Origin: Hyphomicrobiales bacterium
GTDB lineage: Bacteria; Pseudomonadota; Alphaproteobacteria; Rhizobiales; Rhizobiaceae
Reading direction: 5' to 3'
Length of the DNA: 64,000 nt
Assembly (NCBI GenBank): GCA_900468805.1
Contig: UEIF01000005.1
Span: 1-64,000 of the forward strand
Part shown: piece by piece, positions 1 to 64,000 of the stretch
How the letters are laid out: each line of letters opens with the position of its first letter
Position numbering within the stretch: the stretch's first letter is position 1
Program-made: the position numbers and the translations under genes
The notes under the pieces: model-generated
Told to the model about the DNA's origin: nothing
The model's database searches: none
Seen by the model: the letters and a program-made list of their open reading frames with translations, nothing else

Positions 1-6
1 ATTGCT

Positions 7-243
7 TCAACCTGTTCGTGACGCGGACCGGTAAACCAACTCTAGACCGAGAGCGCAGGCGGCGTTTGTCTGGCGGGTCCCCATTGGAAGAAGCAGTCCG
101 GTCAGCTGCATAGTTCTCACAACATTGACATCGCCCGATTGGACGGCGTTGTGAAATTTTGCAACGCTGCCCGCGTCTTCCGCGCCAGCCTGCCCAACTG
201 AAATCCCGAGTACCGAGATCATCAGCAAGAGGAATTTCCGCAT
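7..243 (-). pseudogene. Truncated exported ankyrin-repeat protein
   Basis: The reading frame encodes 78 residues. It opens with a typical signal peptide (MRKFLLL, hydrophobic core, cleavage near AGA/ED at about residue 21). A stretch resembling the start of an ankyrin repeat follows (VAKFHNAVQSGDVNVVRTM, about residues 27-45). After that the sequence loses the ankyrin pattern and stops, so the protein is far shorter than a functional ankyrin-repeat protein. I read it as the 5' remnant of a periplasmic ankyrin protein cut by rearrangement. It lies in a stretch of other broken genes. An intact small exported peptide is possible but less likely. Confidence 0.45.
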
Positions 244-319
244 TTCAGTCTCCAGCAAACGTAGTCAGTCGTTTTTGCAAGCGGCGCGCTCGACCTTTCG
301 GTTTGGGCCAATGTTTGAC

Positions 320-945
320 CTAGTCCACCTGCACACCGCGTTGCTCGAGCTTTTCCAATATAGGTGCCGCAGCAGCGTTGCGTGAAAAGCGGCCAGCCTC
401 TTTGAGCGACGGCAGATCGAGCAATGCCTCGAGACTTTCGGAGGGGACGTTGATGCTGACCCGTTCCAACCTTTTGAGCGGGACAAGGACCTTGCTGTCG
501 ACCTTGTCCATCATCGAAATCACTGAGAGGCTTTTGAGGTTCGGGCAGAAGCGGATGCCGGAAAGATCCTTGATATCGAAAGCGCCTTCTTCGCCGCTCC
601 AGAAGTACCAGGCAAACGGATAGATCGTCGCGCCGCCATCGAACTCCATCCGCTCGACGGAAGCTAGCAGGTCGTCGGTCAGCGGATACCGAGCCAGATA
701 ATCCAGTGCTTCCGGAATTAGGTCGTAGCCATCCTTCTCCAGATCGACGGGTCGGCGCAGAACATGGGTCGCAAGCTGTTCCGGCGTGCCAAGATCGAGC
801 AGCTTTGCATCGAGAAGCGATGACATCACCGCAAGTTTGAGGTTTACGTCCGAGAATGGCGCGCCAACCGCGCCGCTTGCAGTCGGGTAGGGCGGCGCGG
901 TCGGATCGTTGTATTGGGCATGGGGATTTGCAATGCTGATGCCGT
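320..945 (-). pseudogene. DUF6892/leucine-rich-like protein, 5' end missing
   Basis: About 205 C-terminal residues of a soluble protein. A segment with FSDVNLKLAVMSSLLDAKLL is followed by a part with leucine-rich spacing (LSGIRFCPNLKSLSVI, LVPLKRLERVSIN, LEALLDLPSLKEA). The arrangement recalls DUF6892-type proteins; I assign it from memory of the pattern only. The first ATG in frame is at 826, yet protein-like sequence continues upstream to about 940 without a start codon. There it meets the remnant of an unrelated ATPase on the other strand. The 5' end was therefore probably lost at this junction. The frame stays open much further, but that extension is only antisense to the ATPase. Confidence 0.5.
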
Positions 946-947
946 AG

Positions 948-2041
948 GATAGCGCTCTGTTCGAAGCTTCGGTGTTCGAATTGTGCGACAGCCTGGAAAT
1001 CCCGAAATCCGCCTCCCTCACGGAGCTTACGCGGACGATCACCGACCGGATCAAGGTTGCAGAGCGGGGCAGGGAGCAACGGGAGAAGCTTGGACGCGAT
1101 CTCGACAAGAAGCGGGAAGACGAGCGCGAATACCTTGTCACCAAGGAGGTAATCGATCTCCAAATAGGAAAGATGGCAGCGTTCTTCGACTGCACCACGT
1201 TGGATGAGGTCGAGACCTTTCCTGGGAGCTGCAGGGGCTGCGGACTTCGATTTCTGACGTCCAGCAAGAACTCATCGAGATCACTGGTGCAAACAATATC
1301 GGTGATGTTGAGGAGAGGCTCGCGTCGGTGAATCGAGAGGAGCTGGAAGGCCAGCTTGCATTGCTGACGCCAGTCCTGGAGGATCAGGACAGAAAGTGTC
1401 ACGACGTCTTCCATGAGCGTTCCACCATGCAGAAAGCGCTCGATGCAATCGGCGGCGATTCCGTCGTCGCGGAAATCGAGGAGCAGCGGCGCACCATTTT
1501 GCTGGAGATCGAGGAGCGGGCAGGTCGTTACATCGAGCTTCGCGCGGGGATAACCGCCGCAGAGCAGGCACTGAAGCTCTATAGAGATCGCCATCGGAGC
1601 GGCATGATGACAAGAGCGTCGCAGGCGTTCACGACCATCAGCCGCGGAGCCTACACGGGTGTCGCCGCCCAGCCCGGCAAGGATGGAGAAGTCCTGATCG
1701 CCGTCTCGGCGAACGGCGGTTCGAAGATCGCCGACGAACTCTCCAAGGGCGCACGGTTCCAACTGGATCTCGCGCTTCGGGTGGCGGGATATCACGAGTT
1801 CGTCGCCAATCGTGCACCCATTCCGTTCATCGCCGACGACATCATGGAGACATTCGATGACTTCCGCGCCGAGGAGGCCTTCCGGTTGTTCACCGAGATG
1901 GCCGGGCACGGGCAGATAATCTATCTGACGCATCATCAGCACCTGACCGAGATCGCCAAGAAGGTTTGCCCGCGCGTCCGGCTGCATGATTTGGACACGA
2001 TTCAATCGGCGAGCCGGCTTAGTAGGATTGCGGCGGAGTAG
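948..2041 (+). pseudogene. C-terminal remnant of a YhaN/SMC-like AAA ATPase, frameshifted
   Basis: The sequence encodes the C-terminal part of a large DNA-repair type ATPase (RecF/SbcC/YhaN group). A charged coiled coil (RIKVAERGREQREKLGRDL and onward) leads to a second coiled coil (EELEGQLALLTPVLEDQDRK). The C-terminal ATPase half follows, with a signature-like LSKGARFQLDLALR, the Walker B region PIPFIADDIMETFDD and the H-loop IIYLTHHQH. The N-terminal Walker A half is absent; the frame begins just after a stop at 945. A single-base frameshift near 1217-1225 separates the part before DEVETF from the continuation SWELQGLRTSISDVQQEL. The gene is therefore both truncated and frameshifted. Confidence 0.75.
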
Positions 2042-2212
2042 GGTGGGCATGAGATGCACGCACCCAAACGCGAGCGCTACTAATCTCCGACCGTCGCTTC
2101 GCGTTACGGCGCGGCACTGGGCGCTGAGGTATGCCGCCCGGACCGACGTAGGCGCCATGGGCGGGAGTGTTATCCATTCCCTGGGCAGCTGGCAGCGAAC
2201 GTGCGGTGATGA

Positions 2213-2385
2213 GAAGGCCTTTATCGCGTTCAGATGCTCGAGCACCTCTTCGACGGCGGCATACGCGGTAGCCGTAACTGCCTTGGCTACGAGGCTCGCA
2301 TCGTCTATGAGCCAACTGGCCTCTATCACCGGGCCTTCGAGCGTAGGCTGGCGGACGCGGGCCTGGCCTTGGTCGCAACGCGAAA
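2213..2385 (+). mobile_element. IS110-family transposase fragment
   Basis: In one frame the translation contains EARIVYEPTGLYHRAFERR followed by LADAGLALV. This is a conserved block of the N-terminal (DEDD) catalytic domain of IS110-family transposases, where a YEPTG motif is usual. Only about 55 codons remain between a stop at 2210-2212 and the start of the neighbouring dehydrogenase at 2397. No recombination module or IS end is recognisable. It is a scar of an old insertion that probably helped break the neighbouring genes. Confidence 0.6.
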
Positions 2386-2396
2386 ACCAACATCAA

Positions 2397-2830
2397 ATGG
2401 AAAACTATCATAAGCGACAAGACGCCTTGAACGATCCCTTTAGTCTCTATCCCGCGCCGCCTTTCCCGAACAGCCGCGGCAGGCGCCCGGCCTCGCGCGC
2501 AAGATGGAGTCCACACCGGATCACGGTGAGCAAGCTACCGTGGCTCCGGCAAGCTCCAAGGTCGCAAGGCGCTCGTCACCGGCGGCGATTCAGGGATCGG
2601 CCGTGCAGCGGCTATCGCCTTTGCCCGCGAGGGGGCAGATGTCGCTATCGCCTACCTTCCGGAGGAGGAGGCGGACGCCAAGGAAGTGATCCGTCTGATC
2701 GAAGCCGAAGGCCGCAAGGCGGTCGCGCTGCCGGGCGATATCAAGGAGGAGGCATGGTGCCGGGAACTCGTCGACAAGACAGTCCGCGGTCCTTGGCGGT
2801 CTCGATATCGCGCTCAACTGTTCCCGCTTG
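2397..2830 (+). pseudogene. Truncated, frameshifted short-chain dehydrogenase (YghA-like)
   Basis: Three frames joined in series rebuild the N-terminal half of a YghA-type SDR oxidoreductase. ATG 2397 gives MENYHKRQDALNDPFSLYP, then a frame change near 2470 gives EQPRQAPGLARKMESTPDHG. Another near 2535 gives [20 protein letters not shown] with the Rossmann motif TGGDSGIG, and then [19 protein letters not shown] third disruption near 2790 precedes GGLDIALN. The catalytic Ser-Tyr-Lys half is missing. Family members have about 290-300 residues; fewer than 150 remain. The start region is well preserved, so the damage may be fairly recent. Confidence 0.8.
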
Positions 2831-2852
2831 GAGGCTTTGACCTCCACACTTA

Positions 2853-2877
2853 AAGGGCCGCCGTTCCGCCGGCCCTT
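2853..2877. terminator. Terminator-like hairpin
   Basis: AAGGGCCG (2853-2860) pairs perfectly with CGGCCCTT (2870-2877) across a 9-base loop. On the + strand it is followed by ATTCTG, so the T-tract is poor. It sits between the 3' end of the dehydrogenase remnant (+) and the 3' end of the I78 gene (-), the usual place for a bidirectional terminator. Confidence 0.5.
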
Positions 2878-2906
2878 ATTCTGTGCTATACGATCGGGCG
2901 CCCGTG

Positions 2907-3203
2907 TTAGCCGCAAGTCGCCCTGACGATCCGGTTCGTTGCTGGATCCGTTTCGATGGTCACGCGGTTCTCCCTGAAATCGTGGGTTGCCATTTCGCCC
3001 GGGCTGACCTGACGGACAATGTTTGCACCCGTCAAACGCATAGCCTCTTCGTCAGTGTGCCTTGGCTTCCCCGCAAGTGCCTGAGCTGCGCTTGGGTCGC
3101 AGTGTTGGCGCGAAGACGCCGATACAGGCTTTTCGTTGCAGGAAACCAGGGATGGAAGCAATACAATAAGCAGAACACCGAAAACCCGATACGAAGCCAT
3201 CAT
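2907..3203 (-). CDS. Peptidase inhibitor I78 family lipoprotein
   Basis: A 98-residue precursor. A hydrophobic signal (about residues 5-18) ends in a lipobox (LVSC, Cys at about 22), so the mature protein is probably a lipoprotein. The mature part has a conserved Cys-Asp opening (CDPSAAQALAG) and TDEEAMRLTGA. VRQVSPGE, a THDFRENRVTIETD strand and a terminal ATCG follow, which is the pattern of Pfam I78/elastase-inhibitor-like proteins. These are known or predicted inhibitors of serine proteases acting in the envelope. Length matches the family. A GGGGGA ribosome site lies about nine bases upstream of the double ATG at 3203/3200. It is the only clearly intact gene in the first 4 kb and looks monocistronic. 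Confidence 0.75.
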   Translation of the reverse strand: MMASYRVFGVLLIVLLPSLVSCNEKPVSASSRQHCDPSAAQALAGKPRHTDEEAMRLTGANIVRQVSPGEMATHDFRENRVTIETDPATNRIVRATCG

Positions 3204-4056
3204 CAGCGGATCCCCCGTTGACGTTGAATCGAAAGTGATCTGAGCAGCCGAAAAGAATTGGCCCTTGCGTCAAAACTGAGGCGAAGCTCACAGTGATCGG
3301 TCTCGTCGAATCCCCGACGGTGCCACGTCAAGCTTCGCGCCTGCGAGGCTAACGTTACCGCCGTCACCCGCAGCGATGAACTGCCTTAGGAGTAGCACAA
3401 CATGTCATCATCTGACGGGGACAACGACGAAAATCTCTTTTCCTCTCTCGCTGGCGGACAAGCCGTCATAGACTGGTTCGACTTCTGCCCGCGATTCAAT
3501 GATGCATCCCGTTGCAGCAATCGCCGCGCCACAATGACGATCGCCATGGCCAGACCATGCCTGTTGGCACGGAGTGACACTTCAGTATGGAAAACGCTGA
3601 CATAGCTTTGCGTGGCGGGCACACCGGCCCGCGAGTAGGGCCGCATCTTGTATGGCAAGCGTCACGACTTCGGTCAAGCCGATACGTATTTTCCCACAGC
3701 CATTTTGGAAGGGATGCGGGCCGCACAAGCCAGAGACTGGGATATCCCTGTCGCACCTAAAGGATTTTCTATGTTTTCAGTATGTTGGTCTATCTGGCCG
3801 ATCGGTCTCTGGTTCACATCCCATCAAGAGCCAAGAGACTCACAATCTGCCTTTTCAGCTGCGTGGTCGGCAACCAGATCAAAAAAATCGTACGGTCGGC
3901 AGACTGACACCCATCAAGACGATAGAGGGGCGGTTTGACGGAAATAATGTTCGCCAATGGCGGGGTAGCGGTTTTCGCACTTCGGCCGGACAGGTTACGA
4001 GCTCTGGCTACTCAACAAGATAATATTGAGCCTGCGGCTTCATCGGTCCCGATTGT
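3204..4056. other. Non-coding or decayed stretch
   Basis: Several short open frames exist on both strands (for example 3386-3658 minus and 3652-4023 plus). None has a recognisable domain, a good ribosome site or consistent composition. The stretch lies between the I78 promoter and the 3' end of the catabolic operon. It probably contains that operon's terminator and decayed sequence, but I cannot identify either with confidence. Confidence 0.4.
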
Positions 4057-5127
4057 TCAAAGAGCATCGACCACAGCAGCGCCGCAGGCGCTAGTACTCG
4101 CGAGGCCACCAAGGTCGCGTGTGCGTAGGGTCTTCTCTGAAAGTACCCGCTCGATTGCTTGGACGACCGCAGTTGCAGCTCCTCGATGGCCAAGATGCTC
4201 CAACATCATCGCACCAGCCCAAATCTGGCCGATGGGGTTCGCAATTCCCTGACCAGCGATGTCCGGAGCGGAGCCGTGGACCGGCTCGAACAAAGAGGGG
4301 AAACGGCGCTCAGGGTTGATGTTGCCCGAGGGAGCGATGCCAATCGTGCCGGTGCAAGCAGGACCGAGGTCGGAGAGGATGTCGCCAAAAAGGTTGGACG
4401 CGACGATGACGTCGAAGCGGTCCGGGTTAAGCACGAAATGCGCAGTGAGGATGTCGATGTGATATTTGTCGCAGCGGACATCGGGAAAATCGTAGGCAAC
4501 TGCTTCAACCCGCTCGTCCCAATAGGGCATGGTGATCGAGATACCATTCGACTTCGTAGCCGACGTGAGATGTTTGGCATTCCTTGTGCGGGCAAGCTCG
4601 AAAGCGTAACGGACGATCCTGTCGACGCCGATGCGTGTCATCACCGTTTCCTGCAACGCGAATTCGCGGTCAGTGCCGGCGAACATGATCCCGCCTACCG
4701 AAGAATATTCACCTTCGGTATTCTCACGCACCACGAGAAAATCGATGTCGCCAGGCGTGCGGCCGGCGAGGGGCGACTGAACGCCTGGCATCAGCCGACA
4801 GGGGCGGAGGTTGACGTATTGGTCCAATTCGCGCCGGAAACGGATGAGTGATCCCCAGAGAGAAACATGGTCGGGCACGAGATCCGGCATTCCAACCGCT
4901 CCGAAGTAGATCGCATCATGGCCGCCAATCCTGTGCTTCCAGTCATCCGGAAGCATCTGGCCGTGGCTTGCATAGTAGTCGCAGGAGGCGAAATCGAAAT
5001 TTTCGAAAGACAGCTCGATATCGAATTTGCGGGCCACCGCTTCCAGCACCCGGACCCCTTCCGGCACGACTTCCTTGCCGATCCCATCGCCTTCGATGAC
5101 CGCGATCCGATATTTGCCTTCCGTCAT
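4057..5127 (-). CDS. ttuC: Tartrate/D-malate dehydrogenase-type decarboxylating dehydrogenase
   Basis: A 356-residue member of the isocitrate/isopropylmalate dehydrogenase family, closest by pattern to tartrate dehydrogenase TtuC. It would oxidise a 2-hydroxy dicarboxylate (tartrate, D-malate or an isopropylmalate-like acid) with NAD and Mn/Mg, often with decarboxylation. Visible motifs are the N-terminal IEGDGIGKEVVPEGV and the substrate-binding LRPCRLMPG. VRENTEGEYSSVGG, the catalytic lysine in SATKSNGI, the metal-binding aspartates of DVIVASNLFGDILSDL and the nucleotide loop EPVHGSAPDIAG follow. It starts 18 bases after the deacetylase, with AAGGAAAG upstream, as the last gene of the tct operon. 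The exact substrate is inferred from family and context. Confidence 0.82.
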   Translation of the reverse strand: MTEGKYRIAVIEGDGIGKEVVPEGVRVLEAVARKFDIELSFENFDFASCDYYASHGQMLPDDWKHRIGGHDAIYFGAVGMPDLVPDHVSLWGSLIRFRRELDQYVNLRPCRLMPGVQSPLAGRTPGDIDFLVVRENTEGEYSSVGGIMFAGTDREFALQETVMTRIGVDRIVRYAFELARTRNAKHLTSATKSNGISITMPYWDERVEAVAYDFPDVRCDKYHIDILTAHFVLNPDRFDVIVASNLFGDILSDLGPACTGTIGIAPSGNINPERRFPSLFEPVHGSAPDIAGQGIANPIGQIWAGAMMLEHLGHRGAATAVVQAIERVLSEKTLRTRDLGGLASTSACGAAVVDAL

Positions 5128-5145
5128 GAACTTTCCTTTTGTTTT

Positions 5146-5784
5146 TTAGCTGGCGACAACGCCGCGCCCGAGCAACTCGGTCTCGTGGCCTCGGCACATT
5201 GCAATGCAATTAGGGGGAAAATTCTGTTCGAACGTTACGCCGCTGTTCTGGAGCTGACCGAGGAAGCGGTCGAGATGCTGCATTGCTTGCTTATGGACAT
5301 CATGCAGCACCACGAGCGGCCACCCGATCGTGGCGACCTGCGGAAGCGCAGTTTCCACCCATCCATTGTGATTGTCGAAATCGCCGGGCACGGCGTTCCA
5401 GACGACACAGGTATAGCGGCCTTTCGCAAGATGCATCACGGCCTCGGTATTCAGCGAGCCGTCAAGCCGGCCCTTGCCGCCGTATGGACGGAAAAGACGG
5501 TCCGGATGAGAAAGAGTGCCGATCTCGTCCTGTGTACGGTCGATTTCCGACTGAATGAAGTCTATGTCGCCGCGATCCCGGAAGGGGATCGAATGGCTCC
5601 AGGTATGATTGCCGATCCAGTGACCTTCAGCATGTGCCCGTTCCGCCGGCGCGCGGCAGGCGGCGAGCTGCCGGCCGACGACGAAGAACGTAGACTTGAT
5701 TCCCCGCTTATGGAGGATATCGAGCACAGCTGGGGTGACCTCCGGGTCCGGCCCATTGTCGAAGGTCAATGTGATATGTTGCAT
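5146..5784 (-). CDS. Polysaccharide deacetylase (NodB-homology) family protein
   Basis: A 212-residue protein that is little more than one NodB-homology domain. The order is motif 1 at residues 6-12 (LTFDNGPD), motif 2 GNHTWSH (His-x3-His) at about 57-63, motif 3 FRPYGG at about 96-101, and a C-terminal leucine-histidine motif in LVVLHDVH. The usual motif 1 is TFDDGP. Here the second Asp, normally a metal ligand, is Asn, while both motif-2 histidines are kept. There is no signal peptide, so it probably acts in the cytoplasm. Position inside a small-molecule catabolic operon suggests a metabolite amidase or deacetylase rather than cell-wall work. Thirteen bases separate it from tctA. Confidence 0.72.
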   Translation of the reverse strand: MQHITLTFDNGPDPEVTPAVLDILHKRGIKSTFFVVGRQLAACRAPAERAHAEGHWIGNHTWSHSIPFRDRGDIDFIQSEIDRTQDEIGTLSHPDRLFRPYGGKGRLDGSLNTEAVMHLAKGRYTCVVWNAVPGDFDNHNGWVETALPQVATIGWPLVVLHDVHKQAMQHLDRFLGQLQNSGVTFEQNFPPNCIAMCRGHETELLGRGVVAS

Positions 5785-5797
5785 TCGGCTTTCCCGT

Positions 5798-7306
5798 CTA
5801 GTCGTCCGCCTGAGCGAACACCGTCTTGCGGGTGTTCAGGAGTGACGGCATGAAGGTAAGAAGTGCGATGGCGGCGGTGATAAGAATGAGAACGGCACTG
5901 ATCGGTCGCTCGACGAAGACGGCGAGGTTGCCCTCGGAAATCAGCATCGCCCTTCGGAAGTGCTCCTCGATCATCGGGCCGAGCACAAAGCCGAGCAGGA
6001 ACGGTGCCGGATCGCAGCCGATGCGTGTCAGAAGGTAACCGCCCAAGCCAGACGCGGCGAGGATGTAGAGGTTCATCTCGATGCCGTTGGCGCTGAACGT
6101 GCCGATGCAGGCGAATGCGAGGATGCCGGGGAACAGGACCGAATAAGGGATGCGCAGCAACCGCACCCAGGCACCGACGAGCGGCAAGTTCAAAAGTACG
6201 AGCATCACGTTGCCGATCCACATGGAAGCTATCAGACCCCAGAACAGCTCCGGCTGGGAGACGATCACACGCGGACCGGGCTGGATGCCCTGTACAATCA
6301 TCGCGCCCACCATGAGAGCCATGACGGCATTGGAGGGAATGCCCAGCGTCAACATAGGAATGAATGACGTCTGTGCACCAGCGTTGTTCGCGCTTTCAGG
6401 CCCGGCAACGCCTTCGATCGCCCCTTTGCCGAACTGCTCGGGGTGCCTGGAAAGCCGTTTCTCGACCGCATAGGAGGCAAACGAGGATAGAAACGCGCCA
6501 CCCCCTGGCAGCACGCCAAGCAACGAGCCAAGGACCGTGCCTCGGGTAATCGGGCCGGCACTGCGGCTAAAATCCTCCCGGCTGGGCCAAAGCCGCTTGA
6601 TTTTGTGCACGGCGCGGCTGATCCCGTCATCCGTCTCCAGGTTGCGCAGGATTTCCGCGATGCCGAAGATACCGACAGAAACCGCGATGAAGTCGATCCC
6701 GCTGCGCAGTTCGTCAATGCCGAACGTGAAGCGCGTTGCGGACGTGAATACGTCGGTTCCGACCTGGCCCATCAGGAGGCCGAAGGCGGCCATGGCGAGA
6801 CCTTTGAGAAGCGAGCCCTGGGAAAGGACCACGACAAGAACGATCCCAAGCAGGGTAAGCGAGAAATATTCCGGCGCCCCGAACTGCAGGGCGACTTGAC
6901 TGAGGGTCGGGGAGGCGACTGCCAGGACCAGGGTCGAGACGGTACCGGCGACGAAGGAACCAATCGCAGAGATCGACAGAGCCGGTCCCGCGCGTCCTTG
7001 CCGCGCCATCTGGTAGCCATCGATCGCAGTCACCGCGGTGGAAGGCTCTCCGGGCACGTTGACCAGGATCGCCGTAATCGAGCCGCCGTATTGCGCACCA
7101 TAATAGATGCCGGCAAGCATGATCAAGGCGATCAGCGGATCAAGTCCAAGCGTGATTGGCAGCAGCATGGCGATGGTTGCGCTCGGACCGATACCGGGGA
7201 GCACGCCCACAAGCGTACCCAGAATGCACCCGATGAGGCAGAACAGCAGCGCCATCGGGGTCAGGGCTTGGCTGAATCCAAGCAGGATGCCGTTGAAAAT
7301 GTCCAT
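5798..7306 (-). CDS. tctA: Tripartite tricarboxylate transporter large permease, TctA family
   Basis: A 502-residue, very hydrophobic protein with about 11-12 membrane segments, the normal size of TctA. The family signature is plain: GVLPGIGPSATIAMLLPI followed by GIYYGAQYGGSITAIL and NVPGEPSTAVTAIDGYQ. It repeats in the second half (GVLPGGGAFLSSFASYAVEK and FGKGAIEGVAGPESANNAG). TctA forms the inner-membrane channel with TctB and receives a carboxylic acid from the periplasmic TctC, using an ion gradient. It follows tctB by 16 bases. Gene order here is tctC, five other genes, tctB, tctA. The substrate is unknown; the operon suggests a carboxylic acid activated to a CoA ester. Confidence 0.92.
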   Translation of the reverse strand: MDIFNGILLGFSQALTPMALLFCLIGCILGTLVGVLPGIGPSATIAMLLPITLGLDPLIALIMLAGIYYGAQYGGSITAILVNVPGEPSTAVTAIDGYQMARQGRAGPALSISAIGSFVAGTVSTLVLAVASPTLSQVALQFGAPEYFSLTLLGIVLVVVLSQGSLLKGLAMAAFGLLMGQVGTDVFTSATRFTFGIDELRSGIDFIAVSVGIFGIAEILRNLETDDGISRAVHKIKRLWPSREDFSRSAGPITRGTVLGSLLGVLPGGGAFLSSFASYAVEKRLSRHPEQFGKGAIEGVAGPESANNAGAQTSFIPMLTLGIPSNAVMALMVGAMIVQGIQPGPRVIVSQPELFWGLIASMWIGNVMLVLLNLPLVGAWVRLLRIPYSVLFPGILAFACIGTFSANGIEMNLYILAASGLGGYLLTRIGCDPAPFLLGFVLGPMIEEHFRRAMLISEGNLAVFVERPISAVLILITAAIALLTFMPSLLNTRKTVFAQADD

Positions 7307-7322
7307 GACGTTGCCTCCGTGA

Positions 7323-7796
7323 CTAGAACATGTCGGGGTTGAAGAGATCGACCGGCACCTGCAGACCGTAGTAGAAGATCACGACGCAAAAGGCGGTCAT
7401 GCCGACAACGATGACTAGTCCCTGCTTGATACCGATTGTTCGGCTCGCAGCGACTGCCAGTCCGATCGTTGCCGCCAGCGCCGGCACCAACCCAAAGCTC
7501 CGTAGCAGAAGCCCGAAGGCGACGGGTGCCGCAACCACGAAGAAGATCGCTCGAGGGTTGAGTGGCGCGCGTTGCGCCTCCTCCACGTCTGGGGTGTCGG
7601 CTTTGCGTGCCTTGAACAAGATAGCGAGCCCCAGCAGGGTCAGGATAAAGCACAGGGCAAGCGGGAAGAATCCCGGTCCCATGTTTGCGGCCGTTCCAAT
7701 ATCCATTGATATCAAAGCGTAGGCTGCAAAAAACAGCCCGAGTCCTAAAAAGACAACGCCAGCGGTCAGGTCATCTCGGTCCCAAATCATATCCAA
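7323..7796 (-). CDS. tctB: Tripartite tricarboxylate transporter small permease, TctB family
   Basis: A 157-residue protein with four predicted membrane segments: about residues 10-28, 40-57, 80-100 and 115-145. The N-terminus DLTAGVVFLGLGLFFAAYAL and the NMGPGFFPLALCFILTLLGL segment are typical of TctB. The small subunit partners TctA. The start has an AGGAGGAATTGG-type ribosome site just upstream. It is 30 bases downstream of the CoA transferase and 16 bases upstream of tctA, so it is translated from the same operon. Sequence is poorly conserved in this family, so the call rests on size, topology and the neighbour. Confidence 0.88.
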   Translation of the reverse strand: MDMIWDRDDLTAGVVFLGLGLFFAAYALISMDIGTAANMGPGFFPLALCFILTLLGLAILFKARKADTPDVEEAQRAPLNPRAIFFVVAAPVAFGLLLRSFGLVPALAATIGLAVAASRTIGIKQGLVIVVGMTAFCVVIFYYGLQVPVDLFNPDMF

Positions 7797-7826
7797 TTCC
7801 TCCTCAGTACCGTCACGGTAACGATC

Positions 7827-9047
7827 CTACCCCGGATTACGTCTGGAACTCTCCAGGTAATCCTTGCCATAAAGTTCCTCGAGGATCTCCTTGGTGTGCT
7901 GGCCAAGGGCCGGGGGATCGCGCTTGACGCGCGGGGCCGCGACGTCCTTCCAAGGCATGCCGGGTATAGTCACCCTGTCTCCCGACCCCGGCGGATATTC
8001 GATTTCCATCAGCGAGCCACGCTCCAGAATATGAGGCATGGTCACCACCTCTGGCAGGGTAAGGATCGGCTCGGAAGGAATGCCACGTACGTCGAGTTCG
8101 GCGAGCCAGTGGTCAGCGGTCTTGGTCTGGAACACGGCGTAGATCATCTCAAGCATCTTCACGCGGTTGAGATTGCGGTCGATCTGCTTTTTAAATTCTG
8201 GAATGTCTCCGAGGAAGGCAAATTCGGGGATCGAAACAAAGGCCTTCCACGCTTTCTCGTTGGTGACCGCCATGACGAACTCTCGGTCGGAGGCCGGAAA
8301 GCTTTCATATGGCGCCATCAATGGATGGGCGTTGCCGACCCTCTGATATGGCCTGCCCGTCGCAGTGTAGGTGACGATTTGCTGGTTAAGCACCATCATC
8401 AGTGCATCCAGCATAGCGATATCGATATAGCGGCCCTTGCCGGTCTCGCGACGTTCCATCAGTGTCGCCATGATGGACACAACGGCGGAGAAGCCGCCCA
8501 CGATGTCTGCGACCGGCCCACCCGCCTTCATCGCCCGTCCGTCCTTCTCGCCGGTCTGGGACATCAGCCCGCTGACGGCCTGCACCATCAGGTCAATGCC
8601 CGGGCGGTGCGCCATGGGGCCGGTCTGGCCGTACGCGCTGATCGAGCAGTAGATGATGTCCGGCTTGATTTTTGCAACCGTCTCGTAGTCGAGGCCGAAG
8701 CGCTTCATTGTGCCGGGTCGGAAATTTTCGACGACAATGTCGGCGGTGCGGACGAGGTCGAAGAAGACTTGTCGCCCTTCCGCTGTATGCAGGTCCACCT
8801 CCATGGAGCGCTTGTTGCGGTTGGAGGACATATAGGTCGCGAAGGGAGGTCCCCAGTAGCGGGATTCATCACCTGTGCCAGGCATTTCCAGCTTAATGAT
8901 GTCAGCGCCGAGATCGCCCATCAGCATGGTGGAATAGGGGCCCGCCAACGCCCGGGAAACGTCGATCACACGAATTCCTGCGAGCGCGCCCTTCCGCTCG
9001 GTCTGACTTGCATTCAGGGCGTCAACAGGGGAATTGGTAGTGTCCAT
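7827..9047 (-). CDS. CaiB/BaiF family (class III) CoA transferase
   Basis: A 406-residue protein of normal family length. It has the N-terminal Rossmann-like segment LAGIRVIDVSRALAGPY and GADIIKLEMPGTGDESR. NRNKRSMEVDL, ENFRPGTMKRFGLDYE and SISAYGQTGP follow. The conserved catalytic aspartate is in RPGIDLMVQAVSG (Asp152). Class III enzymes move CoA between carboxylic acids through an aspartyl-CoA mixed anhydride. In this operon it probably activates the imported acid to its CoA thioester, making it a substrate for the thiolase-like enzyme. It follows the FAH hydrolase by 33 bases and precedes tctB by 30. A second family member lies on the divergent arm. Confidence 0.9.
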   Translation of the reverse strand: MDTTNSPVDALNASQTERKGALAGIRVIDVSRALAGPYSTMLMGDLGADIIKLEMPGTGDESRYWGPPFATYMSSNRNKRSMEVDLHTAEGRQVFFDLVRTADIVVENFRPGTMKRFGLDYETVAKIKPDIIYCSISAYGQTGPMAHRPGIDLMVQAVSGLMSQTGEKDGRAMKAGGPVADIVGGFSAVVSIMATLMERRETGKGRYIDIAMLDALMMVLNQQIVTYTATGRPYQRVGNAHPLMAPYESFPASDREFVMAVTNEKAWKAFVSIPEFAFLGDIPEFKKQIDRNLNRVKMLEMIYAVFQTKTADHWLAELDVRGIPSEPILTLPEVVTMPHILERGSLMEIEYPPGSGDRVTIPGMPWKDVAAPRVKRDPPALGQHTKEILEELYGKDYLESSRRNPG

Positions 9048-9080
9048 TCGGCATTTTTCCTTGATGTAGGTAGTGATCGG

Positions 9081-9974
9081 TTAGGCCGCTCTCACTGTGT
9101 TTCTGATGCTGCCGATCCCCTCGACACCCGCCTCGACGATATCGCCATCCTTCAACCAGATCTGCGGGTCGAGCCCAAGGCCAACTCCGGAGGGCGTGCC
9201 TGTGGTGACGATGTCGCCAGCTTCGACGGTCATGCCTGCGGACAGGCTGGAGAGGATAGCGGCACAATCAAAGACCATGTCAGAGATGAACGCGTCCTGG
9301 CGCTTCTCACCGTTTAGGTTGAGCCAGAGCCGATGCTCTTGCGTCACATCGAACTCGTCGGCGGTGACGATCCACGGTCCAATTGGGCAGGTCGTATCGA
9401 GCGCCTTGCCCTTGAACCATTGCCCGTGCGCGCGTTGCAGATCGCGGGCGGTGATGTCGTTGAGGACCGTAAAGCCGAAGACGTATCCGAGAGCATCCTC
9501 AACAGAAATATCGCGGCCCGTGCGGCCGACGACGAAGGCGAGCTCCACCTCGTAGTCGAGCTTCTGCGTGATGGACGGAAGCCGGATTTCAGCCTCCGGA
9601 CCGACAACCGCTGTCGGGGGTTTGGTAAAGAACTCCGGCAGCGACGGATATTCCACCGGCACGCCACGTGCTTTTGCACCTTCCTCGATATGGAGCTTAT
9701 AGTTCCGCCCGACGCAGAAGACGTTTTTGTCCGGGCGAGGGATTGGCGCAAGCAGTCTAGCCGCAGCGAGTGGTGACCATAGGTTGGAGGCGGACGCCTC
9801 GACGACGTGCCGGAGGACCACAAGCTTGGCGGGATGCCGGATGATGTCGAGGACAGACTCGGGCACGTCGCCAGTGCCGCCCGACGCCCATGCAGAGGCA
9901 ATATCAAGAATGCGATCTTCCGCGACCACCACAGGGCTGGGTCCTGATGTGGTTTCGATGCTGGCAATTTTCAT
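9081..9974 (-). CDS. Fumarylacetoacetate hydrolase family protein
   Basis: A 297-residue FAH-fold protein. Recognisable parts are KNVFCVGRNYKLHIEE (about 103-118), FFTKPPTAVVGP, the metal-binding DYEVELAFVVGR with its Glu pair, FTVLNDITARDLQ, GKALDTTCPIGPWIV, and the C-terminal GDIVTTGTPSGVG. Family members hydrolyse or decarboxylate beta-diketo, acylpyruvate or 2-oxo-enoate acids with Mg or Mn. Here it probably cleaves an acylpyruvate or 2-keto acid intermediate of the same pathway. It lies 22 bases after the DUF35 gene and 33 bases before the CoA transferase. The precise reaction cannot be read from the sequence. Confidence 0.88.
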   Translation of the reverse strand: MKIASIETTSGPSPVVVAEDRILDIASAWASGGTGDVPESVLDIIRHPAKLVVLRHVVEASASNLWSPLAAARLLAPIPRPDKNVFCVGRNYKLHIEEGAKARGVPVEYPSLPEFFTKPPTAVVGPEAEIRLPSITQKLDYEVELAFVVGRTGRDISVEDALGYVFGFTVLNDITARDLQRAHGQWFKGKALDTTCPIGPWIVTADEFDVTQEHRLWLNLNGEKRQDAFISDMVFDCAAILSSLSAGMTVEAGDIVTTGTPSGVGLGLDPQIWLKDGDIVEAGVEGIGSIRNTVRAA

Positions 9975-9996
9975 ATGACTTGCTCCTTCAGGCCGG

Positions 9997-10386
9997 TCAG
10001 GCCGGTTCGAACATTGGCAGGGTTATCTCGTCGGACACCCTTTCGTAGGCGAGGCGAACCGGGGCCCCAATTGACAGCGTTTCGGGCGATTTCGTCCTGA
10101 TATTGGAGACCATCATCGCGCCCTCTTCCAGCTCGACGAGGGCAACGACCAGCGGCCCTTCGAGCTCGAAGCTCGACTTGGCGGCGACGGTAAAGGTATG
10201 GATCGTGCCCTTGCCACTGACTGAGGTCCAGGCGAGGTGTCGCGAGGCGCATTCCGGGCAAATGTAGACCGGGTAGAAGGCGTAGACGCCGCAATCTTCG
10301 CAGCGCTGGATCTGCATGTGCTCGGACTTGCAGGAGTCCCAGAACGGCTGGGATATCTTGGAGGGTGTGGGAAGTGAACGAGACAT
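9997..10386 (-). CDS. Zn-ribbon OB-fold protein (DUF35), partner of the thiolase-like protein
   Basis: A 129-residue protein with an N-terminal helix (SKISQPFWDSCKSEHM) and a rubredoxin-like zinc ribbon. All four cysteines are present in two CxxC pairs: CEDC at about 33-36 and CPEC at about 47-50. The OB-fold follows (LAWTSVSGKGTIHTFTVA onward). DUF35 proteins bind thiolase-fold enzymes and acyl-CoA. In steroid side-chain degradation they form heterocomplexes with Ltp2-type aldolases. It starts 11 bases after the thiolase-like gene, the usual pairing. It probably has no catalytic role of its own and serves as the CoA-substrate-binding partner. Confidence 0.87.
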   Translation of the reverse strand: MSRSLPTPSKISQPFWDSCKSEHMQIQRCEDCGVYAFYPVYICPECASRHLAWTSVSGKGTIHTFTVAAKSSFELEGPLVVALVELEEGAMMVSNIRTKSPETLSIGAPVRLAYERVSDEITLPMFEPA

Positions 10387-10397
10387 GGGTATAGCCC

Positions 10398-11600
10398 TTA
10401 ATCGCGGCCAAGGATGGCGATGGAATGATTGGAGGCGACGGCGCTGACATTCGTCACCAGACTAAGCTCGGCGTTTGGCACCTGGCGATCGCCGCACTCA
10501 CCGCGGATCTGTCGCGCTGCCTCAATTATATGGTTGATGCCACCGGAGGAGCCAAATGAGAGTAAACCGCCATTGGTGTTGATCGGCAGCTCGCCGCCGA
10601 GCTCTATACGTCCGCCTTCCGCGAACGCGCCACCTTCGCCCTCGGCGCAATAACCGAGTGCCTCGAACTGCATCAAAACGGTGATCGTGAACGAATCGTA
10701 GAGCTGTGCGACATCGATATCGCTTGGCTTGACCCCAGCGCGACCGAAGGCTTCCTGCGCCGCCACAGACTGGACTGTCCGGGTCAGTCCATAGCGGGAT
10801 TTATCTTCCGGTCGCGCGCCGGTTGCCCGCGCGAGATGCGCCAGGTGATAATAGGACTGCGCTTGCCCAGTACCAAGAATGCGTACCGGCTTCGCCTTCA
10901 GATCGCGGGCCCTTTCAAGCGACGTGATGAGAACGGCGCCGGCACCGTCGCAGATCGGGCTGCAGTCGAGGAGCCGAAGAGGTGTGCTGACCATCGGCGA
11001 GGCGAGCACATCTTCAATGGTGATCGGCTCCCGCTTGAAGGCTTTCGGGTTGATCGAAGCATGTTTGCGGCAGGCGACTGCGATCGCGGCAAGCTGCTCG
11101 GAGGTCGTGCCGAACTCATGCATGTGTCGCTGCGCCATCATCCCGTAGACGCCGGGCACCGTGATCCCAAAAGGCACTTCGAACTCGAGCGGATGGGCGC
11201 CATATTCGATATAAGCTTTAAGCCCGGTGCCTTTGGGAACGCCAGTCAGAATATTATCCCCGCGCAGCAACAGCACCGCCTTGCAGAGCCCGCTTTCCAC
11301 TGCCCATTTGGCGATCTGTACGCCATTCAGATAGGAGTGTCCGCCGGTGCGCAATGTGTCGCAGAACGTCTTGCAATGAAGGCCGAGGTGTTCGCCAATG
11401 ATCATGTGATGGCGGATGTTGTCATTCAGGAAGGTGCCGGATGTCATCAGTCCGTCGATATCGTGTTTGTCGATACCGGAATCCTCGATTGCGAGCATTG
11501 CTGCTTCGATGTGGAGTTCGGTCGGGTTCGAGCCGAGGAGACGGCCGACGGGCGGTTCACCCAGACCTGCAATGACGGCTTCCGAGCCTCGATTGGGCAT
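10398..11600 (-). CDS. SCP-x/Ltp2-like thiolase-fold protein lacking the nucleophilic cysteine
   Basis: A 400-residue thiolase-fold protein. In ordinary thiolases a nucleophilic Cys sits in a CxSG motif before an alanine-rich helix. The aligned stretch here is LRTGGHSYLNGVQIAKWAVE, where I place Gly at the Cys position; nearby cysteines (CKTFC) lie outside it. The C-terminal half keeps YDSFTITVLMQFEALGYC, INTNGGLLSFGSSGG with its G-rich loop, and a C-terminal NVSAVASNHS. Loss of the Cys together with an adjacent DUF35 gene matches Ltp2-type retro-aldolases. It may therefore cleave a 3-hydroxyacyl-CoA by retro-aldol chemistry rather than thiolysis. It is the second gene of the operon, 103 bases after tctC. 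Confidence 0.8.
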   Translation of the reverse strand: MPNRGSEAVIAGLGEPPVGRLLGSNPTELHIEAAMLAIEDSGIDKHDIDGLMTSGTFLNDNIRHHMIIGEHLGLHCKTFCDTLRTGGHSYLNGVQIAKWAVESGLCKAVLLLRGDNILTGVPKGTGLKAYIEYGAHPLEFEVPFGITVPGVYGMMAQRHMHEFGTTSEQLAAIAVACRKHASINPKAFKREPITIEDVLASPMVSTPLRLLDCSPICDGAGAVLITSLERARDLKAKPVRILGTGQAQSYYHLAHLARATGARPEDKSRYGLTRTVQSVAAQEAFGRAGVKPSDIDVAQLYDSFTITVLMQFEALGYCAEGEGGAFAEGGRIELGGELPINTNGGLLSFGSSGGINHIIEAARQIRGECGDRQVPNAELSLVTNVSAVASNHSIAILGRD

Positions 11601-11703
11601 GGTCTACTCCAAGATATGAGGGATCGTCACCGGCTTGCGCGCCAGCGGAAATCATCTGTGAATTGACGGGGGAGAGGCCGGTGAAGACCCGGCCTCCTAG
11701 GGC

Positions 11704-12672
11704 TCAGCTCTTCGGTATGCCAGCCGCATCGATGATTTCGCCGTAGCGCTTGCGCTCACTGTCTGTGAACGACTGGTATTCAGCCGGGCTGGACGTGGCG
11801 TAGGCTTCGCTGCCGGTCTTGTCGAGCGCAGCGATGACGCCAGGATCCTTCAGCGCTTTATTGATGGCATCAGCAATCTTGTCGACAATTGCCGGCGCGG
11901 TTCCAGTGCGTGCGTAGACCCCGTACCAGGAGTTCAAGACGACGTCGAAGCCCTGTTCCTTGAGTGTAGGCACATCCGGAACGAACTTGGAGCGCGTCTC
12001 TCCTGCCACGCCGAGCAACTTCAACTCGCCCGACTGCAGGCCAGGCTGAAATTGGGCAAGGGAGTAGAACATCATGCTCGTTTCACCGCGCATCAGGTCG
12101 AGGACGGACTGTGTACCACCTTGATACGGGATATGGCGCATCTTGATGCCCGTTTTGAGTTTCAGCAGTTCTGCGCAAAGGTGAGCCGATGTACCGATCC
12201 CGGCAGAGGCATATGTCATGTTGCCGGCCTGCTTGGCCTTCTCCACGAATTGCTTGGCAGTGCTGATTTTGCTCGACGTCGGCACGGCGAGCAGCAGGCT
12301 CTGTCCAGCGACGCGAGCCACGGCGGTGAAATCCTTACCCGCATCGTAAGGCAGGCTCTTGAACATGTTGGGGTTGGAAACTTGTGTCGCGACACTTGCC
12401 CACAACAGCGTATAGCCGTCAGGAGCAGCCTTGGCAGCGCGCGCCGTTCCAGGGATCGACGCTGCGCCGCCCTCGTTTTCGATAATGAACGGTTGACCGA
12501 GATATTTTTCAGCTGCAGGAAGCACAATGCGCGCGACGCCGTCTGCCGCGGAGCCGGCAGGCAGCGGGACGATGATGTGGACAGGGCGTGTCGGGTAATC
12601 CTGTTGGGCGTTGGTCGCCGTGGCCAATCCCGCCATGAAAGCCAGCGATAGGCTTACGAGTTTTGCAGACAT
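11704..12672 (-). CDS. tctC: Tripartite tricarboxylate transporter substrate-binding protein (TctC/Bug family)
   Basis: A 322-residue periplasmic binding protein. I choose ATG 12672 because GGGAGGAG lies just upstream and it yields a clean signal peptide (MSAKLVSLSLAFMAGLATATNA, cleaved near NAQ). The mature part begins with the Bug signature DYPTRPVHIIVPLPAGSAAD, followed by GQPFIIENEGGAASIPGTARAAKAAPDGYT and the helix with VEKAKQAGNMTYASAGIGTSAHL. Bug proteins bind carboxylates and deliver them to TctAB. It is the first gene of the nine-gene operon, facing the divergent promoter that carries two IclR-like operators. Translation from the earlier ATG at 12756 would run through one of those operators and is unlikely. 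Confidence 0.92.
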   Translation of the reverse strand: MSAKLVSLSLAFMAGLATATNAQQDYPTRPVHIIVPLPAGSAADGVARIVLPAAEKYLGQPFIIENEGGAASIPGTARAAKAAPDGYTLLWASVATQVSNPNMFKSLPYDAGKDFTAVARVAGQSLLLAVPTSSKISTAKQFVEKAKQAGNMTYASAGIGTSAHLCAELLKLKTGIKMRHIPYQGGTQSVLDLMRGETSMMFYSLAQFQPGLQSGELKLLGVAGETRSKFVPDVPTLKEQGFDVVLNSWYGVYARTGTAPAIVDKIADAINKALKDPGVIAALDKTGSEAYATSSPAEYQSFTDSERKRYGEIIDAAGIPKS

Positions 12673-12698
12673 TTGCTCCTCCCAGAGTTTCCGCATTC

Positions 12699-12712
12699 CG
12701 GAAAAATTTCCG
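12699..12712. promoter_or_regulatory. Putative IclR operator 1
   Basis: CGGAAA-AA-TTTCCG is a perfect 6-bp inverted repeat with a 2-base centre, 26 bases upstream of the tctC start. It is embedded in a wider repeat of TTCCG units (TTCCGCATTCCGG, TTTCCGTATTCCG). The same core recurs at 12826. Its place between divergent catabolic arms, one of which ends in an iclR gene, suggests an operator for that regulator. Confidence 0.55.
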
Positions 12713-12825
12713 TATTCCGTAACGATGCGCCCGCCATATTCGCTTGTCAACCGCATTTTTCAGCAACGAGTGGCACCATGGGGTTTGACACCAAGGGTGA
12801 GCTATCGCACCTTAAGATTCGAGAA

Positions 12826-12841
12826 GCGGAAATCTTTCCGC
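12826..12841. promoter_or_regulatory. Putative IclR operator 2
   Basis: GCGGAAA-TC-TTTCCGC is a perfect 7-bp inverted repeat with a 2-base centre, ending 21 bases before the ATG of the divergent CoA transferase. It has the same CGGAAA-N2-TTTCCG core as the site at 12699. It is close enough to the start codon to block transcription or lie in the leader. A further partial unit (ATTGCGGAG) follows directly. Confidence 0.55.
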
Positions 12842-12862
12842 ATTGCGGAGCGGGGATTGGGA

Positions 12863-14281
12863 ATGGTAGACCATGTAGCGGAGGCGCTGGACAGACTACT
12901 GGCTGGCATCGGCCTGCATAACGACCCGGGGGCGGCTGAGCTGACGTTCTACGGAGATGATCCTGTTGTCCCCGGCCGCTACCGCACTGGAATGGCAGCG
13001 GCAGTTGCACTCGCAGCGAACGCCGTGGGCATTGCTAAGCTCTGGAAACTGCGAGGCGGTCGCAAACAATCCATTGGGATTGATCTCCGCCGGGCTGCAG
13101 TTCCCGGCCTAAGGACTGTGTCCTATATACGGCGTGACGGTCATTCCCTGCAACTCATCCGACCTGCCTCTGAGAGCACGGTGTTCTTTGAAACCAAAGA
13201 CGGCCGGCAGATGTACCTGCTGCGCCATGCCTTTTACCATGAGCATTTCAGTCGCCTGCTGTCATTCCTGGACTGTTCTCCCGCGACCGAGTCAATTGCA
13301 CGAGCGGTCGGTCGCTGGGATGCAAACGACCTTGAAGAGGCACTTGCGGCAGCGAAAGTCATTGGTGCGATCGCCCGGACACGCGATGAATGGCTTGAAA
13401 GTCCGCAGGGACGACATCTCGCTGACCGAGTTCCAGTCGAGATCGAGAAGCTCTGTGAAGGGCCGGCGATGCCCTTTGGTCAAGCAGATCGCCCGCTGTC
13501 CGGGATCCGCGTTGTCGACATGGGTCATGTGCTGGCCGGCCCGGTAGTGTCACGCCTACTTGCTGAACAGGGCGCTGAGGTTCTGCATGTTTCCGCGCCG
13601 CATCAGCCTGATCCGGCTCATATCGTCGTTGACACCGGCTTTGGTAAACGCTCCGCATTTGTCAATCTCGAAAGCGCTGGAGAAATCGAGCGGTTTCGCG
13701 AGCTAATTGCTGGAGCGGACGTGTTTGTTCATTCGTGGCGGCCAGGTTCTCTCGATGCACGGGGTCTGTCCCCGCAAGCTCTCGCAAAGCTACGACCAGG
13801 GATCATCTATGTCTCTGTCAGCTGTTATGGATACGATGGTCCTTGGGCATCGCGCGCTGGCTACGATCCGCTTGGTCAGGTCGTGAGTGGGCTGGCCGTC
13901 GGGGAGGGGAGCGTGGATCAACCGGTACTCGCATCCACGTTCACGCTGAACGACTATCTTGCCGGTTATCTCGGTGCCGCGGGGGTGACCAGTGCTCTTC
14001 TTCGAAGGGCAAGGGAGGGAGGAAGCTATCACGTGAAGGTATCGCTGACTTCCTGTTCGATGTGGCTGCAAGATCTTGGTCAGTTACCGCAGGAGAAGTG
14101 GCCGGATGGGCCACAGGGCATCAGAGCACTACCTCAGCCGGCCGCAGCCGATTTGACTATAAGCCGGACAGCGTTTGGCGCCATCGAGCATCCACTGCCG
14201 ATCGTCGAATACTCCGAAACAAAAGCACGGTGGGATTTCCAACCGGAACCGGCCGGCGCTTCGCCGCTCGCATGGGCTTGA
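12863..14281 (+). CDS. CaiB/BaiF family CoA transferase, long form
   Basis: A 472-residue protein with an N-terminal extension that looks like a degenerate first CaiB-like half (GRYRTGMAAAVALAANAVG, about residues 45-65). The canonical segment comes late: LSGIRVVDMGHVLAGPVVSRLL at about 215-236, HSWRPGSLDARGLSPQALA, YVSVSCYGYDGPWASRAG and the catalytic Asp in AGYDPLGQVVSG. I prefer ATG 12863 over the much longer open frame because coding upstream would overlap the divergent promoter. It is the first gene of the right arm, followed by iclR. It probably makes or recycles a CoA ester in the same pathway as the left arm. Confidence 0.82.
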   Translation: MVDHVAEALDRLLAGIGLHNDPGAAELTFYGDDPVVPGRYRTGMAAAVALAANAVGIAKLWKLRGGRKQSIGIDLRRAAVPGLRTVSYIRRDGHSLQLIRPASESTVFFETKDGRQMYLLRHAFYHEHFSRLLSFLDCSPATESIARAVGRWDANDLEEALAAAKVIGAIARTRDEWLESPQGRHLADRVPVEIEKLCEGPAMPFGQADRPLSGIRVVDMGHVLAGPVVSRLLAEQGAEVLHVSAPHQPDPAHIVVDTGFGKRSAFVNLESAGEIERFRELIAGADVFVHSWRPGSLDARGLSPQALAKLRPGIIYVSVSCYGYDGPWASRAGYDPLGQVVSGLAVGEGSVDQPVLASTFTLNDYLAGYLGAAGVTSALLRRAREGGSYHVKVSLTSCSMWLQDLGQLPQEKWPDGPQGIRALPQPAAADLTISRTAFGAIEHPLPIVEYSETKARWDFQPEPAGASPLAWA

Positions 14282-14366
14282 GGATGTACATGCTTTTGGT
14301 GGTTTGCTCTTGACGGCTGCGGCGTCGTGACCAATGGGATAATAACGAACTACAGCGAGGCCAAAG

Positions 14367-15155
14367 GTGAGCAGCATCCGTCCTGAAGACGACGATCCGG
14401 ATTTCATAAAATCTCTGGCGAAGGGTCTGGCGGTCATAGAATCGTTCGGCTCAGCCGCGCCGGCGATGACGCTCAGCGCAGTAGCGCAAAAGGTGAAACT
14501 CAGCCCCGGATCGGCTAGGCGTGTACTTGTCACCTTGATGAAGCTTGGATACCTCATCTATGACGAGAGTGAACGGCGTTATCATCTGTCGGCCCGTACG
14601 TTGCAGCTCGGTTATTCTTACCTTGCGTCGTTGCCGGCTTTCAGCCTGATACAGCCGCGGCTGGTGGAGCTCTCGGATATCCTCGACGAGTCGTGTTCGG
14701 TCATGACACTCGATGGGCGCGAGTCGGTCTGTATCGCGCGCGCTACAGCAAAACGCCTGCAGCGTGATTACATGTCGGTTGGCACGCGTTTCCCCGCGAA
14801 TGCCTCCTCCTCCGGCAAGATTATGCTGAGCGATCTCTCAGAGATCGAGTTTGAAGAACTCTACACGGGCAATGTGGGCCTACCGGCAGTGACGCCCTTT
14901 ACCGTGAGCGAAATGCCTAAGCTGCGAGAACAGATGGAACTGGCTCGTCGGCAAGGCTGGATTTATACAAACCAAGAAACAGCGCTTGGCATGGCATCTC
15001 TAGCGGTTCCGATCAGGGTCAACGGCAGAGTTCGCTACGGCTTGTCGACAAGTGCGACGATTACGTATGACGGATCCACCATTGTGGAAAAATATCTACC
15101 GGATCTCCTGAGAGCTGCCAAAGCAATTGAGGGATTTTTCGCAGCCAGAAATTGA
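14367..15155 (+). CDS. IclR family transcriptional regulator (PcaR/PobR-like)
   Basis: A 262-residue regulator of standard architecture. The N-terminal winged helix (about residues 14-75) has FIKSLAKGLAVIESFG, the recognition helix region LSPGSARRVLVTLMKLGYL and a wing RRYHLSARTLQLGYSYL. The IclR effector domain (about 80-260) includes CSVMTLDGRESVCIARA, GTRFPANASSSGKIML and RRQGWIYTNQETALGMASLAVPI. The opening resembles the PcaR/PobR group that controls aromatic acid catabolism. The start is GTG 14367. It lies 85 bases after the CoA transferase and is the natural candidate to bind the two palindromes in the 12.7-12.9 kb promoter region. Confidence 0.9.
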   Translation: MSSIRPEDDDPDFIKSLAKGLAVIESFGSAAPAMTLSAVAQKVKLSPGSARRVLVTLMKLGYLIYDESERRYHLSARTLQLGYSYLASLPAFSLIQPRLVELSDILDESCSVMTLDGRESVCIARATAKRLQRDYMSVGTRFPANASSSGKIMLSDLSEIEFEELYTGNVGLPAVTPFTVSEMPKLREQMELARRQGWIYTNQETALGMASLAVPIRVNGRVRYGLSTSATITYDGSTIVEKYLPDLLRAAKAIEGFFAARN

Positions 15156-15348
15156 ACCACAAATATCAGAAGTCGGCACCGAGGGAATTCTGTGATAACC
15201 CTCAACACCAACGCACCAAAGGTCCTAGGCCACATACGCTGCCTATGGCTTGGCAGAGTATTATCCCGGATCTCCTTGGTAGCCGCCTTTCTTGCCGCAT
15301 CAAGCGTTTCCGCTTGGTTGGCGAGATCAGTTGCCCCGCCGATCTCGG

Positions 15349-15700
15349 TCATGTCATCTTGAACTGAAGCTCGATCTCTTCCTGGCTATCGCCTCGCGCA
15401 AGGCATAGGGCCAATAGAATTCTGGCTTTGCCTGGGCCTATGTCACTGCCTGCAACGATGGCCGCCTGTCTGTTCTGGCTGCTATCAACGACCAATCCGG
15501 AGTTGTTCCTTGATGACTGTACGACGGTCACAGCTGCGGCGATAGCTTCGCTTAGAGCTAGGTTTTCCGCTGGTGTCGTCATCCCAGGGCCGAATCCTGC
15601 CGAGACGATCCCCGCGCACCAGCGGCGACATATGACTGGATGGCAACGCCGTCTGCGCCGATGTGACTGTAAGCGATATCGACGCGCGGCTTGCAACTGG
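15349..15700 (-). pseudogene. L-asparaginase, C-terminal remnant, frameshifted
   Basis: Joining two frames gives KPRVDIAYSHIGADGVAIQS, YVAAGARG and then GIVSAGFGPGMTTPAENLAL. SEAIAAAVTVVQSSRNNSG and an AIVAGSDIGPGKARILLALC tail follow. This is the C-terminal third of a type II asparaginase. The frame changes near 15612, and the N-terminal two thirds with the catalytic threonines are missing. Its stop overlaps in ATGA fashion (15349-15352) the start of a short downstream frame (MTEIGGATDLANQAETLDAA, unrecognised), so it was once part of a translationally coupled operon. The stretch 15700-15926 is not recognisable. Confidence 0.75.
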
Positions 15701-15926
15701 ACCTCTTGCCTGGAACCAGCCCTGCAGCGTGCTTGAGGGACCGTCGTCCGCCCTCGGACACGTCACGCTCAAGACCTCCTGAGGCCAGAGTGAAGAAAGT
15801 GGCCGGGTCCGGTTCAATCGAGGCATCAATGTAATGGCAGCGTATGACATTAGCCGTGGGGTCATCGCGACAGAAGAGCACCAACATCTGGTCCAGGACG
15901 CAACTTGACGGCACATCGTTCGACTA

Positions 15927-16079
15927 TCAAAGGGATCGCGCTCTTGTCGATTTCCGCAGGCTCGCGATTTGTCTAAGAAACTCCCGCTTCGGCTGAGCTG
16001 GCGTTCCCATCACCTCGGCATCTGCCGCAACGTTGCCAATTACGCCCGCCTGCCCCCCGATACCGGCATGATCTCCGAT
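15927..16079 (-). pseudogene. LpxD-like acyltransferase, C-terminal fragment cut by IS21-like element
   Basis: About 50 residues remain: IGDHAGIGGQAGVIGNVAAD followed by EVMGTPAQPKREFLRQIASL and a basic tail. The GxxGG hexapeptide remnant and MGTPAQPKREF resemble the end of LpxD, the UDP-3-O-acylglucosamine N-acyltransferase of lipid A synthesis. An internal piece of the left-handed helix seems to be missing as well. The homology stops exactly where the insertion sequence begins (16080), so the element interrupted this gene. A different hexapeptide acyltransferase cannot be excluded. Confidence 0.55.
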
Positions 16080-16139
16080 TGTTGCTTTCCACGCAGAACT
16101 GAGCCGGTTAGGCGCATAATTTCCATTGAGAATTGAGCC
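16080..16139 (+). repeat. IS21-type left end, two subterminal repeats
   Basis: The terminal TG is at 16080. Repeat L1 (TTTCCACGCAGAACTGAGCC) occupies 16086-16105 and L2 (TTTCCATTGAGAATTGAGCC) 16120-16139. They share TTTCCA, AGAA and TGAGCC and match the right-end copies in inverted orientation. IS21 transposases bind such multiple end repeats. Confidence 0.88.
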
Positions 16140-16191
16140 ATGTGAACCTTCCCCCAACGCGGAGAGCGACGGGGGCAACGGAGTGATCCAC

Positions 16192-17712
16192 ATGGGTCTT
16201 TTAAACATCATCCGTCGGATGGCACTACACGAGAAGCTGTCGGTGCGCGAGATCAGCCGGCGAACCGGATTGTCACGTAACACGATCGCGAAGTATCTGA
16301 GCGCGGGTACGATCGAGCCGACGTTCACGGTACCGGAACGACCGAGCAAGCTCGATCCTTTTGCCGACAAACTCTCTGGTTGGTTGAAGACCGAGGCCGG
16401 AAGGTCACGCAAGCAGCGCCGAACGTTGAAGCAGCTTCATGCCGATCTGATGGCTCTGGGTTTTACCGGCTCCTATGGCCGGGTCGCCGCGTTTGCCCGT
16501 GAGTGGCGGGTTGAGCAGCAGACGGCCGGCCGCGGCATATTCGTTCCTCTATCTTTCCGCCCAGGCGAAGCATTCCAATTCGATTGGAGCGAGGATTATG
16601 CTGTGATAGGCGGCGGGCGCACGAAGCTGCAGGTTGCTCACATCAAGCTATCACACAGCCGGGCGTTTCTGCTGAGGGCCTACCTGCTGCAGACGCACGA
16701 GATGCTCTTCGACGCCCACTGGCACGGGTTCCGCGTGTTCGGCGGTGTGCCTGGTCGCGGCATTTACGACAACATGAAGACCGCCGTCGATCGCGTTGGC
16801 CGCGGCAAGGAACGGCAGGTCAATGTTCGCTTCCAGGCGATGACGAACCACTACGTCTTTGCGCCCGAGTTCTGCAATCCATCTGCCGGCTGGGGGAAGG
16901 GGCAGGTCGAGAAGAACGTCCAGGATTCTCGTCCGCGGCTGTGGCAACAACTGCCGGACTTTCCAGACCTCTCGGCGTTGAATGCCTGGCTGGAGTAGCA
17001 TTGCCAAAACCTGTGGCGCGAGACGGCACATGGCACCTTGTCGGGTACGATCGCGGATGTTTGGGCTGATGAGCGGGCAGCATTGATGGCGTTGCCTGCA
17101 GCTTTCGACGGCTTCGTCGAGCAGAGCAAGCGCGTTTCGCCGACATGCTTGATCACCTTCGAGCGGAACCGCTACAGCGTGCCTGCGTCTTTTGCGAACC
17201 GGCCCGTCAGCCTGCGGATCTATCCCGAGCGGCTGATCGTTGCGGCCGAAGGCAATATCCTCTGCGAACACACGCGGGTGATCGAGCGCAGTCACGACAA
17301 ACCACCACGGACTATTTACGACTGGCGTCATTACCTTGCGGTCATCCAGCGCAAGCCCGGTGCCCTGCGCAATGGTGCGCCCTTCCTGGAATTGCCGGCG
17401 GCCTTCCGCAAATTGCAGGACCAGATGCTTCGCCGCCCCGGCGGTGATCGTGAGATGGTCGATATTCTTGCGCTCGTTCTTCATCACGACGAACAAATCG
17501 TCGTCAGGGCTGTGGAGCTGGCTCTGGATCAAGGCATCGCGACCAAGACGCATGTGCTGAACCTGCTGCATCGCCTGATAGATGGCAAGACGACTGACGG
17601 CCCTGACATCGACACGCCACAGGCGCTGACCTTGCTGCGTGAACCCAACGCCAATGTAGAACGCTACGATGGTTTGCGGGTCCGGATTGTGGGAGGTCGC
17701 CATGCGTCATGA
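16192..17712 (+). pseudogene. istA: istA, IS21 transposase with internal amber stop
   Basis: A full-length IS21 IstA transposase frame (about 506 codons) except for TAG at 16996-16998, codon 269, where a Gln codon would be expected (LE-stop-HCQNLWRE). An HTH lies at about residues 16-36 (LSVREISRRTGLSRNTIAKY). The DDE catalytic triad is visible before the stop: Asp131 in FQFDWSED, Asp194 in GIYDNMKTAV and Glu241 in GKGQVEKNV. The C-terminal half continues in the same frame to 17712 and overlaps istB by 11 bases. A 268-residue product with the whole catalytic triad could still be made, but it would lack the C-terminal part. Confidence 0.92.
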
Positions 17713-18476
17713 TCCCGCCAGCGCCGCCGTCGTCATCATGCTGCGTAGCCTGAAGATGTATGGCATGGCCCAAGCGGTCACGGACCTGATCGAGCAAGGA
17801 GCACCAGCGTTCGATGCGGCCGTGCCGATCCTGTCCCAGTTGCTGAAAGCCGAGATAGCTGAGCGCGAGGTTCTCTCCATCGCCTATCATATGAAAGCTG
17901 CGCGCTTCCCTGCCTACAAAGACATCTCCGGCTACGACTTCGCCGCCAGCGAGATCAACGAAGCGACGGTGCGCCAACTGCACCGATGCGAGTTCATGGA
18001 CGGAGCTCATAACATTGTCCTCGTCGGCGGGCCGGGCACAGGCAAAACACACGTCGCGACCGCTCTCGGCGTCCAGGCTATCGAGCATCACCGCCGAAAG
18101 GTCCGCTTCTTCTCGACCATCGAATTGGTCAATGCGCTCGAGCAGGAGAAGGCCAAAGGCAAGGCCGGTCAGATCGCCGAAGCACTGGTTCGATGAACTC
18201 GGATATCTTCCGTTCAGCGCGTCAGGCGGAGCGCTGCTCTTCCACCTGCTGAGCAAGCTCTACGAGCGCACCAGCGTCATCATCACCACCAACCTCAGCT
18301 TTAGCGAATGGGCCACGGTCTTCGGCGACGCCAAGATGACCACCGCTCTGCTCGATCGCCTGACCCACCGTTGCCATATCCTCGACACCGGAAATGACAG
18401 CTTCCGCTTCAAGGCCAGCTCGGCCGCCGCGGCACAGAAGAGAGGAGAAAAGACCAACCCATTGACCAAAGCCTGA
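17702..18476 (+). pseudogene. istB: istB, IS21 helper ATPase with deletion-frameshift
   Basis: The first 164 codons encode the N-terminal domain and Walker A ([17 protein letters not shown]) of the AAA+ helper IstB. At 18192-18196 the frame runs into TGA. The protein resumes in another frame with [13 protein letters not shown] and continues to the usual C-terminus ([20 protein letters not shown]) at 18476. Compared with the family, about 20 bases encoding the hydrophobic strand of Walker B are missing between two TCGA-like repeats. Slippage could explain the loss. Without Walker B the product cannot work, so the element cannot move by itself. Confidence 0.9.
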
Positions 18477-18498
18477 TCAGAAAACCATAATTAGAGGT

Positions 18499-18548
18499 GG
18501 CTCACTTCTCGGTGGAAAAACCGGCTCAGTTCTGCGTGGAAACCAACA
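18499..18548 (-). repeat. IS21-type right end, two subterminal repeats
   Basis: Read on the minus strand, R1 (18523-18542) is TTTCCACGCAGAACTGAGCC, identical to L1. R2 (18499-18518) is TTTCCACCGAGAAGTGAGCC. The terminal CA is at 18547-18548. Spacing between the repeats is shorter than on the left, 4 versus 14 bases. Confidence 0.88.
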
Positions 18549-19546
18549 GAGCACCTCTCCGACTATAACAGCGAGTGGCAGGAAGGCGTTGCTTTCCACG
18601 CACGAAACGTGGTTCAGGGCGTCCGGCTCAATACCGCGATGACCTACCTTTCAGACGAGGTTAGGGCGCGATCGAACCTGAGCATCCGCAGCAACGCCGA
18701 GGTTGATATGGTCTTAATCGAGGACGGCATTGCCAAGGGTGTTCGACTCGTAGGAGGCGAAAAAATCGCCGCACAGGAAATCACCTATCTGCTGGTGCGT
18801 ACGGCAGTCCGGCAATCCTTCTCCGATCCGGGGTGGGCCAGCCGACGACCTCGCTGCACTTGGCATCCCACTGGCGATGGACAGGCCCGTCGGCCGCGGT
18901 CTTCAGGATCAGCCTGTCTTCGTCAGCAGTTTTCCGTTGCGTGAGGAGGCTCGCCATCTTTCCCCGTCGAACGGGGCGACATTAGCCTTCCGGTCTACAA
19001 CGACCAAAACCGAAATACCGGACCTGCACGTTTTCATGGAGCATCAGTTTGATCCTGCGGCGGGCGGGCGTCCAGTACTTCACATCGGGCGGCGGTCATG
19101 CGACCTTTTCAGTCGGCAGCGTTCTCCTCCGAAGCCGCAATCCGCTGGACCCGCCGGTTATCCCGCTGAACCTTTTAGCGGACGACCGAGACCAAACCCG
19201 CCTGCTGGAAGCGGTTAAGCTCGCTAATCACGTTGCGCGAACCACTCCGCTCTCCGGCTGATCGACTGGGACGCCGCCGCAACACGGGACGTGCCGGATG
19301 ACGAGACGCTCATGGCGATGATCCGCGATCGAGCGAGCATCTTTTACCACGCGTGCCGGACGGTGCGGATGGGCGATCCCCTAGACATGGAGACAGTAGT
19401 GGACTGGGGCCGGTCAGGTCCACGGAATCATGAAACTGCGCGTGGTGGATGCATCGATCCTGCCGGAGATGATCGCCGTCGCAACCAACCCGACCGTGAT
19501 CATGGTCGCCGAGCGGATCGCTAAAATGATTCGGACGGGCGGGTAA
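18549..19546 (+). pseudogene. GMC-family FAD oxidoreductase, fragmented remnant
   Basis: Segments in several frames are co-linear with the middle and end of a glucose-methanol-choline oxidoreductase. They are NVVQGVRLNTAMTYLSDEVR and AEVDMVLIEDGIAKGVRLVG near 18605-18765, GPADDLAALGIPLAMDRPVG near 18835-18895, ATFSVGSVLLRSRNPLDPPV near 19105-19165, the FYHACRTVRMGDP active-site region near 19340-19380, and LRVVDASILPEMIAVATNPT near 19440-19500, ending at 19546. At least three frameshifts and small deletions separate them, and the N-terminal FAD-binding motif is missing where the IS21 element begins. This is clearly an old wreck. Confidence 0.82.
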
Positions 19547-19712
19547 ACCAGTACCGACAGGCGAACGTTTCGAGCTGGACCACATCGGCGCCACGGCGAG
19601 GCGCGAACGGATTGCCTCAAGGGTGCAATCTTCAGGTGTCCGAGCTAGTGGACGCCGGACGTCGGCGTCAGTAGTGGGGCGGTCGAGCTGTTAGAACCGG
19701 TCACTAGTCAGA

Positions 19713-19738
19713 AGGGCGCCGATCTTACCAGGCGCCCT
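19713..19738. terminator. Terminator-like hairpin downstream of the MFS gene
   Basis: AGGGCGCC (19713-19720) pairs with GGCGCCCT (19731-19738) around a 10-base loop. On the + strand it is followed by GTTTCC. It lies about 70 bases beyond the 3' end of the minus-strand MFS gene and past the GMC remnant, so it may serve both directions. Confidence 0.5.
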
Positions 19739-19810
19739 GTTTCCTGCTTTACTTATCAGCTTTAAAACAGAAGCTGAAGGCCGGAACCTGACGAATTTGT
19801 TCTCCGGTTT

Positions 19811-21133
19811 TTAGGCTCTTGCGGTCCGAGCAACAGCGTGCGTTTTGCCGGGGCCTGTCTGGATAAAACTTGCAGCAATTATGCCCATCACCACACATGC
19901 TCCGATGAACACCCAGCCCAGCGAGTAGTCCTTGCCGGCCTCGTTGACCACGACCAATGCCGCAAATATTTTTGCACTGAATGCCGCAACTGTGTAGGCG
20001 GCACCGTTCACGAATCCCATAGCTTTTCCATACACTTCAGGGGTGAAAATCTCCGCAGGTACAGCCAGGAAGGGGCCCCATGCCATGTTGCCGAAGAACC
20101 CCATGCCGCAGAGGCAGAAGGCCAGCATTACGGGATGAGCCTCGTTGAGAGTGGCAAGCAAAAAGACGAACGGTGCGAGGCCGATGAAGCAGGTTAGGAT
20201 CATAATCCTGCGATTGCCGCTGAAGACTTTGTCGGAAAGGTACGAGGATGAGAAACTTCCAATTGCACCTGCACCAAAATAAAGCGCGCTCCACAGTCCC
20301 ATTTCCTGAAGCTTAAAATGGAAAACGTCGGAGAGGTAGAGCGGTATCCACGTCAAAGCTCCGTAGAGTGTAATCTGCATGACGATATCCACGAAGATCA
20401 CCGCCACGTAGCTTCTGTTTTTGAACAGGTCCAAGAACTTAATGTCGTGCTTCTGAAGTATTTGCTTCTGAGCGTCTCCATAAGAACCTTCACGGATATC
20501 GCCGCGTTCAATCTCGTCGCGGTAGGCGTATTCCAAATCCGCTGGCGTCGCCTTTTTATAATGCTCCGGCCTATCAAAAACCAAAAGCGCAATCATGACT
20601 AGGGGAACAACACCAAATGCCGCTGTCACGTAGAAAACAATTCGCCAATCGCCGGCCGCATGAGCGAATTGCGTTGCGAAAACGCTCGCCCATGCAGGTG
20701 TTAAAATCCATGCCCATGAGAGAAGTGCTTGAGCCCGGGCCCGTCCCTCTTTATTGAACCATCGCATGAGGATACGTGCCGAAGGCACATATTCGGTTCC
20801 GACGAGAGCGCCAAACAAAGCCATTCGGAAAAAATACTCATCTCTCGATTGAATGTGTGCCATCCACGCCGTCATCACCGACCAGGCGATAACCGAGAAA
20901 ATCAAAATGCGCTTGGCCCCAAACTTGTCGGTCAATATCCCGGAGACATATTGCGAGGGCCCATAAAACAAAAGCATCAAAAACGCTCCCGTTCCAAGAT
21001 CACTTACTGAGAGACCCACGTCATGGGCGATAACGGGGTTCAGGACGTTCGTCTTAACCCGGTCCAAGTACTGAATACTGTAAGCTGCGAATAGAGTGAT
21101 CGCGATCACCCAGCGGTAAGGTATTGACTTCAT
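19811..21133 (-). CDS. MFS transporter, anion:cation symporter (ACS) type
   Basis: A 440-residue, 12-segment major facilitator. ATG 21133 is chosen over 21148 because GGAGG lies just ahead of it. The N-terminal half has SIQYLDRVKTNVLNPVIAHD, the loop 2-3 signature GILTDKFGAKRILI and EYVPSARILMRWF. The central cytoplasmic loop carries RDEIERGDIREGSYGDAQKQ. ACS members import organic anions such as hexuronates, phthalate or tartrate by proton symport. It lies 113 bases downstream of a FAD-dependent oxidoreductase on the same strand and probably imports that enzyme's substrate. Control by the divergent GntR regulator is likely. Confidence 0.85.
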   Translation of the reverse strand: MKSIPYRWVIAITLFAAYSIQYLDRVKTNVLNPVIAHDVGLSVSDLGTGAFLMLLFYGPSQYVSGILTDKFGAKRILIFSVIAWSVMTAWMAHIQSRDEYFFRMALFGALVGTEYVPSARILMRWFNKEGRARAQALLSWAWILTPAWASVFATQFAHAAGDWRIVFYVTAAFGVVPLVMIALLVFDRPEHYKKATPADLEYAYRDEIERGDIREGSYGDAQKQILQKHDIKFLDLFKNRSYVAVIFVDIVMQITLYGALTWIPLYLSDVFHFKLQEMGLWSALYFGAGAIGSFSSSYLSDKVFSGNRRIMILTCFIGLAPFVFLLATLNEAHPVMLAFCLCGMGFFGNMAWGPFLAVPAEIFTPEVYGKAMGFVNGAAYTVAAFSAKIFAALVVVNEAGKDYSLGWVFIGACVVMGIIAASFIQTGPGKTHAVARTARA

Positions 21134-21246
21134 TTTCTTCCTCCACAAATTGCGAACACGGGCCTCCGTCGTCCAAGAGCTACTGGGACGAAGATTCCAT
21201 TGATTTTTTTCGGGACCGAGAGTTCTGCGGACCGGTATCAGTGGCT

Positions 21247-22608
21247 TTATAGCGCGCTGCCGAGCCGAGCCATTTCTGCGCGAACCTCCTCGCCAGTGAT
21301 ACTGGAAAAGGATCTGCCGTCTTCGATCGATATGACGGCAGCGGTAGCGGCGGCATTCCCATATTCAAAACACTGTGCAGTAACTCGCGCCGAAGCGAGA
21401 GCCTCATGCTCCGCACTCAATGAACGACCCGCTACTATGATGTTTTCGCCATGCTCAGGGACCAGGGCGCCGTAGGGCACCTCATAGTAATCGTCTAACA
21501 GCCAATGAAGCTTGGGCTTATCCCCGCTATGGAGCTCGATCGGCCATGGCACGCGACAAATGCCGTCAGGTCGTTTACGGCATGTGAGCACATCATCGTT
21601 GCGGAGTGTGTCTCTGCCTACGATCGAGCGAGTTTGTCTTATGCCCGCCTCGACACCCGTATCTACGACGAAGCTGTTTTCGCAGCCAGGGATAGCTTCG
21701 GCGAGAAACCGTGCATACTCTCTTACCTGACGACGCCCTTCAATCTCAGCTTCGGTGAAATCTGCCGGATCAATAACGTTCAGCATGCGTCCATCTCGTC
21801 CAGACAGCCGGGTGGCGTTCACCATCAGTTCACTCGGTCGGGTCGTTGGAAAGATCCAGATTTTATTGCGTGGAAGGATGTATTTCCCGCTCTGGTGGGC
21901 GGAAGAAATAGCATCGATGACCTTTGGTGGGCATATAGTGTCCTCCCCCCAAAATGCGGAGAACGCGTCCATGTCCACATTTCCCAGCCTGAAAAACATG
22001 GTTGGGTTTTGAATGCGGCCGTCGTCGCCGAACGTGTATGAATGGCCTGCCCGTGCAACAACCGCCGCATCGCCTGAAGCGTCAATAATCCGTCTGGCGC
22101 GAATTACGGTACGACCTGCGTTTGACTCGGCGATAATTCCAAGAAAGGTCTCGCCTTTCATAATTACGCCAGTGACTACGGTGTGGAAGAGGACCTTGAC
22201 ACCGGCTGCTTCCAGGAATTGGTCGGCAGTCTCGCGCCACATCAGAGGATCATGTGTCACTGTATAAGTTTTGCCGTAGATTTGGGGAGCCGTTAAACCG
22301 CCGCGCTCAGCCAATGCCTTCTTGAAGCGCTCGGCAAAGCCAAAGACAACCTGCTCAGGTTGGTCGCTTTTCTCGCTTGCCATGTAGAGCCCGCAAATCG
22401 TCCCAGACATGCCGGCCACGGCGGCGCCGCCGCAAAAGCCATATCGCTCGACGAGCACTACCGATTTTCCTTTTTCTGCCGCCACGGTCGCCGCTGCAAC
22501 ACCTGCCGCGCCGCCTCCGACCACCAGGACATCGACGTCCGCGAGTTGCGGCAGGTCTATGCCCGAGTTGGCAGTGCACTCGATTCTCCATCCTTCAAAC
22601 ACGTCCAC
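21247..22608 (-). CDS. FAD-dependent oxidoreductase (FAD_oxidored family)
   Basis: A 453-residue flavoprotein. The N-terminus shows the dinucleotide-binding fold VDVLVVGGGAAGVAAATVAA with Glu at the end of strand 2 (VVLVERYGFCGGAAVAGMSG). Later come ARRIIDASGDAAVVARAGHS and the C-terminal FAD motif NIIVAGRSLSAEHEALASARV. The CGGAAVAGM segment is typical of the FAD_oxidored family (PF12831), whose reactions are mostly unknown. No signal peptide is present. It is the first gene of a minus-strand pair with the MFS importer and diverges from a GntR gene. It probably oxidises or reduces the imported organic acid. Confidence 0.83.
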   Translation of the reverse strand: MDVFEGWRIECTANSGIDLPQLADVDVLVVGGGAAGVAAATVAAEKGKSVVLVERYGFCGGAAVAGMSGTICGLYMASEKSDQPEQVVFGFAERFKKALAERGGLTAPQIYGKTYTVTHDPLMWRETADQFLEAAGVKVLFHTVVTGVIMKGETFLGIIAESNAGRTVIRARRIIDASGDAAVVARAGHSYTFGDDGRIQNPTMFFRLGNVDMDAFSAFWGEDTICPPKVIDAISSAHQSGKYILPRNKIWIFPTTRPSELMVNATRLSGRDGRMLNVIDPADFTEAEIEGRRQVREYARFLAEAIPGCENSFVVDTGVEAGIRQTRSIVGRDTLRNDDVLTCRKRPDGICRVPWPIELHSGDKPKLHWLLDDYYEVPYGALVPEHGENIIVAGRSLSAEHEALASARVTAQCFEYGNAAATAAVISIEDGRSFSSITGEEVRAEMARLGSAL

Positions 22609-22749
22609 ATTCTCCCACTGATATACTCAGTTGTCGACCAATTGCATGTCAGGATAAACCCTCACATTTTGTTTGTCCATATTGGCTAGGGCTTTTTAGC
22701 CGGGACCGGTCGGTTGTCGTGGTGAGATGGAGCAAGAATGCCGAATCTG

Positions 22750-22769
22750 TTACGTCCACAACAACGTAA
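22750..22769. promoter_or_regulatory. Inverted repeat in the GntR/oxidoreductase divergent promoter
   Basis: TTACGT (22750-22755) and ACGTAA (22764-22769) form a perfect 6-bp inverted repeat with an 8-base spacer, 26 bases upstream of the gntR start. It is a plausible site for the neighbouring regulator. No second copy is evident, so support is weak. Confidence 0.35.
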
Positions 22770-22794
22770 TCACGACGTGAATCCGGAGAAGTGA

Positions 22795-23454
22795 ATGACG
22801 AATGACATCAGCAAAGCGGACCACGCCTATGATCTACTTGAGCGGATGATCACATTTCAGGAGCTAAAACCCGGGAGTATGGTGTCAGAAGGTACTCTCA
22901 TGGAGTTGACCGCTCTGGGTCGGCATCCTGTCAGGTCTGCACTGCAGCGCCTGTCATGGGAGAGGATGGTCGAGGTTCACCCGCGACGAGGTATTATTGT
23001 CCCACCCATATCAGTCGAAGCTCAATTTAAGCTGTTGGCCGTGCGTCGGACAGTGGAGGAACTTGCCGTGAAATGGGCCTGCCTCCGGGCCACTCCGCTG
23101 CAAAAACAGGCTATGTCCGCTCTTTCAGTTGAGCTGGAGCGGTTAACTGGAGCCGGGGACATGATCGCTTTCGGTGCCCAATTAAAACAAGTCCATAAAA
23201 TCATTGTTGACGCAGCGCAGAATGAGTACCTTCAGCTTTCAATGGCTCCATTGCAGGGTTTGTCGAGACGGTTTTGGTTTGCCAACATCAAAGATCCTGA
23301 CGTGGAACTAGAACGAGCATCGACGCTTCATCGAACAACGCTTCTCGCTGTCTCGGCCGGAGACGAGGACGCTGCAGTTACGGCTTCCTTGGCACTCAAC
23401 GATTACCTGACTGAGTTCACATATAAGACGTTGCGAACCAACGTTGCTTTGTAG
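22795..23454 (+). CDS. GntR family transcriptional regulator with FCD-type domain
   Basis: A 219-residue regulator. The N-terminal winged helix spans about residues 10-70, with AYDLLERMITFQELKPGSMV, TLMELTALGRHPVRSALQRL and the wing RRGIIVPP. An all-helical effector domain follows: FKLLAVRRTVEELAVKWACL, DMIAFGAQLKQVHKIIVDAA and LHRTTLLAVSAGDEDAAVTA, consistent with an FCD or FCD-like fold. Such proteins usually repress an adjacent organic acid catabolic operon until a carboxylate ligand binds. It diverges from the oxidoreductase/MFS pair, its likely target, across 186 bases. Confidence 0.88.
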   Translation: MTNDISKADHAYDLLERMITFQELKPGSMVSEGTLMELTALGRHPVRSALQRLSWERMVEVHPRRGIIVPPISVEAQFKLLAVRRTVEELAVKWACLRATPLQKQAMSALSVELERLTGAGDMIAFGAQLKQVHKIIVDAAQNEYLQLSMAPLQGLSRRFWFANIKDPDVELERASTLHRTTLLAVSAGDEDAAVTASLALNDYLTEFTYKTLRTNVAL

Positions 23455-23797
23455 TTTTTAACTTGGCCTTCGGAGTATCATCGGTTGTCCATCGGGGACT
23501 TCGTGATCGCTTAACCGTCCGAGTTGCCATTCAGGTCTTTCGCGCCTCAAACGACCTTCGAATGAAAACGGGTACGATGTGGGGCGACAAAGACAGTTCA
23601 AGGTTAGCAACGATCAGGCCAGCGGGGGCTCCATTGCGCCCGGTCGGCCCGTTTCTGGCTCTTCTCGTGTCCATCCTTACGGGCCTATCGGATGCGGCCG
23701 CAGGGTCGCAACTCCTGCGCCGCCCCACACTATTCAATCACTACGATGATTTCACAGGTTCAGGTCCAGCGAACGAAGTGAGCGGAACGTTTCCAGC
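23455..23797. other. Intergenic, no gene seen
   Basis: This 343-base stretch separates the 3' ends of the GntR gene (+) and the metallo-hydrolase gene (-). Short open frames on either strand lack a ribosome site or a recognisable motif. No convincing terminator hairpin was found by eye. Confidence 0.4.
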
Positions 23798-24778
23798 CTA
23801 TCGTCTCTCGCGGTTCCGATATTCGAGTGGGTGCCAAGAAAACGATCCCGCTCCTTCAGCGCGCACATAGCCGACGCCAGGGAACGGCAGATGAGGCGCG
23901 GCGACGAGCTCGCGGCGCTTGGCCAGATCGCCGAATGTCTCCTTGCGGACCGACGCGGCGTCTTCCGGCTTCACGTCGTAGACGATTGTTACGTTCGGGT
24001 CAGGAAACTGGACCGCTGCAACGTGGATCACATCACCGATGAAAGTCATCGACTGGTCCCTGCTGCTAACGGTGAAGAAAGCGCTGCCCGGAGTGTGACC
24101 CGGGTGCAGCGAAGTCTTGATACCGGGCAAGATGGTTTCGCCTTCGCCGAACGTCTTCACTTTCGCAAGCTTTTCGTAGACACCGATCGTTTTCGCGGCC
24201 TCGTCAAAATACTGTTCCGCATACCCTGTCTTCTTGGCATTTGATGGATCAAGGAAGAATGTCAGATCCGGGGCGCCCACGTACACGGTGGCGTTCGGAA
24301 ATGCCGGCTGGCCGTCGCGGACTAGACCACCGGTGTGGTCCGTGTGGATATGCGTGATGAGAATCTCGGTCACGTCCTTAGGCTTCACGCCGACGCTCGC
24401 GAGGCTGTCTATGAGCTTGCCACCATACCCCGGCCCAAAGAGCTCGCCGGAGCCTGTATCGACAAGGATGGTGTGGTCGGCGCTTTGGATTAGAAATGCA
24501 TTGATCGACGCCTCAACTGGATTTGCAAGGAATTCCTTGTCGAGCAAATGGTCGGTATGGGAGTGAGATGTTCCGATCAGGAGTTTGTATAGATCCTGAG
24601 GAACGGTTCCATCCGAAAGGGCTGTAATCCGGAGATCGCCGAGAGGAAAAGAGTAGCTGTCGGTGACTTGCTGATAGCTCGCAACGGCAGGCGCGTCGCT
24701 CGCTGCGAATGTAGGTGCGGACATGCCTACCGAGAGGGCAACAGCGGTCGAAAAGAGGAGAGATCGTGTATTTGTCAA
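23798..24778 (-). CDS. Exported metallo-beta-lactamase-fold hydrolase
   Basis: A 326-residue protein if translation begins at TTG 24778, which has AAGGATAAG just upstream and gives a normal signal peptide (LTNTRSLLFSTAVALSVGMS, cleaved near FAA/SDA). The fold's motifs are intact: the strand ILVDTGSGELFGPGYGG, HxHxDH in ITHIHTDHTGGLV, the second histidine in SLHPGHTPGSAFF, the bridging Asp in MTFIGDVIH and a late histidine in VAAPHLPFPGVGY. This architecture is shared by lactonases, including AHL lactonase-like enzymes, and other esterases. The substrate is not evident. The LysR gene 208 bases upstream on the same strand probably regulates it. Confidence 0.82.
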   Translation of the reverse strand: MTNTRSLLFSTAVALSVGMSAPTFAASDAPAVASYQQVTDSYSFPLGDLRITALSDGTVPQDLYKLLIGTSHSHTDHLLDKEFLANPVEASINAFLIQSADHTILVDTGSGELFGPGYGGKLIDSLASVGVKPKDVTEILITHIHTDHTGGLVRDGQPAFPNATVYVGAPDLTFFLDPSNAKKTGYAEQYFDEAAKTIGVYEKLAKVKTFGEGETILPGIKTSLHPGHTPGSAFFTVSSRDQSMTFIGDVIHVAAVQFPDPNVTIVYDVKPEDAASVRKETFGDLAKRRELVAAPHLPFPGVGYVRAEGAGSFSWHPLEYRNRERR

Positions 24779-24986
24779 GATTCTTATCCTTTTGTAGACG
24801 AGAGATCCTAAGTTGGATCCGACGGCCCGCGACGAGTCGCACCGTAAATGGAGTGCAACGCGAGCGACTGCTCCGTTAGAACCGGTCGCCTCCGCAGGCC
24901 GTCCGGAAAGTGCCATTTCAGGATCTGGAAGACCAATCGCGATGAGAAATGCGACGTATCGTTACCGCCGATGTCTAAACGTGGCC

Positions 24987-25940
24987 TCAGGCGTTTCCGA
25001 GGGCGGCTTCCACGACCATGGAACGCAACCATTGATGAGCGGGGTCCGCTGACATCCTCGGATGCCAGAAGTATTTCAACGCGAAGGTCCCCAGTTCGAT
25101 CGGCGGCTCGAAAAGGTCGAGGCTGTGGACGAAGCGCCCTAGCAAACGTTTAGGCAGCGTGCAAAGGCAGTCGGTCGAAGCGACGATTAGAGGAGCCAGC
25201 GCATAGCTTTGAACGGACACCGCGACCCGTCGCTTTCGACCGTGCTCAGCCAGAACACCATCGATGACCCCCTCGAACATACCGCCACGGGACGAAATCA
25301 ACAGATGGTCGAGCGAGCAGAATTCGTCAAGCGAGAGAGAGCCGTTCCCACGAGGATGACCGATCCGTTGAGCCGTTACTAGTTCGTCCTCGAACAACTT
25401 GCGACCGATCAGATCTTGCGGCGCATCATTTGCGGCGCCTATGTAGAGATCGACGTCACCGCGCTCCAGATGCTCGCCAATCATCGTGGTGTCCGGAAAG
25501 ATGAATGCGATCTTGACGCCAGGCGCTCTCTTGTGAACGTGGGGAAGCAGGTCAGGAGCGATTATTCCTGCAGGATTATCCGAAGCTGCGATTTTGAACG
25601 TCCGGTCGCTTGATGAGGGGTCGAATACGTAAGCTTTTTGAGCAAATTGCTTTAAACGATCGATAAGGTGATCCAACTCGGGCTTTAATGCAAAAGCATG
25701 CGGCGTCGCTGTCACGCCCCGTCCTGTCGACGCTGGAAGAAAAAGTGGATCATTCAGGATCTGCCGGAGCTTGTTCAGCCGGCCCGACAATGCAGATTGA
25801 GTGATATTCAACCTAGCCGCCGCATGAGTGACGTTTCCGTCTCGCAATAATGCGTCAAGTGCGAGCAAAAGACCAACATCCAGCTCTCCCACACGCTCAA
25901 CCAAATCTACTCTCCGACATTCCACTCTGATCACGACCAT
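24987..25940 (-). CDS. LysR family transcriptional regulator (NodD/DNA-binding subgroup-like)
   Basis: A regulator of up to 317 residues with an N-terminal HTH: LDVGLLLALDALLRDGNVTH, AAARLNITQSALSGRLNKLR and LNDPLFLPASTGRGVTATPH. The long effector domain holds FKIAASDNPAGIIAPDLLPH and a GDVDLYIGAANDAPQDLIGR segment. The spelling of the HTH resembles the NodD/NahR-type branch, whose members often respond to aromatic compounds. The true start may be a later GTG or TTG, since the first 18 residues are atypical. It precedes the exported metallo-hydrolase on the same strand and is the likely local regulator. Confidence 0.85.
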   Translation of the reverse strand: MVVIRVECRRVDLVERVGELDVGLLLALDALLRDGNVTHAAARLNITQSALSGRLNKLRQILNDPLFLPASTGRGVTATPHAFALKPELDHLIDRLKQFAQKAYVFDPSSSDRTFKIAASDNPAGIIAPDLLPHVHKRAPGVKIAFIFPDTTMIGEHLERGDVDLYIGAANDAPQDLIGRKLFEDELVTAQRIGHPRGNGSLSLDEFCSLDHLLISSRGGMFEGVIDGVLAEHGRKRRVAVSVQSYALAPLIVASTDCLCTLPKRLLGRFVHSLDLFEPPIELGTFALKYFWHPRMSADPAHQWLRSMVVEAALGNA

Positions 25941-26273
25941 CGTAGCGGATTGTGTGGTTCGCTTCCAAGATGAAAGATGACGCCGTTTATGGACTTTTCG
26001 GGGACTACACGCGATCTCCCGGAAAGCGCGATCATCACGCTAATAAATCATTCGCAACGACGACGAGCGGCGCCAAGATCAGAGTTCCGCGTGGCTTGTC
26101 ACGGCGACGACGACCTAGCTAAGACCGGCGTGTCCGCCGTCTGATCCGTTCAAGGTGAAGAAGCACCCAGGCAAACTAGCTTCTTTGATCACGTTCGCTG
26201 TTCGGTGCGCGTCTTTTATGCTTGTGTCGCCTGGAAAGACGGCGGCGGACGTTTTTATCGAAATGCGCTGACG
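25941..26273. other. Intergenic, no gene seen
   Basis: About 330 bases between the 5' end of a LysR gene and the 3' end of the D-amino acid dehydrogenase gene, both on the minus strand. I see no convincing coding frame, hairpin or repeat. It must contain the LysR promoter. Confidence 0.4.
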
Positions 26274-27533
26274 TCAACTTGACGTATAGCGGTTCAAACC
26301 GAATTGTGCCGCAGCAATCTCCGGTTCGCGGCCGTCAACGATCGCGGCGATCAATCGCGCGGAGCCGGTGCTCATCGTCCAGCCCAGGGTGCCATGACCG
26401 GTGTTCAAGAAAATGCCGCTAATTTTTGTCGCGCCAATTATTGGCGTGCCGTCGGGGGTCATCGGTCTCAGCCCCGACCAGAACGTTGCTTTGCCAATGT
26501 CGCCGCCAGGGAACAGGTCTGTGACAGAATGCTCCAGAGTTAAGCGACGCGCCGGCCCCAAAGTGCTGTTATAGCCGGAAATCTCGGCCATGCCGCCGAC
26601 CCGGATGCGGTCGCCCAGACGGGTGATGGCAATCTTGAAGGTCTCGTCCATGACGGTCGATTCCGGAGATTGCAGCGCATCGACGATCGGAACGGTCAGC
26701 GAATAGCCTTTTACTGGATAGACGGGTAAGTCGATGCCATAAGGCCGAAGCAAGAGCGGTGAGTAACTGCCCAGCGCAACAATGATCGCATCTGCATCGA
26801 CACGCTCTTGTCCGGCCAAAAACACGCCCCTTGCTCGGCCCGATTCGATATCCAGCCCCGTTACGGTCGTGCCAAAGCTGAAATTCACGCCAAGTTCTCG
26901 GCACTTGACGGCAAGCGCATTTGTAAATTTGAAACAATCGCCCGTTTCGTCCTTCGGCGTCCGAAGGCCACCCACGAACTTCTGTCTAACCCTGGCAAGC
27001 GCAGGCTCAGCCCGGACACAGCCGTCCTGGTCGACCACTTCAAAGGGTATACCGTCGGCGGCCAGTGCTTCGGCGTCCTTCCCCGACGCGTCCAACTGCT
27101 GCTGCGTGCGGAAAAGCTGCAGCGTGCCCCGCATGCGCTCATCGTAAGCTATTCCGGTTTTCTGGCGAATATCAGCAAGCGCTTTTCGGCTGTAGTCGGA
27201 AAGCTGCAGCATGCGGCTCTTGTTGATCGCGTAGCGACCCGCGGTGCAATTCATCAACATCCTCGCCATCCACGAGAGCATCGCCGTGTCGAGTTTCGGG
27301 CGAAGAATCAGTGGCGCATGTTTCATGAAAAGCCATTTCATGGCCTTCAAGGGGATGTCGGGCGCAGCCCATGGCGAGCAATAACCAAACGAAACCTCGC
27401 CGGCATTTGCGAAACTTGTTTCCAGCGCCGGCCCCTTCTGCCGATCGATGACCGTGACCTCGTGTCCGGCTCTGGCCAGCTCGTACGCCGATGTCACGCC
27501 AATGATTCCGGCGCCCAAAACAACGACCTTCAT
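26274..27533 (-). CDS. dadA: D-amino acid dehydrogenase small-subunit type flavoprotein
   Basis: A 419-residue FAD enzyme of the DAO/DadA family, normal in length. The N-terminus is [20 protein letters not shown] with Asp/Arg after strand 2 ([20 protein letters not shown]). [20 protein letters not shown] and [15 protein letters not shown] follow, both typical of DadA. The C-terminus has [20 protein letters not shown] and [16 protein letters not shown]. DadA oxidises D-amino acids to 2-oxo acids through an imine and passes electrons to the respiratory chain. It follows a dipeptidase gene by 24 bases. The pair suggests cleavage of a dipeptide and oxidation of a D-residue, and the imine would suit the RidA encoded nearby. 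Confidence 0.9.
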
Positions 27534-27557
27534 TGTGTTGATCCTCCGCCCGGGTTT

Positions 27558-28613
27558 TCAATCGATGGTGCGCGCCAGAACCGACAGCCAGTTCTCCGAG
27601 CCGATTTTGCGCAAGAGGGCGTCCGAGTATCCCCTCGTGCGTAATGCATCGATCAGTACCGGCAGGCCGGCGCTGGAGCCGACCGCCTCGGGTATCGCCG
27701 CACCGTCGAAGTCTGAACCAAGGCCGACATGATCCTCGCCGAGCCGCTCGACTAGGTAATCCAGTTGCTGGACCATCAAATCCACCGACGTATCGGTGCG
27801 CATCTCGCCATCGGCACGCAGGAAGCAGGTCGCGAAATTCAGTCCGACTATTCCGCCAGTATCGCGGATGGCATCCAATTGCCTGTCTGTGAGATTGCGC
27901 GGCGCAGGGCAAAGCGCGTGAGCATTTGAATGGGTCGCGACGAGGGGAGCGGTTGATAGGCGCGCGACATCCCAAAATCCCTTTTCCGTGATATGGGAGA
28001 GATCGACGACAATTTTCATCCGGTTGCAGGCTTCGATCAAGCGCTTGCCATTATCCGTCAAGCCGGGGCCCATATCGGGTGAGGCCGGAAAGTGGAACGG
28101 CACGCCATGACCAAATATGTTGTTGCGGCTCCAGACGGGGCCGAGCGAACGCAGGCCACAGGCATAGAGGACCTCTAGGAATTCGAGGTCAGGGTCGATC
28201 GCTTCAGCTCCCTCAAGGTGGACGACGACCGCCATCGCGCCTCGATCGCGGGCCGCGCGAATATCCTGGGTGGACGTGCAACGGACGACAGCGCCGTTCG
28301 ATTCTCGTTCGATCCGAAGAAGGATGGCTAGTTTCGCGAGGATTGGCGGTCGGCCCTCATTAGCATCCATGGGCGTGGGCATCGGGAGTTGATAGCGTCC
28401 ATCCTTCATGCCGTCGAAAGAGATGTTCTCGCTGGAGGGCGAATAGAGCGCAAAAAGCCCTCCGAACAGTCCGCCGGCACGAGCCTTTGGCAGATCGATA
28501 TGGAAACTGTCACGGCCCTGGATGAAGGCATTGACGGGATCGTCCCGCCGGTCGCGATAGAGCTTCAGCAGAATGTCGTTATGACCGTCGAAAACCGGGA
28601 TATCACCTGACAT
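27558..28613 (-). CDS. Membrane dipeptidase-type peptidase, family M19
   Basis: A 351-residue M19 (renal dipeptidase) protein. Start ATG 28613 follows CGGAGG; the longer frame is not needed. Zinc ligands of the family are all visible: DGHND near residue 10, the Glu of VVVHLEGAEAID, the His of VVDLSHITEKGFWDVA and the His of PLVATHSNAHAL. A further signature is EDHVGLGSDFDGAAIPE near the C-terminus. M19 enzymes cleave dipeptides and accept D-residues at the C-terminal side; the mammalian enzyme also splits Cys-Gly conjugates. No signal peptide is seen, so it probably acts in the cytoplasm on imported dipeptides. It is the first gene of a pair with dadA. Confidence 0.9.
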   Translation of the reverse strand: MSGDIPVFDGHNDILLKLYRDRRDDPVNAFIQGRDSFHIDLPKARAGGLFGGLFALYSPSSENISFDGMKDGRYQLPMPTPMDANEGRPPILAKLAILLRIERESNGAVVRCTSTQDIRAARDRGAMAVVVHLEGAEAIDPDLEFLEVLYACGLRSLGPVWSRNNIFGHGVPFHFPASPDMGPGLTDNGKRLIEACNRMKIVVDLSHITEKGFWDVARLSTAPLVATHSNAHALCPAPRNLTDRQLDAIRDTGGIVGLNFATCFLRADGEMRTDTSVDLMVQQLDYLVERLGEDHVGLGSDFDGAAIPEAVGSSAGLPVLIDALRTRGYSDALLRKIGSENWLSVLARTID

Positions 28614-28716
28614 ATGATTGCCTCCATACGGCGCAATACGATCACGGCGCCGACTGGCGGTAAATTCGCCAAAGGGTCCTTTTGTCATAGCGGTAAAAAG
28701 AGCTGCAGCTCGTTGC

Positions 28717-29646
28717 TCAAATTAGAACGGGTCGCCGTTGAGCGAAAACTCGAGACCTGCCGAGGACCCAGTCGATCACTTCCTTCGCCGGTCTCGGGAG
28801 AACCTGGCCGGAACGCACAAGCATTGAGGCTTTGCCGGATTCCAGCAACGGATGATCGACCTTGAGCGCGACCAGTCGACCCTCGTCCAGATACTCCGCG
28901 ACATGAAAGGGATCCAGAAACGTTCCGACATTCGTTTGCAAGGCATGGTCGATCAGCATTCGCAGATTATTGGTGGTCATAGAGGCGATCATTTGCTCCT
29001 CTTCTGAATAAGCGATGTGATCGAGGATCTTTCGGATACCGTAGGATGCCGTGAGAAGCGCGAGAGGATAGGAAAATGCCTTGCGAACTGTTAGCGGTCC
29101 TTCTGTTGCCGCGAGCGGGTGCTGCGGCCTGACCAACAGCCGTAGCGGCACGTCTACTTCCGCAAGTGAAGTCACCCGGTGGGATGCTGGAGCGTTGAAT
29201 GCTATCCCAAGGTGACAGATGCCGTCCGCGACCGCCTCTAAAATGTCCGCGACCGCAAGAGTCTCGACTGTGAAATGTATATTGGGGTGCAGTGCCGTAA
29301 ACGGAAGGATGACCTCTTGCTGCAAGCCAGGCGCGAACCCTTCGCCGACGGCAATTCTCACGTGGCCGCGACTGAGATTTCCAATTTCGCTGATTTTCTG
29401 TTCAAGGTCCTCGAGTTGGAGCCGTGACGCTTTCCAGTATTTAAGCACTTCCAGCGCGGCTTCCGTAGGGACACTGCCGGCAATGCTGCGCTCAAACAGC
29501 TTGGCTCCGAGCTCGTCTTCCAGCAGCCGGATTTGGCGTGTGATCACTGAGGGTGCCGTATTCAAGCGTTCAGCCGCGCCCCTGATCGAGCCACTGACGG
29601 TAACCTCGTAAAAATATCGAAGTCGCTGCGGGTTAATGTCTCTCAC
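28717..29646 (-). CDS. LysR family transcriptional regulator, copy 2
   Basis: A 309-residue regulator starting at GTG 29646, preceded by AGGGGAG. The HTH reads PQRLRYFYEVTVSGSIRGAA, ERLNTAPSVITRQIRLLEDE and LGAKLFERSIAG. The effector domain includes GHVRIAVGEGFAPGLQQEVI and ILEAVADGICHLGIAFNAPA. It is clearly paralogous to the LysR protein at 33.8-34.7 kb, with the same RLRYFY and LNTAPSV-TRQ core and similar length. It is divergent from a peptide-type binding protein gene. A perfect 19-bp palindrome at 29683-29701 lies in the shared promoter and is probably its binding site. Confidence 0.9.
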   Translation of the reverse strand: MRDINPQRLRYFYEVTVSGSIRGAAERLNTAPSVITRQIRLLEDELGAKLFERSIAGSVPTEAALEVLKYWKASRLQLEDLEQKISEIGNLSRGHVRIAVGEGFAPGLQQEVILPFTALHPNIHFTVETLAVADILEAVADGICHLGIAFNAPASHRVTSLAEVDVPLRLLVRPQHPLAATEGPLTVRKAFSYPLALLTASYGIRKILDHIAYSEEEQMIASMTTNNLRMLIDHALQTNVGTFLDPFHVAEYLDEGRLVALKVDHPLLESGKASMLVRSGQVLPRPAKEVIDWVLGRSRVFAQRRPVLI

Positions 29647-29682
29647 TGTCGCTCCCCTTGTTGCTCTGAAGGCAACGATGCG

Positions 29683-29701
29683 AAAGATGCATTGCATCTT
29701 T
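29683..29701. promoter_or_regulatory. Perfect 19-bp palindrome, likely LysR operator
   Basis: AAAGATGCA-T-TGCATCTTT is a perfect 9-bp inverted repeat around a single base, 37 bases upstream of the lysR GTG start and about 123 bases upstream of the binding-protein ATG. Further pairing (CG and CG at the outer edges) is possible. Two imperfect half-like copies (GAAGATGCA) occur near 29710 and 50551. It is probably the binding site for the divergent LysR protein. Confidence 0.6.
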
Positions 29702-29824
29702 TTCGTACGCTAAAGAAGATGCAGTCTGCCATCGGTGTCAATTGTCGTTCCTGCGGAAACAGGATCGGACACGCAAAAGCAGCGGCTCGCTGCAAGAAGC
29801 CGAGGATGCAATGGGGAGGACGAC

Positions 29825-31405
29825 ATGAAGAGAAGAACGTTTCTGAAAGCCGCCGCCGGTACGGCAAGTGCCGCAGTGCTGGGCGCGCCCTCGATTTCCC
29901 GTGCGGAAGGACGGGTTATCAAGGTTATCCCAATTTCCAATCTGTCTGGTATCGACCCAATCGTGACTTCGGGACAACCAATCCGCAATCACGGTTATCA
30001 GATCTACGATACCCTGTTCGGCCTAGACGCCAATCTTAAAGCCAAGCCACAAATGGCGGACGGCTTTGAAGCTTCGGCGGACAAGAAAGACTGGACGATC
30101 AAGCTAAGGGACGGCCTAAAGTTTCACGACGGTGAGCCGGTTCGCGCCACGGATTGCGTTGCAAGCCTGCGCCGATGGGGCCAGAAGGACCCTTTGGGCC
30201 AGCGGATGTTCACGCTTGCCGACGAGGTATCGGCGGTGGACGACAAGACGATGCGCTTTCGCTTCAAGTCATCCTTCGGTCTCGTGCCGGAAGCACTCGG
30301 CAAGGTTGGAGGACCTGCGCCTTTCATTATGCCCGAGCGGATTGCCAATACGGATGCGAACACGTCGATCACCGAAGCAATCGGATCCGGTCCCTTCCGG
30401 TTCGTGGCAGATGAGTGGGTGCCTGGCAACCGCGCCGCATATGCGAAATTCGATGGTTACGTTCCGCGCAACGAGGAGCCAAGCGGCACCACAGGCGGAA
30501 AGAAGGTCTATATCGACCGATATGAATGGCACATTATTCCAGATGCTGCGACCGCAACGGCCGCGGCCGTTCGCGGAGAGATAGACTGGTATCACAACCC
30601 GGACGCCAATCTCCTGCCACTGCTTCAGAATGAATCGCAGATCGACCTAACGCCCTTCGATGACTTCGGATACGTAACCTGCATCCGCTTCAACCATCTT
30701 CATCCCCCCTTCGACAACGTGAAGATGCGCCAGGCGATCATGATGGCGGTCAGTCAACTGGATTATCTTGCGGCGGAAGCGGGTGATCCGTCTCTCTACA
30801 ACGAATGCAAGTCGATGTTCTTCTGCGGCACGTCGTCATCCACCGGCGCCGGTGGTGAGGTAATGACCGGCAATGTCGAGAAAGCGGCTCAGTTGATCAA
30901 GGAGGCCGGTTATAAGGGCGAGAAGATCGTGTTGCTCGCACCCACCGACCTTGTGTGGCTGTACAACGCCAATCTGGTCACCGAAGCTCTTCTCAAGAGC
31001 CTTGGCATGAATGTCGAGCTCCAGACGATGGATCTGGGCACGTTTTATACCCGGCGGACCAACATGGATACGGTCGACAAGGGCGGCTGGTCGATCTTCC
31101 ATGCCGGCTGGAACGTCACGGATATTCTCGACCCGTCAACTCATCTCGGACTTCAGGCTACCGGCAAGACGACTTGGCCTGGCTGGCCAACAGATCCGGA
31201 TCTTGAAGCGTTGCGCTTCGACTGGATCCAGGCAGGAACGGACGATTTGAGGGCTTCCATCGCTCGAACGATCGAAATGCGAACGTTCACGACCGTGCCA
31301 TTCGTGCCGCTTGGCCAGTTCAAAACGCCTTCAGCCAGACGCAAAACGATTACTGGCATGCTAAAGGCACCGATCCCGATTGCCTGGAACCTGCAGAAAG
31401 CTTGA
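29825..31405 (+). CDS. Peptide/nickel-type ABC transporter substrate-binding protein, copy 2
   Basis: A 526-residue family-5 extracellular solute-binding protein. ATG 29825 follows GGGAGGACGAC. The N-terminus has a twin-arginine-like signal (MKRRTFLKAAAG, cleavage near SRAEG). Key features are SGQPIRNHGYQIYDTLFGLD, the family motif LKFHDGEPVRATDCVASLRR and WHIIPDAATATAAAVRGEID. CKSMFFCG contains two cysteines. It is paralogous to the protein at 40.1-41.7 kb. No permease or ATPase gene accompanies it, only ridA, so it probably feeds the DppBC/DppDF-type machinery encoded 4-9 kb away. Twin-arginine export would imply folding in the cytoplasm. Confidence 0.9.
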   Translation: MKRRTFLKAAAGTASAAVLGAPSISRAEGRVIKVIPISNLSGIDPIVTSGQPIRNHGYQIYDTLFGLDANLKAKPQMADGFEASADKKDWTIKLRDGLKFHDGEPVRATDCVASLRRWGQKDPLGQRMFTLADEVSAVDDKTMRFRFKSSFGLVPEALGKVGGPAPFIMPERIANTDANTSITEAIGSGPFRFVADEWVPGNRAAYAKFDGYVPRNEEPSGTTGGKKVYIDRYEWHIIPDAATATAAAVRGEIDWYHNPDANLLPLLQNESQIDLTPFDDFGYVTCIRFNHLHPPFDNVKMRQAIMMAVSQLDYLAAEAGDPSLYNECKSMFFCGTSSSTGAGGEVMTGNVEKAAQLIKEAGYKGEKIVLLAPTDLVWLYNANLVTEALLKSLGMNVELQTMDLGTFYTRRTNMDTVDKGGWSIFHAGWNVTDILDPSTHLGLQATGKTTWPGWPTDPDLEALRFDWIQAGTDDLRASIARTIEMRTFTTVPFVPLGQFKTPSARRKTITGMLKAPIPIAWNLQKA

Positions 31406-31507
31406 GGCCGATAGCAGTTCTTCAGGATGGCCAGGCAGGAAAGCAGAGTCCGGCCATCTTTGATTCGTGCTCCAAGCTGCATTCGCAAAATTTCATAGGA
31501 GTAATCG

Positions 31508-31894
31508 TTGTCCAATTCAAACGTCATTACAACGGATCGGGCGCCTGCCGCCATTGGTCCATATTCGCAAGCCCGAGTTCATGACGGGCTGCTCTTTGTG
31601 TCGGGGCAGTTACCGATCGATCCATCGACCGGCAAGATTTCCTCCGATGATCCTGCCGAACAGATCAAGCAATGCCTTGCAAATATCCAGGCGATTGCAG
31701 AAGCTGCCGGCACATCGATGACACATTGCCTCAAGACGACGGTGCTCGTGACGGATCTTTCGCGATTTGCGGACATAAATGTCGCATATGGCCAGATGTT
31801 TACCGCGCCTTACCCTGCCCGGGCAACCTATCAGGTAGCCGCCTTGCCGTTGAATGCCCAGATCGAGGTCGAGGCCGTCATCGCAATCATCTGA
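31508..31894 (+). CDS. ridA: RidA/YjgF-family enamine/imine deaminase
   Basis: A 128-residue Rid protein. Translation starts at TTG 31508, with AGGAG seven bases upstream. The conserved frame is intact: APAAIGPYSQARVHDGLLFV, SGQLPIDPSTGKI and the active-site arginine in YPARATYQVAALPLNAQIEV (equivalent to Arg105 of E. coli RidA). RidA hydrolyses 2-aminoacrylate and other reactive imines made by PLP lyases or amino acid oxidases. Here it lies 102 bases after a peptide-binding protein gene and near genes for DadA and a PatB-like C-S lyase, either of which would produce such intermediates. It probably protects PLP enzymes while this pathway runs. Confidence 0.93.
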   Translation: MSNSNVITTDRAPAAIGPYSQARVHDGLLFVSGQLPIDPSTGKISSDDPAEQIKQCLANIQAIAEAAGTSMTHCLKTTVLVTDLSRFADINVAYGQMFTAPYPARATYQVAALPLNAQIEVEAVIAII

Positions 31895-31904
31895 ACTTGT
31901 AAAT

Positions 31905-31937
31905 GAGGGCGCCGGGATCTCAAATCCCGGCGCCCTC
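31905..31937. terminator. Strong bidirectional terminator-like hairpin
   Basis: GAGGGCGCCGGGAT (31905-31918) and ATCCCGGCGCCCTC (31924-31937) form a perfect 14-bp stem with a 5-base loop. It sits between the convergent 3' ends of ridA (31894) and the aminotransferase gene (31965). No clear T-tract follows on either strand, but stem strength and placement argue for termination in both directions. Confidence 0.75.
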
Positions 31938-31964
31938 GATCGGACATCATTACCGCAAGGGCGT

Positions 31965-33164
31965 TTAGTAAACGGGCGTAAGCCTTCCGCAAGCCTCGAC
32001 AACCCGCCGGCAGGCCTCCGCCAATTCGTCCTGTTTTATCGCGTAGGACATCCGCAAATGGCCGGGGCTGCCGAAAATGCCTCCCGGCACGACGGCCACA
32101 TGCGCCTCCTGCATCAGGTAGTGGCTGATATCGTCGTCGGTTCCGATAACCTTGCCATCAGGCTGCTTCATACAAAAAGCACGTGTGCAGCGTGGGAAAA
32201 GATAGAAGGCGCCATCCGGCGCGGCGCATTCAAATAGTCGGGCAGTACGCAGCTTCTCGATGAGAAACAGCGAGCGATCCCGAAACGAACGACACCGCTC
32301 GGCAAGGTAATCGTCCGGGCCTGTCAGAGCCGCAAGCACGGCCGCCTGCGAGATCGACGACGCACATGATGTCGATTGGCCCTGAACGATCGCCATGTTT
32401 CCGATCAGGGACTGTGGGCCGACGCCCCAACCGATACGCCAGCCGGTCATGGCATAGGCTTTGGATGCTCCATCAACGACGAGCATCCTTTCCCTGAGGT
32501 CGGGAGCTAGGTCGCGCAAGCTGACAAAAGGAGCGTAGCTGATTTCGCGATAGATCTCGTCACTCATAACGGCGACCTGCGGATGGCGTCTTAAGACATC
32601 CGCCAGCGCAAGCAATTCATCCCCCCGATAAACGGCTCCTGAGGGATTGCCGGGATTGTTGAGCAGCAACCAACGAGTTCGTTTCGTAATCGCCCTCTCG
32701 AGCTGTTCCGGGGTGATCTTCAACCCCGTATCTGCTGTCTGCACCACAACCGCGCGGCCGCCGACGATCTGCACCACATCCATGTACGTGGTCCAAAAAG
32801 GCGCAGCGAAAATAACCTCCTCGCCAGCATTCAACGTTGCCATCAAGGCATTGAAAATGACCTGCTTCGCTCCCGTGCTGACGAGTACTTCCTTTTCTGT
32901 TGCGTCGTGGCGCTTCCCGATAGCGGCGCGCAATTCTGGGGTGCCCGAATTGGCGGTGTAACGCGTCTTGCCGTTTCGTGCCGCTTGAAACGCTGCGTCC
33001 ACGACATGTTCAGGAGTGGGGAAGTCAGGCTCGCCGACCCCAAGATCAATGACGTGTTTTCCCTCTGCTTTCAACAGCGCGGCGGCTTCCGAAATCCGCA
33101 CGATGCCCGACACCTCGATCCCATGGAGCCGGTCTGCGCGGGAAACTGGATAGCGTTCGTTCAT
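31965..33164 (-). CDS. Class I/II pyridoxal-phosphate aminotransferase
   Basis: A 399-residue fold-type I aminotransferase close to the aspartate aminotransferase Ib group. ATG 33164 is separated from the upstream gene by a single base. Landmarks: IDLGVGEPDFPTPEHVVDAA (about 40-59), TGAKQVIFNALMATLNAG, the cofactor-binding LNNPGNPSGAVY with its Asn-Pro, the Asp of VMSDEIYREISY, and the Schiff-base lysine in DGASKAYAMTGWRIGW. It would transfer the amino group of an amino acid released by the peptidases of this island, or dispose of the oxo acids. It is the last gene of the long minus-strand run and is followed by a strong hairpin. Substrate unknown. Confidence 0.9.
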   Translation of the reverse strand: MNERYPVSRADRLHGIEVSGIVRISEAAALLKAEGKHVIDLGVGEPDFPTPEHVVDAAFQAARNGKTRYTANSGTPELRAAIGKRHDATEKEVLVSTGAKQVIFNALMATLNAGEEVIFAAPFWTTYMDVVQIVGGRAVVVQTADTGLKITPEQLERAITKRTRWLLLNNPGNPSGAVYRGDELLALADVLRRHPQVAVMSDEIYREISYAPFVSLRDLAPDLRERMLVVDGASKAYAMTGWRIGWGVGPQSLIGNMAIVQGQSTSCASSISQAAVLAALTGPDDYLAERCRSFRDRSLFLIEKLRTARLFECAAPDGAFYLFPRCTRAFCMKQPDGKVIGTDDDISHYLMQEAHVAVVPGGIFGSPGHLRMSYAIKQDELAEACRRVVEACGRLTPVY

Positions 33165-33165
33165 A

Positions 33166-33684
33166 TCAGTCCACCAAAATTTCCGGCGGATTTTCGTCAT
33201 ATGTTCGGATGATGCTTCGCTTCGGTTCGGCAACTGGATTGTCGAAGAGCTCGCTCTGCGTTTCCTTATCCGACAGGAAGAGGAATAGTCCCGGTTCGTT
33301 TCCGAGGGGGTAGGCATCGACCGCATGCCAGGTGCCCAACTTGAACATTACGCCTTGGCGATCAAGGCGAAATGCCCGCAACTTCGCCGGCATAGGCACC
33401 TCTTCCGCCGGCTCGCCTACAACGATCACCGTGGGAGATCCACCGATATGCATGCGGGATTCTGTTACATGGAAGTGTCTCTCGATCTTATGGACCTTGA
33501 AGGGCTGCGGCTTGAAGCTGATGAGTTGCAGGATAAGCGACGCGTCGCACTGCCAAGGGAATCTGTGAACACTTTTCGTCGGCAAGTCGAAGTCCGGAAT
33601 CTCGTGCGGCTGAAAGACATGCCCGAAAGGCGCGAATGCCTCTGGTGTCAACGTTTCAATTTCAATGCTATGCCCTGACGTCAC
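33166..33684 (-). CDS. Ureidoglycolate lyase family protein (AllA-like)
   Basis: A 172-residue cupin-type protein of the ureidoglycolate lyase family (PF04115). It has LTPEAFAPFGHVFQPHEIP at the start, then FKVHKIERHFHVTESRMHIG (metal-site histidines and Glu), TVIVVGEPAEEVPMPAKLRA and FRLDRQGVMFKLGTWHAVDA. Length fits the family (160-175). The authentic enzyme splits ureidoglycolate to glyoxylate and urea. No allantoin genes are nearby, so it may act on another ureido or carbamoyl-type acid made in this pathway. It is coupled by one base to the aminotransferase and has a TTGCC-N5-GGCAC box 108 bases upstream. Confidence 0.85.
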   Translation of the reverse strand: MTSGHSIEIETLTPEAFAPFGHVFQPHEIPDFDLPTKSVHRFPWQCDASLILQLISFKPQPFKVHKIERHFHVTESRMHIGGSPTVIVVGEPAEEVPMPAKLRAFRLDRQGVMFKLGTWHAVDAYPLGNEPGLFLFLSDKETQSELFDNPVAEPKRSIIRTYDENPPEILVD

Positions 33685-33791
33685 GTGTTCGCCTCCTCGA
33701 ATTGTATCGGGTTTCCGGATTGGGCCGGTCCCATCCGGGAAGTTAGCAAGCGGCAGGTGGCGACGATATGCGCAAACGTTACGCCAGCATG

Positions 33792-33806
33792 TTGCCCTGT
33801 GGGCAC
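33792..33806. promoter_or_regulatory. LysR-box-like site A (TTGCC-CTGTG-GGCAC)
   Basis: TTGCCCTGTGGGCAC fits TTGCC-N5-GGCAA with one mismatch and contains a T-N11-A box (TGCC-N5-GGCA), the usual LysR recognition form. It lies in the 136-base gap between lysR copy 1 and the AllA-like gene, 108 bases before the latter's start. That distance is nearly the same as for site B and its gene. Confidence 0.5.
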
Positions 33807-33820
33807 TACCTCCGGCGCGT

Positions 33821-34735
33821 TCAACATTGACCGAAGATCTTGGAATGTCGTCGAATATAGTCGATCATCGTGGTCATCGCCTTTGTCGGCGTCCGGCCGG
33901 ATCGTGCAATGACATTCGCCTGGTTTTCGGTCAGCAGCGGATGGGCAATCTCGAGCGCTTTCAATTCACCACTACCGAACTCGGCCGCGACATAGCGCGG
34001 GCCGAGAAACGCCACGGCCGTGCCGTTGCAGATGAAGTGCGCGATGGCTCGGGAGGAATTCGAGGAGAAGACGACATTCAGAGGAATGCGCATGGAATCG
34101 GCCAGAAGTTCGGTGGTGCGACCGAGCCCGAAATTGTTCGGCATCTTAGCGATTGGGTATGACAGTGCGCGGGCCAGGGTGATCGGCTCGCTTGTTGTGG
34201 CGAGTTCGTGATCATTGCTGACAAAAAGCTTGATCGGCACATCGACATGCAGGAACGAGCGGATATAGCTGACCTTCGGAGGGTTATAGACAATACCGAG
34301 ATGCGCGATATCAGACGCGACCTGATCTACGATGTCACCGACCGAAAGCACGTTCACCGAAAGCTCTATTTTGGGAAAGTCCCTGTTGAACGGCTTGACG
34401 ACATTGTCGACGAAATCGACCAAGAACCCCTCAGAAACCGAGATAAAAACCTTTCCGCGCTTAAGCGCCCGAGTCTCAGAGATACGCTCTTCGAGGATCT
34501 CCATGAGCGAGCGGGAAGAATGCCAGTAGTCGAGCAGGAACTGTGCGGCATCAGTCGGCTTACTGCCAGAGACGTCGCGCTCAAAAAGTTTGACGCCCAT
34601 CTCCTCCTCGAGCAGTTTTAACTGCCGCGTCACGACCGAAGGGGCGGTGTTCAGTTCGTCGGCTGCCCGGCGGATGGAGCCATGCAGGGCAACATTGTAG
34701 AAATAGCGTAGCCGGCGCTCATTGAGTTCCCGCAT
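33821..34735 (-). CDS. LysR family transcriptional regulator, copy 1
   Basis: A 304-residue regulator paralogous to the one at 28.7 kb. HTH: NERRLRYFYNVALHGSIRRA, ADELNTAPSVVTRQLKLLEE, MGVKLFERDVSG. The effector domain carries GKVFISVSEGFLVDFVDNVV and VASDIAHLGIVYNPP. It is encoded 63 bases after the DppC-type permease on the same strand, inside the run of pathway genes rather than divergent to them. Candidate targets are the TTGCC-N5-GGCAA boxes before the binding-protein operon (site B), the amidohydrolase (site C) and the AllA-like gene (site A). Ligand unknown. Confidence 0.9.
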   Translation of the reverse strand: MRELNERRLRYFYNVALHGSIRRAADELNTAPSVVTRQLKLLEEEMGVKLFERDVSGSKPTDAAQFLLDYWHSSRSLMEILEERISETRALKRGKVFISVSEGFLVDFVDNVVKPFNRDFPKIELSVNVLSVGDIVDQVASDIAHLGIVYNPPKVSYIRSFLHVDVPIKLFVSNDHELATTSEPITLARALSYPIAKMPNNFGLGRTTELLADSMRIPLNVVFSSNSSRAIAHFICNGTAVAFLGPRYVAAEFGSGELKALEIAHPLLTENQANVIARSGRTPTKAMTTMIDYIRRHSKIFGQC

Positions 34736-34798
34736 TCTCCCGCCAACACCTTTCGAAACAAATTGCCGACTTTTCTCCGGAGCCGGCGTCCAGTCCGT

Positions 34799-35665
34799 TT
34801 ACATGTTCCGCGACATGCGCGGATCCAGATAATCCCGTAACCCGTCGCCGATGAGATTGATGCTAAGCACGGTGATCGAAAGGAACACGGCGGGGAAGAA
34901 GATCATATGGGGATAAATCTGGAAGAACGTTCGTCCGTCGGCGATGATATTGCCCCAGGTCGGAATGGACGACGGCGTGCCTGCACCGATGAAGCTCAGG
35001 ATGGACTCCACGATGATGGCGGAACCGCATATGAATGTTCCCTGCACGATCAGCGGTGCCAGCGTGTTGGGCAGGATATGCCTGAAAAGGACGTGGTGGA
35101 TCGGAGCACCGGATGCTATTGCCGCCTCGACGAAAGGCTGGCCGCGCAAAGTGAAGACGACGGAGCGCATCAGACGGGTGACCCGCGGTATCTCCGAAAT
35201 CGTCAGTGCGATGATGACGTTGCCGACGCTGGCTGTGGTCAGCGCCATCAAAGCGATGGCCAAGAGAACGGCCGGTATTGCCATGAAGGCTTCGAGGACA
35301 CGGCTCATGATGGCATCCACCGACCTGAAGAAACCCGATACGAGGCCGAGAAGGATTCCGCATGCGAGCGACAACACGGATACGGACACCCCGACGAGCA
35401 GGGAAACACGACCGCCTGCAATCACGCGGGCGAAAAGATCACGACCAAGCGCATCCGTGCCGAACCAATAGAGTGACGACGGCGGCTTCAATCTCCTCAG
35501 CGGAGAAATAGCATTCGGGTCAACCGCGTGAATAATCGGTCCGATAAGAGCGATCAGGATTATGCTCAGAAGCAAGACGCCGCCGACGACTACGGATAGA
35601 TTCTGGTGCACAAAACGATGCCAGAGCGCGTAGCGTGAGGGTGTGTTTTCTAGGATTACAGTCAT
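34799..35665 (-). CDS. dppC: Peptide-type ABC transporter permease, DppC/OppC family
   Basis: A 288-residue inner-membrane permease with an N-terminal OppC-type segment (NLSVVVGGVLLLSIILIALI) and the conserved loop PPSSLYWFGTDALGRDLFAR followed by VIAGGRVSLLVG. The EAA loop that docks to the ATPases is EAAIASGAPIHHVLFRHILP with the conserved Gly. About six membrane segments are visible. ATG 35665 lies four bases after the dppB stop. With DppB it forms the channel for dipeptide- or oligopeptide-like substrates delivered by the binding proteins. The dpp symbol indicates family, not proven substrate. Confidence 0.9.
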   Translation of the reverse strand: MTVILENTPSRYALWHRFVHQNLSVVVGGVLLLSIILIALIGPIIHAVDPNAISPLRRLKPPSSLYWFGTDALGRDLFARVIAGGRVSLLVGVSVSVLSLACGILLGLVSGFFRSVDAIMSRVLEAFMAIPAVLLAIALMALTTASVGNVIIALTISEIPRVTRLMRSVVFTLRGQPFVEAAIASGAPIHHVLFRHILPNTLAPLIVQGTFICGSAIIVESILSFIGAGTPSSIPTWGNIIADGRTFFQIYPHMIFFPAVFLSITVLSINLIGDGLRDYLDPRMSRNM

Positions 35666-35669
35666 GGGA

Positions 35670-36611
35670 TCAGTTTCTGATTCTGGGGTCGAAAATGGCG
35701 TAGCTGATGTCCACCAGGAGATTTACTGTTACGTAGATCGCCGAGAGTAGAATCAGGACGCCCTGGATAACCGGATAATCGCGTTGCAGGATTGCATCGA
35801 CCAGTAGTCGGCCGAGACCGGGAATAGCGAAAACTGTCTCGGTGACAACCACGCCGCCCATCAGTAGCGCAACGCCGATTCCCACGATCGTGGCGATGGG
35901 GACCGCGGCATTCCTCAAAGCGTGGCGCAATAACACGACATGTTCGCTCAGTCCCTTGGAACGGGCGGTGCGAATATAATCCTGCGAAAGCACTTCGATA
36001 ACGCTCGCCCGCGTGATGCGCGTGATCAGAGCGATATAGACCGTGCTCAGCGAAAGCGCTGGAAGGATAAGATTGTAAAACCAGCCCGACCAACTCGTCG
36101 CTAACGGCGTATAGCCTTGAACCGGAAACCAGGCGAGTTTGACCGAGAGGAACCAGATCATCAGATAAGCGATGACGAATACCGGGACGGAAAACCCCAA
36201 AATGCCAATTGCCATCGCTATCCGGTCAATTAGGCCTCTGGCCCGCCATGCGGCAAGCGTGCCGAGCGGAACCGCGACCGCTATCGATATGAGGATGGTC
36301 AGCGCTGCCAAGGACAAGGTCGGCTCAAGGCGTTGCGCAATCAGCGCGGTCACCGGTTTATGGGAGAAAATTGAAGTTCCCAGATCTCCTCGGAAGGTAT
36401 TCCAGAGAAAGATCCCGAGCCGCACGTGGAAAGGTTGGTTGAGACCGAGCGTTTCGCGAATTGCCGCGATGTCGGCGGGCTGCGCCATGTCCCCCGCGAT
36501 AACCGCCGCCGGATCGCCAGGAGCGAAGTAAAGCAAGAAAAATGCGATCAGCGCGACCAGAAACATGACCGGAAGAGCGGCAAGGATCCGCCGTGCAAGG
36601 AAGGATATCAT
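35670..36611 (-). CDS. dppB: Peptide-type ABC transporter permease, DppB/OppB family
   Basis: A 313-residue permease with six predicted membrane segments. The start MISFLARRILAALPVMFLVA, the periplasmic loop with FAPGDPAAVIAGDMAQPADI and LNQPFHVRLGIFLWN are typical of DppB. The EAA motif is YIRTARSKGLSEHVVLLRHA with LRNAAVPIATIVG. The C-terminal LLVDISYAIFDPRIR is the usual ending. It follows the M81 gene by 39 bases and precedes dppC by four. Placing an M81 gene between the ATPase and the permeases of one transporter is unusual and suggests that the two functions are linked. Confidence 0.9.
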   Translation of the reverse strand: MISFLARRILAALPVMFLVALIAFFLLYFAPGDPAAVIAGDMAQPADIAAIRETLGLNQPFHVRLGIFLWNTFRGDLGTSIFSHKPVTALIAQRLEPTLSLAALTILISIAVAVPLGTLAAWRARGLIDRIAMAIGILGFSVPVFVIAYLMIWFLSVKLAWFPVQGYTPLATSWSGWFYNLILPALSLSTVYIALITRITRASVIEVLSQDYIRTARSKGLSEHVVLLRHALRNAAVPIATIVGIGVALLMGGVVVTETVFAIPGLGRLLVDAILQRDYPVIQGVLILLSAIYVTVNLLVDISYAIFDPRIRN

Positions 36612-36650
36612 CGGCCCACTCCTAAGTTCGGTTTGCTTACTTGAACCACT

Positions 36651-38141
36651 TTATCTAACCGCCTCTTGGGAACCGCCGGCATTTGCCTGAAATGGGTCGA
36701 GAGAGGCCGGCCAGTAGGGCTGGCGTTTTTTCGAATAAGGCAGGGTTGCGAACTGTGTCGAAGCCGATCCGCCCGCATCCACGTAACGCACCTCGGCAGC
36801 CAGAGGCCCGAACCCTGTCAGGAAATGCTGCATCGACTTGACCACGATTATCTTCTTGTCGGTCAATTGACACCCGAGGGCCGTGAAGGCCTCGGGCGAA
36901 TGAGTCTGAAGCCTGGTCGACGTAAGGACAATGTCAATTTCGGCGCCCCGTACCCAGATCCCGGTACCAAGGCTCATACGCCCGCCGCTCAGCGCGGGTT
37001 GAGAATGATCCCGCTTGATGCCCATGACCGTGACGCGCAGGTCCACCGGATTTCCGGACTGCGGCCCCATCTTGCCACCGACGCGAAGGTCAAGTTCTCC
37101 GCCAACACCGGTCTCCAGGCACATCTGAACAGCAATGGGGTCCCAAAAGCACCCGATAGCCGCGTTTTCCACTTTTCCATCAATCAAGCCGCGCAGAATA
37201 TTAGTGTTGTCGGCGGCCGCGCCTGCGCCGGCATTGTCCGCGACATCGGCAAACACGATTGGCGCCGCAGAGGAGGAGAGGGCGGCGCTGATCGCCTCTT
37301 CGACTGTATCGTAGCGCTGGGCAGCTAAATCCCGCATATCCCACAGTTCTTGACGAAACCGCCTGGCGGTCTTTGCCGCAGCTTTCATATCGTTGTCGGC
37401 CACGACGAGCATTTTCGCCCCAACGTCCGGTACGTCAGCCCAGGGAAAGCCGTGTCCGAAGGAGACCGAGAGTATTCCGTCGTGGCCCTCCGCCTCGGAC
37501 ATGCGCGTGACGAAGGATCGCATTGGTTCGGTCGGCGGACGCCAGACGCCGATCATCCGGCAGTCTTCCAGTGCCATTACGGGCCTTATCTCTCCGGCGA
37601 GTGTGCGGCTCACGAGATCGTAGACCTCTCTTGCCCTTTCGGCGATATCCGTATGGGGATATTCTTTGAAGGCGACAATGATATCCGCCTTAGTGCGCAT
37701 CAACTCCGTCAGGTGGCAATGAAGGTCTATCTCGACGCCGATCGGCACCGACGGTCCGACGATCTCTCGGACCCTTGCGATGATATCGCCCTCGCAGTCG
37801 TCATAGCCTTCAGCCACCATGGCGCCATGCAGGAATAACAACACCTTGTCTACCGGCAACGCTTTCTGCAGATCCACCAGAATTTCGTCCCGCAATCCTT
37901 CATAGGCGCTTCTTTGGGTCTTGCCCGCCGGAGCCGCGAAAGCGCATATGCTTTCGACCACCTCATCCCCGTCCGAGGTCGCCATACGGCGCCATTCGAT
38001 CAACGGAATGTTGCCGAGCACCGGCGGGCGCAGCCCCCCGTCGCCGCGGAAATATTCGCGGGTCGTGAATGATTCCCGGACGGATGGAAGAGGCGAAAAC
38101 GTGTTGGTTTCTGTCGCGAGAGTGGAAATAAAGACTTTCAA
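36651..38141 (-). CDS. M81-family metallopeptidase (MlrC-like), copy 1
   Basis: A protein of about 496 residues. TTG 38141 is the likely start because it follows GGGAGAGA and gives the family N-terminus LKVFISTLATETNTFSPLPS; an ATG at 38171 adds ten residues. Family motifs: HGAMVAEGYDDCEGDIIARV, the metal site DLHCHLTELM with YPHTDIAERA, and DVADNAGAGAAADNTNILRG. MlrC of this family breaks linearised microcystin, a peptide with D-, beta- and iso-linked residues; most M81 proteins have no known substrate. It sits between the transporter ATPase and permease genes, so it very likely acts on the imported compound. A second copy is at 44.6-46.1 kb. Confidence 0.88.
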   Translation of the reverse strand: MKVFISTLATETNTFSPLPSVRESFTTREYFRGDGGLRPPVLGNIPLIEWRRMATSDGDEVVESICAFAAPAGKTQRSAYEGLRDEILVDLQKALPVDKVLLFLHGAMVAEGYDDCEGDIIARVREIVGPSVPIGVEIDLHCHLTELMRTKADIIVAFKEYPHTDIAERAREVYDLVSRTLAGEIRPVMALEDCRMIGVWRPPTEPMRSFVTRMSEAEGHDGILSVSFGHGFPWADVPDVGAKMLVVADNDMKAAAKTARRFRQELWDMRDLAAQRYDTVEEAISAALSSSAAPIVFADVADNAGAGAAADNTNILRGLIDGKVENAAIGCFWDPIAVQMCLETGVGGELDLRVGGKMGPQSGNPVDLRVTVMGIKRDHSQPALSGGRMSLGTGIWVRGAEIDIVLTSTRLQTHSPEAFTALGCQLTDKKIIVVKSMQHFLTGFGPLAAEVRYVDAGGSASTQFATLPYSKKRQPYWPASLDPFQANAGGSQEAVR

Positions 38142-38194
38142 ACGGATCTCTCCCAAAACCTGAAATTTCAACGACCTGCCTCAGGAGGCATCAA

Positions 38195-40036
38195 TCACCG
38201 CGCCCACTCAGCCTGATCCCACTCCTGGCAGATATGGCCGGCGGAGACTTCCCGATATTCGCGCTTGGGGGCAATGTAGTTTGGCGGTCTGATCGGCGAG
38301 GGCAGTTCGCGGATCGGAGGCGCGGGACGCTTACCGCGCTCGCGTGGCTCCGGCACCGGAACTGCGGACAACAGGCGCTTCGTATAGGGATGCGTGGGGT
38401 TTCCGAAGATCGAGGCCCGAGGCCCAATTTCGACGATCTCTCCCAGATACATCACGGCAACGCGATGACTGACCCGTTCTACCACCGCCATATCGTGGGA
38501 GATGAAGAGATAGGACAGATTCATTCCCTTCTGGAGGTCGAGCATTAGATTCACCACCTGCGCCTTGACCGATACGTCAAGCGCCGACACCGCCTCATCC
38601 GCGATGATGAGTTTCGGTCGAACAGCCAGAGCTCGTGCGATCGAAATGCGTTGACGCTGGCCGCCTGAGAATTCATGTGGAAACCGTCTCATCATATCCG
38701 GCAGAAGCCCCACCTCGCGGAGCAACTGGGCGACGCGATCCTTGGACTCGCGTTTGTTTGTCATTCCGTGCAGAAGCATCGGCTCAGCGATGGCATCGCC
38801 GATTCGGATGCGGGGGTTGAGGCTTGCATAGGGATCCTGGAAGATCATCTGCATCTTCGTCCGAGCCTTGCGCAATTCGGCCGCCGAGCATTTCATAAGA
38901 TCCTGGCCATCGACGACGATTTCGCCGCTCAGTGGGTGCTCGAGCCGCATGATCGACCGGCCGGTCGTGGATTTGCCGCATCCGGATTCCCCAACCACGG
39001 ATAAGGTTTCGCCGGCCTTCAGGTTGAAGGAAATGTTTTCGACCGCGTGGACCCGCCCGCCGAGCCTGCCCATGAAACCATTGTTGATGTCGAAGCGGGT
39101 GACCAGGTCTCTAACCTCCAGAACGGTCGGAGCCTTCGCGATTGTCGGTTTGCGGGTGCTTGAAGCCTCCGCCTTTTGCATGGGGAGAGCCTGCTGGTCC
39201 TGAAAAGGAAGCGCGAAATGCGCAGGTTCCGATGTTCCAGTCATCGATCCGAGCCTCGGCACAGCTGCCAACAGTGTGCGCGTATAATTGTCCTTCGGTT
39301 CGTGGAAAATATCCACTGTGTCCCCGTGTTCAACCAAATTGCCTCGAAACATGACGAGCGTTCGATGCGCGATCTCTGCAACAACTCCCATGTCATGGGT
39401 GATGAACAGGATGGACATCTGTTCATCTGCCTGCAACTGGCGCAGCAATTGCAATATTTCCGCCTGGATCGTCACATCCAACGCCGTCGTCGGTTCATCG
39501 GCGATCAGCAACTTTGGCCGGCAAGCAAGCGCCATGGCGATCATGACGCGCTGGCGCATCCCGCCTGAAAACTGGTGAGGAAAATCATCCAGACGAGTGG
39601 CGGCCGCCGGTATGCTGACGCGGTCGAAGAGCCGCACTGTTTCTGCTCGTGCTTCGGAGACCGACATCTTGCGGTGCAAGACGAGCGTTTCCGACAATTG
39701 CCTGCCCACCGGGAGAACGGGGTTGAGACTCGTCATCGGTTCCTGGAAGATCATCCCGATCTCACCGCCGCGCACCTTGCGCATCTCCCGCTCCGGCAGC
39801 ACGGTGAGATCGCGCCCGTTGAGCAGGATCTGGCCCTTAACGTCGCTTGATCGGGTATCGAGCAGGCGTGTGATGGCGAGGCTCGTTACGCTTTTTCCGG
39901 AGCCGCTTTCGCCGACGATGGCGAGCGTTTCACCCGGATTGACGTCGAACGAAATGCCGTTAACCACCTGTGATCGGCCGCGTCCCGACAGAAATGCGAC
40001 TTCCAAATTCCGAACGGATAATACAGTTTCGACCAC
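38195..40036 (-). CDS. Fused peptide-type ABC transporter ATPases (DppD-DppF fusion)
   Basis: A 613-residue protein with two complete ABC ATPase domains. GTG 40036, behind GAGAGGG, is the likely start. Domain 1 (about 1-260): Walker A GESGSGKS, signature [16 protein letters not shown], Walker [15 protein letters not shown]. Domain 2 (about 300-560): [45 protein letters not shown]. Each is followed by the oligopeptide-type C-terminal extension ([19 protein letters not shown] in the second). It powers the DppBC channel; fusion of the D and F subunits is common in rhizobial peptide and glutathione transporters. Eighty-three bases separate it from the upstream binding-protein gene. Confidence 0.93.
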
Positions 40037-40119
40037 GGATACCCTCTCAATTTTAATTGATAAGCCGGGATGGCCGCGCAGGGCGCCGCCGGTCCTGTAT
40101 CGCCGAGAACCCTCCCGCC

Positions 40120-41706
40120 TCAGGCGGTCTTCCGGACGTTCCAAAAGAGCGGGGCAGGCGACTTTACAATCCCGCTTACGGTCTTGCGATAAGCGGTAAT
40201 CTGGGAACGCTGGCCAAGTGGTACATAGGGGACCGACTGAAATGCATGCGCTTCGACATCACTTGCTATTTTCTTTCGCTGGTCTTGGGATGTCGCCTTC
40301 ATCCATTCCGCCCGAAGGGATTCCAGCTTCGCATCATCCGGCCAGCCAGGCCATGCGGCAAGACCGTTGCCGCGTAGAGCGAGATGTTGCGCCGGGCTGA
40401 GGAAATCAACCGACCCAGCACCCGAGACGAGGGCGCTCCAGCCGCCTTTTTCAACCGGCTCCGTCGAATTTCGACGGGTGAAATAGGTACCAAGATCCAT
40501 GGTCTGGACTTCGACCGTCATGCCCATATTGCGCAAAAGCTGCTCGACGACGAGGCTGGCCGAATAGATCCAGGGGATGTCGGTGGCCGAAATGAGGACC
40601 ACTTTCTCGCCGGCATAACCAGCGTCCTTTAAAAGGGCCTTGCCCAGGTCCAGATCGCCCTTCATCACGCCCGATCCGGTGCCCGAAGACATCGGAGTGC
40701 CGCAGAAGAAGAACGACTTGCAAACTTCGTAATTGCCTTCTCCGACCATGGCGACGAGTACGTCTTCCTGGTTGATGGCGGCCATCACCGCTTGACGAAC
40801 CTTCAAGTTATTGAAGGGTTTTTGCTGTTGGTTGAAGCGCAATAATGTCCCCTGGTAGGGATCATAATCGCCGACCACGACATTGGGATCGCCTCTCAGA
40901 AGCTCGACAAGGTTGAGATCGGGTTTTTCGAACCAGTCGATTTCGCCACGCTTCAGCGCCGCGACCGCGGTCGATTGATCGGGGATAATGAGCCACTCGA
41001 CACGATCGAAATTGACCTGCTTGCCGCCAGCAATGCCGCTCGGCGTTTCCTTGCGAGGAATATAACCGTCGAATTTTTCATAGGCTGCCTTGCTGCCCGG
41101 TACCCACTCGTGCGGTAAAAAGCGATACGGGCCGGATCCAGTCGCGTCAGTGATCTGCGTTTTGCTGTCCGTAGCGCCGGCGATGCGCTCGGGCATGATA
41201 AAACACACCGGCGTGGAAGATTTACCGAGTGCAACGTAGATAAGCGGGAAGGAGGATTTCAATGTGAAGCGGATCGTATTGTCATCTACGGCTTCGAGCT
41301 TGTCCGTAGCGTCGAGCAGGGATTGCCCGAGGCCATCCTTACCGCCCCACCGTTTGATGCTCGCGATGCAATCCTGTGCGCGCACCGGTGCGCCGTCATG
41401 GAATTTCAATCCGGGCCGAAGCGAGAACGCGTAGACGAGGCCGTCGTCGCCTTCCTCCGCCTTATCCACCATCTGCGGCTGAATTACAAAGTTTTCGTCT
41501 TCCGCAAACAAGGTGTCATAAACCAAATAGCCATGATTGCGGATCGGATATCCGCTCGTGACGATTGGATCTATCGATGAAAGATTTCCGGCAGGGACAA
41601 ACCGCATAACATTGGGCCCGGATTGCGCCGACGCTCGATTTGCGCTTGCTGCAAGTAGCGCAAACGCCGCCGTGTACTGCAGGAATTCCCGTCTTGTGCC
41701 TGTCAT
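40120..41706 (-). CDS. Peptide/nickel-type ABC transporter substrate-binding protein, copy 1
   Basis: A 528-residue family-5 binding protein. ATG 41706 has AGGGGTGGAG upstream and gives a twin-arginine-like signal (MTGTRREFLQYTAAFALLAA, cleavage near ASAQ). Shared with copy 2 are SGYPIRNHGYLVYDTLFAED, LKFHDGAPVRAQDCIASIKR, a CKSFFFCGTPM block and VQTMDLGTYFTRRNSTEP. This strong local identity implies related ligands. It leads the operon binding protein - ATPase - M81 - dppB - dppC - lysR. A perfect 10-bp inverted repeat 110 bases upstream contains site B. Confidence 0.92.
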   Translation of the reverse strand: MTGTRREFLQYTAAFALLAASANRASAQSGPNVMRFVPAGNLSSIDPIVTSGYPIRNHGYLVYDTLFAEDENFVIQPQMVDKAEEGDDGLVYAFSLRPGLKFHDGAPVRAQDCIASIKRWGGKDGLGQSLLDATDKLEAVDDNTIRFTLKSSFPLIYVALGKSSTPVCFIMPERIAGATDSKTQITDATGSGPYRFLPHEWVPGSKAAYEKFDGYIPRKETPSGIAGGKQVNFDRVEWLIIPDQSTAVAALKRGEIDWFEKPDLNLVELLRGDPNVVVGDYDPYQGTLLRFNQQQKPFNNLKVRQAVMAAINQEDVLVAMVGEGNYEVCKSFFFCGTPMSSGTGSGVMKGDLDLGKALLKDAGYAGEKVVLISATDIPWIYSASLVVEQLLRNMGMTVEVQTMDLGTYFTRRNSTEPVEKGGWSALVSGAGSVDFLSPAQHLALRGNGLAAWPGWPDDAKLESLRAEWMKATSQDQRKKIASDVEAHAFQSVPYVPLGQRSQITAYRKTVSGIVKSPAPLFWNVRKTA

Positions 41707-41815
41707 CGCCGCTCCACCCCTTGCTGGCTTATCGCTCTCGATAGGGCGACGCCTATGCTTGCCGGCAAACGTAAGCACAACGGACTGCGACGTAAAACCG
41801 TAAACGGGACACATC

Positions 41816-41838
41816 GGTGTTGCCCGCTGGGCAACACC
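41816..41838. promoter_or_regulatory. LysR-box-like site B within a perfect 10-bp inverted repeat
   Basis: GGTGTTGCCC (41816-41825), GCT, GGGCAACACC (41829-41838) is a perfect 23-bp palindrome. Its core TTGCC-CGCTG-GGCAA (41820-41834) matches sites A, C, D and E. It lies between the stop of the M20 gene and the start of the binding-protein operon. It could also act as a terminator for the former, but no T-tract follows it. Confidence 0.6.
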
Positions 41839-41860
41839 AATCCTATCGGAAAAACCGCCA

Positions 41861-43249
41861 TTAAACCTGCGGCAGTGGTGGTAGGACCTCGTCAGGGATC
41901 GGGCAAACATATCCCGCCCCGCCCTTGCGGTTTCGATGTTCCTGTTTCGCCTGTTCAAGCAAATCAGTATCCTTGATTGCGCGTAAGACGGAAGCGGTCA
42001 TAACCTTAGCAGCCTGCAACATCCCCTTATGCGCAGCCGGCAATTTCCCCTGTGAAACGAGTTGCCACGAATGAAAGGCCGTGCTGCGCGCGAAACTGGC
42101 GACCCAAATCTGCGCCAGCGGGATCACGACGGAAACATCGCCCACGTCCGTCGACCCGAGCGAATTGCCGACCTGATCCGCAAGCGGAGCTATATCGCCG
42201 TCCAGCGCGCGGTTGCCTTGATAATTCGGATCGTTGAACGCGACTGCCGCTGCCAAATCGTTCTCATCGAAGTCAGGTGCGCCAAGCGCGATGAACTGCT
42301 TATGCATCATCCTTGTCAGAGCCAGATTAGGTTGATACGGCGACATTCCCGATTCGATCGAGAATTCGACTTGAGTTCCGCTCATCATCGCTGCCCCGCG
42401 CGCAACCTGTTCGACGCGCGCCGCCAACGCATTCAAACCTTCGATGGTACGCGACCTAACGATATAGGCGAGCTCTATTCTAGACTGGACGACGTTTGCG
42501 GCAATTCCTCCAGCATCGCGATAGGCGTAATGGATACGCTCGCCATCCTGCATGTGTTCGCGCAGGTAGTTGCAGCCGACATTCATCAGTTCGGCTGCAT
42601 CAAGAGCACTTCGTCCGAGATGCGGCGTTAGGGCCGCATGCGAGGCATGTCCGCGGAAAATGACCAGTATTTGCAAAAAAGCGTTGGTCCGGCTCATGTG
42701 GGCGGAGGACGTTGGGCCCGGATGCCACGAAAAGGCGGCATCGAGATCGTCGAAGACCCCGGCGCGAGCCATGAAAGCCTTTCCGCCGCCACCCTCTTCC
42801 GCCGGACAGGCGTAGTAGCGAATGGTGCCTGGGATGCCCATGGCTTCAAGCATTTCCGCTGCGGCCACCGCGGCAAGTGCCGAGCCCGTGCCAAGCAGGT
42901 TGTGCCCGCAACCGTGGCCAGGCATGCCTGGATGAAGAAACTCCTCTTTCGCCGAGCCCGCGACCTGGCTCATCCCCGCCAGAGCATCGAATTCGCCCAG
43001 GAGACCAATCACCGGCTTACCCTTACCACGTTCCGCGACAAAGGCGGTGGGCAATCCGGCGATGCCGGCAGTCACCTTGAAGCCTTCAGCCGCCAGCACG
43101 TCCATCTGGGCTTTGCTGGAGCGGCTTTCGGCGAACCCCAATTCGGCAAATTCCCAGATCTCATCGGCCAGCCGGGTATAACGAGACGCTCTCGTGTCCA
43201 CGGCCGCATGAATACCTGCAAGATCGATTGTGATATCATTCATTGCCAT
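41861..43249 (-). CDS. M20-family amidohydrolase (aminobenzoyl-glutamate hydrolase-like)
   Basis: A 462-residue M20 peptidase/amidohydrolase resembling the AbgB group. Motifs: VIGLLGEFDALAGMSQVAGS (metal Asp region), HPGMPGHGCGHNLLGTGSAL with the conserved GHGCGHN, the Glu pair of ACPAEEGGGGKAFMARAG, the dimerisation domain RGHASHAALTPHLGRSALDA, and a late metal histidine region SWQLVSQGK. These enzymes remove acyl or aminoacyl groups from amino acids, for example p-aminobenzoyl-glutamate or N-acyl-cysteine conjugates. It has no signal peptide. It follows the PatB-like gene by 98 bases, with site C in the gap. Confidence 0.9.
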   Translation of the reverse strand: MAMNDITIDLAGIHAAVDTRASRYTRLADEIWEFAELGFAESRSSKAQMDVLAAEGFKVTAGIAGLPTAFVAERGKGKPVIGLLGEFDALAGMSQVAGSAKEEFLHPGMPGHGCGHNLLGTGSALAAVAAAEMLEAMGIPGTIRYYACPAEEGGGGKAFMARAGVFDDLDAAFSWHPGPTSSAHMSRTNAFLQILVIFRGHASHAALTPHLGRSALDAAELMNVGCNYLREHMQDGERIHYAYRDAGGIAANVVQSRIELAYIVRSRTIEGLNALAARVEQVARGAAMMSGTQVEFSIESGMSPYQPNLALTRMMHKQFIALGAPDFDENDLAAAVAFNDPNYQGNRALDGDIAPLADQVGNSLGSTDVGDVSVVIPLAQIWVASFARSTAFHSWQLVSQGKLPAAHKGMLQAAKVMTASVLRAIKDTDLLEQAKQEHRNRKGGAGYVCPIPDEVLPPLPQV

Positions 43250-43298
43250 GTCTCCTTCTCAAGGCGAATTAAATGGCGCGACCGCAATCGCCCGGCGT

Positions 43299-43313
43299 TT
43301 GCCAATCCGGCAA
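43299..43313. promoter_or_regulatory. LysR-box-like site C (TTGCC-AATCC-GGCAA)
   Basis: TTGCCAATCCGGCAA is a perfect TTGCC-N5-GGCAA palindrome, 50 bases upstream of the amidohydrolase start and inside the 98-base gap after the PatB-like gene. It shares its arms exactly with site B while the central five bases differ. Confidence 0.5.
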
Positions 43314-43347
43314 GAGGCCCCCAGCCATGCGGCGTTGGCACACGAAC

Positions 43348-44562
43348 TTATGCGCGAGTGCGCACTGCATGCGTCATGCGCTCCAGAATCTCGCTGAGTA
43401 TCGTTTCCGATGTCGCAAAATTCAGCCTTGCAAAGGCCTCACCGCCTGTCACAAACGTCTGCCCGGCGCTTAGGGCTACATGCGCTTCGCCCAGAAAGAA
43501 ATCGTAAGCCGGCAGGGGCAATCCAAGTGCGCTGCAGTCGAGCCACGCCATGTAGGTGCCTTCGGGTGCATAGACCCGGACTTCCGGCAGGTCCTTTTGC
43601 AACCTTTGCATGAGCAGGCCGCGCATGTCGGCCAGATATGACAGTACGTCATGCTGCCATTGATGGCTGCTCTCCCAGGCTGCGATCGTCGCATCGATAC
43701 CCATGGCATGTCCCGGGACAATCACCCTGCGCGGGAAGGCCTTGAGATAGCGATCGCGTAACTCCGCAGTGCCAAAGTGAACAAACGCGCATTTCAGGCC
43801 CGCCGTATTGAACGATTTCGCCGCCGAACCCAGAGTGATCGTTCGGGTTGCTATTTCCTCGCCAAGGGAGGCGATGGGAATATGCCGGAAATGATCGAAA
43901 GTAATCTCGCAGTGCACCTCGTCCGAAATGATGAGCAGATCGCGAGCCAGAGCGAACTCCGCCAGTTTTTCCAGGTCCTGGCGATCGAGCACGCCTCCCG
44001 TCGGATTGTGGGGATTGCACAGCATAAGCAGACATGTCTGGGGTCCGATGGTATTTGCGAGGTTGTCAAAATCGATGGACAAACGATTGCCGTCGTCCAC
44101 GGTTTCGACGGGGGTAAAAACGCGCCCGGTCGAGCCTATCGCGTCTCGAAATGGCGGATAGCAAGGTTCCTGGACGGCAACGCCATCGCCTGCCTGCGAA
44201 AACGCCAGCACGGTTGTGAAAATTGCTTGCACGAGATCGGAAACGACGACAACGTTTTCCGGGTCCGGACGCCAATCGAAAATCCTGCTCATGCGTTCTG
44301 CATAGAGCTTTGCCACAGAGGCAGGCGTGCGAGATCCGTTTCTTGGGGGGTACCCGTATTGTTGATCGGTCGCTATTCTTGACAGAGCATCGGCGATGGC
44401 CGGCGCCACCGCATAGTCCATCTCGGCGACAAATGCCGGAAGGACATCTTCCCCATAGGTGGACCACTTGAGATTATCACGACGCCGCAGCGCCGCTTCG
44501 TCCATCAGAAAATAGATACTGTCCGGATTGCGTTTCAACGGAGCAGCTTCGACATTCTGCAT
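43348..44562 (-). CDS. MalY/PatB-family PLP enzyme, probable C-S beta-lyase
   Basis: A 404-residue fold-type I PLP protein of the MalY/PatB group. Signposts are RRRDNLKWSTYGEDVLPAFV, where the WxxY pattern and AEMDYAVAPAIADAL are characteristic. PLP-site residues lie in LMLCNPHNPTGGVLDRQDLE, the Asp of LIISDEVHCEITF, and the Schiff-base lysine in TLGSAAKSFNTAGLKCAF. PatB-type enzymes split cystathionine or S-substituted cysteines to a thiol, pyruvate and ammonia by way of 2-aminoacrylate, the substrate of RidA. The gene starts four bases after the M81 copy 2 stop. An aminotransferase role is possible but less typical of this subgroup. Confidence 0.87.
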   Translation of the reverse strand: MQNVEAAPLKRNPDSIYFLMDEAALRRRDNLKWSTYGEDVLPAFVAEMDYAVAPAIADALSRIATDQQYGYPPRNGSRTPASVAKLYAERMSRIFDWRPDPENVVVVSDLVQAIFTTVLAFSQAGDGVAVQEPCYPPFRDAIGSTGRVFTPVETVDDGNRLSIDFDNLANTIGPQTCLLMLCNPHNPTGGVLDRQDLEKLAEFALARDLLIISDEVHCEITFDHFRHIPIASLGEEIATRTITLGSAAKSFNTAGLKCAFVHFGTAELRDRYLKAFPRRVIVPGHAMGIDATIAAWESSHQWQHDVLSYLADMRGLLMQRLQKDLPEVRVYAPEGTYMAWLDCSALGLPLPAYDFFLGEAHVALSAGQTFVTGGEAFARLNFATSETILSEILERMTHAVRTRA

Positions 44563-44566
44563 CTGA

Positions 44567-46072
44567 TCAATCCCCTGAAATCAAACTGGAAAACGCCGGT
44601 CCCATGGGTGAAGTGCGCATCCCTTCTGCCAGCCGCGTCCATGGCAAGTCATCGGGATCGGCCTTCATCGGCCCTGGCGCCTTGGCTACGATGATGGCTG
44701 CCGCTATTTCTGTGAAATCAGCCCGAAAATGCACGGAGCTCTTGTTCACGAGTATGGATTTCGTTTCGGGTTCAATGCCGGCGATGCGATAAAGCACCCT
44801 ATCGAACATCTGCGCCTTGGTCGGACTAACGACGATGCTGACACCTGCGATGCGAAGACAGGCGACACCTCCCAGGTCGACCTTGTTGCCGTGGAACATC
44901 GGCCCCTCGAACGTGCAGATCCCATCGCCGATAAAATCGACATGGAACGTGCCACAGAGAGGCGACTCGCCCTCTACATCCGATGTGCCGCCGAGCGCTA
45001 TGGTTATGTCAGTGCCGACGCCGGCCGTGCGTGCAGCCTCGAATGCCGCGGGGTCGTAAAACACGCCGATTGCAGCATTGGCCGTTCCACATTCCAACAA
45101 TGCCTTCAGCATGCCGGTCGTGTTCCCATCGCCACCCGCACCGGGATTGTCTTGCGTATCGGAGATGACCACCGGCTTCCGAGCGTCCGCAGTAATTCTC
45201 ATTGCCTGCTCCACGGCGTCGCGTGGGGAGAGAAAATCCACCCGCCAATTCTTCTCTTCGGCGACGATCATATCGACAAGCGTTGAAACGGCGTCTTCAA
45301 CGGCGTGCTGATCGCGCCCGTAGCCCCAAACGGTGGGTCCGCACTCGGGAAAATCAGCGGCGGGAAAGCCCGGGGCGAAAGACAGAGAGATCACGTCGCC
45401 TTTCTGAAGTTCCCGCAGCCTTTCGTAAACGCGACGGGCCGGATCGACCAACGTGCACATCCCGTTGATCGGAATGAGAAAGGGGAGCCTTCTAAATGAC
45501 TTGAACCAGGGCGTCGGTGATGCTCGGTATTCATGGAGCAGTTCAAGCACCTTGGCTCCGGTATCCGCCATGTCGAGATGCGGATAAGTCTGGTAGGCGA
45601 TCAGGCCGTCCGCAAGATCGATCATTCTTGCAGTCACATTCGCGTGCAGGTCCAAGGACCCGACTAGAGGAACATCCGAACCTATTATCGAGCGCAGCCT
45701 TGCCAGTATTTCACCTTCCCCGTCGTCATGTGCCTCTGTGACCATGGCACCATGGAGATTGATGAAAACGCTGTCATAAGAATGCTTCCTTGCCGCTTCG
45801 GCAATCTCGCCGAGAATTTGTTCGAAAGCGGCTGTCGTCACATGGGCCGATGCGCTCGCGCCACTCCAGATGACGGGGATGAGTTCGTGTCCGGCGGACA
45901 ACGCCGCCTTGATGAAGCCACCAGCGCCGAGGTTGATCTCTTGCAACTCATAAAGCTCGGCTCCGCGCCTCAGCGCCGGATATCCTTCTCCTTTCAGGAA
46001 GTTCCGGTAGTGAGCCTTTGAAGGCGCGAACGTGTTCGTCTCATGTTCAAACCCCGCCACAAGTATCCGCAC
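44567..46072 (-). CDS. M81-family metallopeptidase (MlrC-like), copy 2
   Basis: A 501-residue protein with GTG 46072 as likely start, giving VRILVAGFEHETNTFAPSKA. Motifs match the family more closely than in copy 1: NLHGAMVTEAHDDGEGEILA, the metal site SLDLHANVTARMID with TYPHLDMADTG, and the glycine-rich DTQDNPGAGGDGNTTGMLKA. The C-terminal domain has HFRADFTEIAAAIIVAKAPG. The two copies share order and length but differ widely, which suggests separate substrates or steps. It is translationally close to the PatB-like gene (4 bases) and follows the amino acid transporter ATPase by 149 bases, a gap that carries site D. Confidence 0.88.
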   Translation of the reverse strand: MRILVAGFEHETNTFAPSKAHYRNFLKGEGYPALRRGAELYELQEINLGAGGFIKAALSAGHELIPVIWSGASASAHVTTAAFEQILGEIAEAARKHSYDSVFINLHGAMVTEAHDDGEGEILARLRSIIGSDVPLVGSLDLHANVTARMIDLADGLIAYQTYPHLDMADTGAKVLELLHEYRASPTPWFKSFRRLPFLIPINGMCTLVDPARRVYERLRELQKGDVISLSFAPGFPAADFPECGPTVWGYGRDQHAVEDAVSTLVDMIVAEEKNWRVDFLSPRDAVEQAMRITADARKPVVISDTQDNPGAGGDGNTTGMLKALLECGTANAAIGVFYDPAAFEAARTAGVGTDITIALGGTSDVEGESPLCGTFHVDFIGDGICTFEGPMFHGNKVDLGGVACLRIAGVSIVVSPTKAQMFDRVLYRIAGIEPETKSILVNKSSVHFRADFTEIAAAIIVAKAPGPMKADPDDLPWTRLAEGMRTSPMGPAFSSLISGD

Positions 46073-46158
46073 GATCCACCCCCAGTTTGAGTCAAACAAG
46101 ATATGGCCTGTATCGGGGGATAGGTTTTTGCGGAAGCAGCAGCTTGTGGATGCGTTCA

Positions 46159-46173
46159 TTGCCTTGAGAGCAA
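46159..46173. promoter_or_regulatory. LysR-box-like site D (TTGCC-TTGAG-AGCAA)
   Basis: TTGCCTTGAGAGCAA matches TTGCC-N5-GGCAA with one mismatch and is followed by CACC, as is site B. It is 87 bases upstream of the GTG start of M81 copy 2, in the only sizeable gap of this part of the run. Weaker than B and C. Confidence 0.4.
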
Positions 46174-46221
46174 CACCTCAGCTCGGCGGTACGGATCTGG
46201 GACTATAACTGTGATGAATGG

Positions 46222-46990
<769 letters not shown>

Positions 46991-47007
<17 letters not shown>

Positions 47008-48157
47008 GAGACAATCGGCGTTCGATCAGAGCGCCGTAACGCGACATGCCGAAACAGAAACTGAAATACACAAGCGCGGCAAATGCGTAGCCGGTCGTGC
47101 TGATCGTGGGCGCGGCCCATCGGGGATCGATGCGTGCGGTTTCAACGGTCGACAGGAAGTCGAATATCCCGACGATCAAAAGGAGCGACGTGTCCTTGAA
47201 GAGACCGATATTAATGCTAACGATATTTGGAACGGCGACTTTGAGGGCTTGCGGCAGGATGATGAACACCATGGTCTTCCAATAGCCGAAGCCAAGTGCC
47301 GATGCCGCTTCATATTGCCCTCGCGGGATTGCTTGCAGTCCACCACGAATGATTTCCGCAAGATAAGCCGCCGCAAAGAAAGTGATGCCGACCAGAGCCC
47401 GCACCAATTTGTCGGGATTGAGATCCGTCGGGAGGAAAAGCGGAAGCATCGTATTTGCCATGAAAAGCACGGTCACCAAAGGGACGCCGCGTGGCAACTC
47501 AATCAATCCGATGCTCAACCACCGCACGATCACCAAATGTGAGCGACGCCCGAGAGCAAGCAATATCCCGACCGGCAAGGCGGTGGCGATACCGACGGCG
47601 GCGACCACGATAGTAACCATCAGTCCGCCCCACAGATTTGTGGGAACATCCGGCAGCCCCACCGCATCCCAGCCGCTTAGGAAGATAAAGCCGGTTAACG
47701 GGAGGGCGACGATAACGAGAGTTAGGCCCAATCGCCGGAACGGAGCACGCGGCCACAGCAGATAAGCCAGACCAAGGCCGCCGGCGATAAAGAACGTGTT
47801 CACACGCCATCGCTGATCGAGCGGGTAGGAGCCGTAGATGAAGTATTTGTAGCGATCGGCAATGAACGCCCAGCACGCACCCACAGGGCGCCCATCCGAG
47901 GGTCGGCATGCCTCCCCAGTGTCACCCCACCATACCGCGTCCAGCAACAGGAACCTGCCCAGTTGCCACGCTGTGACTGCGAGAAGGGCGAAGATCAAAA
48001 TCGACAGGAGGGACTGCCGCCAGTTGGGAAAGAGATTGTGGTGAAGCCAACTGAGCCAGCCTCGATCGACAAGCGGTGGCGGGGCAGGTGGGTAAGGCTC
48101 GCTTTGACAGTAGGTCAAGGGCAGCAAGGGCTCATGTCGATAGGTACCGGATGACAT
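46991..48157 (-). CDS. aapM: General amino acid ABC transporter permease (AapM/BztC type)
   Basis: A 388-residue permease, typical of AapM, which has a long periplasmic insertion between its first and later membrane segments. A proline-rich N-terminus (PPAPPPLVDRGWLSWLHHNL) precedes a first segment near residue 50. The insertion with WWGDTGEACRPSDGRPVGAC and GLPDVPTNLWGGLMVTIVVA follows. The EAA loop is GQYEAASALGFGYWKTMVFI. It shares its first base with the last base of aapQ and overlaps aapP by 17 bases, so the three are translationally coupled. Confidence 0.92.
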
Positions 48158-49350
48158 TAGTTTTCCACGGTAGCGATGCGGCGGTTATAGACGTTCATCC
48201 CGAGTGCCGTCAGAAGCGAGATGGTGAGATAGACCGCCATGGTCATGAAGACGATCTCAACTGCCTGACCAGTCTGGTTCAACACCGTCCCGGCGAAAAT
48301 CTGCACGAGATCGGGATAGCCGATTGCCACCGCCAGTGAAGAGTTCTTGAGGAGATTGAGGTACTGGTTTGTAAGAGGTGGAATGATGACACGTATCGCC
48401 TGCGGCAAGATCACCTTGCGCATTATCTTTCCCGGTGGAAGATGAAGCGAGCGGGCCGCCTCATACTGTCCCTTGGGGACAGCGGCCAGGCCGGACCGGA
48501 CCACTTCGGCAATCGATGAGGCCGTATAGACGATCAGGCCTATGAGAAGGGCAACGAACTCAGGCAACAGCTGCCATCCTCCATCCACGCTGAACCGTCC
48601 CATCACGGGAATATTGAATAGGATCGGTGAGCGGCCAGTCGTCAGATAGATAGCAAGGCAGAAAGCCAGAGGCAGGCTGAAGAGGATCAACAGGTTCGTG
48701 GAACGATGCGGAAAACCGTGCCCTGATCTTGCCCGCCATATTGGAGCAAGACGTGCGGTCAAAAAAAACAGCGCCGCGATTGCTGCAGCGACCACGAGCC
48801 AGGCGCCGCCGAAATCCTGAACGACCGGCTGTGGAAGAGCAAGTCCGCGACGGTTCAGATAGAAAACGTTGCCGAGGTGGAGACTTTCCAAGGCTTTCGC
48901 CGGGAGAGCCGCTAATACGGCATTGTACCAGAACAGCAGCTGGAGGAGTAATGGCGTGTTTCTGAAGACCTCCACATAAGCGGCGGCCACACGGTTCAGC
49001 AACCAATTGGGCGATCGTCGGGAGATGCCGATGATGAAACCTAAAATAGTTGCAAGAGGAATGGCGATCACGGTGACTTCGACCGTGTTCAGCAGACCGA
49101 CCAGGAAGGCGCGTCCATAGGTCGAAACTGCGCTAAACGGGATGATGCTCTGACTGATGTCGAAGCCTGCGGTATGGCCGAGAAACCCGAATCCGGATGC
49201 GACCCCCTGCTTGGCAAGGCTGCCGCTAGCATTCCATAACGCGCCACCAACCAGGCCGGCAATCGCAACAAGCAGTATCGCCTGCCACAATATTTCCTTG
49301 GCGGTGGCCGATGGGCCCCGCCTGGACTTCGTGGGTGTCCGGGAGAACAT
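48157..49350 (-). CDS. aapQ: General amino acid ABC transporter permease (AapQ/BztB type)
   Basis: A 397-residue permease from ATG 49350; an ATG 12 bases upstream is an alternative. It has an N-terminal segment (LLVAIAGLVGGALWNASGSL) and GFGFLGHTAGFDISQSIIPF, which is characteristic of AapQ. A long periplasmic insertion with AALPAKALESLHLGNVFYLN follows. The EAA loop is KGQYEAARSLHLPPGKIMRK, and YLNLLKNSSLAVAIGYPDLV is near the end. It lies 58 bases after aapJ and overlaps aapM by one base. Confidence 0.92.
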   Translation of the reverse strand: MFSRTPTKSRRGPSATAKEILWQAILLVAIAGLVGGALWNASGSLAKQGVASGFGFLGHTAGFDISQSIIPFSAVSTYGRAFLVGLLNTVEVTVIAIPLATILGFIIGISRRSPNWLLNRVAAAYVEVFRNTPLLLQLLFWYNAVLAALPAKALESLHLGNVFYLNRRGLALPQPVVQDFGGAWLVVAAAIAALFFLTARLAPIWRARSGHGFPHRSTNLLILFSLPLAFCLAIYLTTGRSPILFNIPVMGRFSVDGGWQLLPEFVALLIGLIVYTASSIAEVVRSGLAAVPKGQYEAARSLHLPPGKIMRKVILPQAIRVIIPPLTNQYLNLLKNSSLAVAIGYPDLVQIFAGTVLNQTGQAVEIVFMTMAVYLTISLLTALGMNVYNRRIATVEN

Positions 49351-49408
49351 GTGATTTCCCATCGTCTTGCTGTTGTTGGCTACCGCTTGTGGCCCGGATC
49401 GGTCATTG

Positions 49409-50437
49409 TCATCGAAGCGGGGGAGCGTATTGCAGGCCTCCCTTGCTCCAGAGAGCATTCAGGCCCCGCGGGATTTTGAGTGGGGACCCAGAACCAAGAT
49501 TTCGGTCGTACATTTCGCCGTAATTTCCCACGGCGCGGATGGCGAGCAGCGCCCAGTCCTTGTTTACGCCCAGAAGTTCACCGACATTGCCCTCAACGCC
49601 AAGAAGGCGGCGGATCTCCGGGTTTTCGCTCGTCAGATAGCTATCGACATTCTCGCGGGTGATGTCGTTGTCCTCTGCGATTAGCAGGGCGAAATGAAGC
49701 CAGGCTGTGAGATCCGACCATTGGCTGTCGCCCTGCAGGACACCAATGGCCAGCGGCTCCCGCGAAACGATCTCCGGGAGCACGACATGTTTGTCCGGCT
49801 CGGCCATTCTGCGACGTTCACCATAAAGCGCGGAGGAATCGTTCGAATAGCTGTCGCAGCGTCCGCTTTCATAGGCCTTTACCGTTTCGCTGCTCGTGGC
49901 AAAGGTCACCGGCTTGTATTTCATGCCTTTCGCTCGGAAGTAGTCGGACGTGTTCAGTTCGGCCGTGGATCCCTGCGTTAGGCATATACTGGCACCGTCG
50001 AGTTCGGCTGCAGATGTCAAGCCGCTGTCGGCTCTGACGAGAAATCCCTGTCCGTCGTAAAAATCGACAGCGCGAAAATCGAGACCATTGGCTGTGTCAC
50101 GAGAGAGTGTCCAGGTCGTGGTCCTCGCGAGTACATCGACTTGCCCGGCCTGAATTGCTGCGAAGCGGTCCTTGGCCGTCAAGGGAACGAATTTGACATT
50201 CTTGGCATCGCCGATGACCGCGGCTGCCAACGCACGGCAATAGTCGGTGTCCAGGCCCTGCCAGTTGCCATCCGAATCCGGCAGTGCGAATCCTGCGAGG
50301 CCGGTGCCGACACCACAGAAGAGTTCGCCCCGTGCCCTGACCTTGGCGAGCGTGGAACTCTCTTGAGCGCTCACCCAACCGGGGGTGATCGCCATGGTCA
50401 GCGCGGCCAATGCCGCACTGTAAATACGTACTTTCAC
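49409..50437 (-). CDS. aapJ: General amino acid ABC transporter binding protein (AapJ/BztA type)
   Basis: A 342-residue periplasmic binding protein. GTG 50437 is preferred: the upstream ATG at 50452 overlaps the GGAGGAG ribosome site. The signal peptide is VKVRIYSAALAALTMAITPG, cleaved near SAQ. The mature protein starts STLAKVRARGELFCGVGTGL with the AapJ-type GFALPDSDGNWQGLDTDYCR. DRFAAIQAGQVDVLARTTTW and SRDTANGLDFRAVDFYDGQG follow. It captures amino acids for AapQMP and is the first gene of that operon. Site E lies 142 bases upstream. Confidence 0.93.
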   Translation of the reverse strand: MKVRIYSAALAALTMAITPGWVSAQESSTLAKVRARGELFCGVGTGLAGFALPDSDGNWQGLDTDYCRALAAAVIGDAKNVKFVPLTAKDRFAAIQAGQVDVLARTTTWTLSRDTANGLDFRAVDFYDGQGFLVRADSGLTSAAELDGASICLTQGSTAELNTSDYFRAKGMKYKPVTFATSSETVKAYESGRCDSYSNDSSALYGERRRMAEPDKHVVLPEIVSREPLAIGVLQGDSQWSDLTAWLHFALLIAEDNDITRENVDSYLTSENPEIRRLLGVEGNVGELLGVNKDWALLAIRAVGNYGEMYDRNLGSGSPLKIPRGLNALWSKGGLQYAPPLR

Positions 50438-50452
50438 AGTCTTCTCCTCCAT

Positions 50453-50887
50453 TTGCGCCTGCTCTCCCGGGCTGGCGCGTCTGTCGCTTTTCCGAATAAT
50501 GATGAGCGATTGACAGACGATGCTTTGAAGGTATTGAAAGCTGCCGCCTAAGGAAGATGCAAAGAGTAAGTCTGGGTGTTGCCCTCAAGGTAACGCTCGA
50601 AATAACCAACCCTTATCAAACCGTCGAAATCTTCGAAGGATCCGTCGCTTCTAGTCGCAGGCACAGGGCATTAGCGAACTTGTTACACTCAGATCGTTTC
50701 TCGCGAAAAAGTGGTCAAGTTTAGGAGTATGAAAATGGGCCAAGCTTGGCCTTAAGCGCTGAAACGTGCCCATAGGCTCGGGAATAAGAAACGCATCTAC
50801 GCTTCCCGCTCCACTCCCGATTCTTGCGGGTTCGTCTGTTTTTGCGCCGTCGCGTACTGGTTCAACAAAGGTTCTTAGACCTTCCGA
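50453..50887. other. aapJ upstream region with LysR-box-like site E
   Basis: No gene is seen in these 435 bases. TTGCC-CTCAA-GGTAA (50579-50593) fits TTGCC-N5-GGCAA with one mismatch and is preceded by GGTG, as in site B. A GAAGATGCA half-like copy of the 29.7 kb palindrome is near 50551. Together they hint that aapJQMP shares regulation with the peptide genes, but both are imperfect matches. Confidence 0.35.
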
Positions 50888-51809
50888 TCACACGGAAACG
50901 TCCCTGGGCCTCCGCGGAACCGGGCGAAACATGTGCTTACGAATGGCCTTCTCCAAGTCGATCAATCCGTGCGGCAGTCCGCCGCGATGAGGGTACATCA
51001 AATGAAATCCCGCCACGGGGCATCGCCATTCCGGCATGACGAGGCAGAGAGTGCCCTTCTCGAGCTGCGCGGCCACGAATCCGGTCGCCAGAAGCGCTAT
51101 TCCACACCCCGCGGCTGCAAATTGGCGGGCAGCGATCGCGCTTTCGACGGTGAGATTTGGAGCGTTGTCGATCCGCACCGTCTCGCCACTCCGGGTGAGT
51201 AACCAAGGCAGGGCTGCGCCCGATCTCGGTCGACGGATGACAATGCGGTCACGGTCCAGATCGTGGGGATGGGCAAGCTGGTCACGGCCGGCCAAATAAG
51301 CTTGTGACGTTACGAGGGTCAATTGATCCTCCTGGCTCAGGCGCCGCGCGATCATGTCCCGTTCGAGCAGATCACCGCGCCGGATTACCGCGTCGTAGCG
51401 GCGGGTCACCGAGCTTATCCTCAACGAAGATTTCAAGTGCAAAGTCGGGGTGGGCGCTTTGGAAACTCGAAAGCACCGGGGCTATCAGCAACTCCATCGC
51501 AATCGTCGATACGCTGATGCGCGCGCGTCCCGTCAAGCGGCTGTCGTGTTGCGACACAAGCCTTTCAGCGTTTGTGAGTTGCTCAAAGGCAGGCCTTACC
51601 TGCCGCACGAGCGCCTCTCCCGCCTCTGTAAGTGCAACGCTGCGGGTCGTACGGACAAACAGCCGAACCATGAGCCGCTTCTCTAGTCGTCTGATCGATT
51701 GGCTTACGGCAGAGGCCGTCACACCAAGGCGAACCGCGGCTGGCGCGAAGCGGCCCTCTTCCGCCACAGCAAGGAAGACGTTGAGTTCCGCAATTTCTCC
51801 GGCGCGCAT
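50888..51809 (-). pseudogene. LysR family regulator, frameshifted
   Basis: The N-terminal part (from 51809) is a good LysR HTH: AELNVFLAVAEEGRFAPAAV, RLGVTASAVSQSIRRLEKRL, VRLFVRTTRSVALTEAGEAL. After LEIFVEDKL near 51400 the frame must change to continue with SSVTRRYDAVIRRGDLLERD and the rest of the effector domain (GKGAALPWLLTR-like region, AARQFAAAGCGIALLATGFV) to the stop at 50888. One base change would restore a protein of about 305 residues. Either the gene died recently or the base is a sequencing error. It diverges from a metallo-hydrolase gene it would have controlled. Confidence 0.82.
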
Positions 51810-51897
51810 TCGTTATTTCCAGTCATCAATAAATGAAGATTTTGACCCCTTCTCTTAAACGGAATGACCATAACATTACAGGACAAAGGAGAAGACA

Positions 51898-52782
51898 ATG
51901 ACCAAACCTCAGTTCTATTCAATCGGAGATGCGCGGGTCGCATGCGTGGTGGACACCGTGCTGGATTCCTTCACTCTGCAACAATTGTTACCGGATTTGC
52001 ACGATGACGATCGACAACTGGCGGAAGAGATGCCCAAAACCATGGCGCCAGATGGACGCCGAGTGCGCCTGAGCGTGCACAGCTGGGTTATCCAGTATCG
52101 CGGAAAGACTATTTTGGTCGACACCGGCGCAGGGAATGACAAGGACCGTCCGAATGCGCGGTATTTCGACCATATTCGAACTTCCTATCTCGCTCGGCTG
52201 GCGGATGTAGGAGTCTCGCCACACGACGTCGACTATGTCCTTCACACGCATCTCCACGTGGATCACGTGGGATGGAATACTATGCTGATCGATGGGCGAT
52301 GTACGCCAACTTTCCCAAACGCGCGATTTATCTTTTCTGCGAAGGAATACGCCTACTTCACCGACCCAGCTAACTTGAACGATCGGAATCGAACCAGTTT
52401 TCAGGTTCAGGAAGACAGCGTGAGGCCGATCGTGGATGCAGGCATGGTCGACATGATTGAGGTGACTGGGGACGAGGTCATCCCTGGCTTCTCCTTCCAT
52501 CCGACGCCTGGCCACACCATGCACCACGCTTCAATTGTTCTCGAGAGCGCAGGCGTCAGAGCACTTTTTGCCGGCGATCTCCTTCATCACCCGATACAGA
52601 TCAGAAAGCCCGAACTGCTATCAGTGTTTGATCCGGAACGTCAGAAGACCGTGGAATCGCGAAGGTGGGCACTGGAATATGCGGCGGACCATAAAGCGAC
52701 GTGGTTTAGCTCGCATATTCCGGAGCCTTCAGCAGGCCGTATTGTTCGTGCGGGCGAGCAATACAGCTGGCACTTCGAATGA
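51898..52782 (+). CDS. Cytoplasmic metallo-beta-lactamase-fold hydrolase
   Basis: A 294-residue protein with no signal peptide. AAAGGAGAAGAC precedes ATG 51898. All zinc ligands of the fold are present: VDTGAGNDKDRPNARYFDHI, HxHxDH in VLHTHLHVDHVGWNTM, the histidine of FHPTPGHTMHHASIV, the bridging Asp in ALFAGDLLHHPI and a late SSHIPEP. The pattern resembles quorum-quenching lactonase relatives and other cytoplasmic esterases, and the substrate is unknown. It diverges from the frameshifted LysR gene by 88 bases. It is related in fold, but not closely in sequence, to the exported enzyme at 23.8 kb. Confidence 0.85.
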   Translation: MTKPQFYSIGDARVACVVDTVLDSFTLQQLLPDLHDDDRQLAEEMPKTMAPDGRRVRLSVHSWVIQYRGKTILVDTGAGNDKDRPNARYFDHIRTSYLARLADVGVSPHDVDYVLHTHLHVDHVGWNTMLIDGRCTPTFPNARFIFSAKEYAYFTDPANLNDRNRTSFQVQEDSVRPIVDAGMVDMIEVTGDEVIPGFSFHPTPGHTMHHASIVLESAGVRALFAGDLLHHPIQIRKPELLSVFDPERQKTVESRRWALEYAADHKATWFSSHIPEPSAGRIVRAGEQYSWHFE

Positions 52783-53190
52783 CCCGGCAACCGACGTTCG
52801 AGACCGGTTCGCTCACGCAAGCGCTCTTCGTCGAGAATACTGGCATTATTGGGACACAATCGATTTGGGCATGCGCGCTGGAAGATCCTCAGCCATCTGG
52901 CGACACCACAAGCCAATGTCAATTCGACCTGTTGGAAACCGCCCGTTCCCGCGGCAAAGGCCTTTTCCACCCATCCATGGCCGATCGGTAGCATGTGGGG
53001 GAGGTCGGCCGCGCTGCAATTCCCCAAACCATTCGTCGTGCCAGCGATGCGTGGTTCCGTCACACCCGATCTGCCGGGCGCAACTGAAGCTCCCGGTCGA
53101 GATGTAGGCGCGCGCTAGGACCAACGTCTGGTCAAACAATCTGAGCGCTATTGTCGATGACGCCCGCGCAGGAAGAGAGCGGGCGGCAAA
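52783..53190. other. Stretch without a recognisable gene
   Basis: Two overlapping minus-strand open frames (52641-53063 and 52846-53208) cover this stretch, but neither has a motif I recognise. One of them runs back through the 3' end of the metallo-hydrolase gene on the other strand. It may hold a decayed gene. I see no terminator. Confidence 0.35.
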
Positions 53191-53194
53191 TAAA

Positions 53195-53257
53195 TGTGCA
53201 TTATACACTTTTTTATTGACGGGCCTGCCTCATCGCTATTATGTGCACTCTACACAT
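53195..53257 (+). promoter_or_regulatory. Promoter with two MarR-type operators
   Basis: Two copies of the same palindrome lie 47 bases apart: TGTGCATTATACACT (53195-53209) and ATGTGCACTCTACACAT (53241-53257). Between them is TTGACG (53216-53221), with TATTAT or TTATGT 15-17 bases on, a plausible sigma-70 promoter. One operator sits just upstream of the -35 and the other over the -10. The downstream gene is the MFS transporter at 53333. The same palindrome flanks the marR/monooxygenase promoter 6 kb away. Confidence 0.7.
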
Positions 53258-53332
53258 TAGTGATGGCGACCCCCCGCGCAGCGGATTTGGTGCGCCGCGA
53301 CGAATGTGCGGTAAATAGCGGGGAATCGCGAG

Positions 53333-54595
53333 ATGGACGTCGATGCATCCACAGTCGGGAACGATGCGGCAACGCCGCGACTAAATCGGCGCCGGATGCT
53401 GCCAGTTTTTCTCAGCGTCAGCCTTTATGCCGCAAGTGCAGCGGCCGTGTTACCAATTTTGCCATTCTACCTCAAGGAAATGGGCGGAACGCCGCTCGTT
53501 TTCGGTATCGTTATCGCTACGGAAGCGCTCACCCAGTTTGTGGCAGGACCACTTGTCGGTCAGCTTTCAGATCAGTTGGGACGTAAGAAAATATTGCTGG
53601 CAACGCAGGCTGCTGCTTTTACGAGCTTTCTGTTGCTTGTGCTGGCAAGGGCGGTGTTTCCCCTTCTGTTGGCGCGCATGCTGTTCGGCTTTACGGGGGG
53701 AACGTTCACCGCTGCCGCCGCGTACGCCGCAGACCATAGTTGCCCGGCCAACCGTCGGCAGGCTATAGGCATTCTTAATGCAGCGGTCGGGCTGGGAGGT
53801 ATCGTCGGGGCGGGCCTATCCGGTTATCTGTCCAGCATCTCCCTGACTGTTCCGATTTATGCCGCCATGGCTCTTTCCGCGGCGAGCCTCGTCGTGACAG
53901 CTGCCTGGATAAGGGGAGGCCACGCAACATCCCACGGCTTTGACGTGTCACCCCAGAACGAAGTTTCCCGCGATAAGGTCTCGTTCAGATCGATCGTCAG
54001 TTCTCCCTTGATCCGGGTGCTTGTGATCGTGCTGCTCTGCTACTTTTTTGCCTATGGCATGTATGGCTCTCAGATCGCCAACTATCTTCAAGCGACACTT
54101 ATCAGCGAAGGCAATTCGTTTGGGCCGCGCGAGCTTGGCTACATAATGGCCGCGGACGGTGCGATCAACATCATTGTCCAGTTGTTCCTGCTGCAATGGC
54201 TCGGTCGGCACTTCACCGAACGTCGGCTGATCGTTCTCATATGCGCCATTGTGGCCCTCGGCTACATTACAGTTGGCTTTGCGGCGACCCTCCCGGTTAT
54301 CGTCTTCGCCATCCTTTGCGTAAGTGTCGGTGATGCGTTGGCGCGCCCCACCTTTATCTCGGCGCTCTCCGTCCATGCCCCGCGCGAACGTCAAGGAATT
54401 GTGTTGGGAACTGCCCAGTCCTTGCTTGCTGCCACGGAAGCAGTCTCTCCAATATTAGCCGGCTTTCTCATCGGCCAGGCACTGTACGGTGTTTGGACCG
54501 GCGCAATCGTCGCTTTCGTTGCAATTGCGGCAGCAATTGCCTGGACGAGACTTCCGTCCTCCGACCCGGAGGCAGAGGGGCAGGCGAACTCATAA
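53333..54595 (+). CDS. MFS exporter, TetA-like (DHA1 family), copy 1
   Basis: A 420-residue transporter with 12 predicted membrane segments. After a short polar N-terminus come LPVFLSVSLYAASAAAVLPI, the motif-A loop GPLVGQLSDQLGRKKILLAT and the transport motif ARMLFGFTGGTFTAAAAYAA. RRQAIGILNAAVGLGGIVGA is the antiporter-type motif C region of drug exporters such as TetA. These export hydrophobic or aromatic compounds in exchange for protons. A promoter with two MarR-type operators lies 80-140 bases upstream. A similar protein is encoded at 56.1-57.4 kb. It is followed after 64 bases by a patatin-like gene on the same strand. Confidence 0.88.
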   Translation: MDVDASTVGNDAATPRLNRRRMLPVFLSVSLYAASAAAVLPILPFYLKEMGGTPLVFGIVIATEALTQFVAGPLVGQLSDQLGRKKILLATQAAAFTSFLLLVLARAVFPLLLARMLFGFTGGTFTAAAAYAADHSCPANRRQAIGILNAAVGLGGIVGAGLSGYLSSISLTVPIYAAMALSAASLVVTAAWIRGGHATSHGFDVSPQNEVSRDKVSFRSIVSSPLIRVLVIVLLCYFFAYGMYGSQIANYLQATLISEGNSFGPRELGYIMAADGAINIIVQLFLLQWLGRHFTERRLIVLICAIVALGYITVGFAATLPVIVFAILCVSVGDALARPTFISALSVHAPRERQGIVLGTAQSLLAATEAVSPILAGFLIGQALYGVWTGAIVAFVAIAAAIAWTRLPSSDPEAEGQANS

Positions 54596-54659
54596 GCTAC
54601 ACGGCGGCGTGCAAATGGGCCGCATTCCTCCTTCCACTCGGCTTAAGAGAACCCGCTCA

Positions 54660-55961
54660 ATGACACGTCAGCACATCTCAGAAAGCAGACCCGGCATGAC
54701 CTTGACGAGCGACATGGGGAAGGCTCCCGCTGCGCAGAATGCCCTCTTTCGCATCTTTTCAACGGCGCGGGGTATTCGCTTGGTTATCAAGCGATCGACT
54801 CGGACCTTGATAGTCCTTCTATTCACATTGTTGGTTCTTTCCGGCTGCACAAACACGCGAGAGCGCGCAGTCGACGCACTTGAGGCCGACAAAGCGTCGA
54901 TTGCGGGGTTTGATGAAATCCGGGCCTACCGCTATTCGCCGCGTAACGAAGCGCTTGCAAAGCACCACGACTGGATGGTTAAGACCCCGTCGGCCAGTAA
55001 AAACGTACTGATGCTTTCCGGTGGTGGAGGCAGCGGTGCTTTCAGTGTCGGCGTGCTCGCCGGGTGGACCGCGACGAACAAGCGCCCCCATTTTGATGGC
55101 GTAACCGGTGTCAGCACAGGCGCCTTGATAGCGCCTTACGCTTTTCTCGGAACCGCTTACGACAAGACCCTAGTACACCTTTTTACGAGCGGTATTGCCC
55201 ATGAGCTTGTGGCGTTCAACGGCCCTTTCGGGGTATTCGGCTCAAGCCTACTTAAGTCGGGGCCGCTCAAAAGATATGTCGAGCGCTCCATAACGCCCGA
55301 CGTCCTCATCAAGATTGCCGCTGAACACCGCAACGGTCGACGGCTGTTTGTTCTGACGACAAACCTCGATACCCAGCGTGGCGTTATCTGGAACATGGGC
55401 GCCATTGCTGCGAGCGGAAATCCCGATGCCCTGGAACTGTTTCGAGATATAATCGTCGCTTCGGCAAGTGTGCCAGGCGTCTTTCCTCCTGTCATGATCC
55501 AGGCGACGTCAAACGGACGGCAGTTTCAGGAACTGCACTCGGACGGAGGATCAACTTCCCAAATCCTGACACCACCTCTTCTCGTTGAAAACGCGCTCTT
55601 TTCCGAGGGGCATGCTCAAAAAAAGATCAATCTGTACGTGATCGTCAATAACGCGCTCATCCCCGAGTTCAATGTCACACCTAACAGGGCAGTGTCGTCA
55701 CTTGGCCGAGCATATTCGACCTTCCTAAAGTCTCAGGCTCAAAGCGAATTGGCCGCGCTATACAACTACGCTCGCCGCACGGGAGCAAATTTCAATGTCG
55801 CATCGATCGAGGTGCAGATTCCCTATTCGATGCTTAATCCGCTCGACAGGAATTACATGCAGGCCGTGTACAGGCTTGGCTTTGAGCAGACGACTTCCGG
55901 GGCATTGTGGAAGAATAAGCCCGCCTTTCCGTTGAAATTATTGCAGCCTGTTGCGCGCTGA
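54660..55961 (+). CDS. Patatin-like phospholipase lipoprotein
   Basis: From ATG 54660 the protein has 433 residues. A later TTG at 54780 would give a more normal lipoprotein signal (VIKRSTRTLIVLLFTLLVLS-GC), since the lipobox Cys is at residue 63 of the long form. The patatin domain has the oxyanion loop MLSGGGGSGAFSVGVLAGW, the nucleophile elbow GVSTG in FDGVTGVSTGALIAPYAFLG, and the catalytic Asp in ELHSDGGSTSQIL. It would be a membrane-anchored serine esterase or phospholipase in the envelope. It sits between two MFS exporters, apparently in the same transcription unit. Its role there is unknown. Confidence 0.85.
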   Translation: MTRQHISESRPGMTLTSDMGKAPAAQNALFRIFSTARGIRLVIKRSTRTLIVLLFTLLVLSGCTNTRERAVDALEADKASIAGFDEIRAYRYSPRNEALAKHHDWMVKTPSASKNVLMLSGGGGSGAFSVGVLAGWTATNKRPHFDGVTGVSTGALIAPYAFLGTAYDKTLVHLFTSGIAHELVAFNGPFGVFGSSLLKSGPLKRYVERSITPDVLIKIAAEHRNGRRLFVLTTNLDTQRGVIWNMGAIAASGNPDALELFRDIIVASASVPGVFPPVMIQATSNGRQFQELHSDGGSTSQILTPPLLVENALFSEGHAQKKINLYVIVNNALIPEFNVTPNRAVSSLGRAYSTFLKSQAQSELAALYNYARRTGANFNVASIEVQIPYSMLNPLDRNYMQAVYRLGFEQTTSGALWKNKPAFPLKLLQPVAR

Positions 55962-56119
55962 TTTTATCTTCGAGAGGAGCGAGCCATCGTCGTCAGCCCC
56001 TGAGATGGACCTTCGTCAAATGATCACTGATGGGAACCTCAAATGTGGTCCCGCACCCCTTACCCGACATTTGCCTCCTTCTTCAGAGGAGTGAGTGACA
56101 GATTAGAAGCGAGCCTCCA

Positions 56120-57442
56120 ATGACAGACGAAACTGATGTACACCCCGCACGGAAGAAAGTGCCGAGTCTGCTCCCGATCTTCGCGATCGTTGTCGTAGAT
56201 ACCGCGAGTGCAGGTCTCATCCTGCCTCTTCTACCGTTCTACGCACAGGTTTTTGGCGCATCGCCACTGATCATCGGTTTCCTCTTTGCAAGCTTTGCCA
56301 TCTGCGAATTTATTGCTGGGCCCATCCTAGGGAACGCTTCCGACAGATTGGGGCGCAAGCGGTTGCTTTTGGTCAGCCAGATCGGTACTTGCGCAAGCTT
56401 CCTTTTGCTCGCCATGGCCACCGACCTCTTCTTCGTTTTCCTGGCCCGCATCCTCGCTGGGTTGTCGGCGGGTAACGTTGCCATAGCGATCGCTTACGTC
56501 GCAGACAAAAGCGAAGCTAAGGGTCGCCGGCAAGCGATCGGGTTGGTGAGCGCGGCGATGGGTCTAGGCACCATGGTTGGTCCAGCTCTTGGTGGAGCAC
56601 TCGCCCCGATCGGACTTGCAGTGCCATTCCTGCTTGCTGCGGGGCTTTCCCTTGCCAGCATCGTAACGACATCCACTTTCCTTCCTGCGGATGATCGAAG
56701 TTCATTTGGCGTCCGATCCGATAGCCGTGTCTTCAGAAAAGGAAAACATCCGAGCAACCAAGCACGGTGTGGCAAACAGACCCTCGACGACGCGACCGCT
56801 GCGGCACCGTTCTCTTTGACGAAATTTCTTCGCGGGATCGCTGATCTAATCGCCCTTCCCAATGCCAAGGCACTTCTAACAGCACTTGCCATACTATACC
56901 TCGCGTTCAGCCTGTTCGCATCACAACTCGCGCTCGTGCTTCATGCCCGATACCAGTGGGGTGGCGAGCCATTTGGCCCGACCGAGATCGGGCTCCTGTT
57001 CACCGCGGCTGGCGGGACAAACATTTTGGTTCAAGTTGTCATAGTGCGCGCCATCAGGACGACGTTCCACGAACGAACGCTGGCCGCAGCGTCGTTTGCG
57101 TTGCTCGCGGTCGGTTTCGCCCTCATCGGTTTCGGCGATACGATTCCTGGCCTGGCCTTAGGCGTCTTTACAGCCGCGTCGGGCTTGGCGCTGGCAAGGC
57201 CGACACTCGTCGCCGCCTTGACCTTAATTGTGCCCGCCGGCTCTCAGGGTGTCGCGATGGGTATGGCGCAATCGCTTGCTTCCCTCATTAACATCATCGG
57301 GCCGATCGCCGGCGGACTTTTGATCCAGCAACAAAATTTCATCGGCTGGGCCTTGGTCTTGGTCGCGCTCGCCTTAACGGGTTTTGCCACAGTCGGATTG
57401 CTTACTATTCTCCCAACGAAGCCCAATCCAACAGAAAGATAA
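56120..57442 (+). CDS. MFS exporter, TetA-like (DHA1 family), copy 2
   Basis: A 440-residue, 12-segment transporter related to copy 1. It has LLPIFAIVVVDTASAGLILP, motif A GPILGNASDRLGRKRLLLVS, ARILAGLSAGNVAIAIAYVA and RRQAIGLVSAAMGLGTMVGP. A longer central loop (residues about 195-230, rich in Arg/Lys) separates the halves. Copies 1 and 2 align over most of their length and probably arose by duplication. The gene starts 158 bases after the patatin gene, with GCGAGCC upstream. No MarR-type operator is seen directly before it, so it is probably read from the promoter at 53.2 kb or from a weak local one. Confidence 0.87.
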   Translation: MTDETDVHPARKKVPSLLPIFAIVVVDTASAGLILPLLPFYAQVFGASPLIIGFLFASFAICEFIAGPILGNASDRLGRKRLLLVSQIGTCASFLLLAMATDLFFVFLARILAGLSAGNVAIAIAYVADKSEAKGRRQAIGLVSAAMGLGTMVGPALGGALAPIGLAVPFLLAAGLSLASIVTTSTFLPADDRSSFGVRSDSRVFRKGKHPSNQARCGKQTLDDATAAAPFSLTKFLRGIADLIALPNAKALLTALAILYLAFSLFASQLALVLHARYQWGGEPFGPTEIGLLFTAAGGTNILVQVVIVRAIRTTFHERTLAAASFALLAVGFALIGFGDTIPGLALGVFTAASGLALARPTLVAALTLIVPAGSQGVAMGMAQSLASLINIIGPIAGGLLIQQQNFIGWALVLVALALTGFATVGLLTILPTKPNPTER

Positions 57443-57527
57443 ATGCTCACGACGAGCTCAAGGCGCAGACCTGTGCGCTGAGCACGACGGAGCCGCATCG
57501 TTTTTTAGCCATCCACAGGAGAACGAA

Positions 57528-58394
57528 ATGTCACGTCCCCGCCTAGGCTCGACAATCCAACTGGGTTGTAGGCCAATCGCATCCGCCCTTCTTTCATTGT
57601 CGCTGTTATCGCTTCTAGGGTGCGCGGCTGTACCGCTCGAACAGGCGAATTCTCTGGCGTCCTACGACGGTTTGGCATCGAACAACGGGCTATTGACGAA
57701 GGCGAACTACAAGGTCTCTTCAGGGGACCTTGGCGCAGCTAGAACAATTTACATCGAGCCAACGAAGGTGTCGGCCGCAGCAGCGCTTTCTATAAAGAAA
57801 TCTTCCGACCGTGCCTTGGTGGCGAATGTGATCAGCCGTGCACTCTGCATCGGTGTCAGCGATCGTTTCGAAGTTGTAAGTACGAAGGAGGATGCAGACC
57901 TTGTTGTTCACGCAACCATCACCCAAATCGTCCCGACCAACGCTACAATGGCCGGTCTGTCTACAGCTGCGTCGCTCGGAGCCAGCGTCTTTTCCTCCGT
58001 CCCCGTTCCGAGGTTGCCCATGGGGCTTGGAGGCCTTTCGGTGGAGGCCGAAGCCACGATGCGAGACGGCAAGCAGGCGGGAGCGATGGTATGGGCCAAA
58101 GGAACGAACTTCGTGACCACCAATGCACGAATTTCACAGATTGGAGACGCCTATTCACTTGCGGCGAGCTTCGGCGACGATTTTTCCAAAATGCTTGTCA
58201 ACGGCAAGACGCCTTTCAAGGGGCTACCCAAAATCCCGTCCGGGCAGAGAATCAAGTCAGGTTTTGGCGGCAAACCGAAATACCCTGCTTGCGAGATTTT
58301 TGGCCGCTCACCCGGTCTGAAGGACTTCGCGGCCTCACAGGTAGGGATGCCTCCTTCCTGGACCGACAAACAGCGTCCGACAGGTGGTCATTAG
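57528..58394 (+). CDS. DUF3313 family lipoprotein
   Basis: A 288-residue lipoprotein. ATG 57528 follows AGGAGAACGAA. The signal segment (ASALLSLSLLSLLGC) ends in a lipobox with Cys at about residue 31. The mature part contains ANSLASYDGLASNNGLLTKA, followed by ARTIYIEPTKVSAAAA, TKEDADLVVHATITQIVPTN and RDGKQAGAMVWAKGTNF. This matches the DUF3313 pattern, whose function is unknown. It is the last gene of the MFS-patatin-MFS-lipoprotein run. A helper role at the outer membrane for the exporters is conceivable but unproven. Confidence 0.8.
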   Translation: MSRPRLGSTIQLGCRPIASALLSLSLLSLLGCAAVPLEQANSLASYDGLASNNGLLTKANYKVSSGDLGAARTIYIEPTKVSAAAALSIKKSSDRALVANVISRALCIGVSDRFEVVSTKEDADLVVHATITQIVPTNATMAGLSTAASLGASVFSSVPVPRLPMGLGGLSVEAEATMRDGKQAGAMVWAKGTNFVTTNARISQIGDAYSLAASFGDDFSKMLVNGKTPFKGLPKIPSGQRIKSGFGGKPKYPACEIFGRSPGLKDFAASQVGMPPSWTDKQRPTGGH

Positions 58395-58687
58395 AGGCAC
58401 CAATGAGAATCACTTGGCGCCGCCGCCCGGAGCTTTATTTGACAGCTCTCGTGGGCGGACGCCAATGCGGCTAGCGTCCGACCCATTGCGCAACAAAGCA
58501 GGGTTGTTCCTCACATGATGCTTGAGGCGAACGCTCGGACCTCGTTCCGAAACATCATCATTCTGAGGGACAGCCACCTTCTCGGCTATGTGAGGAGCGC
58601 CGACCCATTACGGCATCTAGGCCCGACCGACAGCGTCCATTGGGCCTAGTGCGCCCCGATTTAAACTGCCAATACATGGCGTCGCTT

Positions 58688-59173
58688 CTAGGCTTCTTGC
58701 GCAGGCGTGGCGGCAATGCTGTCGGCGAACATCCGCATGAGGCGGAGAAGGTCGTCGAAATCTTCACGGGTCCAGTCTTTAAGTAGCGATAAAGCCATCT
58801 TTTCGCGTGCCCTGTCGAGAGCGTCAGTCGCCGCCTTCCCTTTCGCCGTTATGGCCGCTTCTCGCACTCTTTTGTCTGTTGGAAGGGGCCGGCGTTCGAC
58901 GAGCCCGAGTTGCTCGAGACGCGCTACTTGGCGACTGACGGTCGTATAGTCACGCCCTATGCCATCGGCAAGTTCAACAACTCCGATCGGTCCGCGCCGC
59001 TCTATACCGACGAGGAGCGGAAACAAAGCACGCTCGAGCGTAAGGCCTGCCAATTCCAGCAACTGCGCATCCCTTTCCGGGCGGTTCATCAGCCCGGCAA
59101 TATCCATGAGAGAACGATGGAGCTCGGGCAGGGATTTCAAGATATGTGTATTTTGCACTTTTGTTGTTGACAC
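58688..59173 (-). CDS. MarR family transcriptional regulator
   Basis: A 161-residue winged-helix regulator. GTG 59173 is chosen because AGGAGA lies about ten bases upstream; TTG 59179 is too close to that site. The core reads LERALFPLLVGIERRGPIGV, VELADGIGRDYTTVSRQVAR, LEQLGLVERRPLPTDKRVRE and AAITAKGKAATDALDRAREK, with the MarR wing DKR. It diverges from a FAD monooxygenase gene. A 17-bp near-perfect palindrome lies between the two starts and another inside its own first codons. The same palindrome occurs twice before the MFS gene 6 kb away. It probably represses both, with release by a phenolic or aromatic ligand. Confidence 0.9.
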   Translation of the reverse strand: MSTTKVQNTHILKSLPELHRSLMDIAGLMNRPERDAQLLELAGLTLERALFPLLVGIERRGPIGVVELADGIGRDYTTVSRQVARLEQLGLVERRPLPTDKRVREAAITAKGKAATDALDRAREKMALSLLKDWTREDFDDLLRLMRMFADSIAATPAQEA

Positions 59174-59210
59174 GACCAACGTCTCCTGATGATATGTGCA
59201 TTATACACAT
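59144..59210. promoter_or_regulatory. Two MarR-type operators between marR and the monooxygenase
   Basis: ATGTGCATTATACACAT (59194-59210) is a near-perfect 17-bp palindrome 11 bases upstream of the monooxygenase ATG. ATGTGTATTTTGCACTT (59144-59160) lies 50 bases away, within the first codons of marR. The pair has nearly the same spacing as the two copies at 53.2 kb (47 bases). These would allow autoregulation and control of the monooxygenase. Confidence 0.72.
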
Positions 59211-59221
59211 TGGAGGCAAAA

Positions 59222-60697
59222 ATGAAAGTTGATAGCGTGATCGACGTTTTGATCTGCGGCGCGGGCGCTGCCGGCCTTACGCTTGCCATTGACCTCGCTC
59301 GGCGCGGCGTGGCGTTCCGCCTCGTCGAGAAAATGAACCAGCCATTCTCGGGCTCGCGCGGCAAGGGCATTCAACCGAGAACCCAGGAAGTCTTCGAGGA
59401 CCTGGCGATCATCGATCGTATTGTCGCGGCAGGTGGTACCTATCCGCGGATGCGCGAATATCGGGACGATGGCACGTTCTTGGACAAGGACATGGGAGAG
59501 CGAGTCGATCCGACACCCGCGGAGCCCTATCAAATCGCTCTGATGGTGCCGCAATTTCTTACGGAGAAGGTGATGCGTGAGCGGCTCGCCGAACTCGGAC
59601 ATCACGTCGAGTTCGGACTCGAGCTTGTTGCCTTCGAACAGGACGAGGAATGTGTAACCGCCCGGCTTGCTGGACCATCCGGTCACGAGGTCGTTCGCTG
59701 CGAATATCTTGTTGGGGCAGACGGCGGCGGAAGTTTCGTAAGACGTTCGCTTGGTGTGGACTTCCCTGGGAAAACACTTGGTGCACGTGCGCTGGTAGCC
59801 GATGTCTCGCTGTCGGGACTCGACCGTCAGGCCTGGCACCAGTTCAACAGCGGAGATATGCAACGAATGTTTTCAGTTTGCCCGCTCGCGGGAACTGAAC
59901 TTTTTCAGATCCAAGCACCGATCCCGCCGGAGGACGAGGTCAACTTGACCGCCCAAGCGCTGCAACAAATGATCACCGAAAAGACGGGCCGAAGCGACAT
60001 CAAGGTGCAGTCGGTATCCTGGGCGTCCGCCTATACGATGAATGCTCGCCTTGCAGAGCGTTACCGGGTTGGGCGGGTGTTTCTTGTTGGCGATTCTGCT
60101 CACGTCCATCCGCCGACAGGGGGCCAGGGCCTCAACACAAGCGTACAAGACGCCTATAATCTCGGGTGGAAGATAGCGGCAGTGCTTGGCGGCGCGGCGG
60201 ACCAATTGCTTGATACCTATGAGGAAGAGCGTCGCCCCGTCGCTGAAGCGATGCTCGGGCTCGCGACAGGTTTGCTCGAGGCAGCGAAACGAGGAGGAAT
60301 GCAGCGGGGCCGAGAGGTGCGCCAACTGGATATAGGATATCGAGGGTCATCGCTGTCGTTCAATCCACCCGGCAGAGACGCAATTCTGCTCGCAGGAGAT
60401 CGGGCGCCCGATGCGCCGGTGCGGGGTGCCGCAGGATCTACCCGTCGCCTCTTCGACCTGTTCCAAGGGCCCCACTGGACCCTGATTGGCTATGAAACGG
60501 TGGGTGACGTGATAACCGGTCAGAAGGGCCTTCGCATCCATCGGATCGGTAACGGATGCGAACTGGAAGATGACAAGGCCCACTTCCGTGATGCTTACGG
60601 ACTCGCATCGGGCGAATGGGTGCTCGTTCGGCCTGATGGATATGTCGGGGCGATCGTGGCTTCCGGCGACACTGGACAACTACAATGGGCCTTTTGA
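59222..60697 (+). CDS. FAD-dependent aromatic monooxygenase (PheA/TfdB/Rox-like)
   Basis: A 491-residue class A flavoprotein monooxygenase. ATG 59222 follows TTGGAGG. It has the N-terminal FAD motif DVLICGAGAAGLTLAIDLAR, then FSGSRGKGIQPRTQEVFEDL (typical of the phenol/rifampicin group) and the DG motif CEYLVGADGGGSFVRRSLGV. The second FAD motif is GDSAHVHPPTGGQGLNTSVQ with NLGWKIAAVLGG. The C-terminal thioredoxin-like tail ends REAL-like with WVLVRPDGYVGAIV. Such enzymes hydroxylate phenols or antibiotics such as rifampicin with NAD(P)H and oxygen. Divergent marR and shared operators make it part of the MFS regulon. Confidence 0.88.
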   Translation: MKVDSVIDVLICGAGAAGLTLAIDLARRGVAFRLVEKMNQPFSGSRGKGIQPRTQEVFEDLAIIDRIVAAGGTYPRMREYRDDGTFLDKDMGERVDPTPAEPYQIALMVPQFLTEKVMRERLAELGHHVEFGLELVAFEQDEECVTARLAGPSGHEVVRCEYLVGADGGGSFVRRSLGVDFPGKTLGARALVADVSLSGLDRQAWHQFNSGDMQRMFSVCPLAGTELFQIQAPIPPEDEVNLTAQALQQMITEKTGRSDIKVQSVSWASAYTMNARLAERYRVGRVFLVGDSAHVHPPTGGQGLNTSVQDAYNLGWKIAAVLGGAADQLLDTYEEERRPVAEAMLGLATGLLEAAKRGGMQRGREVRQLDIGYRGSSLSFNPPGRDAILLAGDRAPDAPVRGAAGSTRRLFDLFQGPHWTLIGYETVGDVITGQKGLRIHRIGNGCELEDDKAHFRDAYGLASGEWVLVRPDGYVGAIVASGDTGQLQWAF

Positions 60698-61001
60698 AGA
60701 AGCGCGGCTGACAAGGGCGGACTGTTTTGGGCCCGACCTGAACGGCCCGCCGACGAAAGCCCCTTGCGTCCTCAGCGATTGCGAGATTGGGGTGACGCGA
60801 TCGCTTGAACACGCGGTGTCTGATGAATTGTGGTGAATGTCCAGTCCTGCGACTTCCGCACATAACCACACTGAGAGACAGGGGCGTGAGCGGGCCTGGT
60901 CTGCCATTTGATTTTGATGGCGGGTCGACGGCTCGGTAGAGTATCCGCCTTCACGTCACAGGCTTTGTGGGAAGCCTTGATGCGGACCAGTACCAAGTCG
61001 C
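60698..61001. other. Intergenic, no gene seen
   Basis: These 304 bases lie between the convergent 3' ends of the monooxygenase gene (+) and the livF-type gene (-). Short frames on both strands lack recognisable motifs and ribosome sites. A terminator is expected here but none is clear by eye. Confidence 0.4.
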
Positions 61002-61712
61002 TCAAAGCGCAAGATGCTGCTCGAGTGCATCGGTCCCAGCGAATTCCTCTCTTTTCAAGGTGGCTATGATCCGCCCCATATCGAGCACGTGGCAGATATC
61101 GGCAACTGTCTTAATCAGGGTCACATCTTGCTCAGCTACGAGAACCGTCAATCCCATCCGATCGCGCAGCTGGACAATGTGTTGTTCAATTTCCCCGACG
61201 ATGGACGGCTGGATCCCTTCCGAAGGTTCGTCCAGCAGGAGAAGTTTGGGATTGCCAACCAAAGCGCGACCTATCGCGACCATCTGCTGCTGGCCGCCCG
61301 ACATCGTGCCACCTTTTTGCCTTCGACGCTCATCGAGAATCGGGAACATCTCATGGATCTCCTTCATGAGCAGCTTCCGGTTAGGAACGTCTGACGAGAC
61401 ATTCATTCCCATCTCGAGATTCTCCGCAACTGTCAGGTCTGGAAATATGTGCCGCCCTTGGGGAACATAACCCAGGCCGGCTCGGGCGCGAGCGGCAGTC
61501 CCCTGGCGCTCGATCGATTGACCTTCGATGCTGATGGTGCCTGAATGAAGTTTGTTGTAGCCCATTATGGTCCGGATCAAGGTTGTTTTACCCGAACCGT
61601 TTCTCCCCACAATCGCGGTCACCTTTCCCGTCGGGATGCTGAGGCTGAGATTGTGCAGAACCTTTGTTCTACCATAGCCACTGGTAATGTCGTTAATTTG
61701 CAACACGGCCAT
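61002..61712 (-). CDS. Branched-chain amino acid/urea-type ABC transporter ATPase (LivF/UrtE-like)
   Basis: A 236-residue ATPase; ATG 61712 gives the usual N-terminus MAVLQINDITSGYGRTKVLH. Walker A is VGRNGSGKTTLIRTIMG and the Q-loop region GLGYVPQGRHIFPDLTVAEN. The signature is MSGGQQQMVAIGRALVGNPK and Walker B LLLLDEPSEGIQPSIVGEIE. The GRHIFPDLTV and EGIQPSI patterns fit the LivF/UrtE branch, with a lean toward UrtE. It starts four bases after the LivG-type gene and is the last gene of the operon. Confidence 0.9.
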   Translation of the reverse strand: MAVLQINDITSGYGRTKVLHNLSLSIPTGKVTAIVGRNGSGKTTLIRTIMGYNKLHSGTISIEGQSIERQGTAARARAGLGYVPQGRHIFPDLTVAENLEMGMNVSSDVPNRKLLMKEIHEMFPILDERRRQKGGTMSGGQQQMVAIGRALVGNPKLLLLDEPSEGIQPSIVGEIEQHIVQLRDRMGLTVLVAEQDVTLIKTVADICHVLDMGRIIATLKREEFAGTDALEQHLAL

Positions 61713-61716
61713 GGTC

Positions 61717-62442
61717 CTATGCTCTGGATCCAAAATAGATTTCCTTTACACCTTCGTGGGTTCTGACCTGCCGAAGCGTTCCCTCGAAAAAGATGGAGCC
61801 CTGATTGAGTACTAAGATCGGAGCGTCGAGTGCGGATACAAAGGCCATATCATGCTCGACAATGATGACGGTCATGCCTTTCTCCCTATTTAGGCGCAAC
61901 ACAATCTGGGCCGTCTGCTGCGTTTCTTCGGGGGTCATTCCCGCAGTCGGCTCGTCCAGCAACAAAATGCGTGGTTGACTGGCGATCGCCATACCGATCT
62001 CCAGCCATTGCTGGTGTCCGTGAGAAAGATTTCCAGCCCGATTTCCAGCCTGCGTTAGCAGGCCTATCATATCGAGGGTCTCATCGATCACCATGTTGCG
62101 TGAACGGGCGTCTCGACCCGTCTCGCGTTGAACTGCGATGCGGATGTTCTGGTAGACGCTGAGTTCCCTGAAAACGCTCGGCACCTGAAGCTTGGTGCTG
62201 ACGCCAAGCCGCGCTATCTCGTGGGGGTGCAAACCATCGACGCGTTCGCCCGCTAGCCTGATCTCGCCGGCGCTCGGCCGATGCAGACCGATCATCGTTT
62301 TGAGAAATGTCGACTTGCCGCATCCGTTCGGACCAAGGAGAACACGCATCTCCCCCTCAGGAACACCGAAGCTCATTCCGCGCAGCACTTGCAGGCCACC
62401 GAAAGACTTGTGAAGATTTTCGACTGTTACTAGATCGGACAT
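61717..62442 (-). CDS. Branched-chain amino acid/urea-type ABC transporter ATPase (LivG/UrtD-like)
   Basis: A 241-residue ATPase. It has LVTVENLHKSFGGLQVLRGM, Walker A LGPNGCGKSTFLKTMIG and the Q-loop region STKLQVPSVFRELSVYQNI. The signature is LSHGHQQWLEIGMAIASQPR and Walker B ILLLDEPTAGMTPEETQQTA. The LSHGHQQWLEIGMA signature in place of LSGGQ is a mark of the UrtD (urea transporter) branch rather than ordinary LivG. The gene overlaps the permease gene by one base (62442) and precedes the LivF-type gene by four. Confidence 0.9.
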   Translation of the reverse strand: MSDLVTVENLHKSFGGLQVLRGMSFGVPEGEMRVLLGPNGCGKSTFLKTMIGLHRPSAGEIRLAGERVDGLHPHEIARLGVSTKLQVPSVFRELSVYQNIRIAVQRETGRDARSRNMVIDETLDMIGLLTQAGNRAGNLSHGHQQWLEIGMAIASQPRILLLDEPTAGMTPEETQQTAQIVLRLNREKGMTVIIVEHDMAFVSALDAPILVLNQGSIFFEGTLRQVRTHEGVKEIYFGSRA

Positions 62443-63542
62443 TAAAGACGACCTCCAAGCACGGGGCTTTTTTCCAGGCGCGCGACCCGCCGTCGGTCAA
62501 GGTATTCCTCCAGTGCCATCTCAATGGTCGTCACGAGACCCTGCGGGAACAGCATGACAGTGCAGAGCAAAAGGATAGCAAAGAACATCAGCGAATACTC
62601 TCCGCCGCCATATGCGAGTTGCTGATTGATCCATTGAAGGGTGAACGTGGAAATCGTGACAGCCTGAATGCTCGCACGCCCACCAGCTGCAACCCAAATG
62701 ATCGGCAGGGTCGCCGCCGTCATGCCCATCGACGATGGTGCGATAAAATTATTCCAGGATGCAAAGAGTACGCCACCCAGAGCGGCGAGGCCTCCAGCAA
62801 TGATATAGGTGATTAATTGTATCCTACGAATATCATAACCGAACAGTTGGGTGCGCAGGGGATCTTCGCGGGTGGCAACCATAAGATAACCCCAGTTCGA
62901 ATTCAGCAGGAAACGCAGCCCGAGAAAGACAAGAATTAGCAGGGCCGCGACCAGCCAGAAGAACGGTTTATCGATGAACACGATGGCGAAATCTCCACTG
63001 CCGATCTGCAGCGGCGGAATACCGACCATTCCATTGGAACCACCTAGCAAAGCAGATCCAATGCGAAACTGCGGCCCGGACGTTCGGCTGAGTAGAGTTT
63101 CGGCAAGCAGCGTCAGCATTAGAGTAAAGATCGCGATGTAGAGCGATGAAATTCCCCCATAAAAGATGACATAGCCGACGATCGCGGACAGCAACATAAT
63201 CAGGGCGATGCCGCAAATGGCCGCAAGCATGCTGTATTCGGGAGGGATGTTGATACTCACCACCCCATAGACATAGCCAGCCAAGCCGAAAAAGGCCGTC
63301 TGCCCGAAGCTGAATATCCCGGTGTAACCCCAAAGGATACACACGCTCAATCCGAGGAAAACCCAAACCATGAGGAAGCCGTTGTTCGAGACGGCATAGT
63401 CCTCGCCAATGATCGGGTACAGGAGCAGCAGGCCACAGACAATGGCAAAGCTCCTCCAGTAAAGAGGCGAGGAACCTACGGTTTGGGGGCCATTCAAGGC
63501 AGTAATAAAGTCAAAAAACTTCGAGCGCATCGTTTTATTCAC
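62442..63542 (-). CDS. Branched-chain amino acid/urea-type ABC transporter permease (LivM/UrtC-like)
   Basis: A permease of 366 residues from GTG 63542, which overlaps the upstream stop in a GTGA arrangement; ATG 63530 would give 362. It has about ten membrane segments. Family features are VWVFLGLSVCILWGYTGIFS followed by FGQTAFFGLAGYVYGV, the EAA-like loop REDPLRTQLFGYDIRRIQLI and YIIAGGLAALGGVLFASW. The GYTGIFSFGQTAFFGLAGY block is the LivM/UrtC hallmark. Its product forms the channel with the next gene upstream. Confidence 0.9.
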   Translation of the reverse strand: MNKTMRSKFFDFITALNGPQTVGSSPLYWRSFAIVCGLLLLYPIIGEDYAVSNNGFLMVWVFLGLSVCILWGYTGIFSFGQTAFFGLAGYVYGVVSINIPPEYSMLAAICGIALIMLLSAIVGYVIFYGGISSLYIAIFTLMLTLLAETLLSRTSGPQFRIGSALLGGSNGMVGIPPLQIGSGDFAIVFIDKPFFWLVAALLILVFLGLRFLLNSNWGYLMVATREDPLRTQLFGYDIRRIQLITYIIAGGLAALGGVLFASWNNFIAPSSMGMTAATLPIIWVAAGGRASIQAVTISTFTLQWINQQLAYGGGEYSLMFFAILLLCTVMLFPQGLVTTIEMALEEYLDRRRVARLEKSPVLGGRL

Positions 63543-64000
63543 TTTCTTGCCCGCAGGATGTCCCAGAGGCCGGTAAACCCTTGGGGCAGAACCCGGATGA
63601 AGATCATCGTGATCAGAAGAATGCCGATCGAACCGGCTACGGAGTCCCAAAGCCACGTCAGACCTCCATACACACCCCCGAGCGCTACGCTCGACATCAG
63701 TGGTCCAATCAGCGGATCCGCGCCCCCGACGATCAAGACAGTGAAAGCTCTCCACAGGAAGCGGTCGCCGAAATATGGCGAGACCGGCATGAGAGGGGCG
63801 TAAAGGGCACCAGTCAGACCGGCAAGCCCCGCGCCGAGTGCAAACGTCTTTAGATACATCGCTGTGGTATTGGTGCCGAGCCCCTCGGCCATATCCCTGT
63901 TTTGCATCGCGGCCCGAACATTCAGGCCAAAGCGTGTAAACCGGAAAAGAAGAAAGACCGCCACAAGCACGAGAGCTGCGCATCCGGCAAGGAAAAGCTC
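63539..64000 (-). CDS. Branched-chain amino acid/urea-type ABC transporter permease (LivH/UrtB-like), 5' part outside window
   Basis: The C-terminal 153 codons are in the window and the frame runs off the right edge without a start. Visible: VAVFLLFRFTRFGLNVRAAM followed by QNRDMAEGLGTNT (the LivH cytoplasmic loop), LKTFALGAGLAGLTGALYAP and SPYFGDRFLWRAFTVLIVGG with ADPLIGPLMSS. These are the usual membrane segments of LivH. Its stop overlaps the next start (GTGA, 63539-63542). The binding protein of the system is not in the window and may be further upstream. Confidence 0.9.
   Translation of the reverse strand, partial: ELFLAGCAALVLVAVFLLFRFTRFGLNVRAAMQNRDMAEGLGTNTTAMYLKTFALGAGLAGLTGALYAPLMPVSPYFGDRFLWRAFTVLIVGGADPLIGPLMSSVALGGVYGGLTWLWDSVAGSIGILLITMIFIRVLPQGFTGLWDILRARK

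Follow-up and report, generated by a model that had tools for sequence, protein, structure and literature searches.

The window analyzed here, a stretch of 64,000 nucleotides, carries on its plus strand a row of four genes encoding an MFS exporter (MFS1, 53333..54595), a patatin-like phospholipase (54657..55961), a second MFS exporter (MFS2, 56120..57442) and a DUF3313 protein (57528..58394). Both exporters were found to be distantly TetA-like by profile matches. The phospholipase and the DUF3313 protein were assigned by domain matches and are probable lipoproteins, judging by eye from their signals. Since gaps of 158 and 85 bases are present inside this row, co-transcription of the four genes as an exporter operon is presumed rather than proven. 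At the other end of the region, a MarR regulator of the B type is encoded on the minus strand (58688..59179, start codon uncertain; domain match and sequence comparison), and a class A FAD monooxygenase of the PRK06184 subfamily on the plus strand (59222..60697; profile match).

The window MarR scored 46.1 bits against Pfam PF01047 (cut-off 24.6). It has 163 residues and no cysteine, and because of this absence thiol redox sensing is unlikely. The monooxygenase scored 736.7 bits against the PRK06184-type model NF004832 (cut-off 476), a model described merely as "hypothetical protein." Its best matches among solved structures were 5kow and 5vqb, with rifampin monooxygenases first and polyketide oxygenases next. 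Rifampin monooxygenase and the aromatic polyketide hydroxylases are FAD monooxygenases like that of the window, yet the window enzyme reached 249 bits against the rifampin monooxygenase model (NF033145), for which the cut-off is 800. The best NCBIfam match of both exporters was Tet(A)/Tet(B)/Tet(C) efflux (NF012174), yet neither is a member of that family (138.3 and 145.3 bits, cut-off 475). The rifamycins and tetracyclines suggested in the initial annotation thus find no backing in these families, as neither the monooxygenase nor either exporter reached the respective cut-offs.

A search of the window allowing up to three mismatches identified four sites of the type ATGTGCATTATACACAT, arranged as two pairs. 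In the pair upstream of MFS1, site A1 (ATGTGCATTATACACTT, 53194..53210, plus strand) has one mismatch and is the upstream site of the exporter promoter, and A2 (ATGTGCACTCTACACAT, 53241..53257, plus strand) has two mismatches and overlaps the putative -10 region. Both are conserved in an alignment of five genomes. In the second pair, B1 (59144..59160, minus strand, three mismatches) lies within the 5' coding end of marR, whose first codons read VQNTHI, while B2 (59194..59210, plus strand) matches perfectly, matches again on the minus strand with three mismatches, and ends 11 bases before the start of the monooxygenase gene. On the minus strand, which is that of marR, B2 reads TATAAT, a possible -10 sequence for marR. 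The sites start 47 bases apart in the A pair and 50 in the B pair. Shuffled windows gave a mean of 0.09 matches with a maximum of two, and none of 100 reached the five rows observed. The four sites and both spacings had been proposed before from the letters of the sequence; the same pattern search recovered them as described, except that the first site begins at 53194 and not, as was then given, at 53195. MarR family operators are palindromes of 16-20 bp (PMC10458429), and the 17-base palindromes beside marR, which fall in this range and lie at its own promoter, are therefore putative MarR operators.

Each pair was also held to bracket a promoter, and this agrees with a TTGAC(A/G) box located between its two sites. 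TTGACG at 53216..53221 (plus strand), between A1 and A2, and TTGACA at 59167..59172 (plus strand), between B1 and B2, are the presumed -35 boxes of the exporter and monooxygenase promoters; these roles, like those of the -10 sequences, are read from motif and position. Generic scans for sigma-70 promoters and terminators gave counts at the level of shuffled sequence and picked up neither pair.

Between A2 and MFS1 lies a conserved leader (53258..53332, plus strand) with a mean column identity of 85% among the five genomes, the alignment of which carries frame-breaking indels. A hairpin over the ribosome-binding site is possible. Four of the five leaders showed no unusual stability as single-strand folds (z -0.80, -0.10, 0.30, and 0.49), and the remaining one only a weak excess (z -1.63). 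Rfam gave nothing up to E 1 between 52700 and 60800. A covariance model built from the leaders of the window and of two relatives (G323 and G428) matched 38 of 297 family genomes (an even draw) at E values up to 1. Strong matches (E below 1e-16) were found only in the three sequences from which the model was built, and the next best (E 0.001) was taken as chance.

In the whole genome (7.62 Mb) the site pattern gave 12 rows, where one place may count on both strands, compared to none for a reversed-pattern control. A looser palindrome was found at 14 places compared to 9 for its reversed control. Eight of these places are arranged as four pairs, in which the starts are separated by 47, 48, 48, and 50 bases, and the other six are single. 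The signal thus resides in the arrangement as pairs to a greater degree than in individual sites. All four pairs have one layout. The third pair (C49:40269/40317) lies beside a second MarR gene (C49:39822-40292), whose protein shares 60% identity and the recognition helix with the window MarR, and beside a second monooxygenase gene that is similar in its ORF text. The fourth pair (C57:129377/129425) precedes genes for a DUF4405 protein and an EamA exporter. Site 1 ends in CACTT in the A and B pairs and in CACAT in the C49 and C57 pairs.

We looked for the same arrangement in relatives. In an even draw from the larger family, MFS1 relatives of 82-85% identity were present in 3 of 393 other genomes, and one of 83% is encoded by Agrobacterium bohemicum. 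Pairs at both the MFS1 and the monooxygenase promoters were found in four relatives, including A. bohemicum and Aurantimonas endophytica. Two sites of these pairs are degenerate by alignment: site 1 of the exporter pair of G323, which starts with CGTG, and site 1 on the marR side of G428 (ATATGTATTATGCACCT). Upstream of MFS1 the five aligned genomes have kept the site cores, TTGACG and site 2, while the spacer has diverged. The four relatives have just one MarR of this family apiece, with identities to that of the window of 76, 76, 90, and 95%, and the next-best MarR reaches 41% or less. Therefore, if one regulator reads both pairs in these genomes, it is that MarR. Beyond these two pairs, A. 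endophytica carries a further one, located 17 bases upstream of MFS2. A third one in G428 is not followed by MFS2 and is perhaps a remnant.

More distant MFS1 relatives (50-60% identity) are encoded downstream of the monooxygenase gene on the same strand at 8 of 116 loci among the matches listed in the pair scan described below. The same order was found in all 11 of a further set of family loci (L187-L197), which were picked for having MFS1 and come from genomes partly shared with the 116. Three plasmids carry a one-pair version: in S. meliloti marR faces a monooxygenase-MFS row, in A. cucumeris the row is monooxygenase-MFS-patatin, and in A. pusense it is monooxygenase-ZnADH-MFS-patatin. The window thus holds a compact module in split form. 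Together, the paired sites at both promoters in four genomes and the plasmid gene rows bear out the initial view of exporter, patatin and monooxygenase as a single module, and it is very probable that a double-operator regulon joins exporter and monooxygenase.

Within the genus, the strict pair was found in 52 of 148 genomes (reversed control, 0 of 148) and a MarR of this family in 75 (E up to 1e-30). All 52 genomes with the strict pair have the MarR, and the pair was absent from all 73 genomes without it (Fisher p 4e-22); because site 1 sits inside marR this co-occurrence is partly trivial and indeed largely built in, and only the trans pairs at MFS1, MFS2, and DUF4405 are free of that. The strict pair was lacking altogether, beside marR included, in 23 of the 75 marR genomes. 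In 22 of these a degenerate pair was recognized by eye at the same place, and G010 had none; two loose matches in such genomes sit elsewhere, away from marR. The recognition helix in all 23 is GRDYTTVSRQ, GRDHTTVSRQ, or GRDHSTVSRQ. A MarR more than 61% identical to that of the window was found in only one of the 148 genomes (G000), so the kind that is spread through the genus is the C49-like one.

A scan of genome contigs for pairs with centers 44-52 bases apart extended the distribution beyond the genus. It yielded at least 116 stretches with 117 pairs, which is not a census, and by record titles the pairs among the matches listed come from alpha-, beta- and gammaproteobacteria. The statements that follow concern these listed matches. 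The centers are 46-52 bases apart with a mode of 48. The gap between the sites contains TTGAC in 94 of the 117 pairs, compared to 5.7% of shuffled gaps, and lacks it in 23; in 87 of the 94 the box is separated from site 1 by 7 or 8 bases. By set thresholds of adjacency, which miss some true neighbors, this MarR family is next to 100 pairs and the monooxygenase to 73; 70 pairs have both genes as neighbors and 14 have neither. In L061 and L129 marR or its place lies just beyond these thresholds or is cut by the locus edge. Among 134 distinct MarRs the recognition helix reads GRD(Y/H)(T/S)T(V/I)SRQ, with one having L for R.

The genes at pairs lacking the monooxygenase are of several kinds. At 17 marR places a single BLAST cluster takes its position, resembling zinc-type quinone oxidoreductases according to a Pfam match of a similar gene at one locus only (L151), and in L091 marR faces a gene that resembles in its ORF text the DUF4405 gene of the C57 pair. 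The 14 pairs adjoining neither gene include two exporter pairs (L115 and L148), one of the C57 kind (L065), one with marR at the edge (L151), and six beside a DUF6502-like gene (L064, L071, L102, L118, L128, and L144; called by Pfam for L064 and from ORF text for the other five). The remaining four are L093, L139, L158, and L162. NADPH-FMN-reductase-like genes were seen by eye at some other pairs. Such partner genes, together with the quinone oxidoreductase-like ones, may point to aromatic or quinone stress.

Which regulator acts on the exporter promoter is a separate matter. It had been claimed that the near identity of the sites reveals one regulator for both ends. The shared operator code holds up, while the step from near identity to a single regulator does not, since the C49 MarR has a pair of its own. 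In this genome the code is common to four promoters with pairs and to two candidate regulators, and similar pairs also occur next to DUF6502-like genes in genomes that lack this MarR, so that site identity is insufficient here and one regulator for both ends is not proven. With its identical recognition helix, its own pair and its spread through the genus, the C49 paralogue could share the operator, and joint or mainly C49 control of the exporter operon is a possibility to be taken seriously, although we consider it the less likely reading. The four relatives speak against it, where the exporter pair exists alongside one family MarR of the window's kind, and so does the end of site 1. Of the module pairs that the pattern matched in relatives, seven are distinct and readable, and all of them have CACTT, as the A and B pairs have, compared to 7 of 101 matches elsewhere, some genomes being included twice among the 101. 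The tally of module pairs was reduced from 10, three of which were counted twice because L186 repeats L115 from the same genome, and one further module pair was unreadable (N). Two module pairs missed by the pattern were read from the alignment, with CACTT at the exporter of G323 and CACCT on the marR side of G428. One of the seven outsiders with CACTT is L109, whose MarR is the nearest to the module clade. In the tree, five module MarRs and one from Burkholderia form a clade of six (99/91) apart from the C49 copy, nested in a clade of eight (99/96), with bootstrap values not fully settled. The CACTT variant thus favors a tie between the exporter pair and the window's own MarR, with the C49 protein, having the same helix, still a possible reader. 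The window's own MarR is accordingly the likeliest regulator of both ends by these comparisons, possibly with cross-talk from the C49 paralogue.

Two further explanations dispense with this regulator at the exporter promoter. The sites might serve an unrelated protein such as that of the DUF6502 family, the MarR neighborhood being incidental, and in six genomes with such pairs no MarR exceeded 30% identity. Set against the 100 of 117 listed pairs that adjoin this MarR, we regard this as most improbable. DUF6502 gave no match in the present genome, but its absence is not proven by this, as 14 of 14 control genomes gave none either. Alternatively, the exporter pair could be a functionless leftover of a duplicated marR/monooxygenase promoter. 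The common layout of the four pairs fits such an origin, as do the traces of the marR start region that the C57 pair retains when inspected by eye; preservation of the site cores and TTGACG through five genomes in which the spacer diverges makes it very unlikely for the exporter pair.

It is therefore likely that the four sites are two MarR-type double operators through which the window MarR controls the monooxygenase, marR and exporter genes together. Site 1 of each pair lies 7-8 bases before the TTGAC box and site 2 over the -10 region, and as the sites flank the one and cover the other, two repressor dimers bound per pair would shut the promoter. At the marR end, B1 and B2 would additionally lie over the promoter region of marR itself and over its first codons. 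Binding of a small aromatic or quinone-like ligand would release the repressor from the DNA, and the monooxygenase, marR and the MFS-patatin-MFS-DUF3313 genes would be switched on together. The compound would then be oxidised and pumped out, and the envelope adapted. Of the phenolic compound or antibiotic previously envisaged as substrate, the former is retained, as a putative phenolic or quinone-like ligand; the specific drug identities fell short of their family cut-offs.

Among known systems, YetL of Bacillus subtilis is a flavonoid-responsive MarR repressor with its gene divergent from that of the monooxygenase YetM (PMC10458429). The host is Gram-positive, and an exporter operon under a second operator is absent from the passages of PMC10458429. 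The likeness to the window is in layout alone, as in both cases marR lies divergent from a monooxygenase gene. With YetM, which we take to be a FAD enzyme, YetL may serve by analogy as the nearest working model. The SydR/SMa2023 system of Sinorhizobium meliloti resembles the window in that a rhizobial MarR gene borders an intergenic region between divergent genes that holds two inverted repeats (PMC11633110). However, its repeat is TATCGCGATA and SydR senses via Cys16, a kind of redox sensing for which the window MarR lacks the cysteine, and SydR was rejected as the same system. No paper on the operator or the module was found among the open-licence PubMed Central papers listed. Within that scope the regulon is new, while the kind of system is already known.

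A broader reading is tentative, and we hold it to be rather doubtful at present: the TGTGYA-N3-TRCACA double operator, with centers 46-52 bp apart around the -35 box, may be a widespread proteobacterial code for aromatic or quinone detoxification, read by a MarR subfamily with a near-fixed helix, in which two paralogues share the code, copying of the marR promoter captures operons, and DUF6502 proteins have adopted it. Altogether, the analysis provides a testable regulon and an exact operator code for a MarR/monooxygenase/exporter family that occurs on plasmids of Agrobacterium and Sinorhizobium as well as in many further proteobacteria. From this code one can predict which operons would respond together, with plant phenolics and quinones as candidate inducers, and it raises the question of whether two paralogous repressors can be distinguished within one cell.

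The leader between the second site of the paired operator, A2, and the start of MFS exporter 1 (53258-53332) was conserved, with 85% column identity across five genomes. It contains indels that break reading frames, and a possible stem, CCCYGC/GCRGGG, that would cover the ribosome-binding site. A change on both sides was seen in one of the 18 predicted pairs, and several pairs were broken in one or two sequences. The leader had no match in Rfam. This conserved stretch might control the exporter operon as an RNA element.

Upstream of the operon, 51898-52782 encodes a protein with a metallo-beta-lactamase fold. AidB-like lactonases are nearest, although it falls below the cut-off of that family (107.8 vs 360 bits). 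A LysR-type regulator (50888-51809, minus strand) is apparently split over two frames, with the HTH part at 51372-51809 (Pfam) and an effector-like part, recognized by eye, at 50888-51442.

A fourth paired operator of the same genome (contig C57, 129377-129441; positions 7878-7942 of locus L009) lies in front of two genes, one for a DUF4405 protein and the other for an EamA exporter. By eye it looks like a copied marR promoter from which the marR start is gone, and similar pairs were found in genomes G117, G118, and G134.

In six genomes of the genus (L227-L232) a MarR 48-50% identical to that of the window faces a gene that, by its look, encodes a putative NADPH-dependent FMN or quinone reductase; the paired site there lacks the TTGAC box. 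Near-identical paired operators also adjoin a DUF6502-like gene in L064 (6510-6570; assigned by Pfam), and the layout recurs in L071, L102, L118, L128, and L144 (assigned from ORF text). Of seven genomes chosen for such pairs, the six that were searched all lacked the window-type MarR. The same operator code may be used by another regulator.
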